A stretch of DNA of 64,000 nucleotides from Halobellus salinus (GTDB taxonomy: Archaea > Halobacteriota > Halobacteria > Halobacteriales > Haloferacaceae): contig NZ_BMOC01000015.1 in NCBI RefSeq assembly GCF_014646875.1, forward strand, positions 1 through 64,000. The letters are read 5' to 3'. The notes below the pieces were generated by a model. The model ran no database searches and was not told where the DNA came from. It saw nothing but the letters and a program-made list of their open reading frames with translations. Position numbers and translations under genes: made by a program. This document shows, piece after piece, positions 1-64,000 of this stretch. Numbering within the stretch: position 1 is the first letter of the stretch; every line of letters begins with the position of its first letter.

Positions 1-70
1 TCCGTGGGCGGGTAAGCGATACCCCCAGCGTGAGGAAACCCCGGCGTTCACGCCGGGGAGGATGTCATCG
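1..70. mobile_element. Right end of a TnpB (IS200/IS605-type) element, cut by the window edge
   Basis: Positions 20-70 hold a 51-base sequence that recurs exactly at 10800-10850. It contains a perfect stem CCCCGGCG (39-46), loop TTCA, CGCCGGGG (51-58), and ends in GATGTCATCG. A GC-rich subterminal hairpin followed by a short conserved terminus is typical of the right ends of haloarchaeal IS1341/IS605 elements. There it also forms the 3' part of the TnpB guide (omega) RNA. No TnpB reading frame is visible in the 19 bases before it, so the transposase, if present, lies outside the window. The element type is inferred from structure and memory of the family. Confidence 0.6.
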
Positions 71-164
71 ATCCGCTTGCCGAGGTCGTGAAAATCGTTC
101 GCGCCGGCCTGATCTGCGGTGTCGTGTAGCCTCCCCGTCGGAACTGGATCCGGCTTCAGAACTG

Positions 165-500
165 TCAGATTCCGAACCGCAGGAGCCACAGCGCGGCCAT
201 CCCCACGACGATGGTCGCGAGGATGTCCTCGACGTACCACGCCACTGCGCTCGCGAGGACCCCCGCCGTGAGCCGCTCGTTGCCGACGATCGCGATCGCC
301 CCCTCCGGCGCGACGATCGCGGGGAGCGCGAGCGCGGCGAACACCGCCGGCGGGACGAACTCGAGTGCGTTCGTCACCCTGTCGGGGACCTCGTCGATCC
401 GCCCGAACAGGTAGACGAACGACGCCCGGATCCCGAAGGTGGCGACCCCCAACGCGACCACGACGCCCCACACTGTTGCCGAGGCGTACTCCGTGGGCAT
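165..500 (-). CDS. azlD: AzlD family branched-chain amino acid export subunit
   Basis: The product has 111 residues and about four membrane segments. It matches the small AzlD partner of AzlC in the LIV-E export family: a hydrophobic protein with the arginine-containing start TFGIRASFVYLFGR (residues 21-34) and a middle stretch ending in PPAVFAALALPAI. The ATG at 500-498 shares its A with the TGA stop of azlC (TGATG), which implies translational coupling. AzlC and AzlD together are expected to export branched-chain amino acids or analogues. The substrate here cannot be read from the sequence. Confidence 0.85.
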   Translation of the reverse strand: MPTEYASATVWGVVVALGVATFGIRASFVYLFGRIDEVPDRVTNALEFVPPAVFAALALPAIVAPEGAIAIVGNERLTAGVLASAVAWYVEDILATIVVGMAALWLLRFGI

Positions 501-1243
501 CAGTGGCTCCCTCCGCTCCCTGCGTCGTCCCCGTCGCCCGGGAGCCGCCCGTCGGCGAGGACGCCGGCGACGACTCCTGCGACCCCGCCGGCGATCAACC
601 CGAGGTTGAGCGGGATCGCGAGCGCGGTCCCCGCCACCGCGACCCCACCGCCGACCGCCGCCGCGACGAGTTTTGGCCACGACGTCGTCGCCGGAATCAG
701 GAGGCTGAGAAAGACGAGCGGCACCGCGAACTCCAACCCCCAGGCGGGCGGCACCCGCGCGCCGACGACGACCCCGACGACCGTACAGACCTGCCAAACC
801 ACCCACAGCGACCCTCCGGCCGCGAGATAATACTGCCGCCGGGCCGCAGGGCTGAGGTCGGCGTCGACACCGGTGTACCGCGCCACCGACAGCGCGTACG
901 CCTGGTCGGTGAGGATGTACGAACAGACCGCTTTCCACCGGGCGTGGAACGACCGGAAATGCGGCGCGATCGACGCGGAGTACATGAGTATCCGGAGGTT
1001 GACCACCACGCCGGTCGCTACCACCACTAGGAGCGCGGCGTTGTCGCCGAGGAGTTCGATCGCCGCCAACTGCGACGCGCCAGCGAAGACGACCGCGGAG
1101 AGCCCGATGGCCTGCAGCGGCGACAGTCCGGCGTCGACGGCGGTCGCCCCGGCAACGACCCCGAACGGGGCCACGCCGAGCAAGAGGGGTGCGACGTCGC
1201 GCAGGCCCCGACGGGCTTCTGCGGGGGGAAACGAACGGGACAC
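500..1243 (-). CDS. azlC: AzlC family branched-chain amino acid permease
   Basis: This is a 247-residue membrane protein with the AzlC core. The region LLLGVAPFGVVAGATAVDAGLSP is followed by a VVFAGASQLAAIELL stretch (about residues 51-65), then NLRILMYSASIAPHF and the conserved TDQAYALS motif. It is the larger subunit of a two-component LIV-E exporter whose partner azlD follows with a one-base overlap. The start is a GTG at 1243. The gene is divergent from the exonuclease gene at 1369, with 125 bases between them for both promoters. Confidence 0.88.
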   Translation of the reverse strand: MSRSFPPAEARRGLRDVAPLLLGVAPFGVVAGATAVDAGLSPLQAIGLSAVVFAGASQLAAIELLGDNAALLVVVATGVVVNLRILMYSASIAPHFRSFHARWKAVCSYILTDQAYALSVARYTGVDADLSPAARRQYYLAAGGSLWVVWQVCTVVGVVVGARVPPAWGLEFAVPLVFLSLLIPATTSWPKLVAAAVGGGVAVAGTALAIPLNLGLIAGGVAGVVAGVLADGRLPGDGDDAGSGGSH

Positions 1244-1368
1244 ACCGGGGAGTCCGATCGGAGCGAGTAAACCGCTACTGTTTCGCCGACGGTGGTTCCC
1301 GATGCGGTCGAGTCACGCGACCCGTCCCTGTCGACACCACTAACTACCTCTCCGAAGAACAAACCGGT

Positions 1369-2703
1369 ATGTCGAACGACGCACAATCGCAGGCCGGGAC
1401 GCCCGAGGGGCAGGGTCCCGTCGAGGTCTCTCCCGACCTCGCACGGCGGCTGCAGGAGAAACGCGAGGAACTCTTCGAGGAGTTCGAGATCCGCGACAGG
1501 TTTCCGCCCGAGGTTCGGTCGGAGGCGGAAGCCCGGACCGAGGGCGTTCACGAGGAGATCGAGGCGGAACTCGCCGACCGGCAGGACCTCCGCGAGTTGG
1601 CCACCTGGACCACCGACCCGGTCGACGCACAGGACTTCGACGACGCATTGAGTATCCAGGAAGACGCGGAGACCTACACGCTGTGGGTCCACATCGCGGA
1701 CGTGAGCCACTACGTACACCCCGACTCCGAGATGTGGGCGGAGGCGATCGAGCGCGGGAACACAGTCTACCTCCCCGGCTATACGGTGCACATGCTCCCC
1801 CAGATCCTAGCGGAGACGGTCTGTTCGCTCGTTCCCGAGGAGGACCGACTGGCCCACACGGTGGAGATGGAGATCGCGAAAGACACCCTCTCGTTCGAGT
1901 CCGTCGACATCTACAAGTCGGTGATCCACTCCGACGAGCGGCTGACCTACACTCAGTGTGAGCACCGCCTCGACGACCCCGACGCGCCGCTTCACGAGGA
2001 GAACACGCTGGTCTACGACCTCGCCGAGGCCCTCCACGAACAGCGGAAAGCGGACGGATCGCTCGTGTTGAACCCGAGTCGCGACCGCGCCCACACCATC
2101 ATCGAAGAGTGTATGCTGAAGGCCAACAAGGCCGTCACCCACGAACTGATGTGGAACCGCGGCGTCGAGGCGATGTACCGGGTCCACCCGCAGCCCACGC
2201 CCGACCAGTGGGACGACGCGCTCCGGGAGATCAACGATTTAGGCGGCGTCAACATCTCCGGCGCGTCGTGGGACGACCCCCGGAAAGCGGTCAACGACGC
2301 CTTAGAGAACTCCGAGAAGCGCGCGCTGAACAAGATCCAGCGGGCGGTGCTGAAGGTGATGCCGCGCGCGAAATATATGAACGACCCCTTCGGCGGCCAC
2401 TACGCGCTCAATTTCGACATCTACGGCCACTTCACCTCGCCGATCCGGCGACTCTCCGATCTGCTGAACCACTGGATTGTCCACGAGAACGACGTGCCCG
2501 AGAACCTCGTTGCGCTCTGCGACCGCGCGTCCGACCGCCAGAAGGACGGTGAGACGGCCGAACGGCTCTACAAGCAGTTCTTAGAGGAGGTCGGTCTCGA
2601 TCCCCACGCGGTCAACAACCGCGGGGTCGTCACCCTCGACGACGACGGCACCGTCGTCAACGAGAGCGGACTGCCGCCCGAGCGGATCGATCTTCGGGAA
2701 TAG
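1369..2703 (+). CDS. rnr: RNB-family 3'-5' exoribonuclease (RNase R-like)
   Basis: The protein is an RNase II/R family hydrolytic exonuclease of 444 residues. The RNB catalytic signature DPVDAQDFDDALS lies at about residues 83-95 and carries the clustered aspartates that bind two Mg ions. It is followed by LWVHIADVSHYVHPDS and the GHYALNFDIYGHFTSPIRR region. It lacks the flanking cold-shock and S1 domains of bacterial RNase R, as is usual for the short haloarchaeal form. An in-frame GTG-type extension reaches 1189, but the ATG at 1369 is chosen because the acidic protein begins there and the extension would overlap the azlC promoter region. Role: RNA decay and maturation in the cytoplasm. Confidence 0.88.
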   Translation: MSNDAQSQAGTPEGQGPVEVSPDLARRLQEKREELFEEFEIRDRFPPEVRSEAEARTEGVHEEIEAELADRQDLRELATWTTDPVDAQDFDDALSIQEDAETYTLWVHIADVSHYVHPDSEMWAEAIERGNTVYLPGYTVHMLPQILAETVCSLVPEEDRLAHTVEMEIAKDTLSFESVDIYKSVIHSDERLTYTQCEHRLDDPDAPLHEENTLVYDLAEALHEQRKADGSLVLNPSRDRAHTIIEECMLKANKAVTHELMWNRGVEAMYRVHPQPTPDQWDDALREINDLGGVNISGASWDDPRKAVNDALENSEKRALNKIQRAVLKVMPRAKYMNDPFGGHYALNFDIYGHFTSPIRRLSDLLNHWIVHENDVPENLVALCDRASDRQKDGETAERLYKQFLEEVGLDPHAVNNRGVVTLDDDGTVVNESGLPPERIDLRE

Positions 2704-2745
2704 CCGCCGTAGCTCCGCGGGGCGCTGCCGTGGCCCGCTGGGGGG

Positions 2746-2979
2746 CTACTGCTTGTGGGTGAAAAGCAGCACCTCGTCCTCGTGAGTGGTTACACAGAGG
2801 TCCAACAGCATGCTCAGCTCCAAACTGTTGTAGTCGTCCTCACAGATGACCAGGTCGTCGAAGGGATCGCCGCACGCTGGACACGCGATGCTCACGGTGT
2901 TCCGGTAGGTCGTCACCCCGCCCGCGGACTCGTGGGGCGTCAACGACGAGGTGAGTTCCTCGTACTCGCTGTCCTCCAT
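2746..2979 (-). CDS. Small zinc-finger-like haloarchaeal protein, DUF7385-like
   Basis: This 77-residue acidic protein contains ACPACGDPFDDLVICEDDY (about residues 33-51), that is, a CxxC knuckle and a later cysteine, then a hydrophobic LELSMLLDLCVTTHEDEVLLF tail. The layout resembles small haloarchaeal proteins annotated as DUF7385 or 'flagella cluster' proteins, which carry the same CPACG knuckle after a short basic start. The function is unknown; metal binding is an inference from the cysteines. It is convergent with the RNB exonuclease gene, 42 bases away. Confidence 0.6.
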   Translation of the reverse strand: MEDSEYEELTSSLTPHESAGGVTTYRNTVSIACPACGDPFDDLVICEDDYNSLELSMLLDLCVTTHEDEVLLFTHKQ

Positions 2980-3090
2980 CGTCCGAACGAACGCGTCGAC
3001 CCGTCATAATTCTACTCCCGAGGGGCCGTCCGACTCGCTCCGTTCGTCTCCTGGCCCGTCGATATCACGCTCGCGCTCACGACGCCGCCC

Positions 3091-3792
3091 TCACCCGTTG
3101 CCGTCGTGTGACCGACCGACGACCGGCACGTCCGCACAGTCGCGGACGAAGGCGGCGGTCGCGAGGCCGGCGAGCAGTCCGGCCGCGTGGCCGACGTTGA
3201 CGCTCGCCGGCGACAGCGACACCGCGGCTCCGACCGCCTCAACACCGACGAGGGCGACCGCACACACGCCGAAGAGAACCGCGAGCAGCTCCAGGTCCGT
3301 CACCCGGTCGTGGGACGGCAGGTGGACGACCGCGAACCCGCCGGCCGCGAACACAACGCCGCTGATGCCGTACGCCGCGACGTAGGGGCGGGAGCCGAAC
3401 GCCAGCCCCCACCCCGCCAGCGCCGCGATTGACCCGACAGCGGCGACCGCGGCCATCGCCGCGAACCGGCGGGTGGTGAGGTGGGCCTCGACGACCCGTC
3501 CGAACACGAGCAGTGTGAGGAGGTTGGGGAGGACATGGACGAGCCCGCCGTGGAGCAGCGGCGACAACGGCCACGCCACCCACGGCGCGCGGAGGTACGC
3601 GTAGTTGGTCGCGACGTACACAGAGGGTGCCCCCCACCGGACGGCCTGGACCGCTTGGGCCGCGTACACCCCACACACCACCACCGCCAGCAGGTCCGTG
3701 ACCGGCGCCGACAGCGACCGGTGCTGTGCGACGACTGTCCGGACCCCGCTCTCGAAGGGGGCGATAAGCGTCGACGGCGAGACCGGCCGCAT
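3091..3792 (-). CDS. Rhomboid-family intramembrane serine protease
   Basis: The protein has 233 residues and about six membrane segments. It keeps the rhomboid signature: HGGLVHVLPN (81-90) supplies the oxyanion-hole His and Asn, GISG (142-145) the nucleophile Ser144, and VGHAAGLLAG the catalytic His202. It should cleave substrates within the membrane. Substrates cannot be predicted. In haloarchaea rhomboids have been linked to surface glycoprotein processing. A TATA-like box lies about 50 bases before the start. The gene is divergent from the DUF389 gene. Confidence 0.87.
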   Translation of the reverse strand: MRPVSPSTLIAPFESGVRTVVAQHRSLSAPVTDLLAVVVCGVYAAQAVQAVRWGAPSVYVATNYAYLRAPWVAWPLSPLLHGGLVHVLPNLLTLLVFGRVVEAHLTTRRFAAMAAVAAVGSIAALAGWGLAFGSRPYVAAYGISGVVFAAGGFAVVHLPSHDRVTDLELLAVLFGVCAVALVGVEAVGAAVSLSPASVNVGHAAGLLAGLATAAFVRDCADVPVVGRSHDGNG

Positions 3793-3843
3793 CGTCGAAC
3801 TGTGGAACGCGAGCGCGTATGAGCGTTTGGGGCGTCGCGGAGG

Positions 3844-3851
3844 TTTATATA
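3844..3851. promoter_or_regulatory. TATA box between divergent rhomboid and DUF389 genes
   Basis: TTTATATA stands out in a very GC-rich 209-base gap. Read on the minus strand as TATATAAA it could serve the rhomboid gene with a leader of about 30 bases. Read on the plus strand it would leave a leader of about 130 bases for the DUF389 gene, so the minus reading is preferred. Confidence 0.5.
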
Positions 3852-4001
3852 TGACCCCGCGGCCAAAGCCCTCGTGACGTAGCTACCGCCCCGCGTCGGA
3901 TTGCGGGTGTCCGGCACACCGACGCGGGGAGCGATGTGCCGGCTGTTCGCTTTCAACCCCCCACCCGCCGGATTCTTGTTCGGTGGGCGTGACCGGGGGA
4001 C

Positions 4002-5321
4002 GTGCGACTCGTTCAGGTTATGGTTCCGACCGGAAAACGGGAGGCCGTGCTGGGCGTGCTCGACGAGGAGGACGTCGACTACGCGCTCTCCGACGAGACC
4101 AGCGGGCGGGACTACACCGCGGTCGTGACTTTTCCGCTCCCGACATCGGCGGTGGAGCCGATCCTCGATCGGCTCCGCGAGGTCGGCATCGAGCGCAACG
4201 CCTACACTGTCGTGATCCAGGCCGAAACAGTCGTCTCCGAACGGTTCGAGGCGCTCGAAGGACGGTACGACTCCGACGACGAAGACCCCGGAAACGGCAC
4301 CCGGATCGCCCGCGAGGAGTTGGTGGCCCGCGCGAGCGAGATGGCACCGACGGTCCGGCCGTACGTGCTCATGACCGCGCTCAGCGCGATCGTCGCCACC
4401 GCGGGGCTGCTGCTCGACTCGCCGGCGGTGGTGGTTGGGTCGATGGTTATCGCGCCGCTCATTGGTCCCGCAATGGCCGCGAGCGCCGGAACCGTCGTCG
4501 ACGACGCCGACCTCGCGCTCCGGGGGATCAAACTCCAGGCGCTCGGCGGTGTCGTTGCGATCGGCGCCGCCGCGGCGTTCGCGCTCCTGATCCGGACGAC
4601 GAACGTGGTCCCGCTGTCCGCTGCGGAGGTGTTCGCGATCGGCGAGGTCCGCGAGCGACTCGCGCCCGGCGTCCTCTCGCTCGTGATCGCGCTGGGGGCC
4701 GGCGCCGCGGGGGCGGTGTCGCTGGCGTCGGGCGTCTCCTCCGCACTCGTCGGCGTAATGATCGCCGCCGCCTTGGTCCCGCCGACCGCGGTCGTCGGGA
4801 TCGGTATCGCGTGGGGCGAACCCGCGACGGTCCTTGGCTCGGGGGTGCTGGTACTCGTGAACGTCCTCGCGATCAACCTCGTCGCCCTGGTGGTGTTGTG
4901 GCGGTACGGCTACCGGCCGCGGCTCTGGTTTCGCGAAGACGAGGCGCGTGCGACGACGATCAAGCGCGTTGCCGCCCTCGCAATCGTCCTCCTGCTCCTC
5001 ACCGGACTGCTCGGGGCGTTCACGTACAGTTCGTACCGGACCGCCGACTTCGAGAGCGAGGCGACCGCCGCGATCGAGGCCGAACTCCCGCCGGAGTCAA
5101 CCGTTATCGACTTGTCGGTAACCTACGAGGGGTTCCCGCTCCAGACCCCGCGGCTAGTGGTTGTGACCGTCGGGTACCCCCCATCGTCGTCGCCGCCCGC
5201 GGCCGGCAACGGGATACGCGAACGGGTGGCCGCGGTTGCCCCCGACCCGATCGGGCCCGTCGGCCACGAGGATATCCGCGTGGAGATCAGGTACGTTGGG
5301 GTCGACCGCCCCCCGGAGTGA
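4002..5321 (+). CDS. DUF389 / TIGR00341 family membrane protein
   Basis: This 439-residue protein has a soluble ferredoxin-like N-terminal domain (about 1-100, starting RLVQVMVPTGKREAVL). It continues into the DUF389 membrane core, with PAVVVGSMVIAPLIGP near residues 144-159 and LVGVMIAAALVPPTAVVG near 249-266, and ends in a soluble domain. The family is widespread in archaea and bacteria, and its biochemical role is not settled. The start is a GTG at 4002 whose product opens directly with the conserved VQVMVP strand. No other start nearby gives the full N-domain. Confidence 0.85.
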   Translation: MRLVQVMVPTGKREAVLGVLDEEDVDYALSDETSGRDYTAVVTFPLPTSAVEPILDRLREVGIERNAYTVVIQAETVVSERFEALEGRYDSDDEDPGNGTRIAREELVARASEMAPTVRPYVLMTALSAIVATAGLLLDSPAVVVGSMVIAPLIGPAMAASAGTVVDDADLALRGIKLQALGGVVAIGAAAAFALLIRTTNVVPLSAAEVFAIGEVRERLAPGVLSLVIALGAGAAGAVSLASGVSSALVGVMIAAALVPPTAVVGIGIAWGEPATVLGSGVLVLVNVLAINLVALVVLWRYGYRPRLWFREDEARATTIKRVAALAIVLLLLTGLLGAFTYSSYRTADFESEATAAIEAELPPESTVIDLSVTYEGFPLQTPRLVVVTVGYPPSSSPPAAGNGIRERVAAVAPDPIGPVGHEDIRVEIRYVGVDRPPE

Positions 5322-5515
5322 GGGGGCGGAACGACACGGGGGGCTGCCTGTGCCGCGCGCGCATTCACCGCGACTCTCGTCCAGAGGGCGGTATGAACCT
5401 TCCCGGCGCTGTGGCGGTCGCGGCACCGTGTTGCTCGCGGACTGTGGGACCGCGCTACAGACGGCCGAGGGACCCACGGCGGCGTGGCGGCCCGCCGAAT
5501 CCCGGACACGACCGC

Positions 5516-6490
5516 TTACTCCTGCCGCGACGGCGGGATGTCGGGACGCCACGCCGCGGCGTCAACCGCAGCCTCAAGCACCTTGTCGACGCCCTCGTCG
5601 GCCTCAACGCTCATCTGGAAGTCGGCGTCGACGTCCCGCGACCGGTCGCTCTTGTTATTCACTGTGAGCACCGGCACGTCCCGCTCTTCGAACCGGTCGG
5701 TGACGGCGTCGCCGAGCGCCAACTGCGCTGACAACGGGTAGCCGCACGCCTCGCTGGCGTCGACGATGAAGAGCACCGCGTCCCCGAGGTGTTCGAGCGC
5801 GCTGACCGCCTGGCGTTCGATGTCGTTGCGGTCCTCCTCGGGCCGGTCGAGCAGCCCCGGCGTGTCGATTATCTGATAACGGATCCGGTCGCGGTCGAAA
5901 TGCCCCACGTGGACGCCCCGGGTGGTGAACGGGTAGTGTGCGATCTCGTTATCGGCGCGGGTCACGCGGTTGACGAACGACGACTTCCCGACGTTGGGGT
6001 AGCCGGCGACGACGATCGCAGGCTCGTCCGGCCGGATGTCGGGGAGGGTCTTCAGCGCGTCCCGGGCCTCGCCGATCCGTTCGAGGTCCTCGCCGACCTC
6101 CTCGACCACGTCGGCCATCCGGGCAAACGCCTGCTTCCGGTGTTTTCGCGCCTTGTCGGGGTCCGTCCGCCGGAGTTTGGGCTGGTACTCCTCGCGGAGC
6201 TGCCAGACCTGGCGGCTGGCCCACGTCACCTTCGAGAGGCTCTGTCTGAGCTCGTCAACATCGACAATCGCGTCCGCGAGCTCATAATAAAAGGTGTCGA
6301 CGGTTCCGAAATCGGGCCACCGCGTGACCACGTTCTCGAGGTTGTCGGCGAGAATCGACGACGCCGTCTGGAGCATGGACTGCTGGGCTTCGAGCCCGGA
6401 TTTCGACCGGCCCGAACGGGCCGCCCGCGAGAACGCCTTGTCGAGAAGTTCCTCCGACCGGGGCGTCGTCGGGAGGGACTCGAAGATCAT
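5516..6490 (-). CDS. Nog1-type GTP-binding protein
   Basis: The protein is a 324-residue TRAFAC/OBG-HflX-like GTPase of the archaeal NOG1 family. A helical N-domain (1-150) precedes the G domain: P-loop GYPNVGKSS at about 163-171, G2-region YPFTTRGVHVGH, G3 DTPG at 209-212 and G4 NKSD at 279-282. Eukaryotic Nog1 acts in large-subunit ribosome assembly, and the archaeal form is presumed to do likewise. The ATG at 6490 begins MIFESLPTTP, the usual start of the family; an in-frame upstream codon at 6499 adds three residues. Confidence 0.88.
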   Translation of the reverse strand: MIFESLPTTPRSEELLDKAFSRAARSGRSKSGLEAQQSMLQTASSILADNLENVVTRWPDFGTVDTFYYELADAIVDVDELRQSLSKVTWASRQVWQLREEYQPKLRRTDPDKARKHRKQAFARMADVVEEVGEDLERIGEARDALKTLPDIRPDEPAIVVAGYPNVGKSSFVNRVTRADNEIAHYPFTTRGVHVGHFDRDRIRYQIIDTPGLLDRPEEDRNDIERQAVSALEHLGDAVLFIVDASEACGYPLSAQLALGDAVTDRFEERDVPVLTVNNKSDRSRDVDADFQMSVEADEGVDKVLEAAVDAAAWRPDIPPSRQE

Positions 6491-6597
6491 AGTACGCACG
6501 CTACACCGCCGAACGGTAAAAGCGCGTCCGTTCGGCGGTCTACGAGTCTCGCCGGCTATACGCGAAGGTTTTCTCCGTCGAACGCGTCCCCGTCGGT

Positions 6598-6960
6598 ATG
6601 GATACGAACTGGCGGGCCGTCGGGACCGGGTTCGTCGCGTTGCTCGTCGTCGGCACGTTCGGCCTGTGACTCCCGGTCGTCGGACAGGTCGGTGCCGGCC
6701 TCGTCGGCGGATTCGTCGCCGGCTACCTCGCCAGCGGGGTTGGCAACGGCGCGTGGAACGGGCTGGTCGCGGGGTCGATATCAGGGATCGCAGTTTCGGT
6801 GCTCGCCGCGTTACTCGGCGGAGTGATCGGGCTTGTGGGCGGGCCCCTCGGCGGGATCCTCGGCGGAGCGGGGATCTTCCTCGTCGGCCTCGTCATCACG
6901 TTCCTGTTCGCGATCGACAGCGCCATCGGCGGCGCGATCGGCGGGCTGTTCAGCCGGTAA
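6598..6960 (+). pseudogene. DUF5518-type small membrane protein gene with one in-frame TGA
   Basis: From the ATG at 6598 the frame reads a hydrophobic start (MDTNWRAVGTGFVALLVVG), meets TGA at 6667-6669 (codon 24), and then runs open to TAA at 6958-6960. The second part is glycine-rich with about three more membrane segments (GAGLVGGFVAGYLASG, LGGILGGAGIFLVGLV, SAIGGAIGGLFSR). The whole 121-codon frame matches the layout of haloarchaeal DUF5518 proteins, whose first two helices are continuous across this point. There is no frameshift; one base explains the break. Either a recent nonsense mutation or a sequencing error is possible. The family function is unknown. Confidence 0.65.
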
Positions 6961-6984
6961 GCGCCCGGCCCGAACCGAGTCGAG

Positions 6985-7557
6985 TCACTCCGTCCCTCGA
7001 TTGAGGTACTCCTGTTGGACGGCGACCACGTCGGCCGAGTCCTCGCACGCTGCATAGCGCCGGAGCGGTTCGTCGTTCAGTTCCAGGAACGTGTGTCCCC
7101 AGGTGAACTTCGCGAGCAACGTCGCAGCGCGCTCCCGGTGGCCGAAGATGGTGAGCGCGGCCGCCAACGCCTCAACTGTGGTCAGCCGCATCGGGCGCCC
7201 GAAGTTGACCGGGTTCGCCGCCACGAGGTACGGGAGCGCGCGGTGCTCCCCGGGGAGGGAGAACCGCGCCTCGCCCGCGGATTCCCAGGAGCAATCCAGC
7301 GCGACGAGTGGGCCCCCATCGGCGTCCGCCGGCGACACCGCCCGCTCGGCGTGTGGATTCAGGACGACGCCGTACGGGGTGTTGCGGTCCGACCGGTGGA
7401 GGGAAACGAGATCGAACCGCGCGAGTTTCCGCGCCGTGCACTTCTCGGGGTCGTCGTCGCCCTCGTACCGGACGTGAAGCGCCGGAGCCGCGGCGTCCGC
7501 TGACTCGACCCTCGGACCGTCGGCGCCGGCAACACCCGTCGGATCGTCGGCAGTCAC
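6985..7557 (-). CDS. tsr3: Tsr3-type rRNA aminocarboxypropyltransferase
   Basis: The 190-residue product has the Tsr3 (DUF367) signature. It opens with [18 protein letters not shown] (about 34-51), continues with [10 protein letters not shown], and carries the core [17 protein letters not shown] and [15 protein letters not shown]. Tsr3 transfers the 3-amino-3-carboxypropyl group of S-adenosylmethionine to the hypermodified pseudouridine near the decoding site of small-subunit rRNA. It acts in the cytoplasm late in ribosome maturation. The first 30 residues are low-complexity, so a start a few codons downstream is possible. Confidence 0.9.
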
Positions 7558-7623
7558 ACCGCATCCGACGCCGGCCGGGCAAAAAAGCCGTTCGTCGGCG
7601 ACCGGACACTGGGCGCGGGGTGT

Positions 7624-7911
7624 TCACTCCGAGAGGGGCTGTCGGAGTTGGACTCGGCCGTCGGCTGTCACCCGGACGGCGTGGCCGGCGACGCGGAAGA
7701 CCACGCTGGCGTCTGCGTCGCCGACAGACGCGAGGAACCGCTCTGCGGGCTCGACGTCGACGGCGTCGTACAGCGGCTGTTCCGGACACTGCCCGCCGAG
7801 CGCCTCGGCGATCGTCGCGTCGAGTTCCGTCGTGCCGCCGAAGTCGTGGTGGGCGACAGTCTCCCACCCGCCGGCGTCGTGGCAGTTGCCATCCCGAGCC
7901 GTATTGTGCAT
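7624..7911 (-). CDS. HalOD1 output-domain protein
   Basis: This stand-alone 95-residue protein has the HalOD1 pattern: LDATIAEALGG, then PLYDAVDVEPAERFLAS, then VVFRVAGHAVRVTADGRVQL. HalOD1 is a haloarchaea-specific domain found alone or fused to receiver domains and thought to act in signal output. Nothing in the sequence identifies a partner. The gene lies downstream of serS on the same strand, 110 bases away, with an inverted repeat at 7991-8005 in the gap. Confidence 0.72.
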   Translation of the reverse strand: MHNTARDGNCHDAGGWETVAHHDFGGTTELDATIAEALGGQCPEQPLYDAVDVEPAERFLASVGDADASVVFRVAGHAVRVTADGRVQLRQPLSE

Positions 7912-7990
7912 ACGGAGCGGCCGGGCGGAACCGACAAGAAACAGGTCGAAGCTCCACCGGTTTTTTGCCCGATTAAACCGAATCTAGTGG

Positions 7991-8005
7991 TTAACGCGTC
8001 GTTAA
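7991..8005. promoter_or_regulatory. Inverted repeat upstream of the HalOD1 gene
   Basis: TTAACG-CGT-CGTTAA is a perfect 6-base inverted repeat lying 80-94 bases before the HalOD1 start and just after serS. AT-rich bases near 7973-7978 could hold the HalOD1 TATA element, which would put the repeat upstream of the promoter. A transcription-factor site is plausible; no factor is named by the sequence. Confidence 0.35.
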
Positions 8006-8021
8006 GCCGTGAACACCCCGG

Positions 8022-9404
8022 CTACTCCCGCGTGCCGTCCCCGACCGCGGACTCCCCGACCGGGGTGTGGCCCTGGATGAGTTCAGCGCCGCCCATGTAC
8101 GGCCGGAGCGCCTCGGGAACGGTCACGGTCCCGTCGTCGTTCTGGTAGTACTCCAGGATTGCGACCATGACACGGGGGACGGCGAGCCCCGAGCCGTTGA
8201 GCGTGTGGAGGTGTTCGGCGGACTCGTGGCGCTCGGGTCGGTACCGGATCCCCGCGCGCCGCGCCTGGAAGGCGCCGAAGTTCGAGACCGACGAGACTTC
8301 GAGCCACCGACCGCCCGGCTCCGGACCCCCCTCCAGGTCGTCACCCGGCGCCCACACCTCGATGTCGTATTTCTTCCGCTGGGTGAATCCCAAGTCGCCG
8401 GTACACATCTCCAGGATGCGGTAGGGGAGCTCGAGCCGACGGAGCACCGCCTCGGCCTCGTCGACGAGCCCCTCGAAGCGCCCTTCGCTGTCCGCTGGCG
8501 GGACGAAGTTCACCATCTCGACCTTGTTGAACTGGTGGACACGCACGATCCCGCGGGTCTCGGTGCCGTGTTCGCCCGCCTCCCGCCGGAAGTTCGGGGT
8601 GTACGCCTGGATCTTCAGCGGGAGGTCGTCGTCGAGCAGGATCTCGTCGCGGTACATGTTCGTCACCGGAACCTCTGCGGTGGGACAGAGCCACAGGTCG
8701 TCGTCGTCCCACGGCTCGCCGTTGCGGCCGCCGACCCGGTAGGCGTCTTCGGTGAACTTGGGGAACTGCCCGGTCCCGACCATCGACCGCGAATTGACTG
8801 GAATCGGCGGGAATACATCGACGTACCCCTGTTCGCGGTGGACATCGAGCATAAACTGCACGAGGGCGTGCTCCAGCCTCGCGCCGTCGCCTTTCGTGAA
8901 GTAGAAGCCGCCGCCGGCGACCTTCGCGCCCCGCTGGAAGTCCAAGATGTCGAGGTCCTCACCCAGGTCGTAGTGCGGAACGACCGGGTCCGGAAGCGAC
9001 CGCAGGTCGTCGAACCCCTCGCGGCGGCGCTCGACGTTCCCGGACTCGTCCTCGCCGACCGGCACGTCGTCGTCGGGGATCTGGGGGAGTTCCAGCAGCG
9101 CCGCCTCCAATTCGGCTTCGAGTTCGTCGGCGCGCGCCTCGACCGCCTCAAGTTCGCCTTTGAGCTCCTGGGAGCGTTCGATGGCCTCCTGGGCGGCGTC
9201 CTCATCGCCGTCAGCTTTCAACTCGCCAATCTTCGAGGAGATCTCGTTGCGCTCGTGACGGAGGTCGTCGCCGCGCCCTTTGCGTTCGCGCCACTCCGCG
9301 TCGACGTCGAGGATCCGATCCAGGTCGACGTCGGTGACCCCCTTCTGTTCCAGCGCCGCACGAACCGTCTCCGGGTTCTCACGGACGAACTGTCTCCCGA
9401 TCAT
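8022..9404 (-). CDS. serS: Seryl-tRNA synthetase
   Basis: This is a class II synthetase of 460 residues. The N-terminal long coiled-coil arm (about 30-110, rich in E/K/R) binds tRNA-Ser. The catalytic domain has motif 2 PNFRREAGEHGTETRGIVRVHQF and motif 3 near the C-terminus (NGSGLAVPRVMVAILE), with EVSSVSNFGAFQARRAG between them. It charges tRNA-Ser and also the selenocysteine or serine precursor tRNAs where present. The ATG at 9404 gives the canonical MIGRQFVREN start; nine further in-frame codons upstream do not look coding. Confidence 0.96.
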   Translation of the reverse strand: MIGRQFVRENPETVRAALEQKGVTDVDLDRILDVDAEWRERKGRGDDLRHERNEISSKIGELKADGDEDAAQEAIERSQELKGELEAVEARADELEAELEAALLELPQIPDDDVPVGEDESGNVERRREGFDDLRSLPDPVVPHYDLGEDLDILDFQRGAKVAGGGFYFTKGDGARLEHALVQFMLDVHREQGYVDVFPPIPVNSRSMVGTGQFPKFTEDAYRVGGRNGEPWDDDDLWLCPTAEVPVTNMYRDEILLDDDLPLKIQAYTPNFRREAGEHGTETRGIVRVHQFNKVEMVNFVPPADSEGRFEGLVDEAEAVLRRLELPYRILEMCTGDLGFTQRKKYDIEVWAPGDDLEGGPEPGGRWLEVSSVSNFGAFQARRAGIRYRPERHESAEHLHTLNGSGLAVPRVMVAILEYYQNDDGTVTVPEALRPYMGGAELIQGHTPVGESAVGDGTRE

Positions 9405-9563
9405 ACTCGGCGGTTCGCCGGGATCCGGCAAAACCGTGTCGCATCCGTAAGAGATCTACTCACGTGAGGATGGTGCTGTCGCAACTGGGGGATCGTCGCT
9501 TCCGGACGCCCCGGGCCCCTTCTGCTCCCACCCGCCGACGGGTTCCCGGCCGGCCATCGCTTG

Positions 9564-9643
9564 ATACTGTCGGCTATGACTACGTGAAGATTTTCGACAC
9601 CCCGGGGTGTCGAAATACGTCACGCGACTATAGCCGACAGTAT
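9564..9643. repeat. 80-base near-perfect palindrome (MITE-like)
   Basis: Two 40-base arms meet exactly at 9603/9604; 32 of 40 positions pair. The outer 14 bases (ATACTGTCGGCTAT) and inner 12 bases (TTTCGACACCCC) pair perfectly. The sequence lies in the 316-base gap between the divergent serS and uppS genes, which otherwise holds no gene. A TATA-like run near 9687-9695 may serve uppS. The palindrome looks like a miniature mobile palindrome common between haloarchaeal genes, but that identity is from memory and not tested. Confidence 0.75.
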
Positions 9644-9720
9644 GAGTACACAGGGTCGGCGCCGCGCCATCGAAAGAGGATAACAAAAAGACACATATCC
9701 CACGACGGAGTCGCTCGCGT

Positions 9721-10662
9721 ATGGCGACCTGGCTGCGTCGACGTCTCACTCGCGCGTACGAGCGGATGCTCCGCCAACAGCTCGGGACCGCGCCCGCCCA
9801 CGTCGCGATCATCCAGGACGGCAACCGCCGGTACGCCAGGCAACGCGGCGCCGACGCCCCTGACGGCCACCGCGAGGGCGCCGAAACAACCGAGCAGGTC
9901 TTAGAGTGGTGCGAGGAACTCGGGATCGAGGAGCTGACGCTGTACGCTTTCTCCACCGAGAACTTCGACCGCCCCGACGACGAACTCGACCCGCTGTTCG
10001 ACCTTATCGAGTCGAAGCTATATGAGTTCGCCGACGCCGACCGGGTCCACGACAACGACGTCCGGATTGGCGCGATCGGCGACGTCGAACGGCTCCCCCA
10101 GCGGGTCCGCGAGGCGGTCGAGTACGCCGAATCCCGGACTGCGGCGCACGACGGCCTCCGGCTGAATATCGCGCTGGCGTACGGCGGCCGGGCGGAGCTC
10201 CTGGGCGCGGCCAGGGAGGTCGCCGAAGACGTCGCCGCCGGCGACCTCGCGCCCGAGGACGTCGACGCCGACGCCGTCGAACGACGGCTGGCGGAACACA
10301 CCACCCGGGATGTGGACCTGATCATCCGGACCGGCGGCGACGAGCGAACCTCGAACTTCCTGCCGTGGCACGCCAACGGCAACGAGGCCGCGGCGTACTT
10401 CTGTGCGCCCTACTGGCCGGAGTTCTCGAAAGCCGACTTCCTCCGCGGGCTCCGGACCTACGAGTCCCGCGAGGAGTCCTGGCGGCAGTCCCGGACCGAA
10501 CGCGCCGTCGCACTCTTGCGGGCAGTCGCCGGGACCGAACTCAACGACGCCACCGCGGTCGCGGGGCGGCTCCGGGGCCAACTCCCCTCCGCCGGCGCCC
10601 GCGAGGTCTCCGCGGAGTTGGAGCGACAGCGCGACTCGGAGCCGGTTGAGAGTGCTGACTGA
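9721..10662 (+). CDS. uppS: Cis-prenyltransferase (polyprenyl diphosphate synthase)
   Basis: The 313-residue enzyme keeps the active site of the UppS/DHDDS family: HVAIIQDGNRRYAR with Asp33, a GHREGAE helix, LTLYAFSTENFDRP (72-85) and RTGGDERTSNFLPW (203-216). It condenses isopentenyl diphosphate onto an allylic primer to make the C55-C60 polyprenyl carrier used for N-glycosylation in haloarchaea. It acts at the membrane surface. About 50 residues after the core are low in conservation. It is convergent with a degenerate paralogue at 10845-11453. Confidence 0.92.
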   Translation: MATWLRRRLTRAYERMLRQQLGTAPAHVAIIQDGNRRYARQRGADAPDGHREGAETTEQVLEWCEELGIEELTLYAFSTENFDRPDDELDPLFDLIESKLYEFADADRVHDNDVRIGAIGDVERLPQRVREAVEYAESRTAAHDGLRLNIALAYGGRAELLGAAREVAEDVAAGDLAPEDVDADAVERRLAEHTTRDVDLIIRTGGDERTSNFLPWHANGNEAAAYFCAPYWPEFSKADFLRGLRTYESREESWRQSRTERAVALLRAVAGTELNDATAVAGRLRGQLPSAGAREVSAELERQRDSEPVESAD

Positions 10663-10799
10663 GTCCGGGTTCGATCCGACAGCCATGTTCGGGTAGCCAG
10701 CAGCCGGCCGATCCCCCGCCAGCGGGCGGGAACAGAAGGGATCGCACTCATCTCTGTACCACCCCGCCGACCGCAATATCCACCGAACAGTACCCGTCC

Positions 10800-10850
10800 T
10801 ACCCCCAGCGTGAGGAAACCCCGGCGTTCACGCCGGGGAGGATGTCATCG
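10800..10850. mobile_element. Solo right end of a TnpB-type element (second copy)
   Basis: The 51 bases are identical to 20-70, in the same orientation, with stem 10819-10826/10831-10838 around loop TTCA. No transposase frame or left end is visible on either side; the upstream 137 bases separate it from uppS. Its final bases overlap the 3' end of the neighbouring minus-strand gene, whose TGA stop (10847-10845) lies inside the repeat. It is therefore a relic or a non-autonomous end rather than a working insertion sequence. Confidence 0.6.
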
Positions 10851-11453
10851 CCCGAACCGCCGCTGTCTGTTCTGGTAGTCCAAGACGGCTCGGAGGTAGT
10901 CCCGCCGGCGGAAGTCCCGCCAGTTCACGTCGGTGAAGTAGAGTTCGGCGTACACCGACTGCCAGATCAGAAAGTCCGACAGCCGCTCGGCGCCGGTCTT
11001 GATAAGCAGGTCCGGCTCGTCGTCGAACACCAGCCGCTCCTCGATCCGGTCGGCGTCAACGTCCTCGGGCGCGAGGTCGCCGTCAGCGACGGATTCGGCC
11101 ACGCTCCGGACCGCGGCCGCGAACTCCCGCTTGCCGCCGAGCCCGATGTTGATCCGGATCGGCGCGTCGGCGCGTTCGGTGTCTTCCGGCCCCCGGACCG
11201 CCACCGGCTCGGGGGCGTCGATCGCTTTGAGTTCACGGGTGAGCGTCGGCACGACCGCCTCGTCGAGCACGCTCACCGAGACGGTGACCCGCGTGGCGTC
11301 GTACTCGAACGCCCACCGCAGAAACGCTGAGAACGTGGCGTACGCCCCCTGTTCGAGCAGGTCGCGTTCGGTGATCACGACCGCGACGTGCTCGGGCGCG
11401 TCGGCGTCGTGGAGCCGGTGGCGGAGAGCGAGGTACCGGTCGTACAGTCTCAC
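10845..11453 (-). CDS. Cis-prenyltransferase paralogue lacking the catalytic aspartate
   Basis: This 202-residue protein aligns along its length with the neighbouring UppS but is degenerate at the active site. The segment [11 protein letters not shown] (22-32) replaces HVAIIQDGNRR, so Asp, Gly and Asn of the diphosphate loop are gone. [13 protein letters not shown] (152-164) replaces RTGGDERTSNFLPW. It keeps [11 protein letters not shown] and the [16 protein letters not shown] helix. Such proteins act in other systems as non-catalytic partners of heteromeric cis-prenyltransferases (Nus1/NgBR type). That role is inferred here. The start is a GTG at 11453 ([10 protein letters not shown], the family start). 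The stop lies in the transposon end at 10800-10850. Confidence 0.75.
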
Positions 11454-11681
11454 GATCGGTTGTGGCCGCTTGCGGAATATATGCCTCCGGGTTGGAGCCG
11501 TCGGCGTCGGTGGCGGCCGGCGGGTGGCTCTGTACTGGACGATAATGTCATAAGAAAGAATATCACACCCGAGAACAGATATTCTACCGGAGTACAGACC
11601 AATCACCGTGAGAAAAGACGCGTATCTCTCGACAGAACGCGTATTCAGTGCAGCGGATCGGACTGTGAGGTGTTTGGGGGC

Positions 11682-12440
11682 GTGAGCTCGCCACCCCGAG
11701 GGAGCCTTCGGGCCGCGGTTCGCCGCCCGCTGGTCGGCCGGCTGCTCCGGCCAGTGGCTGCGTTCGCAGCAGTCGTCGCTGTCGGAGTTGTCGGGTTTTC
11801 GTCGCTCGACGGCGTCGGCGTGGTCGACGCACTATTCTGGCTCGTCGATCCCACGAGCCTTGAGTTACATTTCCAGGCGCACGACGGGCCCGAAACGGCC
11901 GCGAAGGGGTACGCGGTCGTGATCGTCTCGGGGCTTGTCGTTAGCGGGCTCTGGATCGGCGAGACGGTGTTCTCCGCCGCGTTCGGCGGGCAGATCCAAA
12001 CGGAGCTCAAACGCATGAACATGGAACGACAGATCGAGGAATCGCACGAGCACACGATCGTCTGCGGGTACGGGACGTTCGGCAAGACCGTCGCTCGGGC
12101 GCTCCGGGACGCCGGGCGGGAGGTTGTGGTGATCGAACGCCAGGAGTCGGAGTTCCAGCGGGCGGCCAACGACGACCTGCTCGCAGTCCAGGCCGACGCG
12201 CGTCGAGAACACGCGCTGACCGATGCGGGGGTTGAGCGCGCGGCGACGGTCGTGTGCGCCATCGATGACTCGAACGCGAACATCCAGACCGCTATGGCGA
12301 CGAGTCAGATCGCACCGACCGTTGAGCTCGTTGTCCGGGTCGGCGACGGGATGTACGAGTCGCTCGCCAGGCGCGCGGGCGCAGACGAGGTGATCGTACC
12401 GGAAGTTGCGAGCGCGGAGCAGGTGACGGCGTCGCTATAG
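11682..12440 (+). CDS. Membrane protein with TrkA-N (RCK-like) NAD-binding domain
   Basis: The protein has 252 residues. Two membrane segments (about 25-42 and 77-101) flank a short loop, followed by a Rossmann domain with GYGTFG (129-134) and an acidic Glu152 at the end of strand 2, typical of NAD-binding RCK domains of potassium channels. The usual selectivity filter TVGYG is absent; the loop reads [17 protein letters not shown]. No TrkA-C domain follows. It may be a channel-related sensor rather than a K channel. The start is a GTG at 11682; an upstream in-frame extension to 11388 overlaps the paralogue gene and is rejected. Confidence 0.75.
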
Positions 12441-12529
12441 CCGGCAGTGCGGTCGCGCCGACTCACCGGCGTCGACGCGAAATGCCCGATGTCGGGAGGG
12501 TTAAGTGCGCGTCGGGGGTAGCCGAAGGC

Positions 12530-13843
12530 GTGCAACCGACGCTTCGGCGGGCGGGCGGCTTCGCCCTCGTGGGGACGGTGGCGGTGGCCGCGCCCGTGCT
12601 GGAACGGGCCGCGTTCGCCCCCTTCGCCGCCGTGGCGCTTCTCGCCGCGTTCGTCATCACGGACGGGCCGTTGTTCGACGTTTTCGCTCGGCCGGCCGAC
12701 AGGCGCGAGGGTCGGCTGAACGGGTTGGCCGGTTTCGCGCTCGCCGCTGCCGGCCTCGCGATTCTCGCCACCGAGATCGGGCTCCCGGTTGGGCTCTTCG
12801 CCGCCGCGGTTCTGGTACTCGCGTACGGAAACCTCGGCAAGCGGCTGGTCGCCGAGACCTCCGACAACCCGTTTCTGGGGGTCGCGGGGTTCGCTGCCGG
12901 CGGCAGCGCGGCGGGTGTGGGCGGCCAGGCCGCGGTGGCGTCGCTGACGTCGTCACCCGTCCTGCTTGCCCGCTTTGCCTTCCTCGCGGTCGCGGGAACG
13001 CTCGTTGCCGCGCTGTTCCGGGAGATGCTGTTCGAGCGCGACGATCCCGTGGTCATGCTGTCGACCGGACTGTTGCTGTGGTTGTTCGACGGGCTGGCGA
13101 CAGGGGTCGGGACGGTCGAGGTCGCCGCCGGCCTCGCGATCACGGTCGCGCTCGGGTACACCTCCTACGCGCTCGGCACCGCGTCGGTTGCGGGGATGCT
13201 CTCGGGCGTCCTGTTGGGACTGCTCGTCGTCGTGTTCGGCGGATTCGGGTGGTTCGCGGTGCTCATCACCTTCTTCGCCATCGGCGCGCTCTCCACCAAG
13301 TTCCGGTACGACGACAAGAAGCGCCGCGGCATCGCCGAGGAGAACGAGGGCGCCCGCGGCACCGGCAACGTCCTCGGGAACGCCGCTGTCGCGCTGGCGT
13401 GTGTGCTCTGTTTCGCCGCTAGCGGGTCGCTCCCGATCGACGGGACGCTGTTCCAGTACGCCTTCGCGGGCTCTATGGCCGCGGCGCTGAGCGACACCCT
13501 CTCCTCGGAACTCGGCGGACTCTACGACAACCCGCGGCTCATCACGACGCTGGAGCGCGTGCCGCCCGGGACCGACGGCGGCGTCACCTGGCAGGGGGAG
13601 GTGTTCGGACTGGCCGGCGCGGCGGTCGTCGCCAGCGTCGCGCTCGGACTCCTCCCCGGCGTTTCGACGCTCGGGGGCGCCGCGGTCGCGGCCGGCGGCG
13701 TGGTGGGGATGACCGTCGACAGCGTCCTGGGTGCGACGGTTGAGGGGCCCGGGTTCGGAAACGAGGCGGTCAACTTCGCGGCCACGCTGGTCGGGGCGGC
13801 CGTCAGCGCGCTTGCGGCACTCGTGGTTCTCACGGCTTCGTGA
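12530..13843 (+). CDS. DUF92 (TMEM19/VTE6-like) membrane protein
   Basis: This is a polytopic membrane protein of about 437 residues. The C-terminal half is the DUF92 core: GSMAAALSDTLSSELGGLYDNPRLIT, GTDGGVTWQGEVFGLAGA and GMTVDSVLGATVEG. Related plant VTE6 is a phytyl-phosphate kinase, and archaeal members may be polyprenyl or CTP-dependent lipid kinases; this is not proven. The GTG at 12530 is chosen; an ATG at 12482 would add 16 residues. Its TGA overlaps the next GTG by four bases (GTGA), so the acetyltransferase is co-translated. Confidence 0.82.
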   Translation: MQPTLRRAGGFALVGTVAVAAPVLERAAFAPFAAVALLAAFVITDGPLFDVFARPADRREGRLNGLAGFALAAAGLAILATEIGLPVGLFAAAVLVLAYGNLGKRLVAETSDNPFLGVAGFAAGGSAAGVGGQAAVASLTSSPVLLARFAFLAVAGTLVAALFREMLFERDDPVVMLSTGLLLWLFDGLATGVGTVEVAAGLAITVALGYTSYALGTASVAGMLSGVLLGLLVVVFGGFGWFAVLITFFAIGALSTKFRYDDKKRRGIAEENEGARGTGNVLGNAAVALACVLCFAASGSLPIDGTLFQYAFAGSMAAALSDTLSSELGGLYDNPRLITTLERVPPGTDGGVTWQGEVFGLAGAAVVASVALGLLPGVSTLGGAAVAAGGVVGMTVDSVLGATVEGPGFGNEAVNFAATLVGAAVSALAALVVLTAS

Positions 13844-14289
13844 TCCGACCTGCACGCGCTGACGACGCGGCCACGGTCGCGGCGCTCCAGTCGTGTCTCG
13901 CCGGTCCGTCGCCACGACTGCTCGCGACGGCTGGGGCGCTGGGGACGTGTCTGGTCGCCGTCACCGGAGCGGACGCCCCCGGCGGCCGGCCGGTTGGGTA
14001 CGCCCTCGTGATCGGCGAGGGCGACACGCATCTCGCGGAACTGGTCGTCCACCCCGATCACCGCCGCGAGGGCCACGCCGAAGCACTCTTAGGCGCCGTC
14101 GTCGCCCGCCAAGCGCCCGGGACGCGGGTGACGCTCGCGGTCGCTGCGGACAACGACCCCGCGCGGTCGCTGTACGACTCCGCCGGATTCGCGCCGATCG
14201 ACCGCCGGCCGGCGTTCTACGAGTCGGTCAACGGGTGTTCCGACGAGGCGGTGGTGTACGCCTACGACGTGCCGGACAACGCCGGGTGA
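13840..14289 (+). CDS. GNAT family N-acetyltransferase
   Basis: The product has 149 residues with the GNAT fold. IRPARADDAATVAAL forms strand 1 and helix 1. ELVVHPDHRREGHAEALL (about 67-84) contains the acetyl-CoA pyrophosphate loop (here RREGHA instead of the usual RxxGxG/A). AVAADNDPARSLYDSAGF supplies the C-terminal acyl-binding element. The substrate is unknown; RimI-like protein acetylation is one possibility. Start GTG 13840, overlapping the stop of the DUF92 gene. It converges on dnaG 10 bases later. Confidence 0.82.
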   Translation: MIRPARADDAATVAALQSCLAGPSPRLLATAGALGTCLVAVTGADAPGGRPVGYALVIGEGDTHLAELVVHPDHRREGHAEALLGAVVARQAPGTRVTLAVAADNDPARSLYDSAGFAPIDRRPAFYESVNGCSDEAVVYAYDVPDNAG

Positions 14290-14299
14290 GGAGCAGCCC

Positions 14300-16075
14300 T
14301 CAGTTCGGGATCGCGAGTTGGTCTGCGGTCCGGAGTCGGACGCCAACGGGCTTTTTAACGAACTCCCCGGTCGTGGCGGCGACCGCGTGGTTGACGCCGC
14401 GCTGTGCCGCGATGTCGAGCAGCTGCTGGGTGAACTCACCGTCGAGGACGGCCGCGTACGGCGCGGGGTCGGCGTCGGCGATGGCGTCGAACGCGTCGCC
14501 GGCGGGGGCCTCGGCGACCGCCGCGAGGTCGTCGTCGAGCAGCCGGACCGTCCCACGCTTCCCGCCGACAACCTCCCTGACGTGGTCCGCCAACGAGCGC
14601 CGGGCGCCCTCGACTCCAGCGCCGTCAGCGTCGTCGCCCTCGACCTGCTCGTTGCCGCCCTCGACCTGCTCGTTGCCGCCCTCGGCCTGCTCGTTGCCGC
14701 CCTCGACCCGCTCGTTGTCGCCCTCGGCCTGCTCGTTGTCTCCCTCGACCTGCTCGTTGTCGACGTGGCTGGTGTCGGGTGCCGTGGCCTCTTCGCTTGC
14801 GTCGTGACCTGCGTCGCCAGCCGAGTTCTCGGGGGCGTCGTCGACTGTATCCGGCTCGACAGACGCCGTCGCGTCCGGCGTGTCTGTTGCGTCCGGCGTG
14901 TCTGTTGCGTCCGACGTGTCTGTTGCGTCCGACGTGTCTGTTGCGTCCGACGTGTCTGTTACGTCCGGCGTGTCCGATCCCTCGGACGCGGTCGCCCCGT
15001 CGACACCGTTCGACACCGGAACTCTCCCGTCGGGGTCGTCGGTCGCTAGCGTGGCGTCGGCTGACGCCTCGGTCTCCTCGCTGTCGCCGGCAACGGGTGG
15101 ATTTGAGTCGGCCGCGCCGGGGCGGGTGCCCCGCGCCCCGTCACGGGCGTCGTACTCGTACTCCTGTGCGTCCAGAGTCCCGGGCGGTGGGGTCGCCGAC
15201 TCAGTCGTCGGCGACCCCGTGTGAGGGTCCGGCGGCTCACCCTCGGCGTCGTCGGTCGGCGGCGATGGGTCCGATTCGACCGCGTCGATCGGATCTTTCC
15301 CCCTGAGCGCCGCGAACACCTCGTGGCGTTCGAGGTCCTCAACCGAGCGCCCTTCGGGCGCGAACGCGACGTGGTCGACGTCGCCCACCTGCGCCAACTC
15401 CCGGAGGATGAGTCGACCGCCGCGGTCGCCGTCCAGAAACGCGGTGGTGGTTCGGTCCTGGGTGAGATTCGCCACCGCGCCGGGGACGTTGGTGCCCTCG
15501 ACGGCGACGGCGTTCTTGACGCCGTAACGGAGGAGCGTCAGCACGTCCGCGCGACCCTCCACCACGACGACCGCGTCCGACTCGCCGACGTGCGGACCCG
15601 CGGGCAGGCCCTCGTACTCGCTTATGTCTTCGATCCGGACGCTCTCTTTGACTTCGTCGAGAATCTCCGTGGAGGACATCACGCTCTCGTCGAACGACTC
15701 CGAGAGGAGTTCCTTCGCGCGCTCGACCACCTCCCGGCGCTTTGCCTCCCGGACGTCCTCTATGTCGGTGACCTCCACGGTGGCCCGGCAGGGCCCGACT
15801 CGGGTGATTGTCTCGAGTGAGGCGGCGAGGATCGCGGTCTTGACCCGATCAAGGGTGCTCGCGATGGTGACCGTGCCGAACGACTGCCCGTTCTGGGAGT
15901 CGATCTCGACGTCGATGCGTCCGACCTTCGACGACTGCTGGAGGTCGCGGAGGTCCAGGTCGTCGCCGAGGAGGCCTTCGGTCTGCCCGAAGATGGCCCC
16001 GACGACGTCGGAGCGCTCCACGACGCCGTCCGCCGTGATTGCCGCGTGAATGAGGTATTTTTCGGTGTCTTCCAT
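14300..16075 (-). CDS. dnaG: DnaG-like primase, archaeal type, with expanded repeat linker
   Basis: The 591-residue protein begins with the archaeal DnaG start (MEDTEKYLIHAAITADGVVE). It has a TOPRIM domain with VVVVEGRADVLTLL (Glu173) and FLDGDRGG (213-220). Archaeal DnaG binds the exosome and has primase activity. Between about 268 and 500 lies a very acidic linker with two tandem repeats: (D/T/S/A/P)-rich hexapeptides DATDTS and EQVEGDN-like heptapeptides. The C-terminal domain (about 500-591) is conserved again. The linker is longer than usual for haloarchaeal DnaG. A TATA-like TATATAAA on the minus strand at 16137-16144 suits this gene. Confidence 0.93.
   Translation of the reverse strand: MEDTEKYLIHAAITADGVVERSDVVGAIFGQTEGLLGDDLDLRDLQQSSKVGRIDVEIDSQNGQSFGTVTIASTLDRVKTAILAASLETITRVGPCRATVEVTDIEDVREAKRREVVERAKELLSESFDESVMSSTEILDEVKESVRIEDISEYEGLPAGPHVGESDAVVVVEGRADVLTLLRYGVKNAVAVEGTNVPGAVANLTQDRTTTAFLDGDRGGRLILRELAQVGDVDHVAFAPEGRSVEDLERHEVFAALRGKDPIDAVESDPSPPTDDAEGEPPDPHTGSPTTESATPPPGTLDAQEYEYDARDGARGTRPGAADSNPPVAGDSEETEASADATLATDDPDGRVPVSNGVDGATASEGSDTPDVTDTSDATDTSDATDTSDATDTPDATDTPDATASVEPDTVDDAPENSAGDAGHDASEEATAPDTSHVDNEQVEGDNEQAEGDNERVEGGNEQAEGGNEQVEGGNEQVEGDDADGAGVEGARRSLADHVREVVGGKRGTVRLLDDDLAAVAEAPAGDAFDAIADADPAPYAAVLDGEFTQQLLDIAAQRGVNHAVAATTGEFVKKPVGVRLRTADQLAIPN
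14640..14762. repeat. 21-base tandem repeat inside dnaG
   Basis: About six imperfect copies of a 21-base unit (TCGACCTGCTCGTTGCCGCC plus one base) encode the E-Q-x-E-G-x-N heptad repeats on the minus strand. Copies differ mainly at one or two bases, which points to slippage or unequal exchange in the coding linker rather than a CRISPR array. Confidence 0.85.
14879..14968. repeat. 18-base tandem repeat inside dnaG
   Basis: Five copies of CGTGTCTGTTGCGTCCGR stand head to tail and encode six-residue D-A-T-D-T-S/P units of the DnaG linker. The first four differ only at the last position. The low divergence suggests recent expansion. Confidence 0.9.
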
Positions 16076-16259
16076 TGGTGAATCCCCCTGCGGGGGCGTG
16101 TGAGTGATGTGCGCGTCATGGGAAACCCGATGACGTGTTTATATACGGGCCGCTCCCGGCAAATAACTGTCGTACTCCGGAACCCCGCCCCGCGGGTCCG
16201 GCGGAACGTGTGTGGCCGATCACCCCGACGCGGCATCGAGTCGATCCGGCGCGCGTTTC

Positions 16260-16312
16260 CGAAGAAAATATTTCTTCGATACGCAATTTCGAATCTAAAA
16301 GAGAAATATTTA
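16260..16312 (+). promoter_or_regulatory. Inverted repeat and TATA box upstream of the symporter operon
   Basis: CGAAGAAA-ATA-TTTCTTCG (16260-16278) is a perfect 8-base inverted repeat in an unusually AT-rich stretch. AAATATTTA at 16303-16311 lies about 30 bases before the ATG at 16340, as expected for a leaderless transcript. The palindrome just upstream of the TATA element is a good candidate for an activator or repressor site controlling the DUF3311-symporter pair. Confidence 0.55.
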
Positions 16313-16339
16313 CGGGCACCAAGTACATAGTCTGATTCG

Positions 16340-16567
16340 ATGCCGCGAAAGACGAACGATTATCTCTGGATAGCCGTTTTCGGACTGCTCGTAGCGTTCG
16401 GAATCCCGTGGTTCCTGTGGGGTTCCACGGCGACGTGGGCGGGGCTGCCAACCTGGCTGTGGTGGCACATCGGGTGGATGGTGCTCGCAGCGGTCGCGTT
16501 CGCGGGCTTCACCCGCGGGGCGTGGGACCGCGGGATGGACATCGACCGGGAGGGGACGGATGGCTGA
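16340..16567 (+). CDS. DUF3311 small membrane partner of a sodium:solute symporter
   Basis: This 75-residue protein has two membrane helices (about 8-27 and 40-60). IPWFLWGSTATWAGLPTWLWW lies between and into them, the typical DUF3311 pattern. These small proteins are regularly encoded directly before SSS-family symporters, like YhdT-type subunits of PanF. Its stop lies within the symporter gene with an 8-base overlap, which supports a joint complex. Function is inferred from this linkage. Confidence 0.82.
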   Translation: MPRKTNDYLWIAVFGLLVAFGIPWFLWGSTATWAGLPTWLWWHIGWMVLAAVAFAGFTRGAWDRGMDIDREGTDG

Positions 16568-18062
16568 GTCGGCGCTCCCGGTCCAACTGAGCGTGATCGG
16601 GGCGTACCTGGTCGTCGCGCTCGTGGTTGGGACCGCTGCGTACCGACTGACCGGCCGCGACGCCGAGGACTACTACCTCGCGGGGCGGTCGATCGGGACG
16701 GTGGTGCTGCTGTTTACCACGTTCGCGACGCTGCTGTCGGCGTTCACGTTCTTCGGCGGTCCCAACCTCGCGTACGCCGCCGGCCCCGAGTGGATCCTGG
16801 TGATGGGGGTGATGGACGGCCTGCTGTTTGCGGTCCTGTGGTACGTCATCGGCTACCGCCAGTGGCTCATCGGCCGCGCGGAGGGGTACGTCACCCTCGG
16901 GGAGATGCTCGGCGACCGCTTCGGGTCGAACCGCCTCCGCGCGCTGGTGGCGGGGGTGTCGCTGTTCTGGCTGTTCCCCTACGTCATGCTCCAGCAGATG
17001 GGGGCGGGCGAGGCCATTGTCGGGCTGACCGACGGCACGGTCCCCTACTGGGCGGGCGCGGCGCTCATCACGCTGTTTATGATCGGCTACGTCGTGCTCG
17101 CGGGGCTCCGCGGCGTCGCGTGGACCGACACCATCCAGGGGGTGTTTATGCTCGGGATCGTGTGGGTCGCGGTCGGGTGGGTGTTGTCGAGCGCCGGCGG
17201 CCTCCCGGAGGTGTCGGCGTCGCTCGCGACGAATCGCCCCGAGTTCCTCTCGCTGGGCGGCGGGGTCTACTCCCCGCAGTGGATGATCGCGCAAGCCGTC
17301 ACGATCGCGTTCGGGGTCACGATGTTCCCTCAGATCAACCAGCGGTTCTTCGTCGCGAAGGACGCCCGTGTGCTGAAGCGATCGTTCACGCTGTGGCCGG
17401 CGCTGGTGCTTCTGCTCTTCGTTCCGGCGTTCCTGCTCGGAACGTGGGCAGCGGGGCTCGGCGTGTCGGTGCCGGAGGGCGCGAACGTGATTCCCGTCCT
17501 GTTGAACGCCTACACCCCGGCGTGGTTCGCGGCGCTCGTGGTCGCCGGCGCGATGGCGGCCATGATGTCGTCGTCGGATTCGATGCTCCTCTCGGGGTCA
17601 TCGTATCTCACCCGCGACCTCTACCGGCCGTTCGTGAACCCCGCTGCCGACGACGAGCGGGAGGCGTGGCTCGCCCGGATCGGAGTCGCCGTTTTCGCGA
17701 CCGGGACGTTCGTCGCCAGCCTGTTCCGACCCGGAACCTTGGTTCAGGTCGGCGACACCGCCTTCGGCGGGTACGCCCAGCTTGCGCTTCCGGTGTTGGT
17801 GGCGCTGTACTGGCCGAAAACGACACGGCGAGGGATGCTCGCCGGGATCGGAGGGTCACAACTGTACTACCTCGCGCACGTGTTCGTGCCGGCGACCACC
17901 GTCGGCGGCGTGACCGTCTTCGGGTCGACATACCTAACCTGGGACTTCGCGCTCTACGGCATGGTGCTGTCGCTTGCTCTCACGATCGGGGTGTCGCTCG
18001 CCACCGCGCCCGACGTCGGCGAGCGGACCGAGCGGTTCTCGGTGGGGACCGGAGCCGACTGA
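16560..18062 (+). CDS. Sodium:solute symporter (SSS family)
   Basis: The protein has 500 residues and about 13 membrane helices. The family start AYLVVALVVGTAAYRLTGRDAEDYYLAGRSIG (about 13-44) and the TLLSAFTFFGGPNLAYAAG helix 2 are clear. The LRGVAWTDTIQGVFML stretch and the MAAMMSSSDSMLLSGSSYLTRD region near helix 9 carry conserved serines of the sodium site. The substrate is not determinable; pantothenate, proline or short carboxylates are family options. It is co-transcribed with the preceding DUF3311 gene. The next gene converges from the other strand. Confidence 0.88.
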   Translation: MAESALPVQLSVIGAYLVVALVVGTAAYRLTGRDAEDYYLAGRSIGTVVLLFTTFATLLSAFTFFGGPNLAYAAGPEWILVMGVMDGLLFAVLWYVIGYRQWLIGRAEGYVTLGEMLGDRFGSNRLRALVAGVSLFWLFPYVMLQQMGAGEAIVGLTDGTVPYWAGAALITLFMIGYVVLAGLRGVAWTDTIQGVFMLGIVWVAVGWVLSSAGGLPEVSASLATNRPEFLSLGGGVYSPQWMIAQAVTIAFGVTMFPQINQRFFVAKDARVLKRSFTLWPALVLLLFVPAFLLGTWAAGLGVSVPEGANVIPVLLNAYTPAWFAALVVAGAMAAMMSSSDSMLLSGSSYLTRDLYRPFVNPAADDEREAWLARIGVAVFATGTFVASLFRPGTLVQVGDTAFGGYAQLALPVLVALYWPKTTRRGMLAGIGGSQLYYLAHVFVPATTVGGVTVFGSTYLTWDFALYGMVLSLALTIGVSLATAPDVGERTERFSVGTGAD

Positions 18063-18089
18063 CCGCCTCCGACGGTCGCGTTCCGCCGC

Positions 18090-19304
18090 TCACGCCGGAG
18101 TCAGCCGAACCAACGGCCCGGGGTCGGCGTCAACTGCGATCAAAAGCCCGTCGTCAGGGCCGACCGCCACCGCGCGGATCCGCCACCCCCGACCGTCGAG
18201 TAGGCGTTCGACCTCGGTGGGTCCCTGGCTATCAACGGCGAACCGGCCGAGATACCCGCCCGCGAGGTTGCCCGCAAACAGGTCACCCCGCCACGTCGAC
18301 GCCGCGCCGTCGTAGATCGCGAGTCCCGACGGCGGGAACCCTCCGGAGCCGCAGGGCCAGTAGTGGACCGGATCGATCGCGTCACCACGCTCCGAGTGGG
18401 AGACGCCGATGGGGTCGCCGCCGCCGTAGGTGCACGCCTCGGTCGCGATGGGCCACCCGAAGTTGCCGCCGGATTCGAGAACGTTGATCTCGTCACCGTC
18501 CTGCTCGCCGTGTTCGTGCTCCCAGAGCGCGCCCGTCTCGGGGTGGACCGCCAACCCCTGGGGGTTGCGGTGGCCGTAGCTGAAGACCGGATCCCGGGCG
18601 TCGGGGTCGTCGACGAACGGGTTGTCGTCGGGGATCGACCCGTCGGGATCGAACCGAAGCACTGCGCCGAGGTCAGTGGTTCGGTCCTGGGCGACGTGGT
18701 CCGGGCCGAAGTTCTTGAACTGGCGGTCGCCGACGGTGACGTAGACCCGTCCGTCGGCCCCGAAAACGACTCGGGAGCCGAAGTGCGCGTCGGAGTTCAC
18801 GAACGGCTCGGCGGCGTGGAGCACCTCAAACTCCGCCAACCGGCCCGCATCGGGGTTGAGCCGCCCCCGACCCAGGTGCGTCGTGGTCGCGCCCGCGTCG
18901 TTCGCCGCCGAGTAGGTGAGGTACACCCACGCGGGATCGGGGTAGCCGGGGTGGACGGCAACGTCCAACAGCCCGCCTTGGCCGCCGGCGAACACCTCGG
19001 GGACGCCGTTGATCCGCCGCGTCTCGCCGCCGGGGGCGACGCGGACAAGTCCACCCGGACGCTCGGTGACCAAGGTCGCCCCGTCGGGCGACACAGCGAG
19101 GCCCCACGGCTGGGCGAGGTCGTCAGCGACTGTTTCGACCTCGTACTGAGGGCTGTCGTCGGATACGCCGGTCCCGGTGTCGGCGCGTCCGTCGCTACCC
19201 GCCGGGCGTCCGTCGTCGACCGGAGGGCTTGCGGCACACCCACCGAGCGCGAGCACCCCAGCCGAGACTCCTGTCCGCAGAAACCGCCGCCGGTCGCCGT
19301 TCAT
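18090..19304 (-). CDS. Soluble aldose sugar dehydrogenase-like lipoprotein (PQQ type)
   Basis: The 404-residue product has a twin-arginine signal (GDRRRFLRTGVSAGVLALGG) with a lipobox-like LGGC, Cys23, so it is likely a Tat-exported, lipid-anchored protein. A six-bladed propeller of the glucose/sorbosone dehydrogenase family follows: LAQPWGLAVSPDG, GGQGGLLDVAVHPGYP, VFSYGHRNPQGLAVHPETG, and EHGEQDGDEINVLESGGNFGWP. Homologues oxidise sugars with PQQ and calcium. PQQ use here is assumed. The ATG at 19304 is chosen over an extension to 19601 because the Tat signal starts there. Confidence 0.88.
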   Translation of the reverse strand: MNGDRRRFLRTGVSAGVLALGGCAASPPVDDGRPAGSDGRADTGTGVSDDSPQYEVETVADDLAQPWGLAVSPDGATLVTERPGGLVRVAPGGETRRINGVPEVFAGGQGGLLDVAVHPGYPDPAWVYLTYSAANDAGATTTHLGRGRLNPDAGRLAEFEVLHAAEPFVNSDAHFGSRVVFGADGRVYVTVGDRQFKNFGPDHVAQDRTTDLGAVLRFDPDGSIPDDNPFVDDPDARDPVFSYGHRNPQGLAVHPETGALWEHEHGEQDGDEINVLESGGNFGWPIATEACTYGGGDPIGVSHSERGDAIDPVHYWPCGSGGFPPSGLAIYDGAASTWRGDLFAGNLAGGYLGRFAVDSQGPTEVERLLDGRGWRIRAVAVGPDDGLLIAVDADPGPLVRLTPA

Positions 19305-19357
19305 ACCCGTTGTTCGGGCCCGCTGAACTAGCACCTGTCGCCGCCGGAAGGCCGGCC

Positions 19358-19484
19358 GGCAGTGTTCAAATAAGCGATGCGTGATCAAGGAACCGACCCC
19401 GGGCGGGACTGACAGGGGCTGCGGGGGCTTTCGAGGCCATCTCCGAGCCTCTCTCCCCGCTTTCGGTCTTATCTGAACAGTACC
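19358..19484. repeat. 127-base sequence with imperfect terminal inverted repeats (possible MITE)
   Basis: The left end GGCAGTGTTCAAATAAG and the right end, read inverted as GGTACTGTTCAGATAAG, match at 14 of 17 positions. The ends resemble the GG-ACTGTT termini of IS6-family elements known in haloarchaea, so a non-autonomous derivative is possible. No target duplication is visible. It lies in the 367-base gap between the dehydrogenase and riboflavin genes; nothing else is evident there except the ribK promoter. Confidence 0.4.
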
Positions 19485-19636
19485 GCAGCCCCGGACGCGG
19501 CCTCGGCCCCGACCACCGGACGCGCAGCGAACCCGCTCGCCGGCAACGCTTTTGCCGCCTGGGAAACACTGTCCGTATGACTCCTCCGTTCGCTCGCCCA
19601 CACGCTATCCCGTTTCTGTGATACATCTCGAAGCCG

Positions 19637-19669
19637 TTATATTTAACACGGCCACAGACTAACGTCTGT
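19637..19669 (+). promoter_or_regulatory. ribK promoter with inverted repeat at the transcription start
   Basis: TTATATTTAA is centred about 30 bases before the ribK ATG, giving an essentially leaderless transcript. ACAGAC-TAAC-GTCTGT (19654-19669) is a perfect 6-base inverted repeat immediately before the start codon. It would cover the transcription start, as an autoregulatory repressor site would. The encoded protein has its own HTH domain, so it is the natural candidate ligand. Confidence 0.6.
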
Positions 19670-19671
19670 CA

Positions 19672-20382
19672 ATGTCAGAATCGGCAGTCTCCGCCGTCGG
19701 GTACGACGAACTGGCGGCGCTGAAATTCGTCGCACTCGAGGGCGGCCGGTCCAGCCCGGTCAAGATCTCCTGTTCCGGGCTCGCGGGCCGCCTCGACGCG
19801 TCGAACCAGACCGCCTCCCGTCGGCTCCAGCGGCTCGAATCCGCCGGCTACCTCGACCGGGACGTGGTCGCCGACGGTCAGTGGGTCTCGCTCACCGAGT
19901 CCGGGGAAGCGGCGCTCCACTGCGAGTACGACCACTACCGCCGGATCTTCGAGGGCGACAGTCCGTCGACCGTGGAACTGGAAGGCACCATCACGAGCGG
20001 GATGGGCGAGGGCCGGCACTACATCTCGCTTTCGGGGTACGTCGAACAGTTCCGCGATCGGCTGGGGTACGAGCCGTTCCCCGGCACGCTCAACGTCGAC
20101 CTTGACGACGAGAGCGTGCGCGCGCGGTCGGCGGTGTCGTCGCTGCCGGGTGTCCAGATCGACGGGTGGGAGGACGACGAGCGGACGTTCGGCCCCGCAA
20201 CGTGTTACGCCGCTACCGTCGCAGACGACGGCGAAATCGCCGAGGAGGCCCACATCATCGTTCCCGAACGCACCCACCACGACGAGACCCAACTCGAGAT
20301 CATCGCGCCGGTGAAGCTTCGCGACGAGCTCGGACTTGACGACGGAACGGTCGTCTCCGTCCGAGTGGAGGCGGCGGAATGA
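19672..20382 (+). CDS. ribK: CTP-dependent riboflavin kinase with HTH domain (RbkR type)
   Basis: The N-terminal winged helix (about 10-85; [28 protein letters not shown] is the recognition part) is fused to an archaeal riboflavin kinase domain: [29 protein letters not shown], and the C-terminal [23 protein letters not shown]. The kinase uses CTP to make FMN from riboflavin. Fused proteins of this kind, called RbkR, are known to repress riboflavin genes in archaea. The length of 236 residues fits the fused form. ribB follows with ATGA overlap. Confidence 0.93.
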
Positions 20383-21083
20383 CCCGGACGACCGCCGACA
20401 TCGGACCCGAGGCCGCCGACGGAGGCGCGGTCGACCGGGCGGTGGCGGCGTTCCAGGATGGGAACCCGGTACTGATCCACGACGCCGCCGACCGCGAGGG
20501 CGAGACCGACATCGTCTATCCCGCGAGCGCGGTGGACGCCGACGCGGTCGCCCACCTCCGAGAGGACGCCGGTGGGCTGATCTGCACCGCCGTCTCCGAC
20601 GCCGTCGCCGACGCGGCGGGGCTCCCGTTCTTGGAGGATGAACTCGACCACCCCGCGGCTGCCGACCACGACCTCGCGTACGACAACCGGTCGTCGTTTT
20701 CGCTTCCGGTAAACCACCGCGAGACGTTCACTGGGATCACCGACGACGACCGCGCGCTCACCATCCGCCGACTGGCCGACGCCGCGGCCACGGCGGCGCG
20801 CTCCGACGGCTACGACGCCGAGGCGTTCGCAACGGAGTTCCGGACCCCGGGTCACGTCCACGTTCTCCGGGGCGCGCCGGACCTGTTGGCCGACCGTCGG
20901 GGCCACACCGAACTCGGACTCGCTGTGGCGGCGGCCGCAGGGCTCCCGCCGGCGGCCGTGGTGTGTGAGATGCTTGACGCCGGCTCCGGCGGGGCGCTCA
21001 CCCCGACCGCGGCCCGGGAGTACGCCCAGCGTAACGGGTACGTCTACGTCGAGGGTGCGGCGATCGTCGACCGGTTGGGGTGA
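20379..21083 (+). CDS. ribB: 3,4-dihydroxy-2-butanone-4-phosphate synthase
   Basis: The 234-residue RibB converts ribulose 5-phosphate to the four-carbon precursor of riboflavin. The acidic active-site loop [15 protein letters not shown] (about 33-47) and the [11 protein letters not shown] and [25 protein letters not shown] motifs near the C-terminus are present. The [17 protein letters not shown] stretch is a further family signature. It overlaps ribK by ATGA, so kinase and synthase are made together and probably share control by the ribK operator. Confidence 0.95.
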
Positions 21084-21170
21084 TCCGCTCGTCCGGCACG
21101 CGCGGCTGATCTGGGCCCCACCGGCCCGGCCGTACTGACGCCTCACCCACCGCAGACGCTCCTGTATGAT

Positions 21171-21178
21171 TTTATACC
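21171..21178 (+). promoter_or_regulatory. TATA box for ilvE
   Basis: TTTTATAC lies about 26 bases before the ATG at 21200 and stands out in a GC-rich gap. The spacing indicates a leaderless ilvE transcript separate from the riboflavin genes. Confidence 0.6.
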
Positions 21179-21199
21179 CCGGGCCGCAAACGACGGCAT

Positions 21200-22129
21200 A
21201 TGGGATTCGACGAGATGGACGTCGGCACGATCTGGCAGGACGGCGACTTCGTCGACTGGGACGACGCGACTGTCCACGTTCTCACGCACGCACTCCACTA
21301 CGGCACCGGGATCTTCGAGGGGGTCCGGTGTTACGACACCGAGAACGGCCCCGCGATCTTCCGGTGGGACGAACACTTAGACCGGTTCTACCAGTCGGCG
21401 AAGCCGTACGATATGGAAGTCCCGTTCTCGCGTGCGGAACTCACTGAGGCGACGCTCGAACTCCTCCGGCGCGAGCAACTCCGGTCGTGTTACATCCGCC
21501 CGGTGGCGTTCTACGGCTATGGCTCCTTGGGCGTGAGCCCGAAAGAGAACCCCGTCGACACCGCGATCGCGGCGTGGCCGTGGGGGACGTACCTCGGCGA
21601 GGAAGCCTTAGAGCGTGGCGTCGAGGTGATGATCTCCTCGTGGCGGAAGTACGCCTCCAGTCAGGTCCCGACCAACGCCAAAACCACCGGGCTGTACGTC
21701 AACTCACTTCTTGCCGGGGAGGAGGCCCGCCGGAACGGCTACACCGAGGCCATCGTCCTGAATAAGGAAGGACAGGTCGCGGAGGGGCCGGGCGAGAACC
21801 TGTTTCTGGTCCGGGACGGCGAGATCTACACTCCCGGGCTCTCTCAGAGCATCCTCGATGGCATTACACGAAACACCGTGATCGAACTCGCCCGCGAGCG
21901 CGGCTACACCGTCTACGACCAAGCGAGCATCTCCCGCGGGGAACTCAACACCGCCGATGAACTCTTTTTCAGCGGGACCGCTGCGGAAGTCACGCCCATC
22001 CGGAAGGTCGACAACGTCACCATCGGCGACGGCTCCCGCGGGCCCGTCACGAAGGAACTCCAGCAGGCTTTCTTCGACCTCGTGGAGCGCCGGACCGACG
22101 CCCACGAGGAGTGGTTCACGTACGTCTAG
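21200..22129 (+). CDS. ilvE: Branched-chain amino acid aminotransferase
   Basis: This class IV PLP aminotransferase has 309 residues. HALHYGTGIFEGVRCYDTENGPAIFRWDEHLDRF opens the fold, NAKTTGLYVNSLLA carries the PLP lysine, AIVLNKEGQVAEGPGENLFLV and DGITRNTVIELARERGY follow. It interconverts leucine, isoleucine and valine with their 2-oxo acids using glutamate. It is the last step in their synthesis, in the cytoplasm. The length and motifs match the archaeal/bacterial IlvE type. A T-rich stretch follows within 12 bases. Confidence 0.94.
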   Translation: MGFDEMDVGTIWQDGDFVDWDDATVHVLTHALHYGTGIFEGVRCYDTENGPAIFRWDEHLDRFYQSAKPYDMEVPFSRAELTEATLELLRREQLRSCYIRPVAFYGYGSLGVSPKENPVDTAIAAWPWGTYLGEEALERGVEVMISSWRKYASSQVPTNAKTTGLYVNSLLAGEEARRNGYTEAIVLNKEGQVAEGPGENLFLVRDGEIYTPGLSQSILDGITRNTVIELARERGYTVYDQASISRGELNTADELFFSGTAAEVTPIRKVDNVTIGDGSRGPVTKELQQAFFDLVERRTDAHEEWFTYV

Positions 22130-22140
22130 GACAGTACTCA

Positions 22141-22148
22141 TTTTTATT
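22141..22148 (+). terminator. Oligo-T terminator after ilvE
   Basis: TTTTTATT lies 12 bases after the ilvE stop, in a gap of 17 bases to the convergent membrane-protein gene. Archaeal RNA polymerase terminates at such T-runs without needing a hairpin. Confidence 0.55.
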
Positions 22149-22464
22149 ACGGCGCTCTGGCGCTCGGATCGACCTCGTAGGCGGCGTCGGGTTGCCCGAC
22201 AAAGTAGTAGACCACGAACCCGACAAACGGCACGAGAAAACAGGCCCCGGTCCAGGCGGTCGCGGAGTCGCTTCCCCGCCCGGTCGCGTCGATGTAGACC
22301 CACCCCGGAAGCACCACGTGGGCCACGAGAAAGTAGCCCGCGAACCCGAGGAAGTACGCGAACGTGCCGACGTCGGCGATCACCACCCACATCACGAGCA
22401 GTGGGAGGAAGGCGACGGCGACCAGCCCGCCCAGCACGGCGATCGGCGAACGCGTCGTTGGCAT
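22147..22464 (-). CDS. Small membrane protein, unknown
   Basis: The 105-residue protein has about three hydrophobic segments (7-30, 33-55, 70-92), with a DATGRGSDSATAWTGACFLVPFVGFVVYYFVG stretch. A positively poor loop followed by paired aromatic residues recalls the short PLDc_N-type membrane proteins of haloarchaea. I do not recognise a specific family with confidence. It converges on ilvE and lies divergent to tyrS. Confidence 0.6.
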   Translation of the reverse strand: MPTTRSPIAVLGGLVAVAFLPLLVMWVVIADVGTFAYFLGFAGYFLVAHVVLPGWVYIDATGRGSDSATAWTGACFLVPFVGFVVYYFVGQPDAAYEVDPSARAP

Positions 22465-22574
22465 CGGGTTGGTGTTGGAGCCGCGGCGGTATGACGCTTT
22501 CCGGTCGAGGCTGTCGACGGCAGCCTCGGCCGTATCCCAGAAGTCATATGCCGGCGTCGCGACTTCCTACCGGT

Positions 22575-23570
22575 ATGGACGCCTACGACCGGATCACCCG
22601 GAACGCCGCCGAGGTGGTCACCGACGAGGAGGCACGCGCGTTGGCCGACGCCCCCGACGGAAAGCGGGCGTACGTCGGCTACGAGCCCTCCGGCGTCCTC
22701 CACGTCGGGCACATGCTCACCGCGAACAAGCTGATCGAACTCCAAGACGAGGGGTTCGAGGTGGTGGTGCTCCTGGCCGACGTCCACGCCTACCTCAACG
22801 GCAAGGGCACGTTCGCGGAGATCAGAGACACCGCAACCCGGATGCAGGAGCAGTTCGTCGCCTACGGGCTGGACCCCGACCGGACGGAGTTCGTGCTCGG
22901 GTCGGAGTACCAACTCGACGAGGAGTACGTGCTGGATCTCCACTCCCTGGAACTCGAGACGTCGCTGTCGCGGGCCGAACGCGCGATGGCGGAGATCGCG
23001 GGCGACGACACCGCCACCGTCGCCCACGCGGTCTACCCGCTCATGCAGGCGCTGGACATCGTCTACCTCGACGTCGACCTCGCGATCGGCGGGATGGAAC
23101 AGCGGAAGGTCCACATGCTCGCCCGCGACACGCTGCCGAGCATTGACGCATCGGCGCCGACGTGCCTCCACACCCCGCTGATCGCGGACCTCACCACCGG
23201 TGTGGGCAAGATGTCCTCCTCGGGGGGGCTCTCCATCTCGATGGAGGACTCCGGCGCCGACATCGCGAAGAAAGTCGAGAAAGCGTACTGCCCGCCCACC
23301 GCCGACCCCGATCCGACCGACAACGGCGAGGAGCGGGAGAACCCGGTGCTCCAGCTGTTCGAGTACCACGTCTTCCCGCGGTTTTCGGAGGTCGTGGTCG
23401 AGCGCCCGGACCAGTACGGCGGAAACCTGACTTACGGGAGCTACGACGCGCTCGAAACGGATCTCGAATCCGGCGAACTCCACCCCGCCGACGCGAAAGG
23501 GGCGCTCGCGACCTGTCTGAACGACCTGATCGCACCCGGCCGCGAGCGGATCCGGTCCGACCACGACTGA
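22575..23570 (+). CDS. tyrS: Tyrosyl-tRNA synthetase
   Basis: The class I synthetase has 331 residues, the short archaeal/eukaryal-type TyrRS. The HIGH-like motif is HVGHML (about 44-49). The KMSKS loop reads VGKMSSSGG. The tyrosine pocket includes YVGYEPSGVLHVGH and the IGGMEQRKVHMLARDTLP segment. It charges tRNA-Tyr. The ATG at 22575 gives the usual archaeal start; a longer in-frame extension to 21957 runs through other genes and is rejected. Confidence 0.95.
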   Translation: MDAYDRITRNAAEVVTDEEARALADAPDGKRAYVGYEPSGVLHVGHMLTANKLIELQDEGFEVVVLLADVHAYLNGKGTFAEIRDTATRMQEQFVAYGLDPDRTEFVLGSEYQLDEEYVLDLHSLELETSLSRAERAMAEIAGDDTATVAHAVYPLMQALDIVYLDVDLAIGGMEQRKVHMLARDTLPSIDASAPTCLHTPLIADLTTGVGKMSSSGGLSISMEDSGADIAKKVEKAYCPPTADPDPTDNGEERENPVLQLFEYHVFPRFSEVVVERPDQYGGNLTYGSYDALETDLESGELHPADAKGALATCLNDLIAPGRERIRSDHD

Positions 23571-23620
23571 GTCGGAGCGGTGGCGGCGTCGGCGTCGGCT
23601 CCACCGACCACGGTTCTCCG

Positions 23621-24346
23621 CTACACGTCCTTCGCGGCCGCGAGCGTGAACGTCCCTTCGTAGAGCGCGGTCCCGACGACCGCGGCCGCCGCGCCGACGT
23701 CGCGGAGGGTAGCCACGTCGTCCAACGATGCCACTCCGCCCGAGGCGACCACGGGAACGTCGACCGCGTCGGCCACGCGGCCCGTCACCCCGGTCTGGAC
23801 CCCCGCTTGCTGACCTTCGACGTCGACGTCGGTGAAGAGGATCGACCCCGCACCCTCCTTTTCGAACCGCGCAGCGGCTTCGGCGGGCTCCAGTCCCGTT
23901 GTCTCGGTCCACCCCGAGACAACGACCTCGCCGCCTTTGGCGTCGAGGCTCACCATCACCCGACCGGGGTAGCGCTCCGAGATCTCGCCCACCAGTTCCG
24001 GGTGTTCGACCGCGGCGGTGCCGAGGATGACGCGCTCGACCCCGCGGTCGAGCAGGTCGATCGCGTCCGCCGCGGTCCGGATCCCGCCGCCGAGTTGGAC
24101 AGACACGTCGACGGCGTCGACCACCGCCTCCACCGCGTCGGCGTTGGCCCGCTCGCCGTCGAAGGCGCCGTCGAGGTCGACCAAGTGGAGCGTCTCCGCG
24201 CCGGCGTCGACCCACCGTTCGGCGGCGGCCACGGGGTCGCCGTATCGCGTTTCGGTCCCGCGTTCGCCTTGGACGAGTTGGACCACGTCGCCGTCCTGCA
24301 TGTCCACCGCGGGGATCACCTCGAACTCCGGAAACGGCTGGTGCAT
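23621..24346 (-). CDS. hisA: ProFAR isomerase (histidine biosynthesis)
   Basis: The TIM-barrel enzyme of 241 residues opens the sugar ring of ProFAR to PRFAR in histidine synthesis. It starts FEVIPAVDMQDGDVVQLVQG, with Asp15-type acid in AVDMQDG. VQLGGGIRTAADAIDLLDRGVERVILGTAA is the first phosphate site. The second half repeats the pattern with VVASGGVASLDDVATL. The MVSLDAKGGEV strand is also conserved. hisI lies 3 kb away, so the pathway genes are scattered. It is divergent from glmM. Confidence 0.95.
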   Translation of the reverse strand: MHQPFPEFEVIPAVDMQDGDVVQLVQGERGTETRYGDPVAAAERWVDAGAETLHLVDLDGAFDGERANADAVEAVVDAVDVSVQLGGGIRTAADAIDLLDRGVERVILGTAAVEHPELVGEISERYPGRVMVSLDAKGGEVVVSGWTETTGLEPAEAAARFEKEGAGSILFTDVDVEGQQAGVQTGVTGRVADAVDVPVVASGGVASLDDVATLRDVGAAAAVVGTALYEGTFTLAAAKDV

Positions 24347-24441
24347 ACCCGACTTTCTGTGCGACGACGGCCTAAACGCACCGGCCTGGATCGACAGACG
24401 AAGAGGTACACCTTTGAGCGCGGAACGCGGAACAGGAACCG

Positions 24442-25809
24442 ATGCAACTGTTCGGGTCGAGCGGTACCCGGGGCGTCGTCGGCGAGGGGCTCTCCCCCGA
24501 GTTCGTTCTCCGGATCGCGAAGGCCGCGGGCACCGCGTGGTCGGCCGACCGCGTTTTTGTGGCCCGCGACACGCGGACCTCCGGTGAGATGTTCGAGAAC
24601 GCCGCCGCGAGCGGGCTCGTGAGTGTCGGTGTCGACGTCGACCGGTTGGGACCGACCCCGACGCCCGCTGCCGTCCGGTACGCCGACGTCCGCGAACGCC
24701 CGGGGCTCGTGATCACCGCTTCCCACAACCCCCCGGCGTACAACGGGGTAAAACTCGTCGGCGCCGACGGGGTCGAACTCGGCGTCGACCGGCTCGAACG
24801 GGTCGAAGAGCACATTCTCGCCGAGGAGTTCGCGATCGCGGCGTGGGACGAAGTCGGCGCGGTTGACCGGGTCGACGCCGCGAACCGCGCGTACGTTTCG
24901 GACCTGCTCGCCGGCGTCGACCGCGAGGGCATCGCCGACGCCGACCTCACGGTCGCGCTTGACCCCGGCCACGGCGCGGGCGCGCTGACCAGCCCGGAGT
25001 TCTTCCGACGGCTCGGGTGCGACGTCGTCACAGTCAACGCCACGCCCGACGGCTTCTTCCCCGGTCGACAGCCCGAGCCGGTGGCCTCCCGGCTCGACGA
25101 CCTCCGGTCGCTCGTGACCGCTGCCGACGCGGACGTGGGGATCGCCCACGACGGCGACGCCGACCGAGCGATCTTCGTGGACGAGACCGGCGCGTTCGTG
25201 GCGGGGGAGGCGTCGCTGGCGGCGCTCGCGGCCGCGGAACTCGACCCCGGCGACACCGCGGTCGCGGCGGTGAACGTCTCCCAGCGGTTGGTGGACGTCT
25301 GCGACCGGGTCGGCGCGGACTTACAGCTCACCCCGATCGGGTCGACCAACATCATCACCCGGATCCGGGGGCTCCGGGCGGCGGGCGAGCGGGTGCCGAT
25401 CGCGGGCGAGGGCAACGGCGGGGTCTTCTTCACCGACCACCGCCTGGTTCGGGACGGCGCCTACACGGGGGCGAAGTTCTTGGAACTCGTCGCCGACCGA
25501 CCGGCCAGCGAGCTCGTCGCGCCGTACACCGACTACGAGAACGTCCGGATCAACCTCACCTACGATACGGACGCTGAACTCGACGCCGTGCTCGAAGCCG
25601 CCCGGGAGTTCGCGGCGTCGGCCGACGCCGACCCCGACACCAAAGACGGCTACCGGTTGGACTACGGCGACGCGTGGGTGCTGGTGCGACCGTCCGGGAC
25701 CGAGCCCAAAGTTCGGATCTACGCGGAGGCCCGCAACGCCGACCGCGCCCGGGGGCTCGCCGAAGACGCCGCCGACCCGCTCCGCGCGGCGCTCGACGCC
25801 GCCGACTGA
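24442..25809 (+). CDS. glmM: Phosphoglucosamine mutase / phosphohexomutase
   Basis: The 455-residue alpha-D-phosphohexomutase has all four signatures: active serine loop VITASHNPPAYNGVKL (about 90-105), metal loop IAHDGDADRAIFVD, sugar loop GEGNGGVFF, and phosphate loop VRPSGTEPKVRIYAEA near the C-terminus. It interconverts sugar 6- and 1-phosphates. Archaeal members of this group serve glucosamine or mannose activation for glycans. The exact sugar is not certain, so the symbol is a family assignment. Confidence 0.85.
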   Translation: MQLFGSSGTRGVVGEGLSPEFVLRIAKAAGTAWSADRVFVARDTRTSGEMFENAAASGLVSVGVDVDRLGPTPTPAAVRYADVRERPGLVITASHNPPAYNGVKLVGADGVELGVDRLERVEEHILAEEFAIAAWDEVGAVDRVDAANRAYVSDLLAGVDREGIADADLTVALDPGHGAGALTSPEFFRRLGCDVVTVNATPDGFFPGRQPEPVASRLDDLRSLVTAADADVGIAHDGDADRAIFVDETGAFVAGEASLAALAAAELDPGDTAVAAVNVSQRLVDVCDRVGADLQLTPIGSTNIITRIRGLRAAGERVPIAGEGNGGVFFTDHRLVRDGAYTGAKFLELVADRPASELVAPYTDYENVRINLTYDTDAELDAVLEAAREFAASADADPDTKDGYRLDYGDAWVLVRPSGTEPKVRIYAEARNADRARGLAEDAADPLRAALDAAD

Positions 25810-25814
25810 CCGGT

Positions 25815-26087
25815 TCATACGGCGAGTATGCCGAACAACAGACAGACCGCGCCGAGCACCAGCAGTCCGACGCCGCGCTCGATCGATCCGCGTTCCAGAA
25901 CCGTCTCTCTCGGCTCGACCGGTCCCTCGTCGACCGGCCCCAGCCAGTCGGTTGCATCTCCGGGGCTGCTGGAGTCGTCGGGCCCGGAGCCAGCGAGCCG
26001 CCGGACCGCCCGCCCAACTCGGAGCGAGCGCGCGCCGTACAACAGACACACGAGCCCGACACCGATCGTGACAGCCGCGACGAGCAT
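25815..26087 (-). CDS. Small membrane protein with two helices, unknown
   Basis: The protein has 90 residues from the ATG at 26087. A hydrophobic helix begins directly (MLVAAVTIGVGLVCLLYGARSL). A hydrophilic loop rich in Gly, Ser and Asp follows, and a second helix (VGLLVLGAVCLLFGILAV) ends the protein. I do not recognise the family. The start lies four bases after the stop of the preceding gene, so it belongs to the hisI operon. A TTG-initiated extension to 26117 would overlap that gene and is less likely. Confidence 0.62.
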   Translation of the reverse strand: MLVAAVTIGVGLVCLLYGARSLRVGRAVRRLAGSGPDDSSSPGDATDWLGPVDEGPVEPRETVLERGSIERGVGLLVLGAVCLLFGILAV

Positions 26088-26091
26088 CGAC

Positions 26092-27276
26092 TCAGGCGTC
26101 GCCGCCCCTCCCCTCAAGCGCGGTCACAAGCCGGTCGCGGGCGCCCCGGAGCCGCTCGAGTTCGGCCGCCGCGGTTCCCGACTGCACCGCGGCCAGCTCG
26201 TCGGCGTCAAGCTCCTGGTGGGCGCGAGTGGCGCGGCGGAGCGTCCGGTAGTCGTCCCGCCGAGTCAGGTCGCGGACGGTCCTCACCCGCGCGACCGTCT
26301 CCTCGTCGGCGAACCGCCCGAGCAGCGACACGAGTTCGCGGGCCCGGAACCGGAGTTCCTCCCGGGGCGGCGGCGGTAGCGACACGGTTAGGGGCTCCCC
26401 CGAGAGGCGCTCGAGGTAGGTCCGGTGGACCGCGACGGTCGTCTGGAGCAGTCCGGGGTCCTCGGCGTAGTGGTCCAGTTTCGACCCGGTGTAGTCAGCG
26501 TACTCCAACAGGGTGGGGATCGGCTCGTCGGCGTCGGGGCTCTCGGCGGCGAACTCCCGGAGGTCCCGCGGCGGCGACCGGAACTCGACCAGCGGGAACG
26601 CCTCCGTGCGGTCGAGGAAGTCGACGACCGCGGCGATCGACGCCGACGCGTAGAACTCGTCGAACTCCTCGACCACGGCGTCGTTGTACGCCTCGATCGG
26701 ATCGGTCAGCTCCGCGACCGGCGCGTCGAGGTCGGCCTCGCCGACCGCCAACCACGCCGCGCGCTCGTCGATCTCCTCGTCGAGGGCACGCCGGCAGAGC
26801 CGGGCGTCCCGTTTGGCCTTCGCGACCGCCTCCGCGGCGTCCTCGCGGCGGTCGAGCAGGTCGACGTACGCGGCAGCAGGCTCCAGATCCTCCCGGGCGC
26901 CGTCGAAGTCGGACTCGCTCAGCCGCCGTTGGTCCAACCGCTCCCCGGCGGCCGAAAACGCGTCGCTGGCCGGCGTGTCGTCGCGGTCCTCAACCAGGCC
27001 GAGGAACGTGTCCTGAAACTCCACGTACGCCTGGAAGTCGCCGGTTCCGGTCGCCGACCCCTCGTAGCGGTCCAGAAGCTGTGCCGCCTTCCGGTAGGCG
27101 TCAGCGGCGTCGACCACGGCGGCCTCCCCGATCGACTCGATCTCGGATTCGACCGCCGAGAGGCGCTCTCTCGCGTTCCGGAGATCTTCGGCCCGCGTTT
27201 CAGCCTCCTCCACCCGGGCCGCCGCGTCGCCGGCCGCCGCGTCGTCGCCGTCTACTGCCGAATCCAGCCCCGACAT
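26092..27276 (-). CDS. Haloarchaeal coiled-coil protein, function unknown
   Basis: The 394-residue, highly acidic protein is almost wholly helical. Heptad-like segments lie at about 20-75 (EEAETRAEDLRNARERLSAV), 110-165 and 355-390. The middle contains YLERLSGEPLTVSLPPPPREELRFRARELVSLL. Proteins of this size occur widely in haloarchaea as an uncharacterised family. Structural-maintenance-like coiled coils are suggested, but no ATPase motifs are present. It follows hisI by four bases and precedes the small membrane protein by four, so the three are one operon. Confidence 0.72.
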   Translation of the reverse strand: MSGLDSAVDGDDAAAGDAAARVEEAETRAEDLRNARERLSAVESEIESIGEAAVVDAADAYRKAAQLLDRYEGSATGTGDFQAYVEFQDTFLGLVEDRDDTPASDAFSAAGERLDQRRLSESDFDGAREDLEPAAAYVDLLDRREDAAEAVAKAKRDARLCRRALDEEIDERAAWLAVGEADLDAPVAELTDPIEAYNDAVVEEFDEFYASASIAAVVDFLDRTEAFPLVEFRSPPRDLREFAAESPDADEPIPTLLEYADYTGSKLDHYAEDPGLLQTTVAVHRTYLERLSGEPLTVSLPPPPREELRFRARELVSLLGRFADEETVARVRTVRDLTRRDDYRTLRRATRAHQELDADELAAVQSGTAAAELERLRGARDRLVTALEGRGGDA

Positions 27277-27280
27277 CGGG

Positions 27281-27649
27281 TCACCCGTACACCTCGTCGG
27301 GGTCGAACACCCGCTCGCCGACGTGGTCGCCGTTGACCGTGCGGTGGAAACACGACCGGTGGCCGGTGTGGCACGCGCCGCCGGCCTGGTCGACCAGATA
27401 CAGGAGGGTGTCGGCGTCGCAGTCGACGCGGATCTCCCCGACGGCCTGGGTGTGGCCGCTCGTGGCGCCCTTTTCCCAGAGCTCCTCGCGGCTCCGGGAG
27501 TAGTAGTGAGCCCGGCCGGTCTCTCTTGTGCGCTCGAGCGCCTCCGGCGACACGTACGCGAGCATGAGCACCTCGCCGGAGTCGGCGTCCTGCGCCACGG
27601 CGGGGACGAGACCGTCCGCGCCGAACTCCACCTCGACGTCGTCTGTCAT
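27281..27649 (-). CDS. hisI: Phosphoribosyl-AMP cyclohydrolase
   Basis: The 122-residue enzyme performs the third step of histidine synthesis, opening the purine ring of PR-AMP. The signature [21 protein letters not shown] starts the fold. [24 protein letters not shown] carries the DCDAD metal site, and the zinc cysteines lie in [14 protein letters not shown]. HisE is not fused, as in most archaea. The ATG at 27649 is used; the upstream frame to 27952 overlaps pibD in a different frame and is not coding. Confidence 0.94.
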
Positions 27650-27735
27650 ACTCAGGTCCAGGCGGGTCCGGCCGATAGGTCTTTTGCCCCCTCTCACGCG
27701 GCGACTTGGTCTGCGACCGAGGCGGGGTCGATCCG

Positions 27736-28728
27736 TCAAACCACACCGAGCGCGCCCAACACCCCGAACACAACGTCGCCGTAGACGAACGCGATCAGGG
27801 TCCCGACGAACATCGGGACGATGAACGGGATTCCCGGCGAGACCCACACCGCGTCGCGTTCGGTCACGACCGCCAGGCCCTCGCGGAGTGTCTCCGGGGA
27901 GGTGCCGTACGCCGTTCCGTCGATGCTGTCGAGGAACGCGTCCGCACCCCACGGGTCCGCCGGGTCGGCGTCGTACGCGGCGTCCGAGTCGGGCGGGGTG
28001 GCTTCGCCGCCGCCGTCGCCGACCGCGCCGACCGCGCCGTCGGTCGGATCATGCGTCTCGCCGATGCTCGCCGGGTCGCGCGCCCACCCGGGGTTCGACC
28101 GGACGGCCGCTAGGCTCGTCCCCCGCCACCGGAGGTACATGCGGAGAGCGTCGATGTCGAGTCCGTTCCGGGTGTACCCCTGGGTGGTCTCGAACAGCCG
28201 GCCGTGGGCGGTCGGCAGCGCCGAAATATCGGTCCGGCGACCGAACAGCGCCACCGGAACGGTCACCTCCCCGTCAGCAAGGTTCCGCGCCAGGATCGCG
28301 AGGGGATAACCCGCGGCCACCACCACGGTGTTCGTGAGGACGGTCATGGAGAAAACGCCCAGGGTGGTCACGACGACCGGGAGGCTAAACCCCGCGAAGT
28401 AGTAGCTCGGAAACGTCGGGAGCAGCACCGAGATCGCGATCAGCGCCTTGGCGTCGGCGCCGCCGAACCCGCCCAGCCGCCAGAACAGGTACGCGATCGG
28501 CGCGACCAGCAGGAGGCTGATGCCGACCCGAACGAAAAACAGCGCGTCGCCCGGCGCCGACAGCGAGCGGTGCCCGACGGCGTCCCACACGAGCAGGAGC
28601 GCCCCGAGACCGACGAGTGGGTACCACGCCCGGCTCGGCACCCGACGGATCTTGACGTCCCGCCACGCGGCCCACCCGAGCACCGGGAGCACGGCCAACC
28701 GGAGAACGTCCGGCACGCTGGCGACCAT
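27736..28728 (-). CDS. pibD: Prepilin/prearchaellin peptidase (A24 family)
   Basis: The membrane aspartyl protease has 330 residues. It keeps both catalytic sites: [16 protein letters not shown] (Asp24) and [14 protein letters not shown] (Asp92), a variant of the GxGD box. It removes class III signal peptides from archaellins and type IV pilins. After the core is a long hydrophilic insertion (about 190-295, Asp/Gly/Ala-rich) before the final helix. The start at 28728 gives the usual short first helix. The gene is divergent from the peroxiredoxin. Confidence 0.9.
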
Positions 28729-28804
28729 ACAGGGGGAGCGATCCCGGAGGTGTTGTAGCTTGTGTTTGCACACCGTCCGACCGCGGCCGGAGGCGGTCGT
28801 GCAG

Positions 28805-28813
28805 GATTTAATA
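28805..28813 (+). promoter_or_regulatory. TATA box for the peroxiredoxin gene
   Basis: ATTTAATAC lies about 29 bases before the ATG at 28838, giving a leaderless transcript. Confidence 0.55.
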
Positions 28814-28837
28814 CTCGAGCGCTCCGACACATAGCTG

Positions 28838-29311
28838 ATGCCTCAAACCGGAGACACAGCACCGGCGTTTTCGGCGACGCGTGGCACGAGTAATCACGAA
28901 TCGTTCGCCCTCGACAACGCAGTGGGCGACGGCCCGGTCGTTCTGGCGTTCTTCCCAGGGGCGTTCACGCCGCCGTGTACGAACGAGATGATCACGCTCC
29001 AGGATCGCCTCGAGCGGTTCGAGGACGCCGGCGCGACCGTCTACGGCGTGAGCGCCGACTCCCCGTTCTCCCAGGGGTCGTTCCGCGAGGAACACGGAAT
29101 CGAGTTCGACCTCGTCAGTGACATGGGCGGCGCGGCCATCGACGCCTACGACCTCGAAATCGACATCGAAGAACTCGGCCTCCACGGGATCGCGAACCGG
29201 GCCGTGTTCGTGATCGACGACGAGGGCACGATCACGTACAGTTGGGTCGCCGACGACCCGACCAACGAACCAGACTACGACGAGCTCCTCGATGCGGTGG
29301 AAGACGCCTGA
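28838..29311 (+). CDS. Peroxiredoxin (AhpC/TSA family, 1-Cys)
   Basis: The 157-residue thioredoxin-fold peroxidase has its peroxidatic Cys47 in FFPGAFTPPCTNEM, the place of the usual TxxC motif (here PPC). GVSADSPFSQGSFREEHGIEFDLVSD follows. No second cysteine is present, so a 1-Cys or AhpE-like mechanism with an external thiol partner is likely. It reduces hydrogen peroxide and organic peroxides in the cytoplasm. A short AT-rich TATA lies before it. The downstream 650 bases hold no gene. Confidence 0.88.
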   Translation: MPQTGDTAPAFSATRGTSNHESFALDNAVGDGPVVLAFFPGAFTPPCTNEMITLQDRLERFEDAGATVYGVSADSPFSQGSFREEHGIEFDLVSDMGGAAIDAYDLEIDIEELGLHGIANRAVFVIDDEGTITYSWVADDPTNEPDYDELLDAVEDA

Positions 29312-29348
29312 CACGGTCTACAGAATGTCGAGGCGAGTGCATCGGGGT

Positions 29349-29400
29349 CGTTCGGAAATCTTCGATTTCCGTGATCACGAGAATCGAAGATTCTCGAACG
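29349..29400. repeat. 52-base composite palindrome downstream of the peroxiredoxin gene
   Basis: The two 26-base halves around the centre 29374/29375 (GTGATCAC) pair at 22 of 26 positions. Each half contains its own hairpin, GGAAATC-TTC-GATTTCC and GAGAATC-GAA-GATTCTC. It could end the peroxiredoxin transcript or be a dispersed haloarchaeal palindrome. A related, shorter hairpin occurs near 48946-48960. Confidence 0.7.
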
Positions 29401-29569
29401 ATGTGACCCCGCGGGTGAAGCCGACACGAAGATCTTATCAATATGTGCCAGCATCAACGAGTACAGTCAGAAACCCCCAAAGACGGATTAACGACCGTAA
29501 TCCAATGCTGACTGAGCAAGATTTGAAATGCGACTCCTCTCAAGACCCGTGCTTTGGCGCGGTGCGACG

Positions 29570-29739
29570 GGAGTTGTCGGGCGGGGTGGAGACGCCGGCC
29601 CTCACGGACACAGCAAGTGTTCGGGTGTGAATTCCAGCCGACTCTTCAGAGAGAAGGTCGAGGGGAATTACATTCGCCTGCGGGCGCAGTGCTGACCCAA
29701 CACGGTGAAGCCTCGGGGCTTGTCCCCGAGGTAGTTCAC
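29570..29739 (+). mobile_element. Relic of the 3' end of a TnpB-type element
   Basis: The region ends in a hairpin CCTCGGGG-CTTGT-CCCCGAGG (29711-29731) followed by TAGTTCAC, the pattern of haloarchaeal IS1341/IS605 right ends. Before it, fragments such as GGVETPALTDTASV in one frame and GELHSPAGAVLTQHGEASGLVPEVVH in another look like frameshifted C-terminal TnpB tail and guide-RNA-encoding DNA. No intact transposase is present. The 653-base gap 29312-29964 otherwise holds only the palindrome and a tandem duplication. Confidence 0.5.
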
Positions 29740-29760
29740 TGTCCCTCGCGCGACCGTCGC

Positions 29761-29818
29761 TTCACGGAGCGAGCAGTACTAGGCTGCGCTTCACGGAGCG
29801 AGCAGTACTAGCCTGCGA
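29761..29818. repeat. 29-base tandem duplication
   Basis: Two copies of a 29-base unit beginning TTCACGGAGCGAGCAGTACT stand head to tail; they differ at two positions. They follow directly on the TnpB relic and suggest a local duplication during or after insertion. Confidence 0.85.
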
Positions 29819-29964
29819 TACTCCGTACGCGCGTCTCTCGCTCCAGGGGGTACACAGCGGGCACGCCCGTCCAGGATTGCATACCGTTTTCGTCTCCGCT
29901 GAGGCGTCTGCCCGGGCGAGTCCCTCGAACGTCCCCCGCGGAGCCGCACCCCGACCGCCGAGGC

Positions 29965-30228
29965 CTACCGCTCCGACAACCGGGTGGCCAGCTCCCGGGC
30001 TTTGCGCACGTGGCCGTCGGCTTCGGGGTGACCGGTCGCGTCGATCTCCCCGAGCAGGTCGGCGACGGTGCCCGCCCGATCGGCCACGACCGCCGGATCG
30101 TCGATGTCGCGAACATCGGCGGCAACCGCCTCGGCCTCTCCCAACCACCGGCTCGCCCCGCGATCGACCGGTAACTCGGCTGTCGCGGCCAGTCGCTCGT
30201 ACAACTCGACCCGTGGATCGTCGGCCAT
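29965..30228 (-). CDS. Small haloarchaeal protein, unknown
   Basis: This 87-residue, acidic protein is predicted helical throughout (ADDPRVELYERLAATAELP, then VADLLGEIDATGHPEADGH and ARELATRLSER). No motif is recognised. It looks like a real gene because it begins at an ATG with typical haloarchaeal acidic composition and stays open in the frame with strong GC3. Longer frames on the same strand are out of phase and have basic, non-halophilic composition. Confidence 0.6.
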   Translation of the reverse strand: MADDPRVELYERLAATAELPVDRGASRWLGEAEAVAADVRDIDDPAVVADRAGTVADLLGEIDATGHPEADGHVRKARELATRLSER

Positions 30229-30496
30229 CGGATTCTCATACGTCGCATTGCGGCCGAACCACTTGTGACTGTTGGAGCAGCCGACAGGAGACACGAGGTG
30301 ATACTGACCCCGTCTACCGAGTGCGGACGGCGGACGCGGCGCTCTGCGGGACAGCGTGGGAGGACGCAGCCTGAGTCGACATCGCCGGCCGCACGCGCCT
30401 CGGCACCGAACGGGGGTTCGCCGGTAGGAAAGCGTCACGACGGATATACTGCGGCGTTGCAGCCTCGCGAGCGTCCGGAAACGCGGACGCCGTGTC

Positions 30497-30886
30497 TCAG
30501 ATGACGCGGTTCTGGAGGTAGTCGAGGTGCTTCGCGTTGTAGACGATCCGCACCTCGTCGGCGGCGGGCGACCCGATGCAGGTCAGCCGCACGTTCTTGT
30601 CTTCGACCTCCTCGTCGGAGAGGATCTGCTGCATATCCATATCGATGTCGCCCTGCTTGACGATCGCGGCGCAGTTCGCGCACGCGCCGGCGCGGCACGA
30701 GAACGGCCAGTCATAGCCCTGCGCCTCGGCGGCTTCCAAGATGTACTCGCCCTGGTTGACCTCGAGCGTGCCGTAGTCCTCGTCGCCGAGGTCGGCGCCA
30801 TCTGCCTTCTCGAAGAGGTCGTCGGCGTCCATGTCCCAGCCCTCGTCCTCGACTACCTCGTAGTTCAGGTATTCTACTGTAGGCAT
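30497..30886 (-). CDS. fdx: Halobacterial-type 2Fe-2S ferredoxin
   Basis: The 129-residue protein is the typical haloarchaeal plant-type ferredoxin with an acidic N-terminal insertion (about 5-40, [21 protein letters not shown]) and a plant-type core. The cluster ligands are Cys64, Cys69, Cys72 (CRAGACANC) and Cys103 (LTCIGSP). It accepts electrons from pyruvate and 2-oxoglutarate oxidoreductases. It is one of the most abundant soluble proteins of halophiles. The ATG at 30886 is preferred to a TTG one codon upstream. Confidence 0.96.
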
Positions 30887-30961
30887 CAATAGAATTGTTG
30901 TGGTGCCATCCCATTAGACTTTGCTGTTCGATCCGGGCCGACGGAGGGGCCGGCGGCCGCT

Positions 30962-32263
30962 TCAGCTCGTCGCCGCCGCGATGGCCTGCTCGAGATCGGC
31001 GATGATGTCCTCTTTGTCTTCGATCCCGACCGACAGCCGGACCATGTCGGACGTGACACCCGCAGCGTTCTGTTCGTCCTCGGTGAGCTGTTGGTGCGTC
31101 GTCGACGCCGGGTGAATCACCAGAGTCTTTGCGTCGCCGACGTTCGCGAGAAGCGACGCGAGTTCGACGTTGTTGACGGTGTCGCGGGCGGCGTCGTACC
31201 CCGCCGCCAGCCCGAACGTGATCATGCCGCCGTAGCCGCCCTCGAGGTACTCGCTGGCCTCCGCGTGGGTCTCGTGGCTCTCTAAGCCGGGGTAGTTGAT
31301 CCACGACACCGCGTCGTGATCCTCGAGGAACTCCGCGACGGCCATCGCGTTCTCGCAGTGCCGTTCCATCCGCATCGGCAGCGATTCCAGCTTCTGGAGG
31401 GTGTTCCACGCGTCGAACGGCGACTGGGCGTTCCCGAGGTCGCGTAGGCCCCTCGCGATCGCGGCGTAGGTGAACGCGGCGTCACCGAACCGCTCTGCGA
31501 AGTTGACGCCGTGGTACGCGGGGTTCGGAGCCCCGATCTCGGGGAACTTCTCGGCGTGGTCGGCCCAGTCGAAGGACCCGCCATCGACGAGGACCCCGCC
31601 GATAGTTGTACCCGCGCCGTGGAGCCACTTGGTGGTCGAGTCCCACACCAGGTCCGCGCCGTGCTCGATCGGCCGGCACAGATAGGGAGTCGCGAAGGTG
31701 TTGTCGACGAACAGCGGGACGCCGTGGTCGTGTGCGATGTCGGCGACCCGCTCAATGTCGGGTGTGACTAAGGCGGGGTTGCCGATCGTCTCCAGGTGGA
31801 CGTAGGCGGTGTCTTCGTCGATCGCCTCCTCGTAGGCGTCGTAATCGAGAGTGTCGACAAACTTCGCCGTGACGCCGCGGCGCTCGACGGTGTGGGTGAA
31901 GTAGGTGTAGGTGCCGCCGTACAGCGACGCCGCGGTGACCACGTTGTCGCCGGCTGACGCGAGCAGGAACGTCCCGAGATCGAGCGCAGCCATCCCCGAG
32001 GCGGTCGCGGCGGCGCCGATCCCGCCCTCCAGCGACGCCAACCGTTCCTGCAGCGTCGCAACCGTTGGGTTCATGAGCCGGGAGTAGATGAACCCCTCCT
32101 TCTCGAGGGCGAACTGCCCCGCGGCGTCCTCGGCGTCGTCGAAGACGTACGAGGTCGTCTGGTGGATCGGCTGTGCCCGCGATCCCGTGGCGGGGTCGGG
32201 TTCCTGTCCGGCGTGGAGGCTTCGCGTCCCGAACCCGAGCGGCGTGTCTTCTTGATCTGCCAT
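30962..32263 (-). CDS. metY: O-acetylhomoserine sulfhydrylase-type PLP enzyme (copy 1)
   Basis: The Cys/Met metabolism PLP protein of 433 residues has the conserved start [40 protein letters not shown] holds the PLP ring and [26 protein letters not shown] carries the PLP lysine. The longer C-terminal insertion is typical of MetY rather than cystathionine synthase. It makes homocysteine or methionine from O-acetylhomoserine and sulfide or methanethiol. A second copy lies next to metX at 35676. A 7-base inverted repeat lies just before the start. Confidence 0.9.
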   Translation of the reverse strand: MADQEDTPLGFGTRSLHAGQEPDPATGSRAQPIHQTTSYVFDDAEDAAGQFALEKEGFIYSRLMNPTVATLQERLASLEGGIGAAATASGMAALDLGTFLLASAGDNVVTAASLYGGTYTYFTHTVERRGVTAKFVDTLDYDAYEEAIDEDTAYVHLETIGNPALVTPDIERVADIAHDHGVPLFVDNTFATPYLCRPIEHGADLVWDSTTKWLHGAGTTIGGVLVDGGSFDWADHAEKFPEIGAPNPAYHGVNFAERFGDAAFTYAAIARGLRDLGNAQSPFDAWNTLQKLESLPMRMERHCENAMAVAEFLEDHDAVSWINYPGLESHETHAEASEYLEGGYGGMITFGLAAGYDAARDTVNNVELASLLANVGDAKTLVIHPASTTHQQLTEDEQNAAGVTSDMVRLSVGIEDKEDIIADLEQAIAAATS

Positions 32264-32279
32264 ACCTCGCTTTCGCGGA

Positions 32280-32295
32280 CCGGTTACCTAACCGG
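32280..32295. promoter_or_regulatory. Inverted repeat before metY copy 1
   Basis: CCGGTTA-CC-TAACCGG is a perfect 7-base inverted repeat, 17-32 bases upstream of the metY start (minus strand), inside the expected core-promoter region. It is a plausible operator for a methionine or sulfur regulator; none is named by the sequence. Confidence 0.45.
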
Positions 32296-32474
32296 CGCGT
32301 CGGTAACAAGTACCGCCGGTATCTTCGACGCACGATCCGCGGGCGGCGCGGCCGTCGGAGTCACCGGTGGAACCGGCGCAGCCCGAACGCCTCGCTGTCG
32401 ACGCCGACTTCGAACGGCCCGTCGCGGCCGTCGACGACAGACATTTGCTGGTGCTTCCCCAACGGTTCGAGCGG

Positions 32475-33848
32475 ATGAAGGAGTTTGTGCTCGGCGGCAC
32501 ACAGTCCGGCGTCGGCAAGACCGTCGCAACGCTCGCGGTGATCCGGGCGCTTCAGGAAGCCGACCACAACGTCCAACCCGCGAAAGCCGGCCCCGACTTC
32601 ATCGACCCCAGCCACCACGCCCAGGTCGCCGGGACCCCCTCGCGGACGCTCGATCTGTGGCTCGAAGGCACCGAGGGGCTTCGCCGGAACTACGCCCGTG
32701 GCGACGGCGATATCTGCGTCGTTGAGGGCGTGATGGGGCTCTACGACGGCGACTGTTCGAGCACCGCGATGGTGGCGGCGGCGCTGGGTCTCCCGGTGGT
32801 GCTGGTCGTCGACGCCAAAGCCGGAATGGAGAGTGTCGCGGCGACGGCCCACGGGTTCCGTGAGTACGCGGCCCACGCCGGCGTCGACGTCGATGTCGCG
32901 GGCATCCTGGCCCAGCGCGCCCACGGCGGCCGCCACGCCGAGGGGATCCGTGACGCGCTTCCGGCGGGGCTCACCTTCTTCGGACGGCTCCCGCCCGACT
33001 CGGATCTGGTGATCCCCGACCGCCACCTCGGCTTGGAGATGGGCACGGAGGCACCGCTCGACCCTGCGGCGCTGGACGCGGCCGCGGAGACGATCCGAAC
33101 CGACCGACTCCTCGACGTCGCGCGATCGCCGGTGGGGCCGGAGCACGAGCCGAGGCCACGCGCCGCCCGTGATCCGTCGACCGCACGCGCCGCCCGTGAT
33201 CCGTCGACCGCACGCGACGACGGCCGCCCGACCGTCGCGGTGGCCCGCGACCCGGCCTTCTGTTTCGTCTACCCCGCCACGCTCGAACGCCTCCGGGAGC
33301 GCGCCGACGTGGTCACGTTTTCGCCGGTCGCCGGCGACGACCTTCCGGCGTGTGACGGCGTCTATCTCCCGGGTGGCTACCCCGAACTCCACGGACCGGC
33401 GCTCGCCGACAGCACAGCACTGGCGGCCCTCGCCGAGCGGGCGGCGGCCGGAACCCCGACTCTTGGGGAGTGCGGCGGGTTGATGGCGCTGTCGGAGTCG
33501 CTCACGACAGTCGACGGCAACACCCACGGGATGGCGGGGGTGCTTCCCGCCGACGTCCGGATGGCCGACCGCTACCAGGCGCTGGAGCACGTCGAACTCC
33601 GCGCCGAACGAGACAGCCTCTCGGCTGCCACGGGCGAGATCCGCCGCGGCCACGAGTTCCACTACTCCAGCGCCGACGTCGACAGCGACGCCCGGTTCGC
33701 GTTCGAGGTTCACCGGGGGTCGGGAATCGCCGACGAACGCGATGGCCTCACCGAATACCGGACGCTCGGGACGTACTGCCACCTCCACCCCGAGAGCGGC
33801 GCCGTCGACACCTTCCTCGACCGGGTGGCCGCCGCCGCCGTGGAGTGA
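32475..33848 (+). CDS. cbiA: Cobyrinate a,c-diamide synthase
   Basis: The 457-residue protein combines a dethiobiotin-synthetase-like ATPase (P-loop GGTQSGVGKT, residues 6-15; KAGPDFIDPSHH; VVEGVMGLYDG) with a class I glutamine amidotransferase (TPTLGECGGLMALSE carrying the nucleophile Cys; C-terminal HEFHYS and TYCHLHPES). It amidates two side chains of cobyrinate in cobalamin synthesis. Between the domains is a linker with a duplicated ARAARDPST unit. The ATG at 32475 is used; the frame continues upstream without family similarity. It is surrounded by methionine genes. Confidence 0.92.
   Translation: MKEFVLGGTQSGVGKTVATLAVIRALQEADHNVQPAKAGPDFIDPSHHAQVAGTPSRTLDLWLEGTEGLRRNYARGDGDICVVEGVMGLYDGDCSSTAMVAAALGLPVVLVVDAKAGMESVAATAHGFREYAAHAGVDVDVAGILAQRAHGGRHAEGIRDALPAGLTFFGRLPPDSDLVIPDRHLGLEMGTEAPLDPAALDAAAETIRTDRLLDVARSPVGPEHEPRPRAARDPSTARAARDPSTARDDGRPTVAVARDPAFCFVYPATLERLRERADVVTFSPVAGDDLPACDGVYLPGGYPELHGPALADSTALAALAERAAAGTPTLGECGGLMALSESLTTVDGNTHGMAGVLPADVRMADRYQALEHVELRAERDSLSAATGEIRRGHEFHYSSADVDSDARFAFEVHRGSGIADERDGLTEYRTLGTYCHLHPESGAVDTFLDRVAAAAVE
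33157..33210. repeat. Exact 27-base tandem duplication inside cbiA
   Basis: Two identical copies of a unit starting CACGCGCCGCCCGTGATCCG stand head to tail and are followed by CACGCG of a third. They encode a repeated nine-residue unit in the linker between the ATPase and amidotransferase domains and keep the frame. Confidence 0.92.
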
Positions 33849-33857
33849 GCGCGGGGC

Positions 33858-34232
33858 TCACCCGACTGCGGGTCCGCCGCTCGCTGCCCCCGCAAAGAGG
33901 AGCGCGAGTCCGGCGACACCGACTCCGACCACCGCGGCCGACGACCCGATCCCGACCGCCAGCGACGCCACGGCGACGACCGCAGCGACCCCGCCGACAG
34001 ACACCGCGACCCACCGCCAGCGGCCGGCGAGGACCGCGAGACCGGCGGCCACGAACGCGGCACCGATGCCGACGGTCGCGACTCCCGGCGCCGAGAGGGA
34101 CCCGGGCGCGGCAACGGCGACCTCCCGGATGCCGCCGGGGATACCGACGAGGAACTCCCGTCCGACGAGCGCGGTGCCCGCGACGGCGACACACAGCCCT
34201 GTGATCCGGGCGAGGAAGTCGGCGTATCGCAT
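33858..34232 (-). CDS. Four-helix membrane protein, unknown
   Basis: The 124-residue protein has about four hydrophobic stretches of alanine, valine and glycine (8-28, 48-70, 75-95, 98-115). It has a clear start MRYADFLARITGLCVAVAGTAL and no recognisable motif. It converges on cbiA with 9 bases between stops. The 241-base gap after it, to metX, shows no gene or signal. Confidence 0.6.
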   Translation of the reverse strand: MRYADFLARITGLCVAVAGTALVGREFLVGIPGGIREVAVAAPGSLSAPGVATVGIGAAFVAAGLAVLAGRWRWVAVSVGGVAAVVAVASLAVGIGSSAAVVGVGVAGLALLFAGAASGGPAVG

Positions 34233-34473
34233 ACGGTGTGCGTGGACGCGGAGTCGAAAATGCGTTCGGGTCCTGGTGGCCGTGGGCCATCCGGGTCCGC
34301 CACCGAACCGTCATCGCCGCTTCGCTCCGGCGTTCGGGCCGATCCGAGATCGACGGTGTTTCGCGTCACCAGCGGACAGGGACACCGCCCGCGCAACGCT
34401 GGCGCCGTTCTCCCGCGTGATCCGCACGACACACTCGGTGAGTACGCGGCTCCACGCCGGCCGTTGCGTCGGG

Positions 34474-35679
34474 CTACCGATTGCTGAAAAGCGACGCGTG
34501 GACCGGCGCGAAGTCGCCGCCGGTGTTACCCGCCTCGTCGGTGTCGTGGACCGCGCGGCCGTCAACGCCGTCGCTGAGGAAGTCACGGAGCGGCGGGCCG
34601 ACCTTCTCTGGTTCGACCAAGAACGCGTCGTGGCCGTGATCGGACTCGACAACATGGTGGGCGACGGGGATGCCCGTCTCCCGGAACGCCGCAGCGACGG
34701 TCTCGGACTGCTCGGAGGTGAAGTGCCAGTCGCCGGTAAACGAAAGCAGGAGCGCCTCGCCCTCGAAGGCCGCCACCGCGCGGGCGTCGTCCTCGTACCC
34801 CTCCGCGAGGTCGTAGTCATCCATGGCGCGGGTGAGGTACAGATACGAGTTGGCGTCGAACCGGTCGATGAACGTCTCGGCCTGATAGTCGAGGTACGAC
34901 TCCACGTCGCGGTACGGAAAAAAGGCCGCCGCGGGATCCGACGGGAACGAGTCCCGCTGGGCGTCGCGGCCGGCGGACCGCCGCCCGAACTTCCCTTCCA
35001 TCGACGCCTTCGAGAGGTACATAATGTGGCCGATCTGGCGGGCCAGCGCCAGGCCGTCTTTGGGCTCGGCGTCGGCGCCGTAGTAGTCGCCGCCGTTCCA
35101 ATTCGGGTCGGTGGTGATCGCGCGGCGCGCGACGGCGTCCAAGGCGAGACACTGGGCGCCGAGCCGCGCCGCGCCCGCGACCGACACCACGTATCGGGCG
35201 TCGTCGGGGTACCGCTTCGCCCAGTCGAGGACGTTCATCCCGCCGACGCTGCCGCCGACCACCGCGTGGAGCCGGCCAACGCCGAGTTCGTCGAGCAGGA
35301 GGCGCTGCGAGCGGGTCCAATCGCCCACTGTCACCGGCGGGAAATCGGTGCCGTAGACGTCACCCTCGGGGTCGGTCGACGGCGGCCCGGTGGTGCCGTA
35401 ACAGGAACCAGGAACGTTGGCGCAGACGACGTAGTAGTCGTTGGTGTCGATCGCTTTCCCCGGGCCGACGATGTCGTTCCACCACGCCCGGGCCTGACCG
35501 GTCGTCTCCGACCCGTACCCCGCGACGTTCTGGCTGCCGGTGAGGGCGTGACACACGAGCACGGCATTGTCGCCGTCGAACTCGCCGTAGGACTCGTAGG
35601 CGACCTCCAGATTCTCGATCTCGTCGCCGGAGGCGAAATCGAACCGACCGAGGGAAACGGTGGCGGTGTCGGTCTTCAT
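34474..35679 (-). CDS. metX: Homoserine O-acetyltransferase
   Basis: The alpha/beta-hydrolase of 401 residues acetylates homoserine with acetyl-CoA. [15 protein letters not shown] holds the oxyanion region, [12 protein letters not shown] the nucleophile Ser144. The catalytic Asp is in [14 protein letters not shown] and His in [12 protein letters not shown]. It is the committed step to methionine. The gene overlaps the upstream metY copy by ATGA and so is co-translated with it. The product, O-acetylhomoserine, is the substrate of the adjacent enzyme. Confidence 0.95.
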
Positions 35680-37058
35680 GTCTCTCCCCCGTTTCTGTCG
35701 CCGGCGTCCGCCGACGGCTCCCCGGCGGACACCCGCCGCGTCGCCGTCCGGATCGCCCGGTCCAGGTCGGCGATGATGTCTCCCGGCTCTTCGATCCCGA
35801 CCGACAGCCGGAGCATCTCGGGCGAGAGGCCCGCAGCGCGCTGTTCTTCTTCGCTCAACTGGGCGTGGGTCGTCGACGCCGGGTGGATGATCAGGGTCTT
35901 CGCGTCGCCGATGTTCGCGAGGAACGACGCTAGGTCGGTCGCCTCGCACGTCCGCTTTGCCGCCTCGTAGCCCGCCGCCACCCCGAACGTGACTATCCCG
36001 CCGTAGCCGTCCACATCGGTGCCGGTCGCGACCGTCGAGTCGCTGCCGTCGCCGTCGTTGACGCCGAGGTATCGGGTCGCGTTGTCGTGGGTGGGGTGGT
36101 CTCCGAACCCGGGGTACGACACCCACGCCACGTCCTCGTGGTCACGGAGGAACGCCGCGACCCCGCGGGCGTTCGAGCAGTGCCGCGCCATTCGGAGGGG
36201 GAGCGTCTCCAGCCCCTGGATGGTCTGCCACGCGTCGAACGCCGACTGCTGGTTTCCGAGCGTCCGGAGCCCGCGCTGGCGGGCGACGTTGGCGAAGGCG
36301 GTGTCGCCGTACCGTTCCACGAAATCGACGTCGAAGGCGGGGTTCTCCCCCGAGAGCTCGTCGTAGTCGGCGCGGTCCCACGGGAACGTCCCGCCGTCGA
36401 CGAGGACGCCGCCGACCGTGGTACCCGACCCGTGGATCCACTTCGTGGTCGACTCCCACACCACGTCGGCGCCGTGTTCGATCGGCCGACAGAGGTAGGG
36501 TGTCGCGAAGGTGTTGTCGACGACGAGCGGCGCGTGTCCCTCGTGGGCGACCGCGGCGAGTCGCTCGAAGTCGGGCGTTTTCAGCGACGGGTTCGCGACC
36601 GTCTCCACGTGGACGTAGGCGGTGTCGTCGTCGATTGCGTCGGCGTACGCGTCGTAATCCAGCGTGTCGACGACGCGGACGTCGACCCCGCGGCGCGTCG
36701 CCATCCTGGAGAGGTAGGTCGCGGTCCCGCCGTACATGTCCGCGGAGGCGACGACGTTGTCACCGGCCGCGGCGAGCACGCTCGTTGCGGTGTCGAGTGC
36801 GGCCATCCCCGATGCGGTCGCGACCGCGGCGGTCCCACCCTCTAGGGCGGCGAGGCGCTGCTCCAGGGTCCGCGTGGTCGGGTTCGAGATCCGGGAGTAA
36901 ACGTCGCCGTCGGCGTCGAGCGCGTAGAGGTCGGCCGCGCGGTCGGCGTCCTCGAAGACGTAGGAGGTGGTCTGGTGGATCGGCGGCGCGCGTGCCCCCG
37001 TCGCTTCGTCCGGCGTCTGGCCGGCGTGCAGACTCCGGGTGTGGAACCCATCGACCAT
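35676..37058 (-). CDS. metY: O-acetylhomoserine sulfhydrylase-type PLP enzyme (copy 2)
   Basis: This paralogue of the MetY at 30962 has about 460 residues. It shares [42 protein letters not shown] and [26 protein letters not shown] with the PLP lysine. It differs by an insertion near 325-345 ([18 protein letters not shown]) and a longer tail. The ATG at 37058 is chosen because the promoter TATA lies 36 bases upstream of it; an ATG at 37076 would lie before the predicted transcript start. It is translated together with metX. Confidence 0.9.
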
Positions 37059-37060
37059 CG

Positions 37061-37096
37061 TATGTGTAATACGCATATTCGCTCGCCGACTTATAA
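37061..37096 (-). promoter_or_regulatory. Promoter and inverted repeat of the metY-metX operon
   Basis: TTATAA at 37091-37096 on the minus strand is placed for a start about 25 bases downstream, close to the metY ATG. Between them TATGTGT-AAT-ACGCATA (6 of 7 bases paired) lies at 37061-37077, over the expected transcription start. A repressor site is plausible; its ligand is not known. Confidence 0.45.
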
Positions 37097-37103
37097 CCAG
37101 CGG

Positions 37104-37814
37104 TTACGGTCCGGGGTCCGGTGGACCGCGGTCGGCCGAGTCGGGTGACGCCGTCGGCTGTTCGACGTGGGCGCGCCAAAACCCCGGCTGGAGGTAGGTC
37201 GCGTACGCGGCCCGATAGCCAGCCAGCCGGGCGGCCGGCACGAGCGCGCGGGCCGCCACCCCGGCGACCCCGTCGCCGCGAACAAACGTGGTGTTGCCGT
37301 CGAGCGCGTCGGCGACGAGCGCCCGCTGGAGGGGGTCCTCGGCCGATCGCGCCCGGTCGTGTGCCAATCCGCCGAGTGTCGGGAGGACCTGTCGGAGGCG
37401 CCCGGGCGACCGAATCTCCGTCTCGACCAACGCGCGTTCGGCGGTCCGGTTTCGGAACGAGTGGACAACACCGGTGTCGACCGTGACGGACTCCCCAGCC
37501 CGGACCGTCCGCTCGGCGCCGTCGAGGGTCACCGTCAGCGACCCGGATTCGACCGCGAACCGTTCGACGCTCCGCTCGTGGTGGTGCGCCGGCGGCCCGC
37601 CGTACCCCGCACCGAAGACGCTGAGCGTCCGGATCGGGCCGTCGCCGTCGGACAGCGGGATCCCCCAGACCGACCGGGTCGGGTGAGAGGCTATCGGACC
37701 GGCCCGCCGGCCGATCCGGTCGTCGAGGTCGCTCCCCGCCGCCACCTCGAACCCCGTTCCGGGGACCGGATCACCCCGCTCGTCGAGGGTACGACCGGTC
37801 ACGTATGTGGACAT
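37104..37814 (-). CDS. Cupin-domain protein
   Basis: The 236-residue protein has a single central cupin. The first motif GGPPAHHHERSVERFAVESG (about 80-99) carries the metal His, His and Glu ligands in the G(X)HXH(X)E pattern. The second reads GVVHSFRNRT. The first 40 residues and last 60 (an Ala/Leu/Arg-rich helical part) are not typical of one family. The substrate is unknown. It starts at the ATG at 37814 and follows the class V aminotransferase on the same strand by 75 bases. Confidence 0.8.
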   Translation of the reverse strand: MSTYVTGRTLDERGDPVPGTGFEVAAGSDLDDRIGRRAGPIASHPTRSVWGIPLSDGDGPIRTLSVFGAGYGGPPAHHHERSVERFAVESGSLTVTLDGAERTVRAGESVTVDTGVVHSFRNRTAERALVETEIRSPGRLRQVLPTLGGLAHDRARSAEDPLQRALVADALDGNTTFVRGDGVAGVAARALVPAARLAGYRAAYATYLQPGFWRAHVEQPTASPDSADRGPPDPGP

Positions 37815-37889
37815 ACGCCGGATTGGACGCCAGGCGTGAAAACCTCGTCTCTCCGGGACTCGAACAGGAGCCACGGGGACTCCCGACCC

Positions 37890-39140
37890 TCAGTCGTCGG
37901 CGGGTGCGGCCTCCGCTATATCGAGTTCCGCGCGGGCCGCTGCCAGCCCGGCATCAACATCGACGTCGACGCCCGCGTCGGCCATCGCCTCGCCGACGAC
38001 CCGGACGCCCCGGAGGATGGCCTCGTCCGGGAGCCCGCCCATGTTGCTCACCCGGAAGATGGTGCCGCCGAGGTGGGCCTGGCCCCCGGAGATGCTCACG
38101 TTTCGGTCCTCGACGCCGTCGAAGAACGCGTCGGCGTCGTCGCCGGCGACGGCGTCGGGCAGCGACACCGCGGTCACGGTGTTCGAGAGCACGGTGGCGT
38201 CCTCGGCGTTCGCGAACAGCTCCAGCCCCATCCCGGTGAACCCCGCGCGGAACGCCGCGGCCTGCCGGCGGTGGCGCCGGATCCGTGCGGGCATGGTCTC
38301 GGCGACGATGTCTTCGACCGCGACCGCCATCGCGCGGAACAGCGGCACGGCGCTGGTGAACGGTGTCTGGTGGGACTCGGCCTTCCGGAGGTGCCACTCG
38401 AGGTCCTGGTAGAACGGCGCCGACTCGCCGTCGAGGTCGTCGACCACCTCCTCGGTCACGTACATCGCGCTGATCCCCGGCGGCGCCGCCAGCGCTTTCT
38501 GAGCGTCGGTGATCGCGATGTCGACGTTCCAGGGGTCGAGACAGAACACGTCGCCGCCGATCGAGGTGACGCCGTCGACCACGAACCGGGCGTCGTGGGC
38601 GTCGGCGATCCGGCCCACCCCCGCAACGGGGTTCAGGAGTCCAGTACTGGTCTCGTTGTGGACCATGGTCACCAGGTCGGTGTCGTCGGTGACGACGGCG
38701 GCGACATCCGACAGCGGGATCGAGTCGCCCCACGGCACCTCCACGCGCGTCACGTCGGCGTAGCGCTCGGCGATCCGGGCGAACCGCCGGCCGAACTTCC
38801 CGTTGACCAGGGCGACGACGTGGTCGCCCGCGGTACCGGACTGTGTCCGGTCGCTCGCGGGACTCTGTCCCGTGCTGCCGACGAGGTTCGCGACCGCGGT
38901 CTCCATGCCCATAGACGCGGTGCCGTTGAGAACGAGCGAGGTCCCGCCCGCGTCGGTTTCGGTCGCCGTTCCGTCGAGCGTCGACGCCTCGAAGACGTAG
39001 TCGAGGCCGTCCTGTGCGCGCTCGTAGACCGCTTCGAACGACGCCGACCGGTGGGACACCATCGGCTCGTCCATCGCGGCCGACACCTCATCGGTGACCG
39101 GAACCGGGCCCGGATTGAGGAGAAGAAAGTCCTCGTCCAT
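37890..39140 (-). CDS. Class V aminotransferase (serine-glyoxylate/alanine-glyoxylate type)
   Basis: The PLP aminotransferase has 416 residues. It starts LLLNPGPVPVTDEVSAAMDEPMVSHRS, the hallmark of the AGXT/SGAT branch. The PLP lysine is in DIAITDAQKALAAPPGISAM. SIGGDVFCLDPWNVDIA and GGQAHLGGTIFRVSNMG are further family stretches. It may transfer amino groups between serine or alanine and glyoxylate or pyruvate; in archaea a phosphoserine or purine link is also possible. Substrate is unproven. No terminator is evident. Confidence 0.86.
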   Translation of the reverse strand: MDEDFLLLNPGPVPVTDEVSAAMDEPMVSHRSASFEAVYERAQDGLDYVFEASTLDGTATETDAGGTSLVLNGTASMGMETAVANLVGSTGQSPASDRTQSGTAGDHVVALVNGKFGRRFARIAERYADVTRVEVPWGDSIPLSDVAAVVTDDTDLVTMVHNETSTGLLNPVAGVGRIADAHDARFVVDGVTSIGGDVFCLDPWNVDIAITDAQKALAAPPGISAMYVTEEVVDDLDGESAPFYQDLEWHLRKAESHQTPFTSAVPLFRAMAVAVEDIVAETMPARIRRHRRQAAAFRAGFTGMGLELFANAEDATVLSNTVTAVSLPDAVAGDDADAFFDGVEDRNVSISGGQAHLGGTIFRVSNMGGLPDEAILRGVRVVGEAMADAGVDVDVDAGLAAARAELDIAEAAPADD

Positions 39141-39383
39141 ACTCGGAACTTACGGCGCTGGGACATAAGCGGCACGGGTTTGAGGGACACTGCGGTTCGC
39201 ATATCAGGGTCTCTCTGCCGTCGGCAGTTCTCGTGTGTCGTCCGGTCCCGACGGCCGCTTCCGATCAGCCGATACCAGCGCGGAGCGCGCCGGGGACCTC
39301 CACGAGCACCGCGTCGCTACTCGCGCTGACTGCCTCGTCCGGCGACGAAGCATCTAACCCCGCGCCGTTCGTGCCTCGGATAG

Positions 39384-41504
<2,121 letters not shown>

Positions 41505-41708
41505 CGCCACGTCGCCGCCGCTCGTCGACACGCCGGAACGTTCAATCGCAGTGGGAGCGAGCCGAAAGTTCACGGCTTGGCCATAGAATGAAGCCGACAG
41601 CAGGCGAAACAATGAAGACGTCGCTGTCCGTTAGTGCGCGTGCCGAAACAAGAGCGAGGCTCTCAAACCTGCTCTCCCTGCCGAGAACCACCCTATGTTG
41701 GATCTGAA

Positions 41709-41800
41709 CCGAACTGCTACGAGTTCGGAACCCCCGAGAAGTCGTGGTAGAACGCGGTCTGTGACCGTGTGAGTCCCACGAGTTCAGTCGTGGGCGACCG
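41709..41800 (+). mobile_element. Hairpin-rich relic resembling a TnpB right end
   Basis: The hairpin CCGAACT-GCTACG-AGTTCGG (41709-41728) is followed by GAGTCCCACGAGTTCAGTCG (41771-41790), which folds as CCCACGA-GTTCAG-TCGTGGG. This type of stem ends the RNA of many haloarchaeal TnpB elements. The usual last bases (GGATGTCA or similar) are not present, so the end looks decayed. The 320-base gap 41505-41824 holds no gene; the first half is featureless. Medium-low confidence because only structure and memory support it. Confidence 0.4.
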
Positions 41801-41824
41801 CAGTGTCCGATACATTCCGCCCGT

Positions 41825-42895
41825 ATGAATCCGGATCAGGCCCGAGAATGGTCACCGCTTCTGCTACTGGCGGCCGGAGCGGTGCTCTTCGTCGCTGCGG
41901 TCTCCCACCACGGACAGGAACTGTCCGTGTTGGGTGTGTCTGCGGGGCCGCTCGCCGCCCTGTTTCTGGACGGCCCCCCCGCGCTCGGACTCGCATACGC
42001 CGGGTACTGGCTGTTTCGTTCGGAGCTCCCACCGTGGGGAACGTGGAAGACCGTCGTGTGGTCGCTCTCGGGGACCCTCCTACTTGTGGGCGTGATGAGT
42101 GCGACCTTCCTGGTGCGGCTCTCCGAGGGTCGAACCGTCGCCGAACCCGTGTTCCCGCTCCTGATCGCCGCCGAGGCCGGCGGGATCGCCGGACTCGCGG
42201 CGGGGTACTACAACGTCCAGGCTCGGACCGATGCCCGGCGGTCCCGGACGACAACCAACGCGTTGGCGTTCATCAACGACCTCATTCGCCACGACCTTCG
42301 GAACGACTTGACCGTCATTCGCGGCCACGCCGACCTCCTGTCCGACTCACCCGGTGACGGCGGCGGCAACCCGGCGGTCGTGATCGAAAAGACCGACGAG
42401 GCACTGTCCCGGATCGAGACCAGCAGGGTGATCGCGGACACGCTCATCGGCGACCCGGCGTTCGAACCGGTTGACCTCGTTCCCGTTGTCACCGAACTGG
42501 CCGCACGAGCTAGCAATACAGCCACAGTGACTGTGGAGACGGATCTCCCTGATTCCGCCGTTGTGACCGCAAACAGCGGCGTTCGGTCGGTCGTCGACAA
42601 CCTACTCGAGAACGCGGTCGAACACAACGACGGCGATGACCCGCAGGTCGCGGTTGTGGTAACGGCCGGTGCGGGCGTGGTTCGGCTCACCGTCGCCGAC
42701 AACGGCCCGGGAATCCCGGACGACCGCAAAGACACCGTCTTCGAGCCCGGAACGGACGGGTCGGGCGGCGGACTCTCTTTGGTCTACACGCTCGTCACCG
42801 GCTACGGCGGCGACGTGTGGATCGAAGACGCCGACCCCCGCGGGACACGGTTCGTCGTGGAACTCCCGCGGGGCGACGGCGAACCGCCCGAGTGA
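41825..42895 (+). CDS. Membrane-bound sensor histidine kinase
   Basis: The 356-residue kinase has four predicted N-terminal helices (about 10-28, 38-64, 76-97, 110-130) without a recognisable sensor domain. The kinase core follows: H-box LIRHDLRNDLTVI with His156, N-box VVDNLLENAVEHN (257-269), G1 VADNGPGIPDD (290-300) and G2 GSGGGLSLV (312-320). It autophosphorylates and probably signals to a receiver protein encoded elsewhere; no response regulator is adjacent. The start at 41825 puts the acidic N-terminus before the first helix. Confidence 0.85.
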   Translation: MNPDQAREWSPLLLLAAGAVLFVAAVSHHGQELSVLGVSAGPLAALFLDGPPALGLAYAGYWLFRSELPPWGTWKTVVWSLSGTLLLVGVMSATFLVRLSEGRTVAEPVFPLLIAAEAGGIAGLAAGYYNVQARTDARRSRTTTNALAFINDLIRHDLRNDLTVIRGHADLLSDSPGDGGGNPAVVIEKTDEALSRIETSRVIADTLIGDPAFEPVDLVPVVTELAARASNTATVTVETDLPDSAVVTANSGVRSVVDNLLENAVEHNDGDDPQVAVVVTAGAGVVRLTVADNGPGIPDDRKDTVFEPGTDGSGGGLSLVYTLVTGYGGDVWIEDADPRGTRFVVELPRGDGEPPE

Positions 42896-42913
42896 TCGAG
42901 TGGCTCCGCCGAC

Positions 42914-43834
42914 CTACAGGTCGTCGCGATCGAACGCCCAGTACCCGACGACGACCGGAACCACGATCCACGCCAGGAGGATACCGAACAGGAACCACCC
43001 GGAGAAATACAACGGCACTGACTCCTGTAACACCGGTCCGAGGGCGTTCTGTTCGCGGAACGTCGCGCTCACGAGCCGCGCCTGTGCCGCGCCGTAGTAC
43101 AGCTGTGCGGCGAGGGTTTCGTAGGCTTTCAGCGGGTTCAGGTATTTGAGGAAGACGCCGATCTTGACCCGGGTAAGCTCCGAGACGCCGCCCGCTCCCA
43201 CCTGCTCGGCGGCGTAATTACTGAGCTTCGGGACCCCCTCGGAGACCGACCCCCAAAGCACCGCGAAGACGAGGTACAATCCCATCGTCGCCAGCGTGGC
43301 CTCGCGGTTCGAGCCCGCGAGCGCGGAGATCCCGAGCCCGATCGACACGAACGCCATACCCAAGAGTGCGGTGAGCGCGACCTGTGGGACGAACGACCCG
43401 AGCTCCAGCCGCGTTCCGGTGGCGATCAGGACGACGAAAGTGACCAGGAACCCGACCAGCAGGGCGGCGACCACCACCGCCGACCGACCGAGGAACTTCC
43501 CGATTATCGCGTCGAGCCGGGAGTTCGGCAGCGACAGCAGCAGCTTGATCGACCCCGTCTCGCGCTCGCCGGTGATCGAGCCGTACGACGTCGACAGCGC
43601 GATGAACCCCAAAACCAGCGCGAGGAGTCCGGGGAACGAGAAGCTGAACACCCCAAGGTTAGCGAAGAAACCGAACAGACTCGACACCTGCCGGTTCCCC
43701 GGGCCGATGAGCACGCCGAAAAACAGTGCAGCGGCGCCACCGATGAACAGCGCGAAAAACAGTGTCGACCCGTGAAGCCACCGCGAGCGGATCGCGTCGC
43801 GGAACTCCTTTCGGGCGACCGCCTGCCAGCTCAT
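42914..43834 (-). CDS. ABC-2 type exporter permease
   Basis: The 306-residue protein has six membrane helices. It starts VARKEFRDAIRSRWLHGSTLFFALFIGG and has the ABC-2 SYGSITGERETGSIKLLLSLPNSR loop between helices 2 and 3 (about 82-105), as in NosY-like permeases. It overlaps the ATPase gene by ATGA, so the two form one exporter. The substrate is unknown: copper-site maturation, lipid or drug export are all possible. Confidence 0.85.
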   Translation of the reverse strand: MSWQAVARKEFRDAIRSRWLHGSTLFFALFIGGAAALFFGVLIGPGNRQVSSLFGFFANLGVFSFSFPGLLALVLGFIALSTSYGSITGERETGSIKLLLSLPNSRLDAIIGKFLGRSAVVVAALLVGFLVTFVVLIATGTRLELGSFVPQVALTALLGMAFVSIGLGISALAGSNREATLATMGLYLVFAVLWGSVSEGVPKLSNYAAEQVGAGGVSELTRVKIGVFLKYLNPLKAYETLAAQLYYGAAQARLVSATFREQNALGPVLQESVPLYFSGWFLFGILLAWIVVPVVVGYWAFDRDDL

Positions 43835-44844
43835 CGGGACACCTCCGAGTTCCCGGTGGGATCCCCCGTTTCGGGGTGGTCATCGTCGACTTTCGCCCCT
43901 GCTCCGCCGTTGTTAGGCGAGTCGGCCACCGCCGCGTCGTCCTCGGTGTACGCGAGAAACAGGTCCTCCAGCGACGCCTCCTGCGTACTGAAATCATCGA
44001 CAGGGATGCCGTCGTCTTCGAGCGTGGTGACGACCGCCGTTTTGGCGTCGCTGTCACACCCCACACGGAGCGCGTCGTCGCCGTCACGGTCGACACTGCT
44101 GACGCCCGTTAGCTCGCGGAGCTCTGCGAGCAGGCCGTCGCCGACCGCCGCGCCGACGGTGATGTGCAGTGTCGCGTCGGCGTCCGAGGCGCTCCGGAGC
44201 CCGTCGATGGAGTCGACCGCAACGAGTTCGCCACCGCGGAGGATCCCCACCCTGTCGCAGACCGCTTCGACCTGCTCGAGGATGTGACTCGAAAAAAAGA
44301 CCGTGGTGCCGCGGTCGGCCTCCGAGACCACGATCTCCCGCATCTCCTTCGCGCCGGCGGGATCCAACCCCGAAGAGGGCTCGTCGAGGATCAGGAGGTC
44401 TGGATCGCCGACGAGCGCCATCGCGAGTGCGAGGCGCTGGCGCATTCCCTTCGAGTACCCGCCGGCCTTGCGGTCGGCGGCGTCGGCAAGGCCAACCCGC
44501 TCCAACACGGCGTCGGAGTCGACGTCGACCTCCTTCGAGTCGACCGCAAACTCGACGTGGGCGCGCCCGGTCAACCGGTCGTACACGTCGAATCCTTCGG
44601 GGAGGACGCCGGTGCGTTCGCGCACGGCGATACTCTCCGCTCTCGCGTCGTGCCCCAGTACGGTCACCGCTCCCGAGGTGGGGCGGACGAAGTCGAGAAG
44701 GAGGTTGATCGTCGTCGACTTCCCCGCGCCGTTGGGGCCGAGAAACCCGAACACCTCCCCCTCTTCGACAGTCAGCGAGAGGTCAGAGACGGCGGTGACG
44801 TCCTCGAACCGCTTCGTCACCCCGTCGAGTTCGATGGCAGCCAT
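43831..44844 (-). CDS. ABC transporter ATP-binding protein
   Basis: The 337-residue protein has the usual ABC motifs: Walker A FLGPNGAGKSTTIN (about 33-46), Q-loop VRERTGVLPEGFDVYDRLTGR, signature YSKGMRQRLALA, Walker B LLILDEPSSGLDP and the switch His in FFSSHIL. A C-terminal domain of about 90 residues, ending in an Asp-rich tail, follows the core, as in the NatA/DrrA group. It drives the permease encoded directly after it. No substrate can be named. Confidence 0.9.
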   Translation of the reverse strand: MAAIELDGVTKRFEDVTAVSDLSLTVEEGEVFGFLGPNGAGKSTTINLLLDFVRPTSGAVTVLGHDARAESIAVRERTGVLPEGFDVYDRLTGRAHVEFAVDSKEVDVDSDAVLERVGLADAADRKAGGYSKGMRQRLALAMALVGDPDLLILDEPSSGLDPAGAKEMREIVVSEADRGTTVFFSSHILEQVEAVCDRVGILRGGELVAVDSIDGLRSASDADATLHITVGAAVGDGLLAELRELTGVSSVDRDGDDALRVGCDSDAKTAVVTTLEDDGIPVDDFSTQEASLEDLFLAYTEDDAAVADSPNNGGAGAKVDDDHPETGDPTGNSEVSR

Positions 44845-44943
44845 ATCCGAGGGTTGGCAGGTTCACGGATAAACGGTTTGGTGCAAGACTCAGGTCTGAG
44901 ACTCCCTGACGGGCGTTCGAGTCGGTTTCGCCGCACCGCGGAT

Positions 44944-45219
44944 TCACACCTCGTCGTCGGGGTCGTGGCCGCTACGCATCCGTTCGACCTCCGTGGCGTA
45001 CCGCTCCCGCATATCGTCGTCGTCGACTGCATCTAACTCCTCGGTGCCCACCTCAACGGCGGCGGTAGTGCCGGACCCACGCTGTCGCATAATTACCGTC
45101 GACACCTGTCGTCGGTGGGTCTGCGACCCATCGGGGGTCGCGTAGGTCATATCCACCAGTCCGCGGTCGGTGTACGTCCGTTCGACAAGCCAACACCTGA
45201 CGGCGTCCGCATCGGTCAT
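44944..45219 (-). CDS. Small haloarchaeal protein, unknown
   Basis: The product is a 91-residue acidic protein. It starts [31 protein letters not shown], and TYATPDG is a short beta pattern. A helical end ([15 protein letters not shown]) with an Asp-rich tail follows. The WLVERTY...TYATPDG pattern recalls a conserved haloarchaeal family of unknown function. It is divergent from uvrC with 74 bases between. Confidence 0.62.
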
Positions 45220-45293
45220 ATCCGGCCATCGCCTGCGACGCCTGTATAGTTACCGCGTCACGCTCAAGCCGCTTGACGCGCTACGCCGATACG

Positions 45294-47027
45294 ATGGACC
45301 GTAGCGACCTCCGTGGCCGCGCTGCGGAGCTCCCGACCGGCCCCGGCGTCTACCAGTTCCTCGGCGGTGACGACGTGCTCTACGTCGGCAAGGCCGTCGA
45401 CCTCCGCGACCGGGTCCGGTCGTACGCGGACCCGCGGAGCGAGCGGATCCGCCGGATGGTCACCCGTGCTGAGGCGGTTGACATCGCTGTCACCGACACC
45501 GAGACGCAGGCGCTCCTCCTGGAGGCGAACCTGATCAAACGCCACCAGCCGCGGTACAACGTCCGGCTGAAAGATGATAAGTCCTACCCGCTGGTCCAAC
45601 TCACCGACCACCCGATCCCGCGGATCGAGATCACCCGTGATCCCGACCCCGGCGCGACCGTCTTCGGGCCGTTCACCGACAAGGGTCGGGTCGAGACAGT
45701 GGTGAAGGCGCTCCGGGAGACCTACGGCCTCCGCGGGTGCTCGGACCACAAGTACGCCGGTCGTGACCGGCCGTGTCTCGACTACGAAGTCGGGCTCTGT
45801 ACCGCTCCTTGCACCGGCGAGATCGACGGGCCGACGTACGGGGAGGACGTCGAGTCGGTGATCCGCTTCTTTGAGGGCGAGACCGGGGTGCTGGCGGATC
45901 CGCTCCGGGACGCGATGGCGACCGCCGCGAAGTCCGAGGAGTTCGAGCGCGCGGCCAACCTCAGAGACCGACTCGACGCGGTCGAATCGTTCCACGGCGC
46001 GGGCGAGGCGGCGGTCTCCACCCATACCGACGACCGCGCGGTCGACGTCGTCGGCGTCGCGGTTGAGGGCGACGCCGCGACCGTCGCACGGCTCCATAGC
46101 GAACGCGGCCAGTTGGTCGACCGGTCCCGGCACCGACTCGACGCACCCGAGGGCGGTGAGCGATCGGCAGCCGTGCTCACCGCGTTTCTGACCCAGTACT
46201 ACGCCGAGCGGGAGCTTCCCGACGCCATCCTCACATCCGAGCGCCCGGATGACGGTGACGTGGTCGCGTGGCTGAACGCCGAAGGGGTAGACGTCCGCGT
46301 CCCGGGCGCCGGACGGGAGGCGAAGCTGGTGGATCTGGCGCTGAAGAACGCCCGGAGCGGTCCGCACCGCGGCGACGAGGTCGGGGCGCTGGCCGACGGG
46401 CTGGGGCTCTCCTCCACAACGCGGATCGAGGGCTTCGACGTGAGCCACGCCGGCGGCGACGCCGTCGTCGGGAGCAACGTCTGCTTCGTCGACGGTGCCG
46501 CCGAGAAGTCGGACTACCGGCGGAAGCGACTCTCCGACGGCAACGACGACTACGCGTCGATGCGCGAACTCGTCCGGTGGCGGGCCGAGCGCGTCGTCGA
46601 GGGGCGGGACGACAGGCCCGACCCGGGCCTGCTCTTGATCGACGGTGGCGACGGGCAGTTGGGAGCGGCGCGCGACGCGCTCTCGGAGACCGGGTGGGAC
46701 GTTCCGGCGGTCGCCCTGGCGAAAGAGCGGGAACTCGTGGTCACGCCCGACGGCGTCCACGACTGGGACAGCGACGACCCCGCGTTGCACCTCCTCCAGC
46801 GGGTCCGCGACGAGGCGCACCGCTTCGCCGTCCAGTACCACCAGACCATCCGCGACGAGGTACAGACCGTCCTCGAGGACGTCCCCGGTGTCGGCCCCGA
46901 GACCCGGGAAGCGTTGCTCCGTCGGTTCGGGAGCGTCGAGAACGTCCGGTCGGCGTCGGCCGCAGATCTGACCGACGTGCCGGGCGTGGGGGAGAAGACG
47001 GCGCGGACGATCAGCGAGCGGCTGTGA
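45294..47027 (+). CDS. uvrC: UvrABC excinuclease subunit C
   Basis: The 577-residue nuclease has the four expected parts: GIY-YIG domain ([29 protein letters not shown], about 17-45) for the 3' incision; a cysteine cluster around [26 protein letters not shown]; the UVR motif ([27 protein letters not shown]); the RNase H-like domain with [24 protein letters not shown]; and C-terminal HhH motifs. It cuts on both sides of a DNA lesion with UvrA and UvrB, which lie elsewhere. The ATG at 45294 is chosen over a TTG seven codons upstream. Confidence 0.96.
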
Positions 47028-47140
47028 TCTCTTTCGGGGCTGACAGTCGGCACACGCACACCCCACGCCGGCGTGCCGAGCAACCGCTGCCCGACGCGGG
47101 GCCGTGGCTACGTCACGCGGGGTCTGGCCCCGTACTGGGA

Positions 47141-47150
47141 TATAAAAATA
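47141..47150 (-). terminator. T-rich terminator after mdh
   Basis: On the minus strand this reads TATTTTTATA, 33-43 bases past the mdh stop, in the gap between convergent uvrC and mdh. A plus-strand reading as a TATA box has no gene to serve, so termination is the likelier role. Confidence 0.5.
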
Positions 47151-47183
47151 CGCTCGTCGGCTCGAACTGCGGCGGCAGCGGCC

Positions 47184-48098
47184 CTACGCGATCTTGTCGT
47201 ACTGCTCTGAGAGTTTCTCGGCGGCCTCGTCGAGCAGGTCGTGCTCGTAGTCGTCGAGGTCCCACTCCACGACCTCCTCGACGCCGTCGGAACCGAGCTT
47301 GACGGGAACCCCTACTGCCGTGTTGTCGTACCCGAACTCGCCGTCGAGCGGGATCGACGCCGGCAGCACCTCGCCCGTGTCGCGGAGGATAGCCTCAACG
47401 GTGTGGGCGACGCCCGTCGCGGGCCCCCACTGCGTTGCACCCTTCCGCTCGATGACGTCCATCGCGGACTCCTGGAGGTCGCCGAGGATCTCCTCGCGCT
47501 CGTCGGCGGAGAACTCGGGGTCCGCGCCGTCGACGCGGACTTTCGAGAAGACGGGGACCTGCGCGTCGCCGTGTTCGCCCAAAATCGTCGCCTCGACGTT
47601 CCGAACGGGTATGTCGAAGCGCTGGCCCAGCACGTACCGGAACCGCGCGGAATCGAGGCGGCCGCCGAACCCGATCACCGTGTGCCGGTCGCGGTCGCCG
47701 GCCTCGTAGAGGTGGCGGTTCAGCAGGTCCACCGGGTTCGAGGTCGTCACGGAGACGAAATCGTCGTTGTACTCCGCGAGCGACGACCCGATATCCGCCA
47801 TGATCGGGGCGTTGTCGCCCGCGAGGTCGATTCGCGTCTGTCCGGGTTGGCGAGGGATGCCTGCGGTGATCACCACCACGTCCGACCCCGCGGTGTCCTC
47901 GTAGCCGCCCTGAATGACTTCGGTGTTCGAGTCGTAGGCGATCCCGTGGTTCGTGTCCGCGGCCTGCCCGATCGTCTCGTCTTCCTTGTCCGGAATGTCG
48001 ACGAAGACGAGTTCGTCCACGACGTCGCGAAGCGCGAGGTTGTACCCGGCCGCGGCGCCGACCGTCCCGGCGGCACCCACCACACTTACTTTGCTCAT
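47184..48098 (-). CDS. mdh: Malate dehydrogenase (LDH-like, halophilic)
   Basis: The 304-residue acidic enzyme is the tetrameric LDH-like MDH known from halophiles. The NAD loop is [19 protein letters not shown], and [14 protein letters not shown] ends the second strand. The active site includes [12 protein letters not shown] (the mobile loop), NPVDLLNRH, and [12 protein letters not shown] with the catalytic His. It oxidises malate in the citric acid cycle. It is a single gene with its own start region: a TTTAAT box lies about 35 bases upstream. Confidence 0.95.
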
Positions 48099-48153
48099 AT
48101 CCGGTGAAATGGTCGGACGCGCCGGATTAAACGCTTCGGAAGTGTGGTGACTG

Positions 48154-48783
<630 letters not shown>

Positions 48784-48891
48784 ATTCGGAGGTTTGACCC
48801 GACCGTACTAAAACTACGAGCCGAACCGTCCTGCTTACTCCCTGGTTCGGATCCCGCGTGCCGGTTCGCTCGTCACTGCGTTCCTCGCTGT

Positions 48892-48975
48892 ACGGGCGCG
48901 ACGGGACTCCCACGAGTGAAACGAGTGGGAGGTCGTCGCGGGAGTGGAATCTTTGATTTCACGGGCGCGACGGGA
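48892..48975. repeat. 15-base direct repeat: duplicated tRNA 3' end
   Basis: ACGGGCGCGACGGGA at 48892-48906 is identical to 48961-48975, which is the 3' end of tRNA-Arg (minus strand). The 69-base interval carries two hairpins (CCCACGAG-TGAAA-CGAGTGGG-type, and GGAATC-TTT-GATTTC). A second copy of a tRNA tail is what an integration event leaves. Confidence 0.7.
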
Positions 48976-49035
48976 TTCGAACCCGCGACCATCGGATTAG
49001 AAGTCCGACGCTCTGTCCGACTGAGCTACGCGCCC
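48963..49035 (-). tRNA. tRNA-Arg (UCU)
   Basis: Read on the minus strand, the 73-base cloverleaf has acceptor GGGCGCG pairing with CGCGCCC, a D-arm (GCTCAGTCGGACAGAGC), an anticodon stem TCGGA/TCCGA around loop CTTCTAA with anticodon TCT, and a T-arm GCGGG-TTCGAAT-CCCGT. The CCA is not encoded. It reads AGA (and AGG by wobble) codons, rare in this genome. Confidence 0.96.
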
Positions 49036-49145
49036 TCGTCGGAGTCCTCACGCCGGCGGGTGAAAAGGAATACGGGTTCCGAGTCCGCCGCCCGCAGCGC
49101 CCCCGAACGGAACTCGTAAGGTCGGGACCCGTGAATCCGCAGGTA

Positions 49146-49813
<668 letters not shown>

Positions 49814-49817
<4 letters not shown>

Positions 49818-50227
49818 TCTACCGGATCGACGCCCGGGTTGTCGCGCCGGTCACCGACACCGAGGTGACCGACCGCGTCGAAGACGCTGTCCGGAACCTG
49901 TTTCCCGATGTGGAGTTCGATCACGTTGAGGGCGAACTCGTCGGCGAGACCCACTCCTTGGAGCGGTTCTCCGAGCGCCTCCACGATCAGGAGATCCTCG
50001 ACACCGCCCGCCGGGAGTTCTTCAAAGGTGCTGACGACGACGGATTCCGGTTCTCGCTGAAGAAACAGGCCGCGTTCAAATCTGTGATCAACTTCGCCGT
50101 GGGCAACCCCGACGAACTCGGTGATATCGAGGTCGCGGTGACCGTCCACGACCCCGACGTGGAGGCGTACATCGATTATGTCGCGCCGCCGACCGAGGAC
50201 GGAACCCCAATCGACGCCGACAGGTAG
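49814..50227 (+). CDS. RNA-binding protein of the COG1325 (UPF0201-like) family
   Basis: The 137-residue product starts IYRIDARVVAPVTDTEVTDRVEDAVRNLFPDVEFDH, the typical opening of COG1325, often described as an exosome-associated or predicted RNA-binding protein. FRFSLKKQAAFKSVINFAV and VAVTVHDPDVEAYIDYVAPPTEDG are further conserved blocks. It starts with GTG overlapping the stop of the kinase gene and is co-translated with it. Biochemical role is not established. Confidence 0.82.
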
Positions 50228-50239
50228 CGCCTGCCGCCG

Positions 50240-51280
50240 CTACACCGGCGCGAGCAGCACCACCAGCGCGACCGCGATGAACACGATCTTCAGCGCGGTG
50301 TTGACCGCGATCACCTTCGATCCGAACCGCGGCCCCCAGATGCCGTACTGGAACGGGATCGACCGCTTGAACGTCGACACAGCGAAGGAGATGATCCCCC
50401 CGAGCAGCATCGTCGCCACCGCGGTCCGGGGGGTGAACGTCCCCTCGATCATCGGTGCGATGGTCGCGGCACCCGCGGTGGTGTCGAACGCGAACACCGC
50501 GATCACCGGGAGCGCCGCCCCCGGGAGCCCGAGTAGCGCGGTCAGCGGCTCCGCAACCCCGGTGACCGACCGGAGGTCCTGTGTCTCGACAAGGAGCGTG
50601 ACCAGCACGTAGACGACCGCCAGCCGCGGCACGATCCGCTTCAGCTTCGGCCAGGTCTTCCCGGCGGCCGTGCGGAGGACAACCCGCGGCGACTCGTGGT
50701 CGTCCGCTCCGTCGGCCCGCGCCCCGCCGTCCGGCGCACTCTCGGGTCGGTCGGTGTCGTCGCCCGGTTCGTCCGTCGTCACGTCTACCGCCCCACCGGA
50801 TGCACGCGCCCGCGGCAACAACACCGCCCCGGCGGCGACGCCGACGACCGTGATCGCGGCCGCGATCGCCGCGCGGGCGCCGACGTAGAGCACCCCCGTT
50901 TCGACCCCGAGGATCGGGATCAACACCGGGGCGTAGAACGTGAAGATGTGCTGGACGAACCCGAAGAACGTGTTCATCGTGACCGCGATCAGCGTCTCGA
51001 CGTCGTCGAGCCGCCCCGACTCCCGGAAGTCCGCGAGCATCCCGTAGCCCGCCGTGGTCGACGCCGCAGTCGTGACAATCGCAGTCCCGACCTCGTCAGG
51101 GAGGTTCGCCGGCCGGGTGAGGTACTTCGAGAACGTCGCAACCGCCTCGACCGCCCCGAACCCGACCGCGACGTTCGCGAGAAACACCCCGACGCCGATC
51201 AGGGCCGCAATCCGGGCGACTCGCGGCGCTACCTCGACGAGAACGGGCCAGACGGCATCGACAAACGCGGCCGGTTGCAC
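50240..51280 (-). CDS. GATE (nucleoside-recognition) domain membrane protein
   Basis: The protein of about 346 residues has two GATE domains of several helices. The first, with SKYLTRPANLPDEVGTAIVTTAASTTAGYGML (about 54-85), carries the family TTAGYG loop. The second half has DTTAGAATIAPMIEGTFTPRTAVATMLLGG. A hydrophilic linker of about 50 residues, rich in Asp and Gly, joins them. Homologues include spore maturation proteins and nucleoside carriers; the role here is unknown. Start GTG at 51280; a GTG at 51301 would add seven residues. Confidence 0.78.
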   Translation of the reverse strand: MQPAAFVDAVWPVLVEVAPRVARIAALIGVGVFLANVAVGFGAVEAVATFSKYLTRPANLPDEVGTAIVTTAASTTAGYGMLADFRESGRLDDVETLIAVTMNTFFGFVQHIFTFYAPVLIPILGVETGVLYVGARAAIAAAITVVGVAAGAVLLPRARASGGAVDVTTDEPGDDTDRPESAPDGGARADGADDHESPRVVLRTAAGKTWPKLKRIVPRLAVVYVLVTLLVETQDLRSVTGVAEPLTALLGLPGAALPVIAVFAFDTTAGAATIAPMIEGTFTPRTAVATMLLGGIISFAVSTFKRSIPFQYGIWGPRFGSKVIAVNTALKIVFIAVALVVLLAPV

Positions 51281-51350
51281 GCCCCAATGTCGACACCTCA
51301 CCGACTAATCGGCATCGGTTCGAGCCCTCGCCGGTCAGCGACGACTCCCA

Positions 51351-51908
51351 TCACAGCACGACCTGTGCGGTGCCGACGAGTACCACCACGCCGAGCACGT
51401 CGCAGACGTTGGTGACGACCGGGATGACCACGTCGTCGGGGTCGAGTTCGAGCCGGTAGGCGATGTAGGTCACCGTAACCGTGACCACAACGGCGAGCAC
51501 CGCGAGTACGAGCCCCGACGCGACCGCGATCGTGACCACTGTCGCCGGCGACAGCCGGGTCCCGCCGGTGAGCGCGGTCAGCCCCCACGCCCCGACCCCA
51601 ACGGCCGGAAACAGCGTGAGCGCGAGCGCGACTGTCGCGATAGCGTTGCCCCCGAGGCGGTCGTCCGTCGGGTCGAACGACAGCGTCCCCAGGTGCAACG
51701 CGGTCGAGAGCCGCGCGGCGAGAATGCTTCCGAGGTTGCCCGCGCTCCCGATGGTGACCGGGATCAGCGCGAGGAGGCTCGGAAACCGAAGGAGTTGGGC
51801 CTCGAACCGCCCGAGTACCAGCCCGCTGCCGACTTCGACCAGCGTCAACACGAGCAACACCGGCAGCATCGCCCGCGAGATCGCGCGGACGGTCCACGCG
51901 GTGGCCAC
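51351..51908 (-). CDS. MgtE-like membrane domain protein (half 2)
   Basis: The 185-residue protein consists only of the five-helix MgtE membrane domain, with PVTIGSAGNLGSILAARLSTALHLG (about 50-74) matching the ion-path GN...G region. It lacks the cytosolic N and CBS domains that regulate full-length MgtE. It starts with GTG directly after the TGA of the preceding half gene, so the two are translated as a pair and probably assemble together to carry Mg or other divalent ions. Confidence 0.82.
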   Translation of the reverse strand: MATAWTVRAISRAMLPVLLVLTLVEVGSGLVLGRFEAQLLRFPSLLALIPVTIGSAGNLGSILAARLSTALHLGTLSFDPTDDRLGGNAIATVALALTLFPAVGVGAWGLTALTGGTRLSPATVVTIAVASGLVLAVLAVVVTVTVTYIAYRLELDPDDVVIPVVTNVCDVLGVVVLVGTAQVVL

Positions 51909-52490
51909 TCACACCACCCCGCCGACGGCCAGCACCAGCCTGACCGCGCCGAGCAAAAAGAGCACGCCGAACACGTCGCCGGTGGTGGTCACGAGCGGCC
52001 CCACCAGGGCGTCGGGGTCGCGGCCGCGCCTGAAGCCGGCGAAGACCGCCGTGACGACCACCGCCGAGAGCGCGACCCCGGAGAACACCCCGGCGAGGAC
52101 CGCAATCGCGACGAGGACCGGGAGCGGAGCCACCGGAGCCCCGAGGGTAGTGAGGATCGCGAACGCGGCCACCGCGGCGAACGTCGACGCCAACAGGCCG
52201 TTCGCCAGCGCCGCGGCGACCGCCGCCCGAAGCCGCTCGTCGCCGGCGCGGATCCGCGGCTCAACCAGGCCCTGATGGAGCGCGGTCGAGATCCGTGCCC
52301 CCAGCGACCCGTAGACGTTACCGCGGGTCGCGAGCAGCGCGGGGACTACCACGAGGAGTCCGGGCACCGCGCGGAGTTCCCCCCGCATCCCGCCGAGAAC
52401 GACGCCGGCAAGCAGGCCGCCGACGAGACTGGCCGACAGCGCCGGAAGCGCCTCGCGGTAGGCCTCGCTTGCGGCGTCCCGGACGCTCAT
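51909..52490 (-). CDS. MgtE-like membrane domain protein (half 1)
   Basis: The 193-residue protein consists of the MgtE membrane domain: LVVVPALLATRGNVYGSLGARISTALHQG (about 46-74) with the conserved GN and R-STA-H pattern, followed by four more helices. No CBS domain is attached. The ATG at 52490 gives a typical short acidic start (MSVRDAASEAYREALP). Its stop directly touches the start of the second half. Paired half-size MgtE proteins are a haloarchaeal theme. Transport is presumed, not shown. Confidence 0.83.
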   Translation of the reverse strand: MSVRDAASEAYREALPALSASLVGGLLAGVVLGGMRGELRAVPGLLVVVPALLATRGNVYGSLGARISTALHQGLVEPRIRAGDERLRAAVAAALANGLLASTFAAVAAFAILTTLGAPVAPLPVLVAIAVLAGVFSGVALSAVVVTAVFAGFRRGRDPDALVGPLVTTTGDVFGVLFLLGAVRLVLAVGGVV

Positions 52491-52584
52491 ACGATCACGG
52501 TAACGGCGCGGGGTAAAAAGTCGGACTGTTGTCGACGGCGACTGTGGCCGGGGCGCTCGGGTATGCCGGCAGCGACCCACCTGA

Positions 52585-53988
52585 CTATCCGAACGGACCC
52601 AGACCGCCGCCACCGCCACCGAGTCCGCCCATCCCGCCGCCACCGCCGTTCTGAATCTTCTTCATCATCCGCTGCATGTCTCCTTCACCCATCCCCTGGA
52701 ACTGCTGGATGGTCTGTTCCATCATCTTGTGCTGCTGGAGGAGTTCCTGGACTGTCTCCTCGTCCTCGCCGGCGCCGCGGGCGATCCGACGGACCCGGGA
52801 AGCCCCGATCGACCGTGGGTTCTCCAGTTCGTCGTCGGTCATGGAGTCCATGATCACGTCGAAGGCCCGCATCCGATCCTGGGTCACGTCCATGGCGTCG
52901 TCGGGGAGTTCGTCCATCATCCCGCCGCCGAGACCGGGGATCATGTCCATCACCTGGTCAAGGGGACCCATCTTGTTCATGGCTTCCATCTGCTTTTGCA
53001 TGTCTTTGAGGGTGAACGATCCCTCCATGATGTCCTCGGGCTCCCAGTCGTCCTCTTCATCCCCGGTCTCGGCCATCGCGCGCTCGACCCGCTCGGAGAG
53101 CTGTTTCAGATCGCCCATCCCCAGGAGCCGGGAAATGAACCCGTTGGGCTCGAAGCGCTCGATGTCTTGGACGGTCTCGCCGGTCCCCAAAAAGGCGATC
53201 GACGACCCCGTTTCGTTGACCGCAGTCAGCGCGCCGCCACCCTTCGCGGTCCCGTCGAGTTTGGTGACGACGACGCCGCCGATCCCGATGGCGTCGTCGA
53301 ACTCCCGGGCCTGCTCTTCGGCGCCCTGCCCGATCGCGGCGTCGAGCACCAACAGCGAGCGGTCCGGGTCGACCGTGCTTTCGATCTCTTCGATCTCCGC
53401 GATCAGGTCGTCTTCTAGGGCGTGCCGCCCCGCAGTGTCGACGATGTGGACGTCGGCGTCTTCGGTCGCTTCGAGGCCGTCACGCGCGATCCGGACGGGA
53501 TCGTCCTCGTCGGGGTCGCCGTAGAACGAGACCTCCGCACGCTCGCACATCTGCTCGGCTTGGTCGTACGCCCCGGGCCGGAAGGTGTCGGTCTGGATCA
53601 CGGCCGGCCGGAGCCCCTTCTTCGAGAACCACCACGCCATCTTGGCGGCGCTCGTGGTCTTTCCCGACCCCTGGAGCCCCGCGAGCAGGATGGTCTGTGA
53701 TTCCAGGGGGAGGTCGGTCGACTCGCCCACCAGGTCGACCAGCTCCTCGTAGACGATCCGGAGGACGTGATCCCGCGCGGAGGTGCCGGCGGGCGGCTCC
53801 TCGCCGGTCGCGCGCTCCTCGATCGAGGCGGAGAGGTCCATGACGAGGGTGACCTCCACGTCGGCCGACAGGAGCGACCGCTGGATCTCCTTGATGATCT
53901 CCTCGACGTCGTCCTCGTCGAGGCGGGATTTCCCCTGTAGCTTGTCGAGACTGCTGCGGAGGGAACTCCCGAGGTTGTCGAGTACCAT
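52585..53988 (-). CDS. ffh: Signal recognition particle GTPase SRP54
   Basis: The 467-residue SRP54 has N, G and M domains. P-loop [16 protein letters not shown] (about 104-119), [29 protein letters not shown] and [13 protein letters not shown] form the G domain. The M domain (about 300-440) is rich in methionine ([32 protein letters not shown]) for signal peptides and 7S RNA. The end is a glycine run. It delivers nascent membrane proteins to FtsY. The gene follows ftsY with a 246-base gap that shows no other gene. Confidence 0.97.
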
Positions 53989-54234
53989 TACCCCGGTCTA
54001 CGCCGCCGCCCGGGTAAAGCCTTTTTCTGCGGGCCCGAACGCCGACACGCCTATCGATCCTCCTGACGCCGGCCCGGCGGCCGCGCACCTGGGCGTCGTC
54101 GCGGCTGCGTCGGCCGCGCGCCCCCGCCGCTGACACGGGTCCGTCGGCTCGGTGGCGGCGCGATGATCGTGCCGGGCGTCGCGCTGGTGGTCGAGAGAGT
54201 CGACGCGGCGGGGGCGCCGCGCCCGATCGTCCGC

Positions 54235-55419
54235 CTACTCTTCGCCCACGAGCCGGTCGACCAGCCGCTCGGGGTCGAACCGCTCGATGTCGTCGTACCC
54301 CTGGCCGACGCCCAAAAAGAGGATTGGGCGGCCGGTGACGTACGCGATCGAGATGGCCGCGCCGCCGGAGGAGTCGGCGTCGGCCTTCGTGAGCACGGTC
54401 CCGTTGATCTCGGCGGCGTCGTTGAACTGCTCTGCGCGCTTGACGGCGTCTTGCCCCGCCACCGCCTCGTCGACGAACAGGGTCATATCGGGATCGACCA
54501 CGCGGTCGATCTTCTCCAACTGGGCCATGAGGTCGTCGGAGGTGTGGAGCCGACCAGCGGTGTCGCCGAGCACGACGTCGACGTCGTTGGCCTCGGCGTA
54601 CTCCACGGCGTCGTAGAGCACGGCTGCGGGGTCGCCACCCTGCTCGTGGCTGATGAGCTTCGTCGCCAAGGCGTCGGCGTGCTCGCGGATCTGCTCGTTG
54701 GCGCCGGCGCGGTAGGTGTCCCCGTTGGCCATCACCACGTCCAGTCCCCGCTCCTCGAAGTACCGCGAGAGCTTCGCGATACTCGTGGTCTTGCCGACCC
54801 CGTTGACGCCGGTGAAGACGATGGTGACCGGCTTGTCAGCATCCTGGACCCGCTCGTCGAAGTCGAACTGTCCGACGCTGATCACGTCGTAGAGCGCGTC
54901 GCGAAGCGCGACCTCGACGAGTTCGCCGGTGGTTTCGACCTGCGCGCGGGTTTCGCCGATCATCTTCCCACGAATCGTATCGAGGATCTCCTCGGCGACG
55001 TTCATCTCTACGTCGCTCTCTAAGAGTGCCATCTCGAGGTTCCACAGGGGATCCTCAAGATCCTCCTCTTCGATGATGATCTTCCCCGTGGCGAACGCCG
55101 CCGCGCGCTTGAGCCGGCCGGGGCCTGACTCCTCGTCGTCGTCCTCTTCGAGGGCTGCCGCGGCCTCGTCGGCCGCGAGTCCGCCACCCTCCTCGGGGTC
55201 GCCGCCGCCCTCGGTGGCGAGGTCTGCGTCGCCCGCAACCGGTTCGTCGGCGCCGGCTTCCACGCTGTCGGCCGGGCTGGACGGCCCGCCGGTTCCCTCG
55301 GAGGATTCGTCGGCTTCGGTAGGCGCGTCGGTTTCTGCTTCCGCCTCGGCTTTCTCTTCTGCGGTCTCCTCGACGTCTTCCCGGAAACTGCCCAGTTTGT
55401 CCTTCAGCCCGTCGAACAT
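54235..55419 (-). CDS. ftsY: SRP receptor FtsY
   Basis: The 394-residue protein has a long acidic N-terminal A-domain (about 15-110, Glu/Asp/Ala/Gly-rich), then the NG domain: FTGVNGVGKTTSIAKLS, MANGDTYRAGANEQIREH, LGDTAGRLHTSDDLMAQ and VLTKADADSSGGAAIS. It docks SRP54 at the membrane and releases it with GTP hydrolysis. The ATG at 55419 starts MFDGLKDKLGSF, the family start; an upstream frame overlaps pfdA and is rejected. Confidence 0.97.
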   Translation of the reverse strand: MFDGLKDKLGSFREDVEETAEEKAEAEAETDAPTEADESSEGTGGPSSPADSVEAGADEPVAGDADLATEGGGDPEEGGGLAADEAAAALEEDDDEESGPGRLKRAAAFATGKIIIEEEDLEDPLWNLEMALLESDVEMNVAEEILDTIRGKMIGETRAQVETTGELVEVALRDALYDVISVGQFDFDERVQDADKPVTIVFTGVNGVGKTTSIAKLSRYFEERGLDVVMANGDTYRAGANEQIREHADALATKLISHEQGGDPAAVLYDAVEYAEANDVDVVLGDTAGRLHTSDDLMAQLEKIDRVVDPDMTLFVDEAVAGQDAVKRAEQFNDAAEINGTVLTKADADSSGGAAISIAYVTGRPILFLGVGQGYDDIERFDPERLVDRLVGEE

Positions 55420-55426
55420 CTCGGTC

Positions 55427-55882
55427 CTACTCGCCGTCGCCCTGCATCTGCTGTTGCTGCATCTGCTGTTGCTGCATCTGCTGTTGCATCTGCTGGGCCT
55501 GCTGTTCGAGTTCGGAGCTCTCCGCTTCGAGTTCGTCGACCTCCGCTTGGACGTCGTCGATTCGGCCGTCGAGGGCGTCCTGCTTCGTCCGCAGGGCGTC
55601 GACCGCATCGTCGGCCTCCTGCTCGGCCGCGAAGTCGCCGCCGAGATCGACGATGATCTCGTCGATGTCTTGGATCTCCGCGCGGATGTACGCGCCGCCG
55701 CCCAACGGCACCTGGACCGTCGACCCGGTGTCGAGCGTCTCGATCGCCTCGACTGCGTCGTTGATGTCGGACTGCTCGGTCTGGAGGTCGTCGATCTCGG
55801 ACTGCAGCGTTTCGATCTCCTCGTCGATGGCCTGAAGCTCCTGGGAGAGCTGCTGGAGCTGCTGTTGCCCGCCGCCCATCAT
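55427..55882 (-). CDS. pfdA: Prefoldin alpha subunit
   Basis: The 151-residue chaperone subunit has two helices around a short beta hairpin: QQLQQLSQELQAIDEEIETLQ..., then TVQVPLGGGAYIRAEIQDIDEIIVDLGGDF (about 54-83), then the second coiled coil. It ends in a glutamine/methionine-rich repeat (QQMQQQ) encoded by CTG/TTG repeats. Two alpha and four beta subunits form the hexamer that hands unfolded protein to the thermosome. Its ATG overlaps the rpl18a stop. Confidence 0.93.
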   Translation of the reverse strand: MMGGGQQQLQQLSQELQAIDEEIETLQSEIDDLQTEQSDINDAVEAIETLDTGSTVQVPLGGGAYIRAEIQDIDEIIVDLGGDFAAEQEADDAVDALRTKQDALDGRIDDVQAEVDELEAESSELEQQAQQMQQQMQQQQMQQQQMQGDGE

Positions 55883-56070
55883 GCTGTGGCCTCCCCGGCG
55901 GCGGCGACGTCGTCGACCTCGATCTGGGTGCGCTTGAGCCCGTGCTGGCTCCCGATGTTCGCGTACACACGCTCGCGAGCGACGTTCTCGTTCGGCGCCT
56001 CGACGACCGTGTCGAACTTGCTGTAGCCGTCACGGCTCTGGAATCGGCCGCTCACCGCGTACTCACTCAT
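55879..56070 (-). CDS. rpl18a: Ribosomal protein L18Ae (LX)
   Basis: The 63-residue protein starts SEYAVSGRFQSRDGYSKFDTVVEAPNENVARERVYANIGSQHGLKRTQIEVDDV, the LX pattern of archaeal large subunits. It binds 23S rRNA near the stalk base. ATG at 56070 is used; upstream codons are not conserved. It overlaps pfdA by ATGA. The 124 bases between it and tif6 may hold its own promoter, which was not clear. Confidence 0.92.
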   Translation of the reverse strand: MSEYAVSGRFQSRDGYSKFDTVVEAPNENVARERVYANIGSQHGLKRTQIEVDDVAAAGEATA

Positions 56071-56194
56071 ACTGTGTGGTTCCCGAGCGACGGGGAAGTA
56101 TCTTCCTACTCGGTACGCTCCGAACCGGTCCGATCGTGGCACGAAAACACGACTCTAAGGGACCGAAACGGCCGCACGGCGACGGGGGCGCAGC

Positions 56195-56860
56195 CTACTC
56201 CAGATATCCGAGCGCGTCCTCGACCCGGGTCAGCTCCGGCCCGGTGGTATCCTCGCCAGCGACGTAGCCCGCCTCGGTGGCGACCAAGCCCGACCCGACC
56301 AGCGGGGCGCCGTAGTTGACGGTCCCGATGTCCGCGCGGACGTCGAGCCGCTCTTCGACCGCCTCGATCTCCGGCTCGCGGGCTTTCGGGTGGCAGAGCA
56401 CGCCCTGGTTGGTCGCGACCGCCGCGGTCCCCACAGTCCGAACGTCGGCGATGTCGCCGCGCTCAACGGGGACCTCAAGCGCCGATTTAACGGCGTCGAC
56501 CGCGTCGTCCGAGAGATCCGGGTGGACGTACGCGCCGTAGTCGTTCGCGAGCACAACGTTGCCCGCGGCGTTGATCCGGCCGGGCAGCTCCGTCACGGGA
56601 ACCCCTGCGGCCGACTCGATGGTCTCTTTCTCGCGCTCCTTCGCCCGGCTGGTGACAAGCAGCCCGTTCTCGTTGCCGACCACCAGGGCGCCAGCGGTCC
56701 CGGAGCCACCGACAGTCGTCGCCACCGCGGGGACGCCGAGTTCGTCGCTCATCGCGTCGACGACGTCGCTCTCGGCATCCGAACGAACGACGAGAACGTG
56801 GTCCGTCGCGCGGGCGAACACGCCGACGTACGGCGACCCGGCGAAGGAGGCGCGGAGCAC
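56195..56860 (-). CDS. tif6: Translation initiation factor 6 (aIF6)
   Basis: The 221-residue protein is a five-fold pseudo-symmetric propeller of alpha/beta repeats. It starts [23 protein letters not shown] and has [70 protein letters not shown] and [22 protein letters not shown] repeats. It binds the large subunit and prevents premature joining. The start is a GTG at 56860, one base after the rpl31e stop, so the two are coupled. Confidence 0.95.
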
Positions 56861-56861
56861 G

Positions 56862-57140
56862 TTATTCGGCCGGCTCCGCCTCGACGATCGACTCGCCGTC
56901 CTCGTCGAACCGGGCGGCGCGAACGCGGAGCTTGCTCGGGGGCTTCTGCTTCCCACGAGCCCACACCGTCTCGTTGAGCGAGGGATCCAGCCGGACTGCG
57001 TCCTCGTCGACGCTGAACTGCGTCGCGAGGTGTTCGCGGATCAGTGCCATCGCCCGCCCCGCCTGCTCGTGGCCGGGAACGGCTTTGACATCCCGGAGCG
57101 GCACCGTGACGACGCGCTCCTCGAAGTCGCTTGCACTCAT
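56862..57140 (-). CDS. rpl31e: Ribosomal protein L31e
   Basis: The 92-residue protein matches L31e: [37 protein letters not shown], then [32 protein letters not shown]. It lies at the exit tunnel of the large subunit. It follows rpl39e by two bases and precedes tif6 by one. Confidence 0.96.
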
Positions 57141-57142
57141 CC

Positions 57143-57295
57143 TTACTCGTCCGTGTCGCTACGGCGCCAGTTGCGTCGCTTGGGGTTTCGCGTGACGTCC
57201 ATGTCGGTCTTCATCATCACCCACGCGGGGACCCGCGTGTTCTGCCGCTCTAGCTTCGCAAGCCGCTTCTTTTTGGCCTTCGAGTTGTTGCCCAT
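57143..57295 (-). CDS. rpl39e: Ribosomal protein L39e
   Basis: A 50-residue basic protein reads from the ATG at 57295: [20 protein letters not shown], then [11 protein letters not shown] and the end [15 protein letters not shown]. This is the L39e pattern (KKRLAK, PxWVxxKT, NPKRRxWRR). It lines the peptide exit tunnel. It heads the operon rpl39e-rpl31e-tif6-rpl18a-pfdA-ftsY. A TTTTAT box lies about 36 bases upstream (57329-57335, minus strand). Confidence 0.95.
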
Positions 57296-57426
57296 AGTGA
57301 TCGCTCATACCGCCGCACCGCATAAAATCCTGTTCCTTTGCGGGCGATCCGGTTCGACTGGGAGCTGCGACTCCGGGGTCGCGCGTCGGTAGCGTCTTGC
57401 CCCTGGCGGGGGTACGTATAGGGGCA

Positions 57427-57879
57427 ATGTCAGACGAGGTTGTTCGGCTCCTGCAGAAAGCCTACCAGGACGAGATCGAGACCGTGATGAACTACATGAC
57501 CAACTCCATCGTCCTCGACGGCGTCCGCGCCGAGGAGATCAAGGAGTCCCTCCAGCAGGAGGTCCAGGAGGAACTCGGCCACGCCGAACAGCTGGGCAAC
57601 CGGCTGAAGCAACTCGACGAGAACCCACCGGGCTCGACCGCGTTCGAGGCCACGCAGACGAGCCTCCAACCTCCCGAGGACACCACCGACGTGCTCTCGG
57701 TCATCGACGGGGTGCTCGACGCCGAGGAGGGCGCGATCGAGACCTACCGGGCGCTTATCTCGGCCGCCGAAGAGGCGGACGACCCCGTGACCGAGGATCT
57801 CGCGGTGACCCTGCTCGCCGACGAGGAGGCCCACCGCACGGAGTTCCGCGGGTACCGGAAGGAGTACAGTCGAGAGTAG
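57427..57879 (+). CDS. Ferritin-like di-iron protein
   Basis: The 150-residue four-helix protein keeps the carboxylate-His pattern: DEIETVMNYM (about 15-24), QEELGHAEQLGNRL (47-60), EEGAIETYRALIS and LADEEAHRTEF. It belongs to the ferritin/rubrerythrin-like superfamily found in haloarchaea, related to DPS-like and bacterioferritin proteins. Iron storage or peroxide detoxification is likely, but the exact activity is unknown. The ATG at 57427 is preferred to an in-frame start 10 codons upstream. Confidence 0.82.
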   Translation: MSDEVVRLLQKAYQDEIETVMNYMTNSIVLDGVRAEEIKESLQQEVQEELGHAEQLGNRLKQLDENPPGSTAFEATQTSLQPPEDTTDVLSVIDGVLDAEEGAIETYRALISAAEEADDPVTEDLAVTLLADEEAHRTEFRGYRKEYSRE

Positions 57880-57911
57880 TCGAGGAGGCAATCGACCCCA
57901 GGCCGACGCAC

Positions 57912-58637
57912 TCACACCGGAACCACGCCCACGACCGCAACCCCGACGAGCCCGGCCGTGACGGCAAGTCCGACGGCGTCGGCCCGGCCGAACCGGAGTT
58001 CCGGAAGCGTCGGGTTCCACGCGAAACACCGCGCCCGGAGCGCGAGCGCCAGTTGGTCGGCCCGCCCCAACGCCCGTCGGATCCCCGCCGCGGCGACGAC
58101 CGTCATCCGATCTCTCAGCCCCTGTTCCCCGCCCACCCGGGCTGCCGACGCGTCCCGGACCCGTCGGAGATCCGCCCGCAACAGGGGGAGAAACCGGAAT
58201 ACGAGCGCCACGCCGACCCCGAGGAGCCGGCCCGGACGGCCGGGCACCAGCCGTTGGATCGCCGCCCGGGACTCCCTGACCGGCGTTGTGTGGAGGTAGA
58301 CCGCCGAAACGGCGAGCACGAGCAGGACCCGGTAGCTCGCAAGCACCGGGCCGGTCGCCGCTCCGGGGTCGACGCCGACGCTCCACGGCCGGATCTCAAC
58401 GACCGAGACAACCGGCCCAGCGACCAGAAACGGCAGCGCGGGGAGGTAGCCTCGGATCGCATCAACCGGAGAGAGCCGCCCGGCAGCGAGGAACACGGCC
58501 GCGACGAGCGTGAACCCGGCCAGTCCACGGGGCGTGGTGTAGACGAACGCCGCAGCGGCGAAGGCGGCCTGCGCCAGCAGTTTCGTCCGCGGGTCGAGCC
58601 GGTGGGCGAGGGAGTCGCCAGGGGTGTAGCTCAGCAT
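57912..58637 (-). CDS. bioN: ECF transporter T component of the biotin importer
   Basis: The 241-residue membrane protein is a CbiQ/EcfT type. It starts SYTPGDSLAHRLDPRTKLLAQAAFAAAAF and carries the coupling-helix arginine motifs AARVGGEQGLRDRM (about 175) and ALRARCF (about 210). It binds the ATPase and the substrate subunit BioY. It overlaps the ATPase gene by seven bases. Together with BioM and BioY it imports biotin. Confidence 0.88.
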   Translation of the reverse strand: MLSYTPGDSLAHRLDPRTKLLAQAAFAAAAFVYTTPRGLAGFTLVAAVFLAAGRLSPVDAIRGYLPALPFLVAGPVVSVVEIRPWSVGVDPGAATGPVLASYRVLLVLAVSAVYLHTTPVRESRAAIQRLVPGRPGRLLGVGVALVFRFLPLLRADLRRVRDASAARVGGEQGLRDRMTVVAAAGIRRALGRADQLALALRARCFAWNPTLPELRFGRADAVGLAVTAGLVGVAVVGVVPV

Positions 58638-59407
58638 CGTCGGTCCCGTGGTGCCGCGTCCGACGACCCGTCCCCGTCGGGGCCGGCGCTCGTCGACCCA
58701 CACGCCGGATCCGGAACCCGAACCCCGTACGCCGGCAGCGATGCGGCCGCCTCGTCGGGCGGTGCATCGACGACGACCCGGCCCTCGGCCATCGCCACGA
58801 CCCGATCCGCGAGGTCGAGCACGTCCCGGAGGTCGTGGGTCACGATTACCAGTCCCGTGCCCGAGGCGCTGAGTTCCCTGAGTCGGTCGACGACGGACGT
58901 CCGCGCCGGCGCGTCGAGCCCGGTGAACGGCTCGTCGAGGACGAGATGATCCGGCTCCATAGCGAGCGCGCCGGCGACCGCGACCCGCTGGCGCTCCCCG
59001 CCGGAGAGTTCGCCGACTCTGACACCCTTGCGCCCGTCGAGGTCCACTGCCGACAGCGATGCCGCCACGCGGCGGTCGATCTCCGCGCGACCGAGTCCGA
59101 GGTTCTCCGGCCCGAACGCCACGTCGGCGCCGACGGTGGCGGCGACGAGTTGGTCCCGCGGCTCCTGGAACACGATACCGACGGCGGTCCGCGCGGCGAC
59201 GAGATCCGCTCCGACGCGGCGACCGTTCACCTCGACTCGGCCCTCGTCCGACTCCAGCAGCCCGTTGAAATGGCGGACCAGCGTGGTCTTCCCGGACCCG
59301 TTCGCGCCCGCGAGCACGACGCATTCCCCGTCCGGGATCGACAGCGACACGCTGTCGACTGCGACGACGTCGCCGTAGCGGTGGACGAGGTTGACGGTCC
59401 GGATCAC
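58631..59407 (-). CDS. bioM: ECF transporter ATPase of the biotin importer
   Basis: The 258-residue ATPase has Walker A VLAGANGSGKTTLVRHF (about 31-47), Q-loop GIVFQEPRDQLVAATVGADVAFGPENLGL, signature VGELSGGERQRVAVAGALA and Walker B HLVLDEPFTGLDAP, with switch IVTHDLRDV. It powers BioN-BioY. The start is GTG (59407). Its last residues overlap bioN, and bioY lies 28 bases upstream; all three form one operon. Confidence 0.9.
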   Translation of the reverse strand: MIRTVNLVHRYGDVVAVDSVSLSIPDGECVVLAGANGSGKTTLVRHFNGLLESDEGRVEVNGRRVGADLVAARTAVGIVFQEPRDQLVAATVGADVAFGPENLGLGRAEIDRRVAASLSAVDLDGRKGVRVGELSGGERQRVAVAGALAMEPDHLVLDEPFTGLDAPARTSVVDRLRELSASGTGLVIVTHDLRDVLDLADRVVAMAEGRVVVDAPPDEAAASLPAYGVRVPDPACGSTSAGPDGDGSSDAAPRDRRC

Positions 59408-59435
59408 GGGCGGGACAGATCCATCGGCGACACTG

Positions 59436-60017
59436 TCAGGCCGCCGCGGCGGCGTCGCTCCGGACGATCCCCACAGCGGCGGCGATCTTCACCGCCTCAA
59501 CGGGGACGAACGCAACCGCGCTCACCACGAACGCCTCGACCAGCCCGACGTCCTGGACCACGGCGAACCCGACGGTCCCCAGCGCGTAGATCACGGCAGT
59601 CCCGGCGACCATCGCTGTCACGAGCCGGACGGTCCGGACTGCCTCCGGGTCTGCAAGCCCGTCGAACCCGTGGACAACGGCCCCGACCAGCGCCGCCGCG
59701 ATCGGGTACGACCAGAGGAAGCCCGCGGTCGACCCAGCCAGCGGGCCGAGCCCCGCCGATCCGCCCGCGAAGACCGGCGCGCCCGCCGCCCCCGCGGCGA
59801 GGTAGAAGGTCAAAGAGGCGCCGCCCCAGACGGGACCGAGGAAGATCCCCGCGAGGAACACGCCCAACACCTGGAGGCTCACCGGGACCGGCGAGACCGG
59901 ATTCGGGAACGATACGTACGCGAACGCGCCGGTGAGCGCCGCGAACAGCGCCGCGCGCGCGACGTTGCCCGCGACCTCCTCCCCGACGAGCTCGACCGTC
60001 TCCGTCTCTGTCGCCAT
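59436..60017 (-). CDS. bioY: Biotin-binding subunit BioY
   Basis: The 193-residue S component has six helices. The BioY signature GAFAYVSFPNPVSPVPVSLQVLGVFLAGIFLGPVWGGAS (about 30-68) and TFYLAAGAAGAPVFAGGSAGLGPLAGSTAGFLWSYP are complete, including the polar residues lining the biotin site. It is the first gene of the bioY-bioM-bioN operon. The promoter sits in a BirA-like operator (60033-60060). Confidence 0.95.
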   Translation of the reverse strand: MATETETVELVGEEVAGNVARAALFAALTGAFAYVSFPNPVSPVPVSLQVLGVFLAGIFLGPVWGGASLTFYLAAGAAGAPVFAGGSAGLGPLAGSTAGFLWSYPIAAALVGAVVHGFDGLADPEAVRTVRLVTAMVAGTAVIYALGTVGFAVVQDVGLVEAFVVSAVAFVPVEAVKIAAAVGIVRSDAAAAA

Positions 60018-60032
60018 ACCGACACCAACCTC

Positions 60033-60060
60033 GTAAACCTGTTTTAATCGTTCGGTTTAC
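60033..60060. promoter_or_regulatory. BirA-type biotin operator over the bioY promoter
   Basis: GTAAACC (60033-60039) and GGTTTAC (60054-60060) are perfect inverted halves 14 bases apart, the known consensus of the BirA operator, TTGTAAACC-N14/15-GGTTTACAA. The spacer contains GATTAAAAC on the minus strand, centred about 28 bases before the bioY ATG, so the operator brackets the TATA box. A biotinyl-AMP-bound BirA would block TBP. Confidence 0.85.
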
Positions 60061-60101
60061 CACAGCAACATTTGTAGGTCACGCGCCCGTGCCCCTCAAC
60101 T

Positions 60102-60782
60102 ATGGACGAAAAGACCGCCGACCTCCGGGACCTCTTCGTGGAGACCACCGGCGAGGAAGCGGTGACCGAGTCCCAGACCGCCGCTCGCGGGTCGCTGTCG
60201 GCCGGAGACGCCGACGACGACGCGGTCGACGAGCGGCTCGCGGCCATCGTCGGCGAGATGGCCGATCGCGACGGGTTCGATTCGAACCTCCCCGAATCGG
60301 ATCTGTGTCGCGTGGTGCGGGCGTTCTTCGACCCCGACACCGACGCTGCCGGTCCCGCGACGTGGTCCGCAGCGGCCGACGCGGCGGTGGCGGAGTCGCT
60401 GTCGGCGGATGTCGACGCCGACGCGGTGTTCCGCGCCCGACTGGATCTCCACCTCGTCGCCGAGGCCGACCGCGATGCGCCGGTCCCGTACGCCGACCTC
60501 CGGGCACTCGTCTCCGAGGCGTCTGCACCCGACGAGCCGGCTGCCGCCGACGACGGGGCGCTCGCGGCGGCGCTTCCGGAGAGCGTGGAGCCGGAGACGG
60601 CCAGTCGGTGCCGCCGGGTCGTTGCGGCCGACCTCGCCTCCCGGCGGGTGAACCACCGGTACCGCGACGCGTTCGCCGATCTCCTCACTGACGCGGAGAT
60701 ATCCACTCGTCTCGCTGCCGACGCCCGCCGCGACGGCCTCGAGGAAGCCACCGAGGACCTCGAGACCGACGTGTCGCTGTAG
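60102..60782 (+). CDS. cmi4: Conditioned-medium-induced protein 4 family (Cmi4-like)
   Basis: The 226-residue acidic protein starts MDEKTADLRDLFVETTGEEAVTESQ and has DLCRVVRAFFD near residue 68 and VFRARLDLHLV near 108, matching the haloarchaeal Cmi4 family as I remember it. The whole protein is helical and hydrophilic without enzymatic motifs. The family name derives from induction by spent medium in a haloalkaliphile; function is unknown. It is divergent from bioY and may share the intervening region and its operator. Confidence 0.65.
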   Translation: MDEKTADLRDLFVETTGEEAVTESQTAARGSLSAGDADDDAVDERLAAIVGEMADRDGFDSNLPESDLCRVVRAFFDPDTDAAGPATWSAAADAAVAESLSADVDADAVFRARLDLHLVAEADRDAPVPYADLRALVSEASAPDEPAAADDGALAAALPESVEPETASRCRRVVAADLASRRVNHRYRDAFADLLTDAEISTRLAADARRDGLEEATEDLETDVSL

Positions 60783-60801
60783 CGGTTCGGGGGTCGGGTA
60801 T

Positions 60802-60856
60802 GGCGGGGCCATCACGATGGGGAAGTGCAGGCGGGGCCTCACGATGGGGAAGTGCA
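60802..60856. repeat. 27/28-base tandem repeat upstream of the MacB-type ABC operon
   Basis: GGCGGGGCC followed by TCACGATGGGGAAGTGCA occurs twice (60802-60829 and 60830-60856); the first copy has one extra A. The pair lies between cmi4 and the ABC transporter, about 55-110 bases before its start. Confidence 0.85.
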
Positions 60857-60910
60857 CCCGGCCACCCCGGTGGGGGAGGCGTTTTCCCGCTCCGGCGTCT
60901 ACCTCAACTG

Positions 60911-61816
60911 ATGTGTCCACCACCGGACGGGCCGGTACCCGAGAGCAACGCCGGCGGTGACGCGGCGCCGGAGTCGGCCGGCGCCGCCGGTCTCGGGACC
61001 GACTCGCTCGTCACACTCGACGGGGTCACCAAAACCTACAACCTGGGCGGGACCGTCACCGCGCTCGACGACGTGTCGGTCTCGCTCGACGAGGGCTCCT
61101 ACACCGCGGTGATGGGGCCGAGCGGGTCGGGGAAGTCGACGCTTCTCAATCTGGTCGGCGGGCTCGACACCGCCGATGCCGGGACCGTCCGCGTCGACGG
61201 CGTCGACCTGGGACGGGTCTCGGAGACCCGCCGCGCGGAGAAACGGGGGACTGCAATCGGGTTCGTGTTCCAGACGTTCAACCTGATGCCGCGGCTGACT
61301 GCGGTCGAGAACGTGTCGCTCCCGCTGGTGTTCGACGGGTGGCCTCGCGAAAAGCGGCTGGCCCGGGCGCGGGACGTGCTCAATGACGTCGGACTCGGCG
61401 ACCGGTACGACCACAAACCCGCGGAGCTCTCCGGCGGCCAGCGCCAGCGGGTCGCGATCGCCCGTGCGCTCGCGCCCGATCCGTCGCTGCTTCTGGCGGA
61501 CGAACCCACCGGCAACGTGGACACCGACACCGGTGCGGCGATTATGCGCCTGCTCGCGGAGATCCACGACCGGGGAAACACCATCCTGCTCGTGACCCAC
61601 GCCCGCCGGATCGCCGAACACGCAGAGCGGATCGTCCACGTCCGGGACGGCCGGATCGAACGGATCGAAGCTGTCGAGCGCCGTCGCCCTTACGACGGCG
61701 GCGACCACGACGGAGGAGACACTGGCGCCCGCACCGGCACCGACGACCGCGACGGAGGCGACGCCGACGGATCACCCGCCCGCGACCCGGGGGTGGAGCC
61801 GGATGGATCCGCGTGA
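60911..61816 (+). CDS. ABC transporter ATPase, MacB/LolD type
   Basis: The ATPase has 301 residues. VTKTYNLGGTVTALDDVSVSLDEGSY leads to Walker A VMGPSGSGKSTLLNLVGG; signature ELSGGQRQRVAIARAL and Walker B LLLADEPTGNVDTDTG follow, with VTHARRIAEHAERIV. A tail of about 40 Asp/Gly-rich residues is specific to halophiles. ATG at 60911 is chosen; further in-frame codons reach 60800 but run through the upstream repeat. It overlaps the permease gene by 14 bases and works with it. Confidence 0.9.
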   Translation: MCPPPDGPVPESNAGGDAAPESAGAAGLGTDSLVTLDGVTKTYNLGGTVTALDDVSVSLDEGSYTAVMGPSGSGKSTLLNLVGGLDTADAGTVRVDGVDLGRVSETRRAEKRGTAIGFVFQTFNLMPRLTAVENVSLPLVFDGWPREKRLARARDVLNDVGLGDRYDHKPAELSGGQRQRVAIARALAPDPSLLLADEPTGNVDTDTGAAIMRLLAEIHDRGNTILLVTHARRIAEHAERIVHVRDGRIERIEAVERRRPYDGGDHDGGDTGARTGTDDRDGGDADGSPARDPGVEPDGSA

Positions 61817-63050
61817 GGCGCTCCGGATCGCGGCCCGGTCGATCCGCGCCCACCGGCTTCGCTCGGGACTGACGGTCGTCGGGATGGTGATCGGGATCGC
61901 GTCGGTGGTCGCGTTCGCGACGTTCGGCGCAAGCGTCCAGGCCGCCGTCATCGGCGACATCGGCGACACGAACGCCAACAACATCTTCGTCGCGCCCGCG
62001 AGTGTCGACGACGACTCCCCCGGGGGCGAGGAACTCGCCGCCACCCGCCCGGTGTTCACGGGGATCGACGTCGACCGGATCCGTGATCAGCCGGAGGTGA
62101 CGGCGGTGATTCCACAGGGGCTGGTCGGGCTCTCGTCGGTCACGTACGGCAACCAGACTGTGGCACAGCAGCAGGCGACCGCGACAGTCCCGGCGACGTT
62201 CACCGACTCGAACACCGTCGCCGGGCGCGGGTTCGAGTCGGGCGCCGACGAGGCCGTTCTCAACGAGGCCGCCGCCCGGTCGTTCGACGAGAACGTCACC
62301 GTCGGCTCGACTCTCCGACTCGCGCTGGCGTCGGGGGAGACCCGGAACGTCACGGTCGTCGGCATTGTCTCCGGCACCCGCGGCGGCTTCCTCTCGGGGT
62401 TCGGCGACGATACGCCCCGGATCTTCCTCCCGGTCGATCCGTTCTACGCGACGGTCATCGCGAGCCCCTCCGTCGGGGCCGATATCCGCGTGTATCCGCA
62501 ACTCACGGTGGTCGCGGCCCCCGACGCGGTCCCCGGTGTGAAAGACCGGACCGAGGCGTATCTCACGACTGACTCCGACGCCGCCCAGTTGCTCGCGGAT
62601 GGGACCGAGATCCGGGTCCAAACCAGCGAGGACATCGTCGGCGCAATCCAGGACGTGATCTCGCAGATCACCCGGTTCGTGACCGGGATCGCGGTGATCT
62701 CGCTCGTGGTCGCCGCCATCGGCATCGCCAACATCACCCTCGTCTCCGTCACCGAGCGCACCAAGGAGATCGGGATCATGAAGGCCGTCGGCGCGACCAA
62801 CCGCGACACGATGCAGCTGTTTCTCACCGAGTCGGTGTTGTTGGGCACCACCGGCGCGGTGCTTGGCGTGCCCGTCGGGCTCGCGGTCGCGTGGGGCGCG
62901 ACGCGGTTCGCGGACGTCGCGCTCACGCTCGCCGTCGATTGGATGATTTTCGCGGTCGTGGTCGGGGTCGGCGTCGGGATTGTCGCCGGGCTCTACCCCG
63001 CGTGGCGCGCCTCGCGAGTCGACCCGATCGACGCGCTGCGCTACGAGTGA
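61803..63050 (+). CDS. MacB-type permease (FtsX family)
   Basis: The 415-residue protein has one N-terminal helix (LRSGLTVVGMVIGIASVVAFATFG), a large external MacB-like domain (about 45-285), and three C-terminal helices with the FtsX pattern VTERTKEIGIMKAVGATNRDTMQLFLTESVLLG (about 319-352) and ...GIVAGLYPAWRASRVDPIDALRYE at the end. With the preceding ATPase it forms an ABC transporter of the macrolide/lipoprotein-type (mechanotransmission) class; the substrate is unknown. Confidence 0.9.
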   Translation: MDPREALRIAARSIRAHRLRSGLTVVGMVIGIASVVAFATFGASVQAAVIGDIGDTNANNIFVAPASVDDDSPGGEELAATRPVFTGIDVDRIRDQPEVTAVIPQGLVGLSSVTYGNQTVAQQQATATVPATFTDSNTVAGRGFESGADEAVLNEAAARSFDENVTVGSTLRLALASGETRNVTVVGIVSGTRGGFLSGFGDDTPRIFLPVDPFYATVIASPSVGADIRVYPQLTVVAAPDAVPGVKDRTEAYLTTDSDAAQLLADGTEIRVQTSEDIVGAIQDVISQITRFVTGIAVISLVVAAIGIANITLVSVTERTKEIGIMKAVGATNRDTMQLFLTESVLLGTTGAVLGVPVGLAVAWGATRFADVALTLAVDWMIFAVVVGVGVGIVAGLYPAWRASRVDPIDALRYE

Positions 63051-63440
63051 CTCCAAATTTCAGTCATGATTTCGACACGCGAATCTGCGACCCCGGCTCG
63101 CTACTCCCGACTGCTGACCGATTTCGCGCCGTTTTTGAAGATATATCCCGGACCGACATACCAATCGTAATTATCGAAAAGAAAAATAAGGTATTTATTC
63201 GGCCTGATACTCGGACGTGATGAGCCGGGGGCGACGGGGAGATTGCAGGGCAACAAGAGCCGCGGCTATCGGTGTCGCAACGCTGCCAGCGGCCGTCACA
63301 CGGTCGTCCAGACGCGGGTTCCGCCGACGGGTTCGGCGTTCGACGCCGGAATGTGACCACCACTTCCGGGCGCCGGCGTCCGGTCGCGCGGTTCCGGCGC
63401 CTGTTTTGCTCCCCCGCCCCCGCTCAGGTAGGCATATCGG
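63051..63440. other. Intergenic region with AT-rich patch before the surface-protein gene
   Basis: The 390 bases hold no convincing gene. Around 63137-63200 the sequence is AT-rich (AAGATATATCCC at 63137-63148, then AATTATCGAAAAG and AAAATAAGGTATTTATTC), enough for one or more promoters, but it is about 240-300 bases before the surface-protein start at 63441. The remainder is GC-rich with no clear TATA near the start. Confidence 0.5.
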
Positions 63441-64000
63441 ATGCAACATACTGGCCGGCTACAGGCCGTCGGACTCGCATCGCTTCTGCTCCTCGCCCTT
63501 CTGGGCAGCATCGGACCGTTTGCGGGCGTCGCTGCCGCGGATCAGGGCACCGTCTCCTTCGGCGACTCGACGTATGCGGACGGCGATACGGTGACTGTCT
63601 CCGTTGAGGACGGCGATCTCTCGACGACAGAGGAGTATGTCGTCAACGTTCAATCGGATACTGAAGGGCAAGAGACAATATTAAACGAAGATGTTGAAGA
63701 CGGAGTCACGTCAATCACGACAAAATATCCTGTCGCTGATGTTGATGGCAATAATAAAATCACAGCATATGAGATTGTTTACGATAACGATGCTGATAAT
63801 TCCGGTTCTATTTCGAGTATATCACGAAATGATAACGGGACTATTGATATAAATCTGAATTCTCCATCTGATTCAAACGACGTTATTGGATACACCCGTG
63901 GAGAAACAGTCCTGCTTTTGCATAGTGAAAACAGTAAATTCTCTGGCACGACCCAAGTCTCTGAATCGGGTGGTAAGGGGGTGTTACAAATCTCAGAGGA
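63441..64000 (+). CDS. Secreted surface protein, 5' part (cut by the window edge)
   Basis: From the ATG at 63441 the frame is open to the window end, 186 codons. A Sec signal peptide (MQHTGRLQAVGLASLLLLAL, cleavage expected after AAA at about residue 33) is followed by beta-rich, Asp/Ser/Thr/Asn-rich repeats. These start GTVSFGDSTYADGDTVTVSVEDGDLST, typical of haloarchaeal S-layer and adhesin-like glycoproteins. An N-glycosylation sequon (NGT) occurs in RNDNGTIDIN. The first 200 bases have normal GC, but from about 63640 codons turn AT-rich, unlike all other genes in the window. Confidence 0.75.
   Translation, partial: MQHTGRLQAVGLASLLLLALLGSIGPFAGVAAADQGTVSFGDSTYADGDTVTVSVEDGDLSTTEEYVVNVQSDTEGQETILNEDVEDGVTSITTKYPVADVDGNNKITAYEIVYDNDADNSGSISSISRNDNGTIDINLNSPSDSNDVIGYTRGETVLLLHSENSKFSGTTQVSESGGKGVLQISE

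Follow-up and report, generated by a model that had tools for sequence, protein, structure and literature searches.

A candidate BirA operator merged with the archaeal core promoter of a biotin importer operon in Halobellus salinus

What controls the biotin importer operon of Halobellus salinus? In the window, by which we mean the whole 64,000-nucleotide stretch of DNA that was analysed, genes matching PF02632, PF00005 and PF02361 lie consecutively on one strand, the arrangement of a BioY-type ECF transporter, and the nearest named relatives of this bioY are found in Halobellus species (Table 1). Directly before bioY, GTAAACCTGTTTTAATCGTTCGGTTTAC occurs exactly at 60033-60060 as two perfect inverted 7-mers around a 14-base spacer, just as a first-pass annotation of this DNA had described, and 15 bases separate the end of the repeat from the bioY ATG. 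We propose that a biotin-responsive repressor, namely the group II BirA encoded in this genome, uses this site as its operator, a reading that is drawn from comparative sequence analysis and to which we assign a probability of about 0.88.

Table 1. Positions of the features discussed, numbered from the first letter of the window.
Feature	Position	Strand	Basis or remark
BirA-type operator, GTAAACC-N14-GGTTTAC	60033..60060	.	Exact match; unique in the window and in the genome; conserved at related bioY loci
bioY, S component of ECF biotin transporter	59436..60017	-	PF02632, E=3.6e-35
bioM-like A component (ECF ATPase), probable operon partner of bioY	58631..59407	-	PF00005; nearest TIGR04520/TIGR04521, below their cut-offs
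bioN-like T component of the ECF transporter (CbiQ family), probable operon partner of bioY	57912..58637	-	PF02361, E=5.9e-17; start set at MLSYTPG
BRE-like CGAA of the bioY promoter, which overlaps one operator half at its inner edge	60051..60054	-	C(G/A)A(A/T) conserved in 85 aligned bioY operators; BRE motif of PMC4983044
TATA-like TTAAA in the operator spacer	60043..60047	-	Columns 14-18 are TTNAW in bioY operators, not in bioB operators
Divergent ORF called cmi4 by the first-pass annotation; probably outside the regulon	60102..60782	+	No Pfam/NCBIfam match; homologues in 18/18 genomes searched
TATA-like TTTGTA of cmi4, outside the operator	60071..60076	+	31 to 26 bases before the start; T-rich columns -31 to -29 in 45 loci

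The published BirA operator consensus is TTGTAAACC-[N14/15]-GGTTTACAA (PMC545781), and the site before bioY agrees with it at 7 of 7 positions in each half. The first-pass annotation had equated both the halves and the spacing with those of the known BirA operator, which holds for the published N14/15 consensus but not for the N16 spacing of E. coli. The halves of E. coli bioO, which lies beside bioA, are identical to those of the source operator (GTAAACC/GGTTTAC), but they stand 16 rather than 14 bases apart at a bacterial promoter, and their target is biosynthesis rather than import. In relatives of the source organism, the halves extend to TCGTMAACC...GGTTKACGA, with outer flanks of TC/GA in place of the TT/AA of the published consensus. 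Sites from delta-proteobacteria, such as TTGTcAACC-[N14]-GGTTgACgA (PMC545781, Table 1), closely match the haloarchaeal GTMAACC-N14-GGTTKACGA.

The operator occurs once in the window, where shuffled sequences gave an expectation of 0, and once in the whole 3.07 Mb of the genome when the spacer may be 14-16 bases long; the reversed control pattern occurs 0 times. A scan of the source genome that tolerated up to three mismatches turned up no other convincing target, the best other match having two mismatches. Contig C8, which carries birA and its carboxylase, has no operator match within three mismatches, so autoregulation of birA is not indicated.

The first-pass annotation had made the presence of a BirA with an N-terminal helix-turn-helix a key check on its proposal, and such a protein is encoded in the source genome. 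It is a group II BirA of 316 aa (G000:C8:100789-101736) with an HTH_11 domain (E=1.6e-9), a BPL_LplA_LipB catalytic domain and a C-terminal BPL_C domain. In phmmer comparisons, it matches E. coli BirA over nearly the full length, and its alignment with S. aureus BirA includes the HTH region. The gene before birA encodes a biotin carboxylase-BCCP protein, in which EAMKMEN forms the biotin acceptor motif. A literature search found no paper on haloarchaeal BirA regulation. The genome also encodes a second BPL/LplA/LipB-family protein (G000:C14:45341-45679; PF03099, E=1.5e-9), which is probably a lipoate ligase.

Upstream of bioY in related species, the operator is conserved across the order, contrary to the outcome that the first-pass annotation would have taken as refuting its proposal. 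In 68 bioY loci (60 distinct) drawn from Halobellus, Haloferax, Halogeometricum, Halorubrum, Halomicrococcus and others, it recurs with a spacer of 14 bases in nearly all cases, 14-15 bases before the start codon. A larger set of 114 bioY loci, extending to distant families, was compared with GTMAACC-N14-GGTTKAC; 66 loci had 0 mismatches, 30 had one, five had two and 13 had at least three, which places an operator with at most one mismatch at 96 of the 114, almost always 14-15 bp ahead of bioY. The 13 most divergent loci had no good operator in the stretch scanned, and some of these genomes encode BirA. Across 293 Halobacteriales genomes, the pattern was present in 170 and its backwards control in about five. 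The spacing also varies by lineage, as six genomes of one family (f14; loci L172, L173 and L242-L245) have a 13-base spacer at bioY. Elsewhere in the phylum, pattern matches alone reveal similar sites, mostly one per genome, with controls near zero. These phylum-wide sites agree with the archaeal BirA sites reportedly predicted by Rodionov, Mironov and Gelfand (Genome Res 12:1507, 2002) in their account of the BirA regulon of Bacteria and Archaea.

We then considered where the operator lies relative to the bioY promoter. Haloarchaeal promoters have a BRE of CGAAA and a TATA element of TTWT, and 72% of the protein-coding transcripts of H. volcanii are leaderless (PMC4983044). In the window, the minus-strand GATTAAAAC begins at 60049, within the operator spacer, and the centre of its TTAAA, at 60045, is 28 bases before the bioY start. 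The first-pass annotation had pointed to a minus-strand TATA-like sequence in the spacer at about this distance, and an alignment of 85 distinct bioY operators backs it. The aligned spacers are non-random, starting with C-R-A-W (the BRE-like CGAA) and reading TTNAW in columns 14-18, and the TATA centre is 28 nt upstream of the start codon. With BRE and TATA both inside the 14-bp spacer, operator and core promoter form one element; at bioY, the candidate BirA operator is merged with an archaeal core promoter, as judged from the aligned sequences. Given this position, bound BirA should exclude TBP and TFB from the bioY promoter.

Relatives of the source organism carry second operator sites, most of which mark a gene identified as the biotin synthase gene bioB (TIGR00433, above cut-off). 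In relatives that make biotin, the operator thus stands at bioB as well as at bioY, and a haloarchaeal biotin regulon is confirmed by this second, independent target. Three other matches (G114:C1:946391, G097:C1:3035232 and G142:C1:2996642) lie within or beside unrelated ORFs, look like chance and were rejected as targets. At bioB, the operator was found in 67 of the 68 loci examined, which come from L135-L164, L212-L241 and L261-L271 of other haloarchaea, and its right half forms codons 1-3 of the gene, (A/G)TG-GTT-(T/G)AC. Five genomes have GAC rather than TAC as codon 3, which changes the amino acid while respecting the T/G column of the operator, and this pattern suggests constraint on the DNA rather than on the protein. 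Downstream of bioB, the next gene (L129, L115, L119) has as its best NCBIfam match BioU, the (S)-8-amino-7-oxononanoate synthase (NF047886; E ~1e-94 to 1e-99), below the curated cut-off.

The bioB TATA (wTTAw) lies 28 nt before the start and upstream of the operator, and the bioB operator spacer is without the BRE and TATA columns. The same operator is therefore placed in two ways against one promoter geometry, at bioY and at bioB. We lean towards the view that one operator blocks two different steps: at bioY, where BRE and TATA are in the spacer, bound repressor would exclude TBP and TFB; at bioB, where the operator is shifted ~24 bp downstream and its right half supplies the first three codons of a leaderless gene, start codon included, it would block RNA polymerase or initiation, and part of the operator would also be protein-coding. 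One f14 genome, G057, has both bioB (L160) and bioY, and both of its operators have the 13-base spacer, a match that recognition of the two by a single protein would predict.

Could a palindrome of this form have arisen without a repressor to read it? A TATA-like box does sit within the spacer, and the repeat might on that account be a chance occurrence or a pure core-promoter feature, an AT-rich TATA with accidental flanking repeats. The conservation data already refute this, and we put its likelihood at practically nil: the halves are near-invariant across the order, shuffles are expected to yield none and the backwards control stays near zero, and the same halves recur at bioB in a different position relative to TATA. 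It is also conceivable, though very unlikely, that the palindrome is bound by another haloarchaeal transcription factor, not BirA, that senses biotin or some other signal. Bacteria do have other biotin regulators, BioR and BioQ, and the binding of haloarchaeal BirA to the operator is predicted only; against such a factor, the half-site does not differ from the BirA consensus (PMC545781) or from the 7-base half-sites of E. coli bioO, the genome's BirA carries an HTH, and birA and the operator are absent together.

This joint absence is seen across the genomes sampled. The operator was found in 0 of 18 BirA-less genomes versus 170 of 275 with BirA (hypergeometric p=8e-8, a naive value that overstates the evidence because the 18 BirA-less genomes span only about five genera), and at least 12 of the 18 are without bioY among those listed. 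In genus g61, the sole sampled species with birA (G212) has both bioY and the operator; four congeners have neither birA nor the operator, and one of them, G109, is without bioY among those listed. As a separate observation, thirteen near-complete haloarchaeal genomes (G003, G012, G039, G075, G109, G119, G143, G195, G198, G221, G262, G271 and G277) have no BirA match and no operator; they also have no BioY among those listed, and may not use biotin at all.

If BirA is the regulator, as we favour, the switch would operate as follows. When biotin is plentiful and its acceptor, the BC-BCCP product of the gene that immediately precedes birA, already carries biotin, BirA bound to biotinyl-5'-AMP would dimerise and occupy the inverted repeat; bound BirA would keep TBP and TFB off the leaderless bioY promoter, shutting down bioY-bioM-bioN. 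When biotin is scarce, BirA would be consumed as a ligase and leave the DNA, and the importer would be made. The corepressor, dimerisation and repression roles assumed here are inferred from bacterial BirA. No bioB was found in the source genome by a query that recovers the gene from over 100 sister genomes, so the BirA regulon of this genome is probably the bioYMN importer operon alone. Since it lacks bioB, the source organism probably depends on imported biotin, and we predict that it requires an external supply.

How does this arrangement compare with known systems? It is of a known kind, a BirA-type regulon for which archaeal sites were predicted in 2002, and it shares with the BirA regulon of Bacteria and Archaea the same halves, an N14 spacer within N14/15, an HTH-containing BirA and biotin genes as targets. 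Unlike the published regulon, the haloarchaeal operator is merged with BRE and TATA at bioY, and at bioB it takes in the start codon. Three features are new within the literature that could be searched: conservation across the order, a spacer that holds BRE and TATA, and an operator placed over the bioB start codon. Haloferax (genus g6) has the operator at bioY and, in several species, at bioB as well; members of this genus are genetically tractable, and where both operators are present, TBP exclusion and start-site block could be compared under one repressor. A vitamin switch that is compact and open to testing is thereby extended over a whole archaeal order; in it, a bacterial-type bifunctional repressor would fit a TBP/TFB promoter by having BRE and TATA inside its operator. 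A similar layout is found in Lactococcus lactis and Streptococcus suis, where a group II BirA likewise has a predicted site over the bioY core promoter, and gel-shift tests have been reported for the L. lactis BirA-bioY switch (PMC4861984, PMC4877710). In those bacteria, however, the promoter is of the sigma type with -35 and -10 elements, rather than one for TBP and TFB, and the L. lactis half-sites read GTTAACC.

Finally, we asked whether the operator also controls cmi4. The first-pass annotation had this ORF starting divergently 42 bases past the operator, which is borne out by the 41 bases that lie between the operator and its start, and had suggested that it might be co-regulated with bioY, which fared less well. 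Were the suggestion correct, bioYMN and cmi4 would be a co-regulated divergent unit, and it is true that about three quarters of the unique loci have cmi4 and bioY in divergent orientation and that in several Halobellus the operator edge is 41-42 bases from the cmi4 start, beside the cmi4 BRE region. However, the gap between operator and cmi4 ranges from 41 to 137 bp across 42 loci, whereas the cmi4 TATA keeps a fixed distance outside the operator, as expected of a promoter of its own; 15 of the 60 distinct loci have no adjacent cmi4, and most of these retain the operator. Moreover, cmi4 lies apart from bioY in 13 of 18 genomes, and 0 of these 13 have the operator in the 300 bases upstream of it. 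The variable gap and the siteless, non-adjacent copies lead us to reject co-regulation as a conserved trait, and we consider joint control of bioYMN and cmi4 unlikely. The cmi4 product has no family match in Pfam or NCBIfam, and a literature search found no paper on cmi4 as such. In the Halobellus species with a 41-42-bp gap, some cross-talk between the operator and cmi4 is possible.
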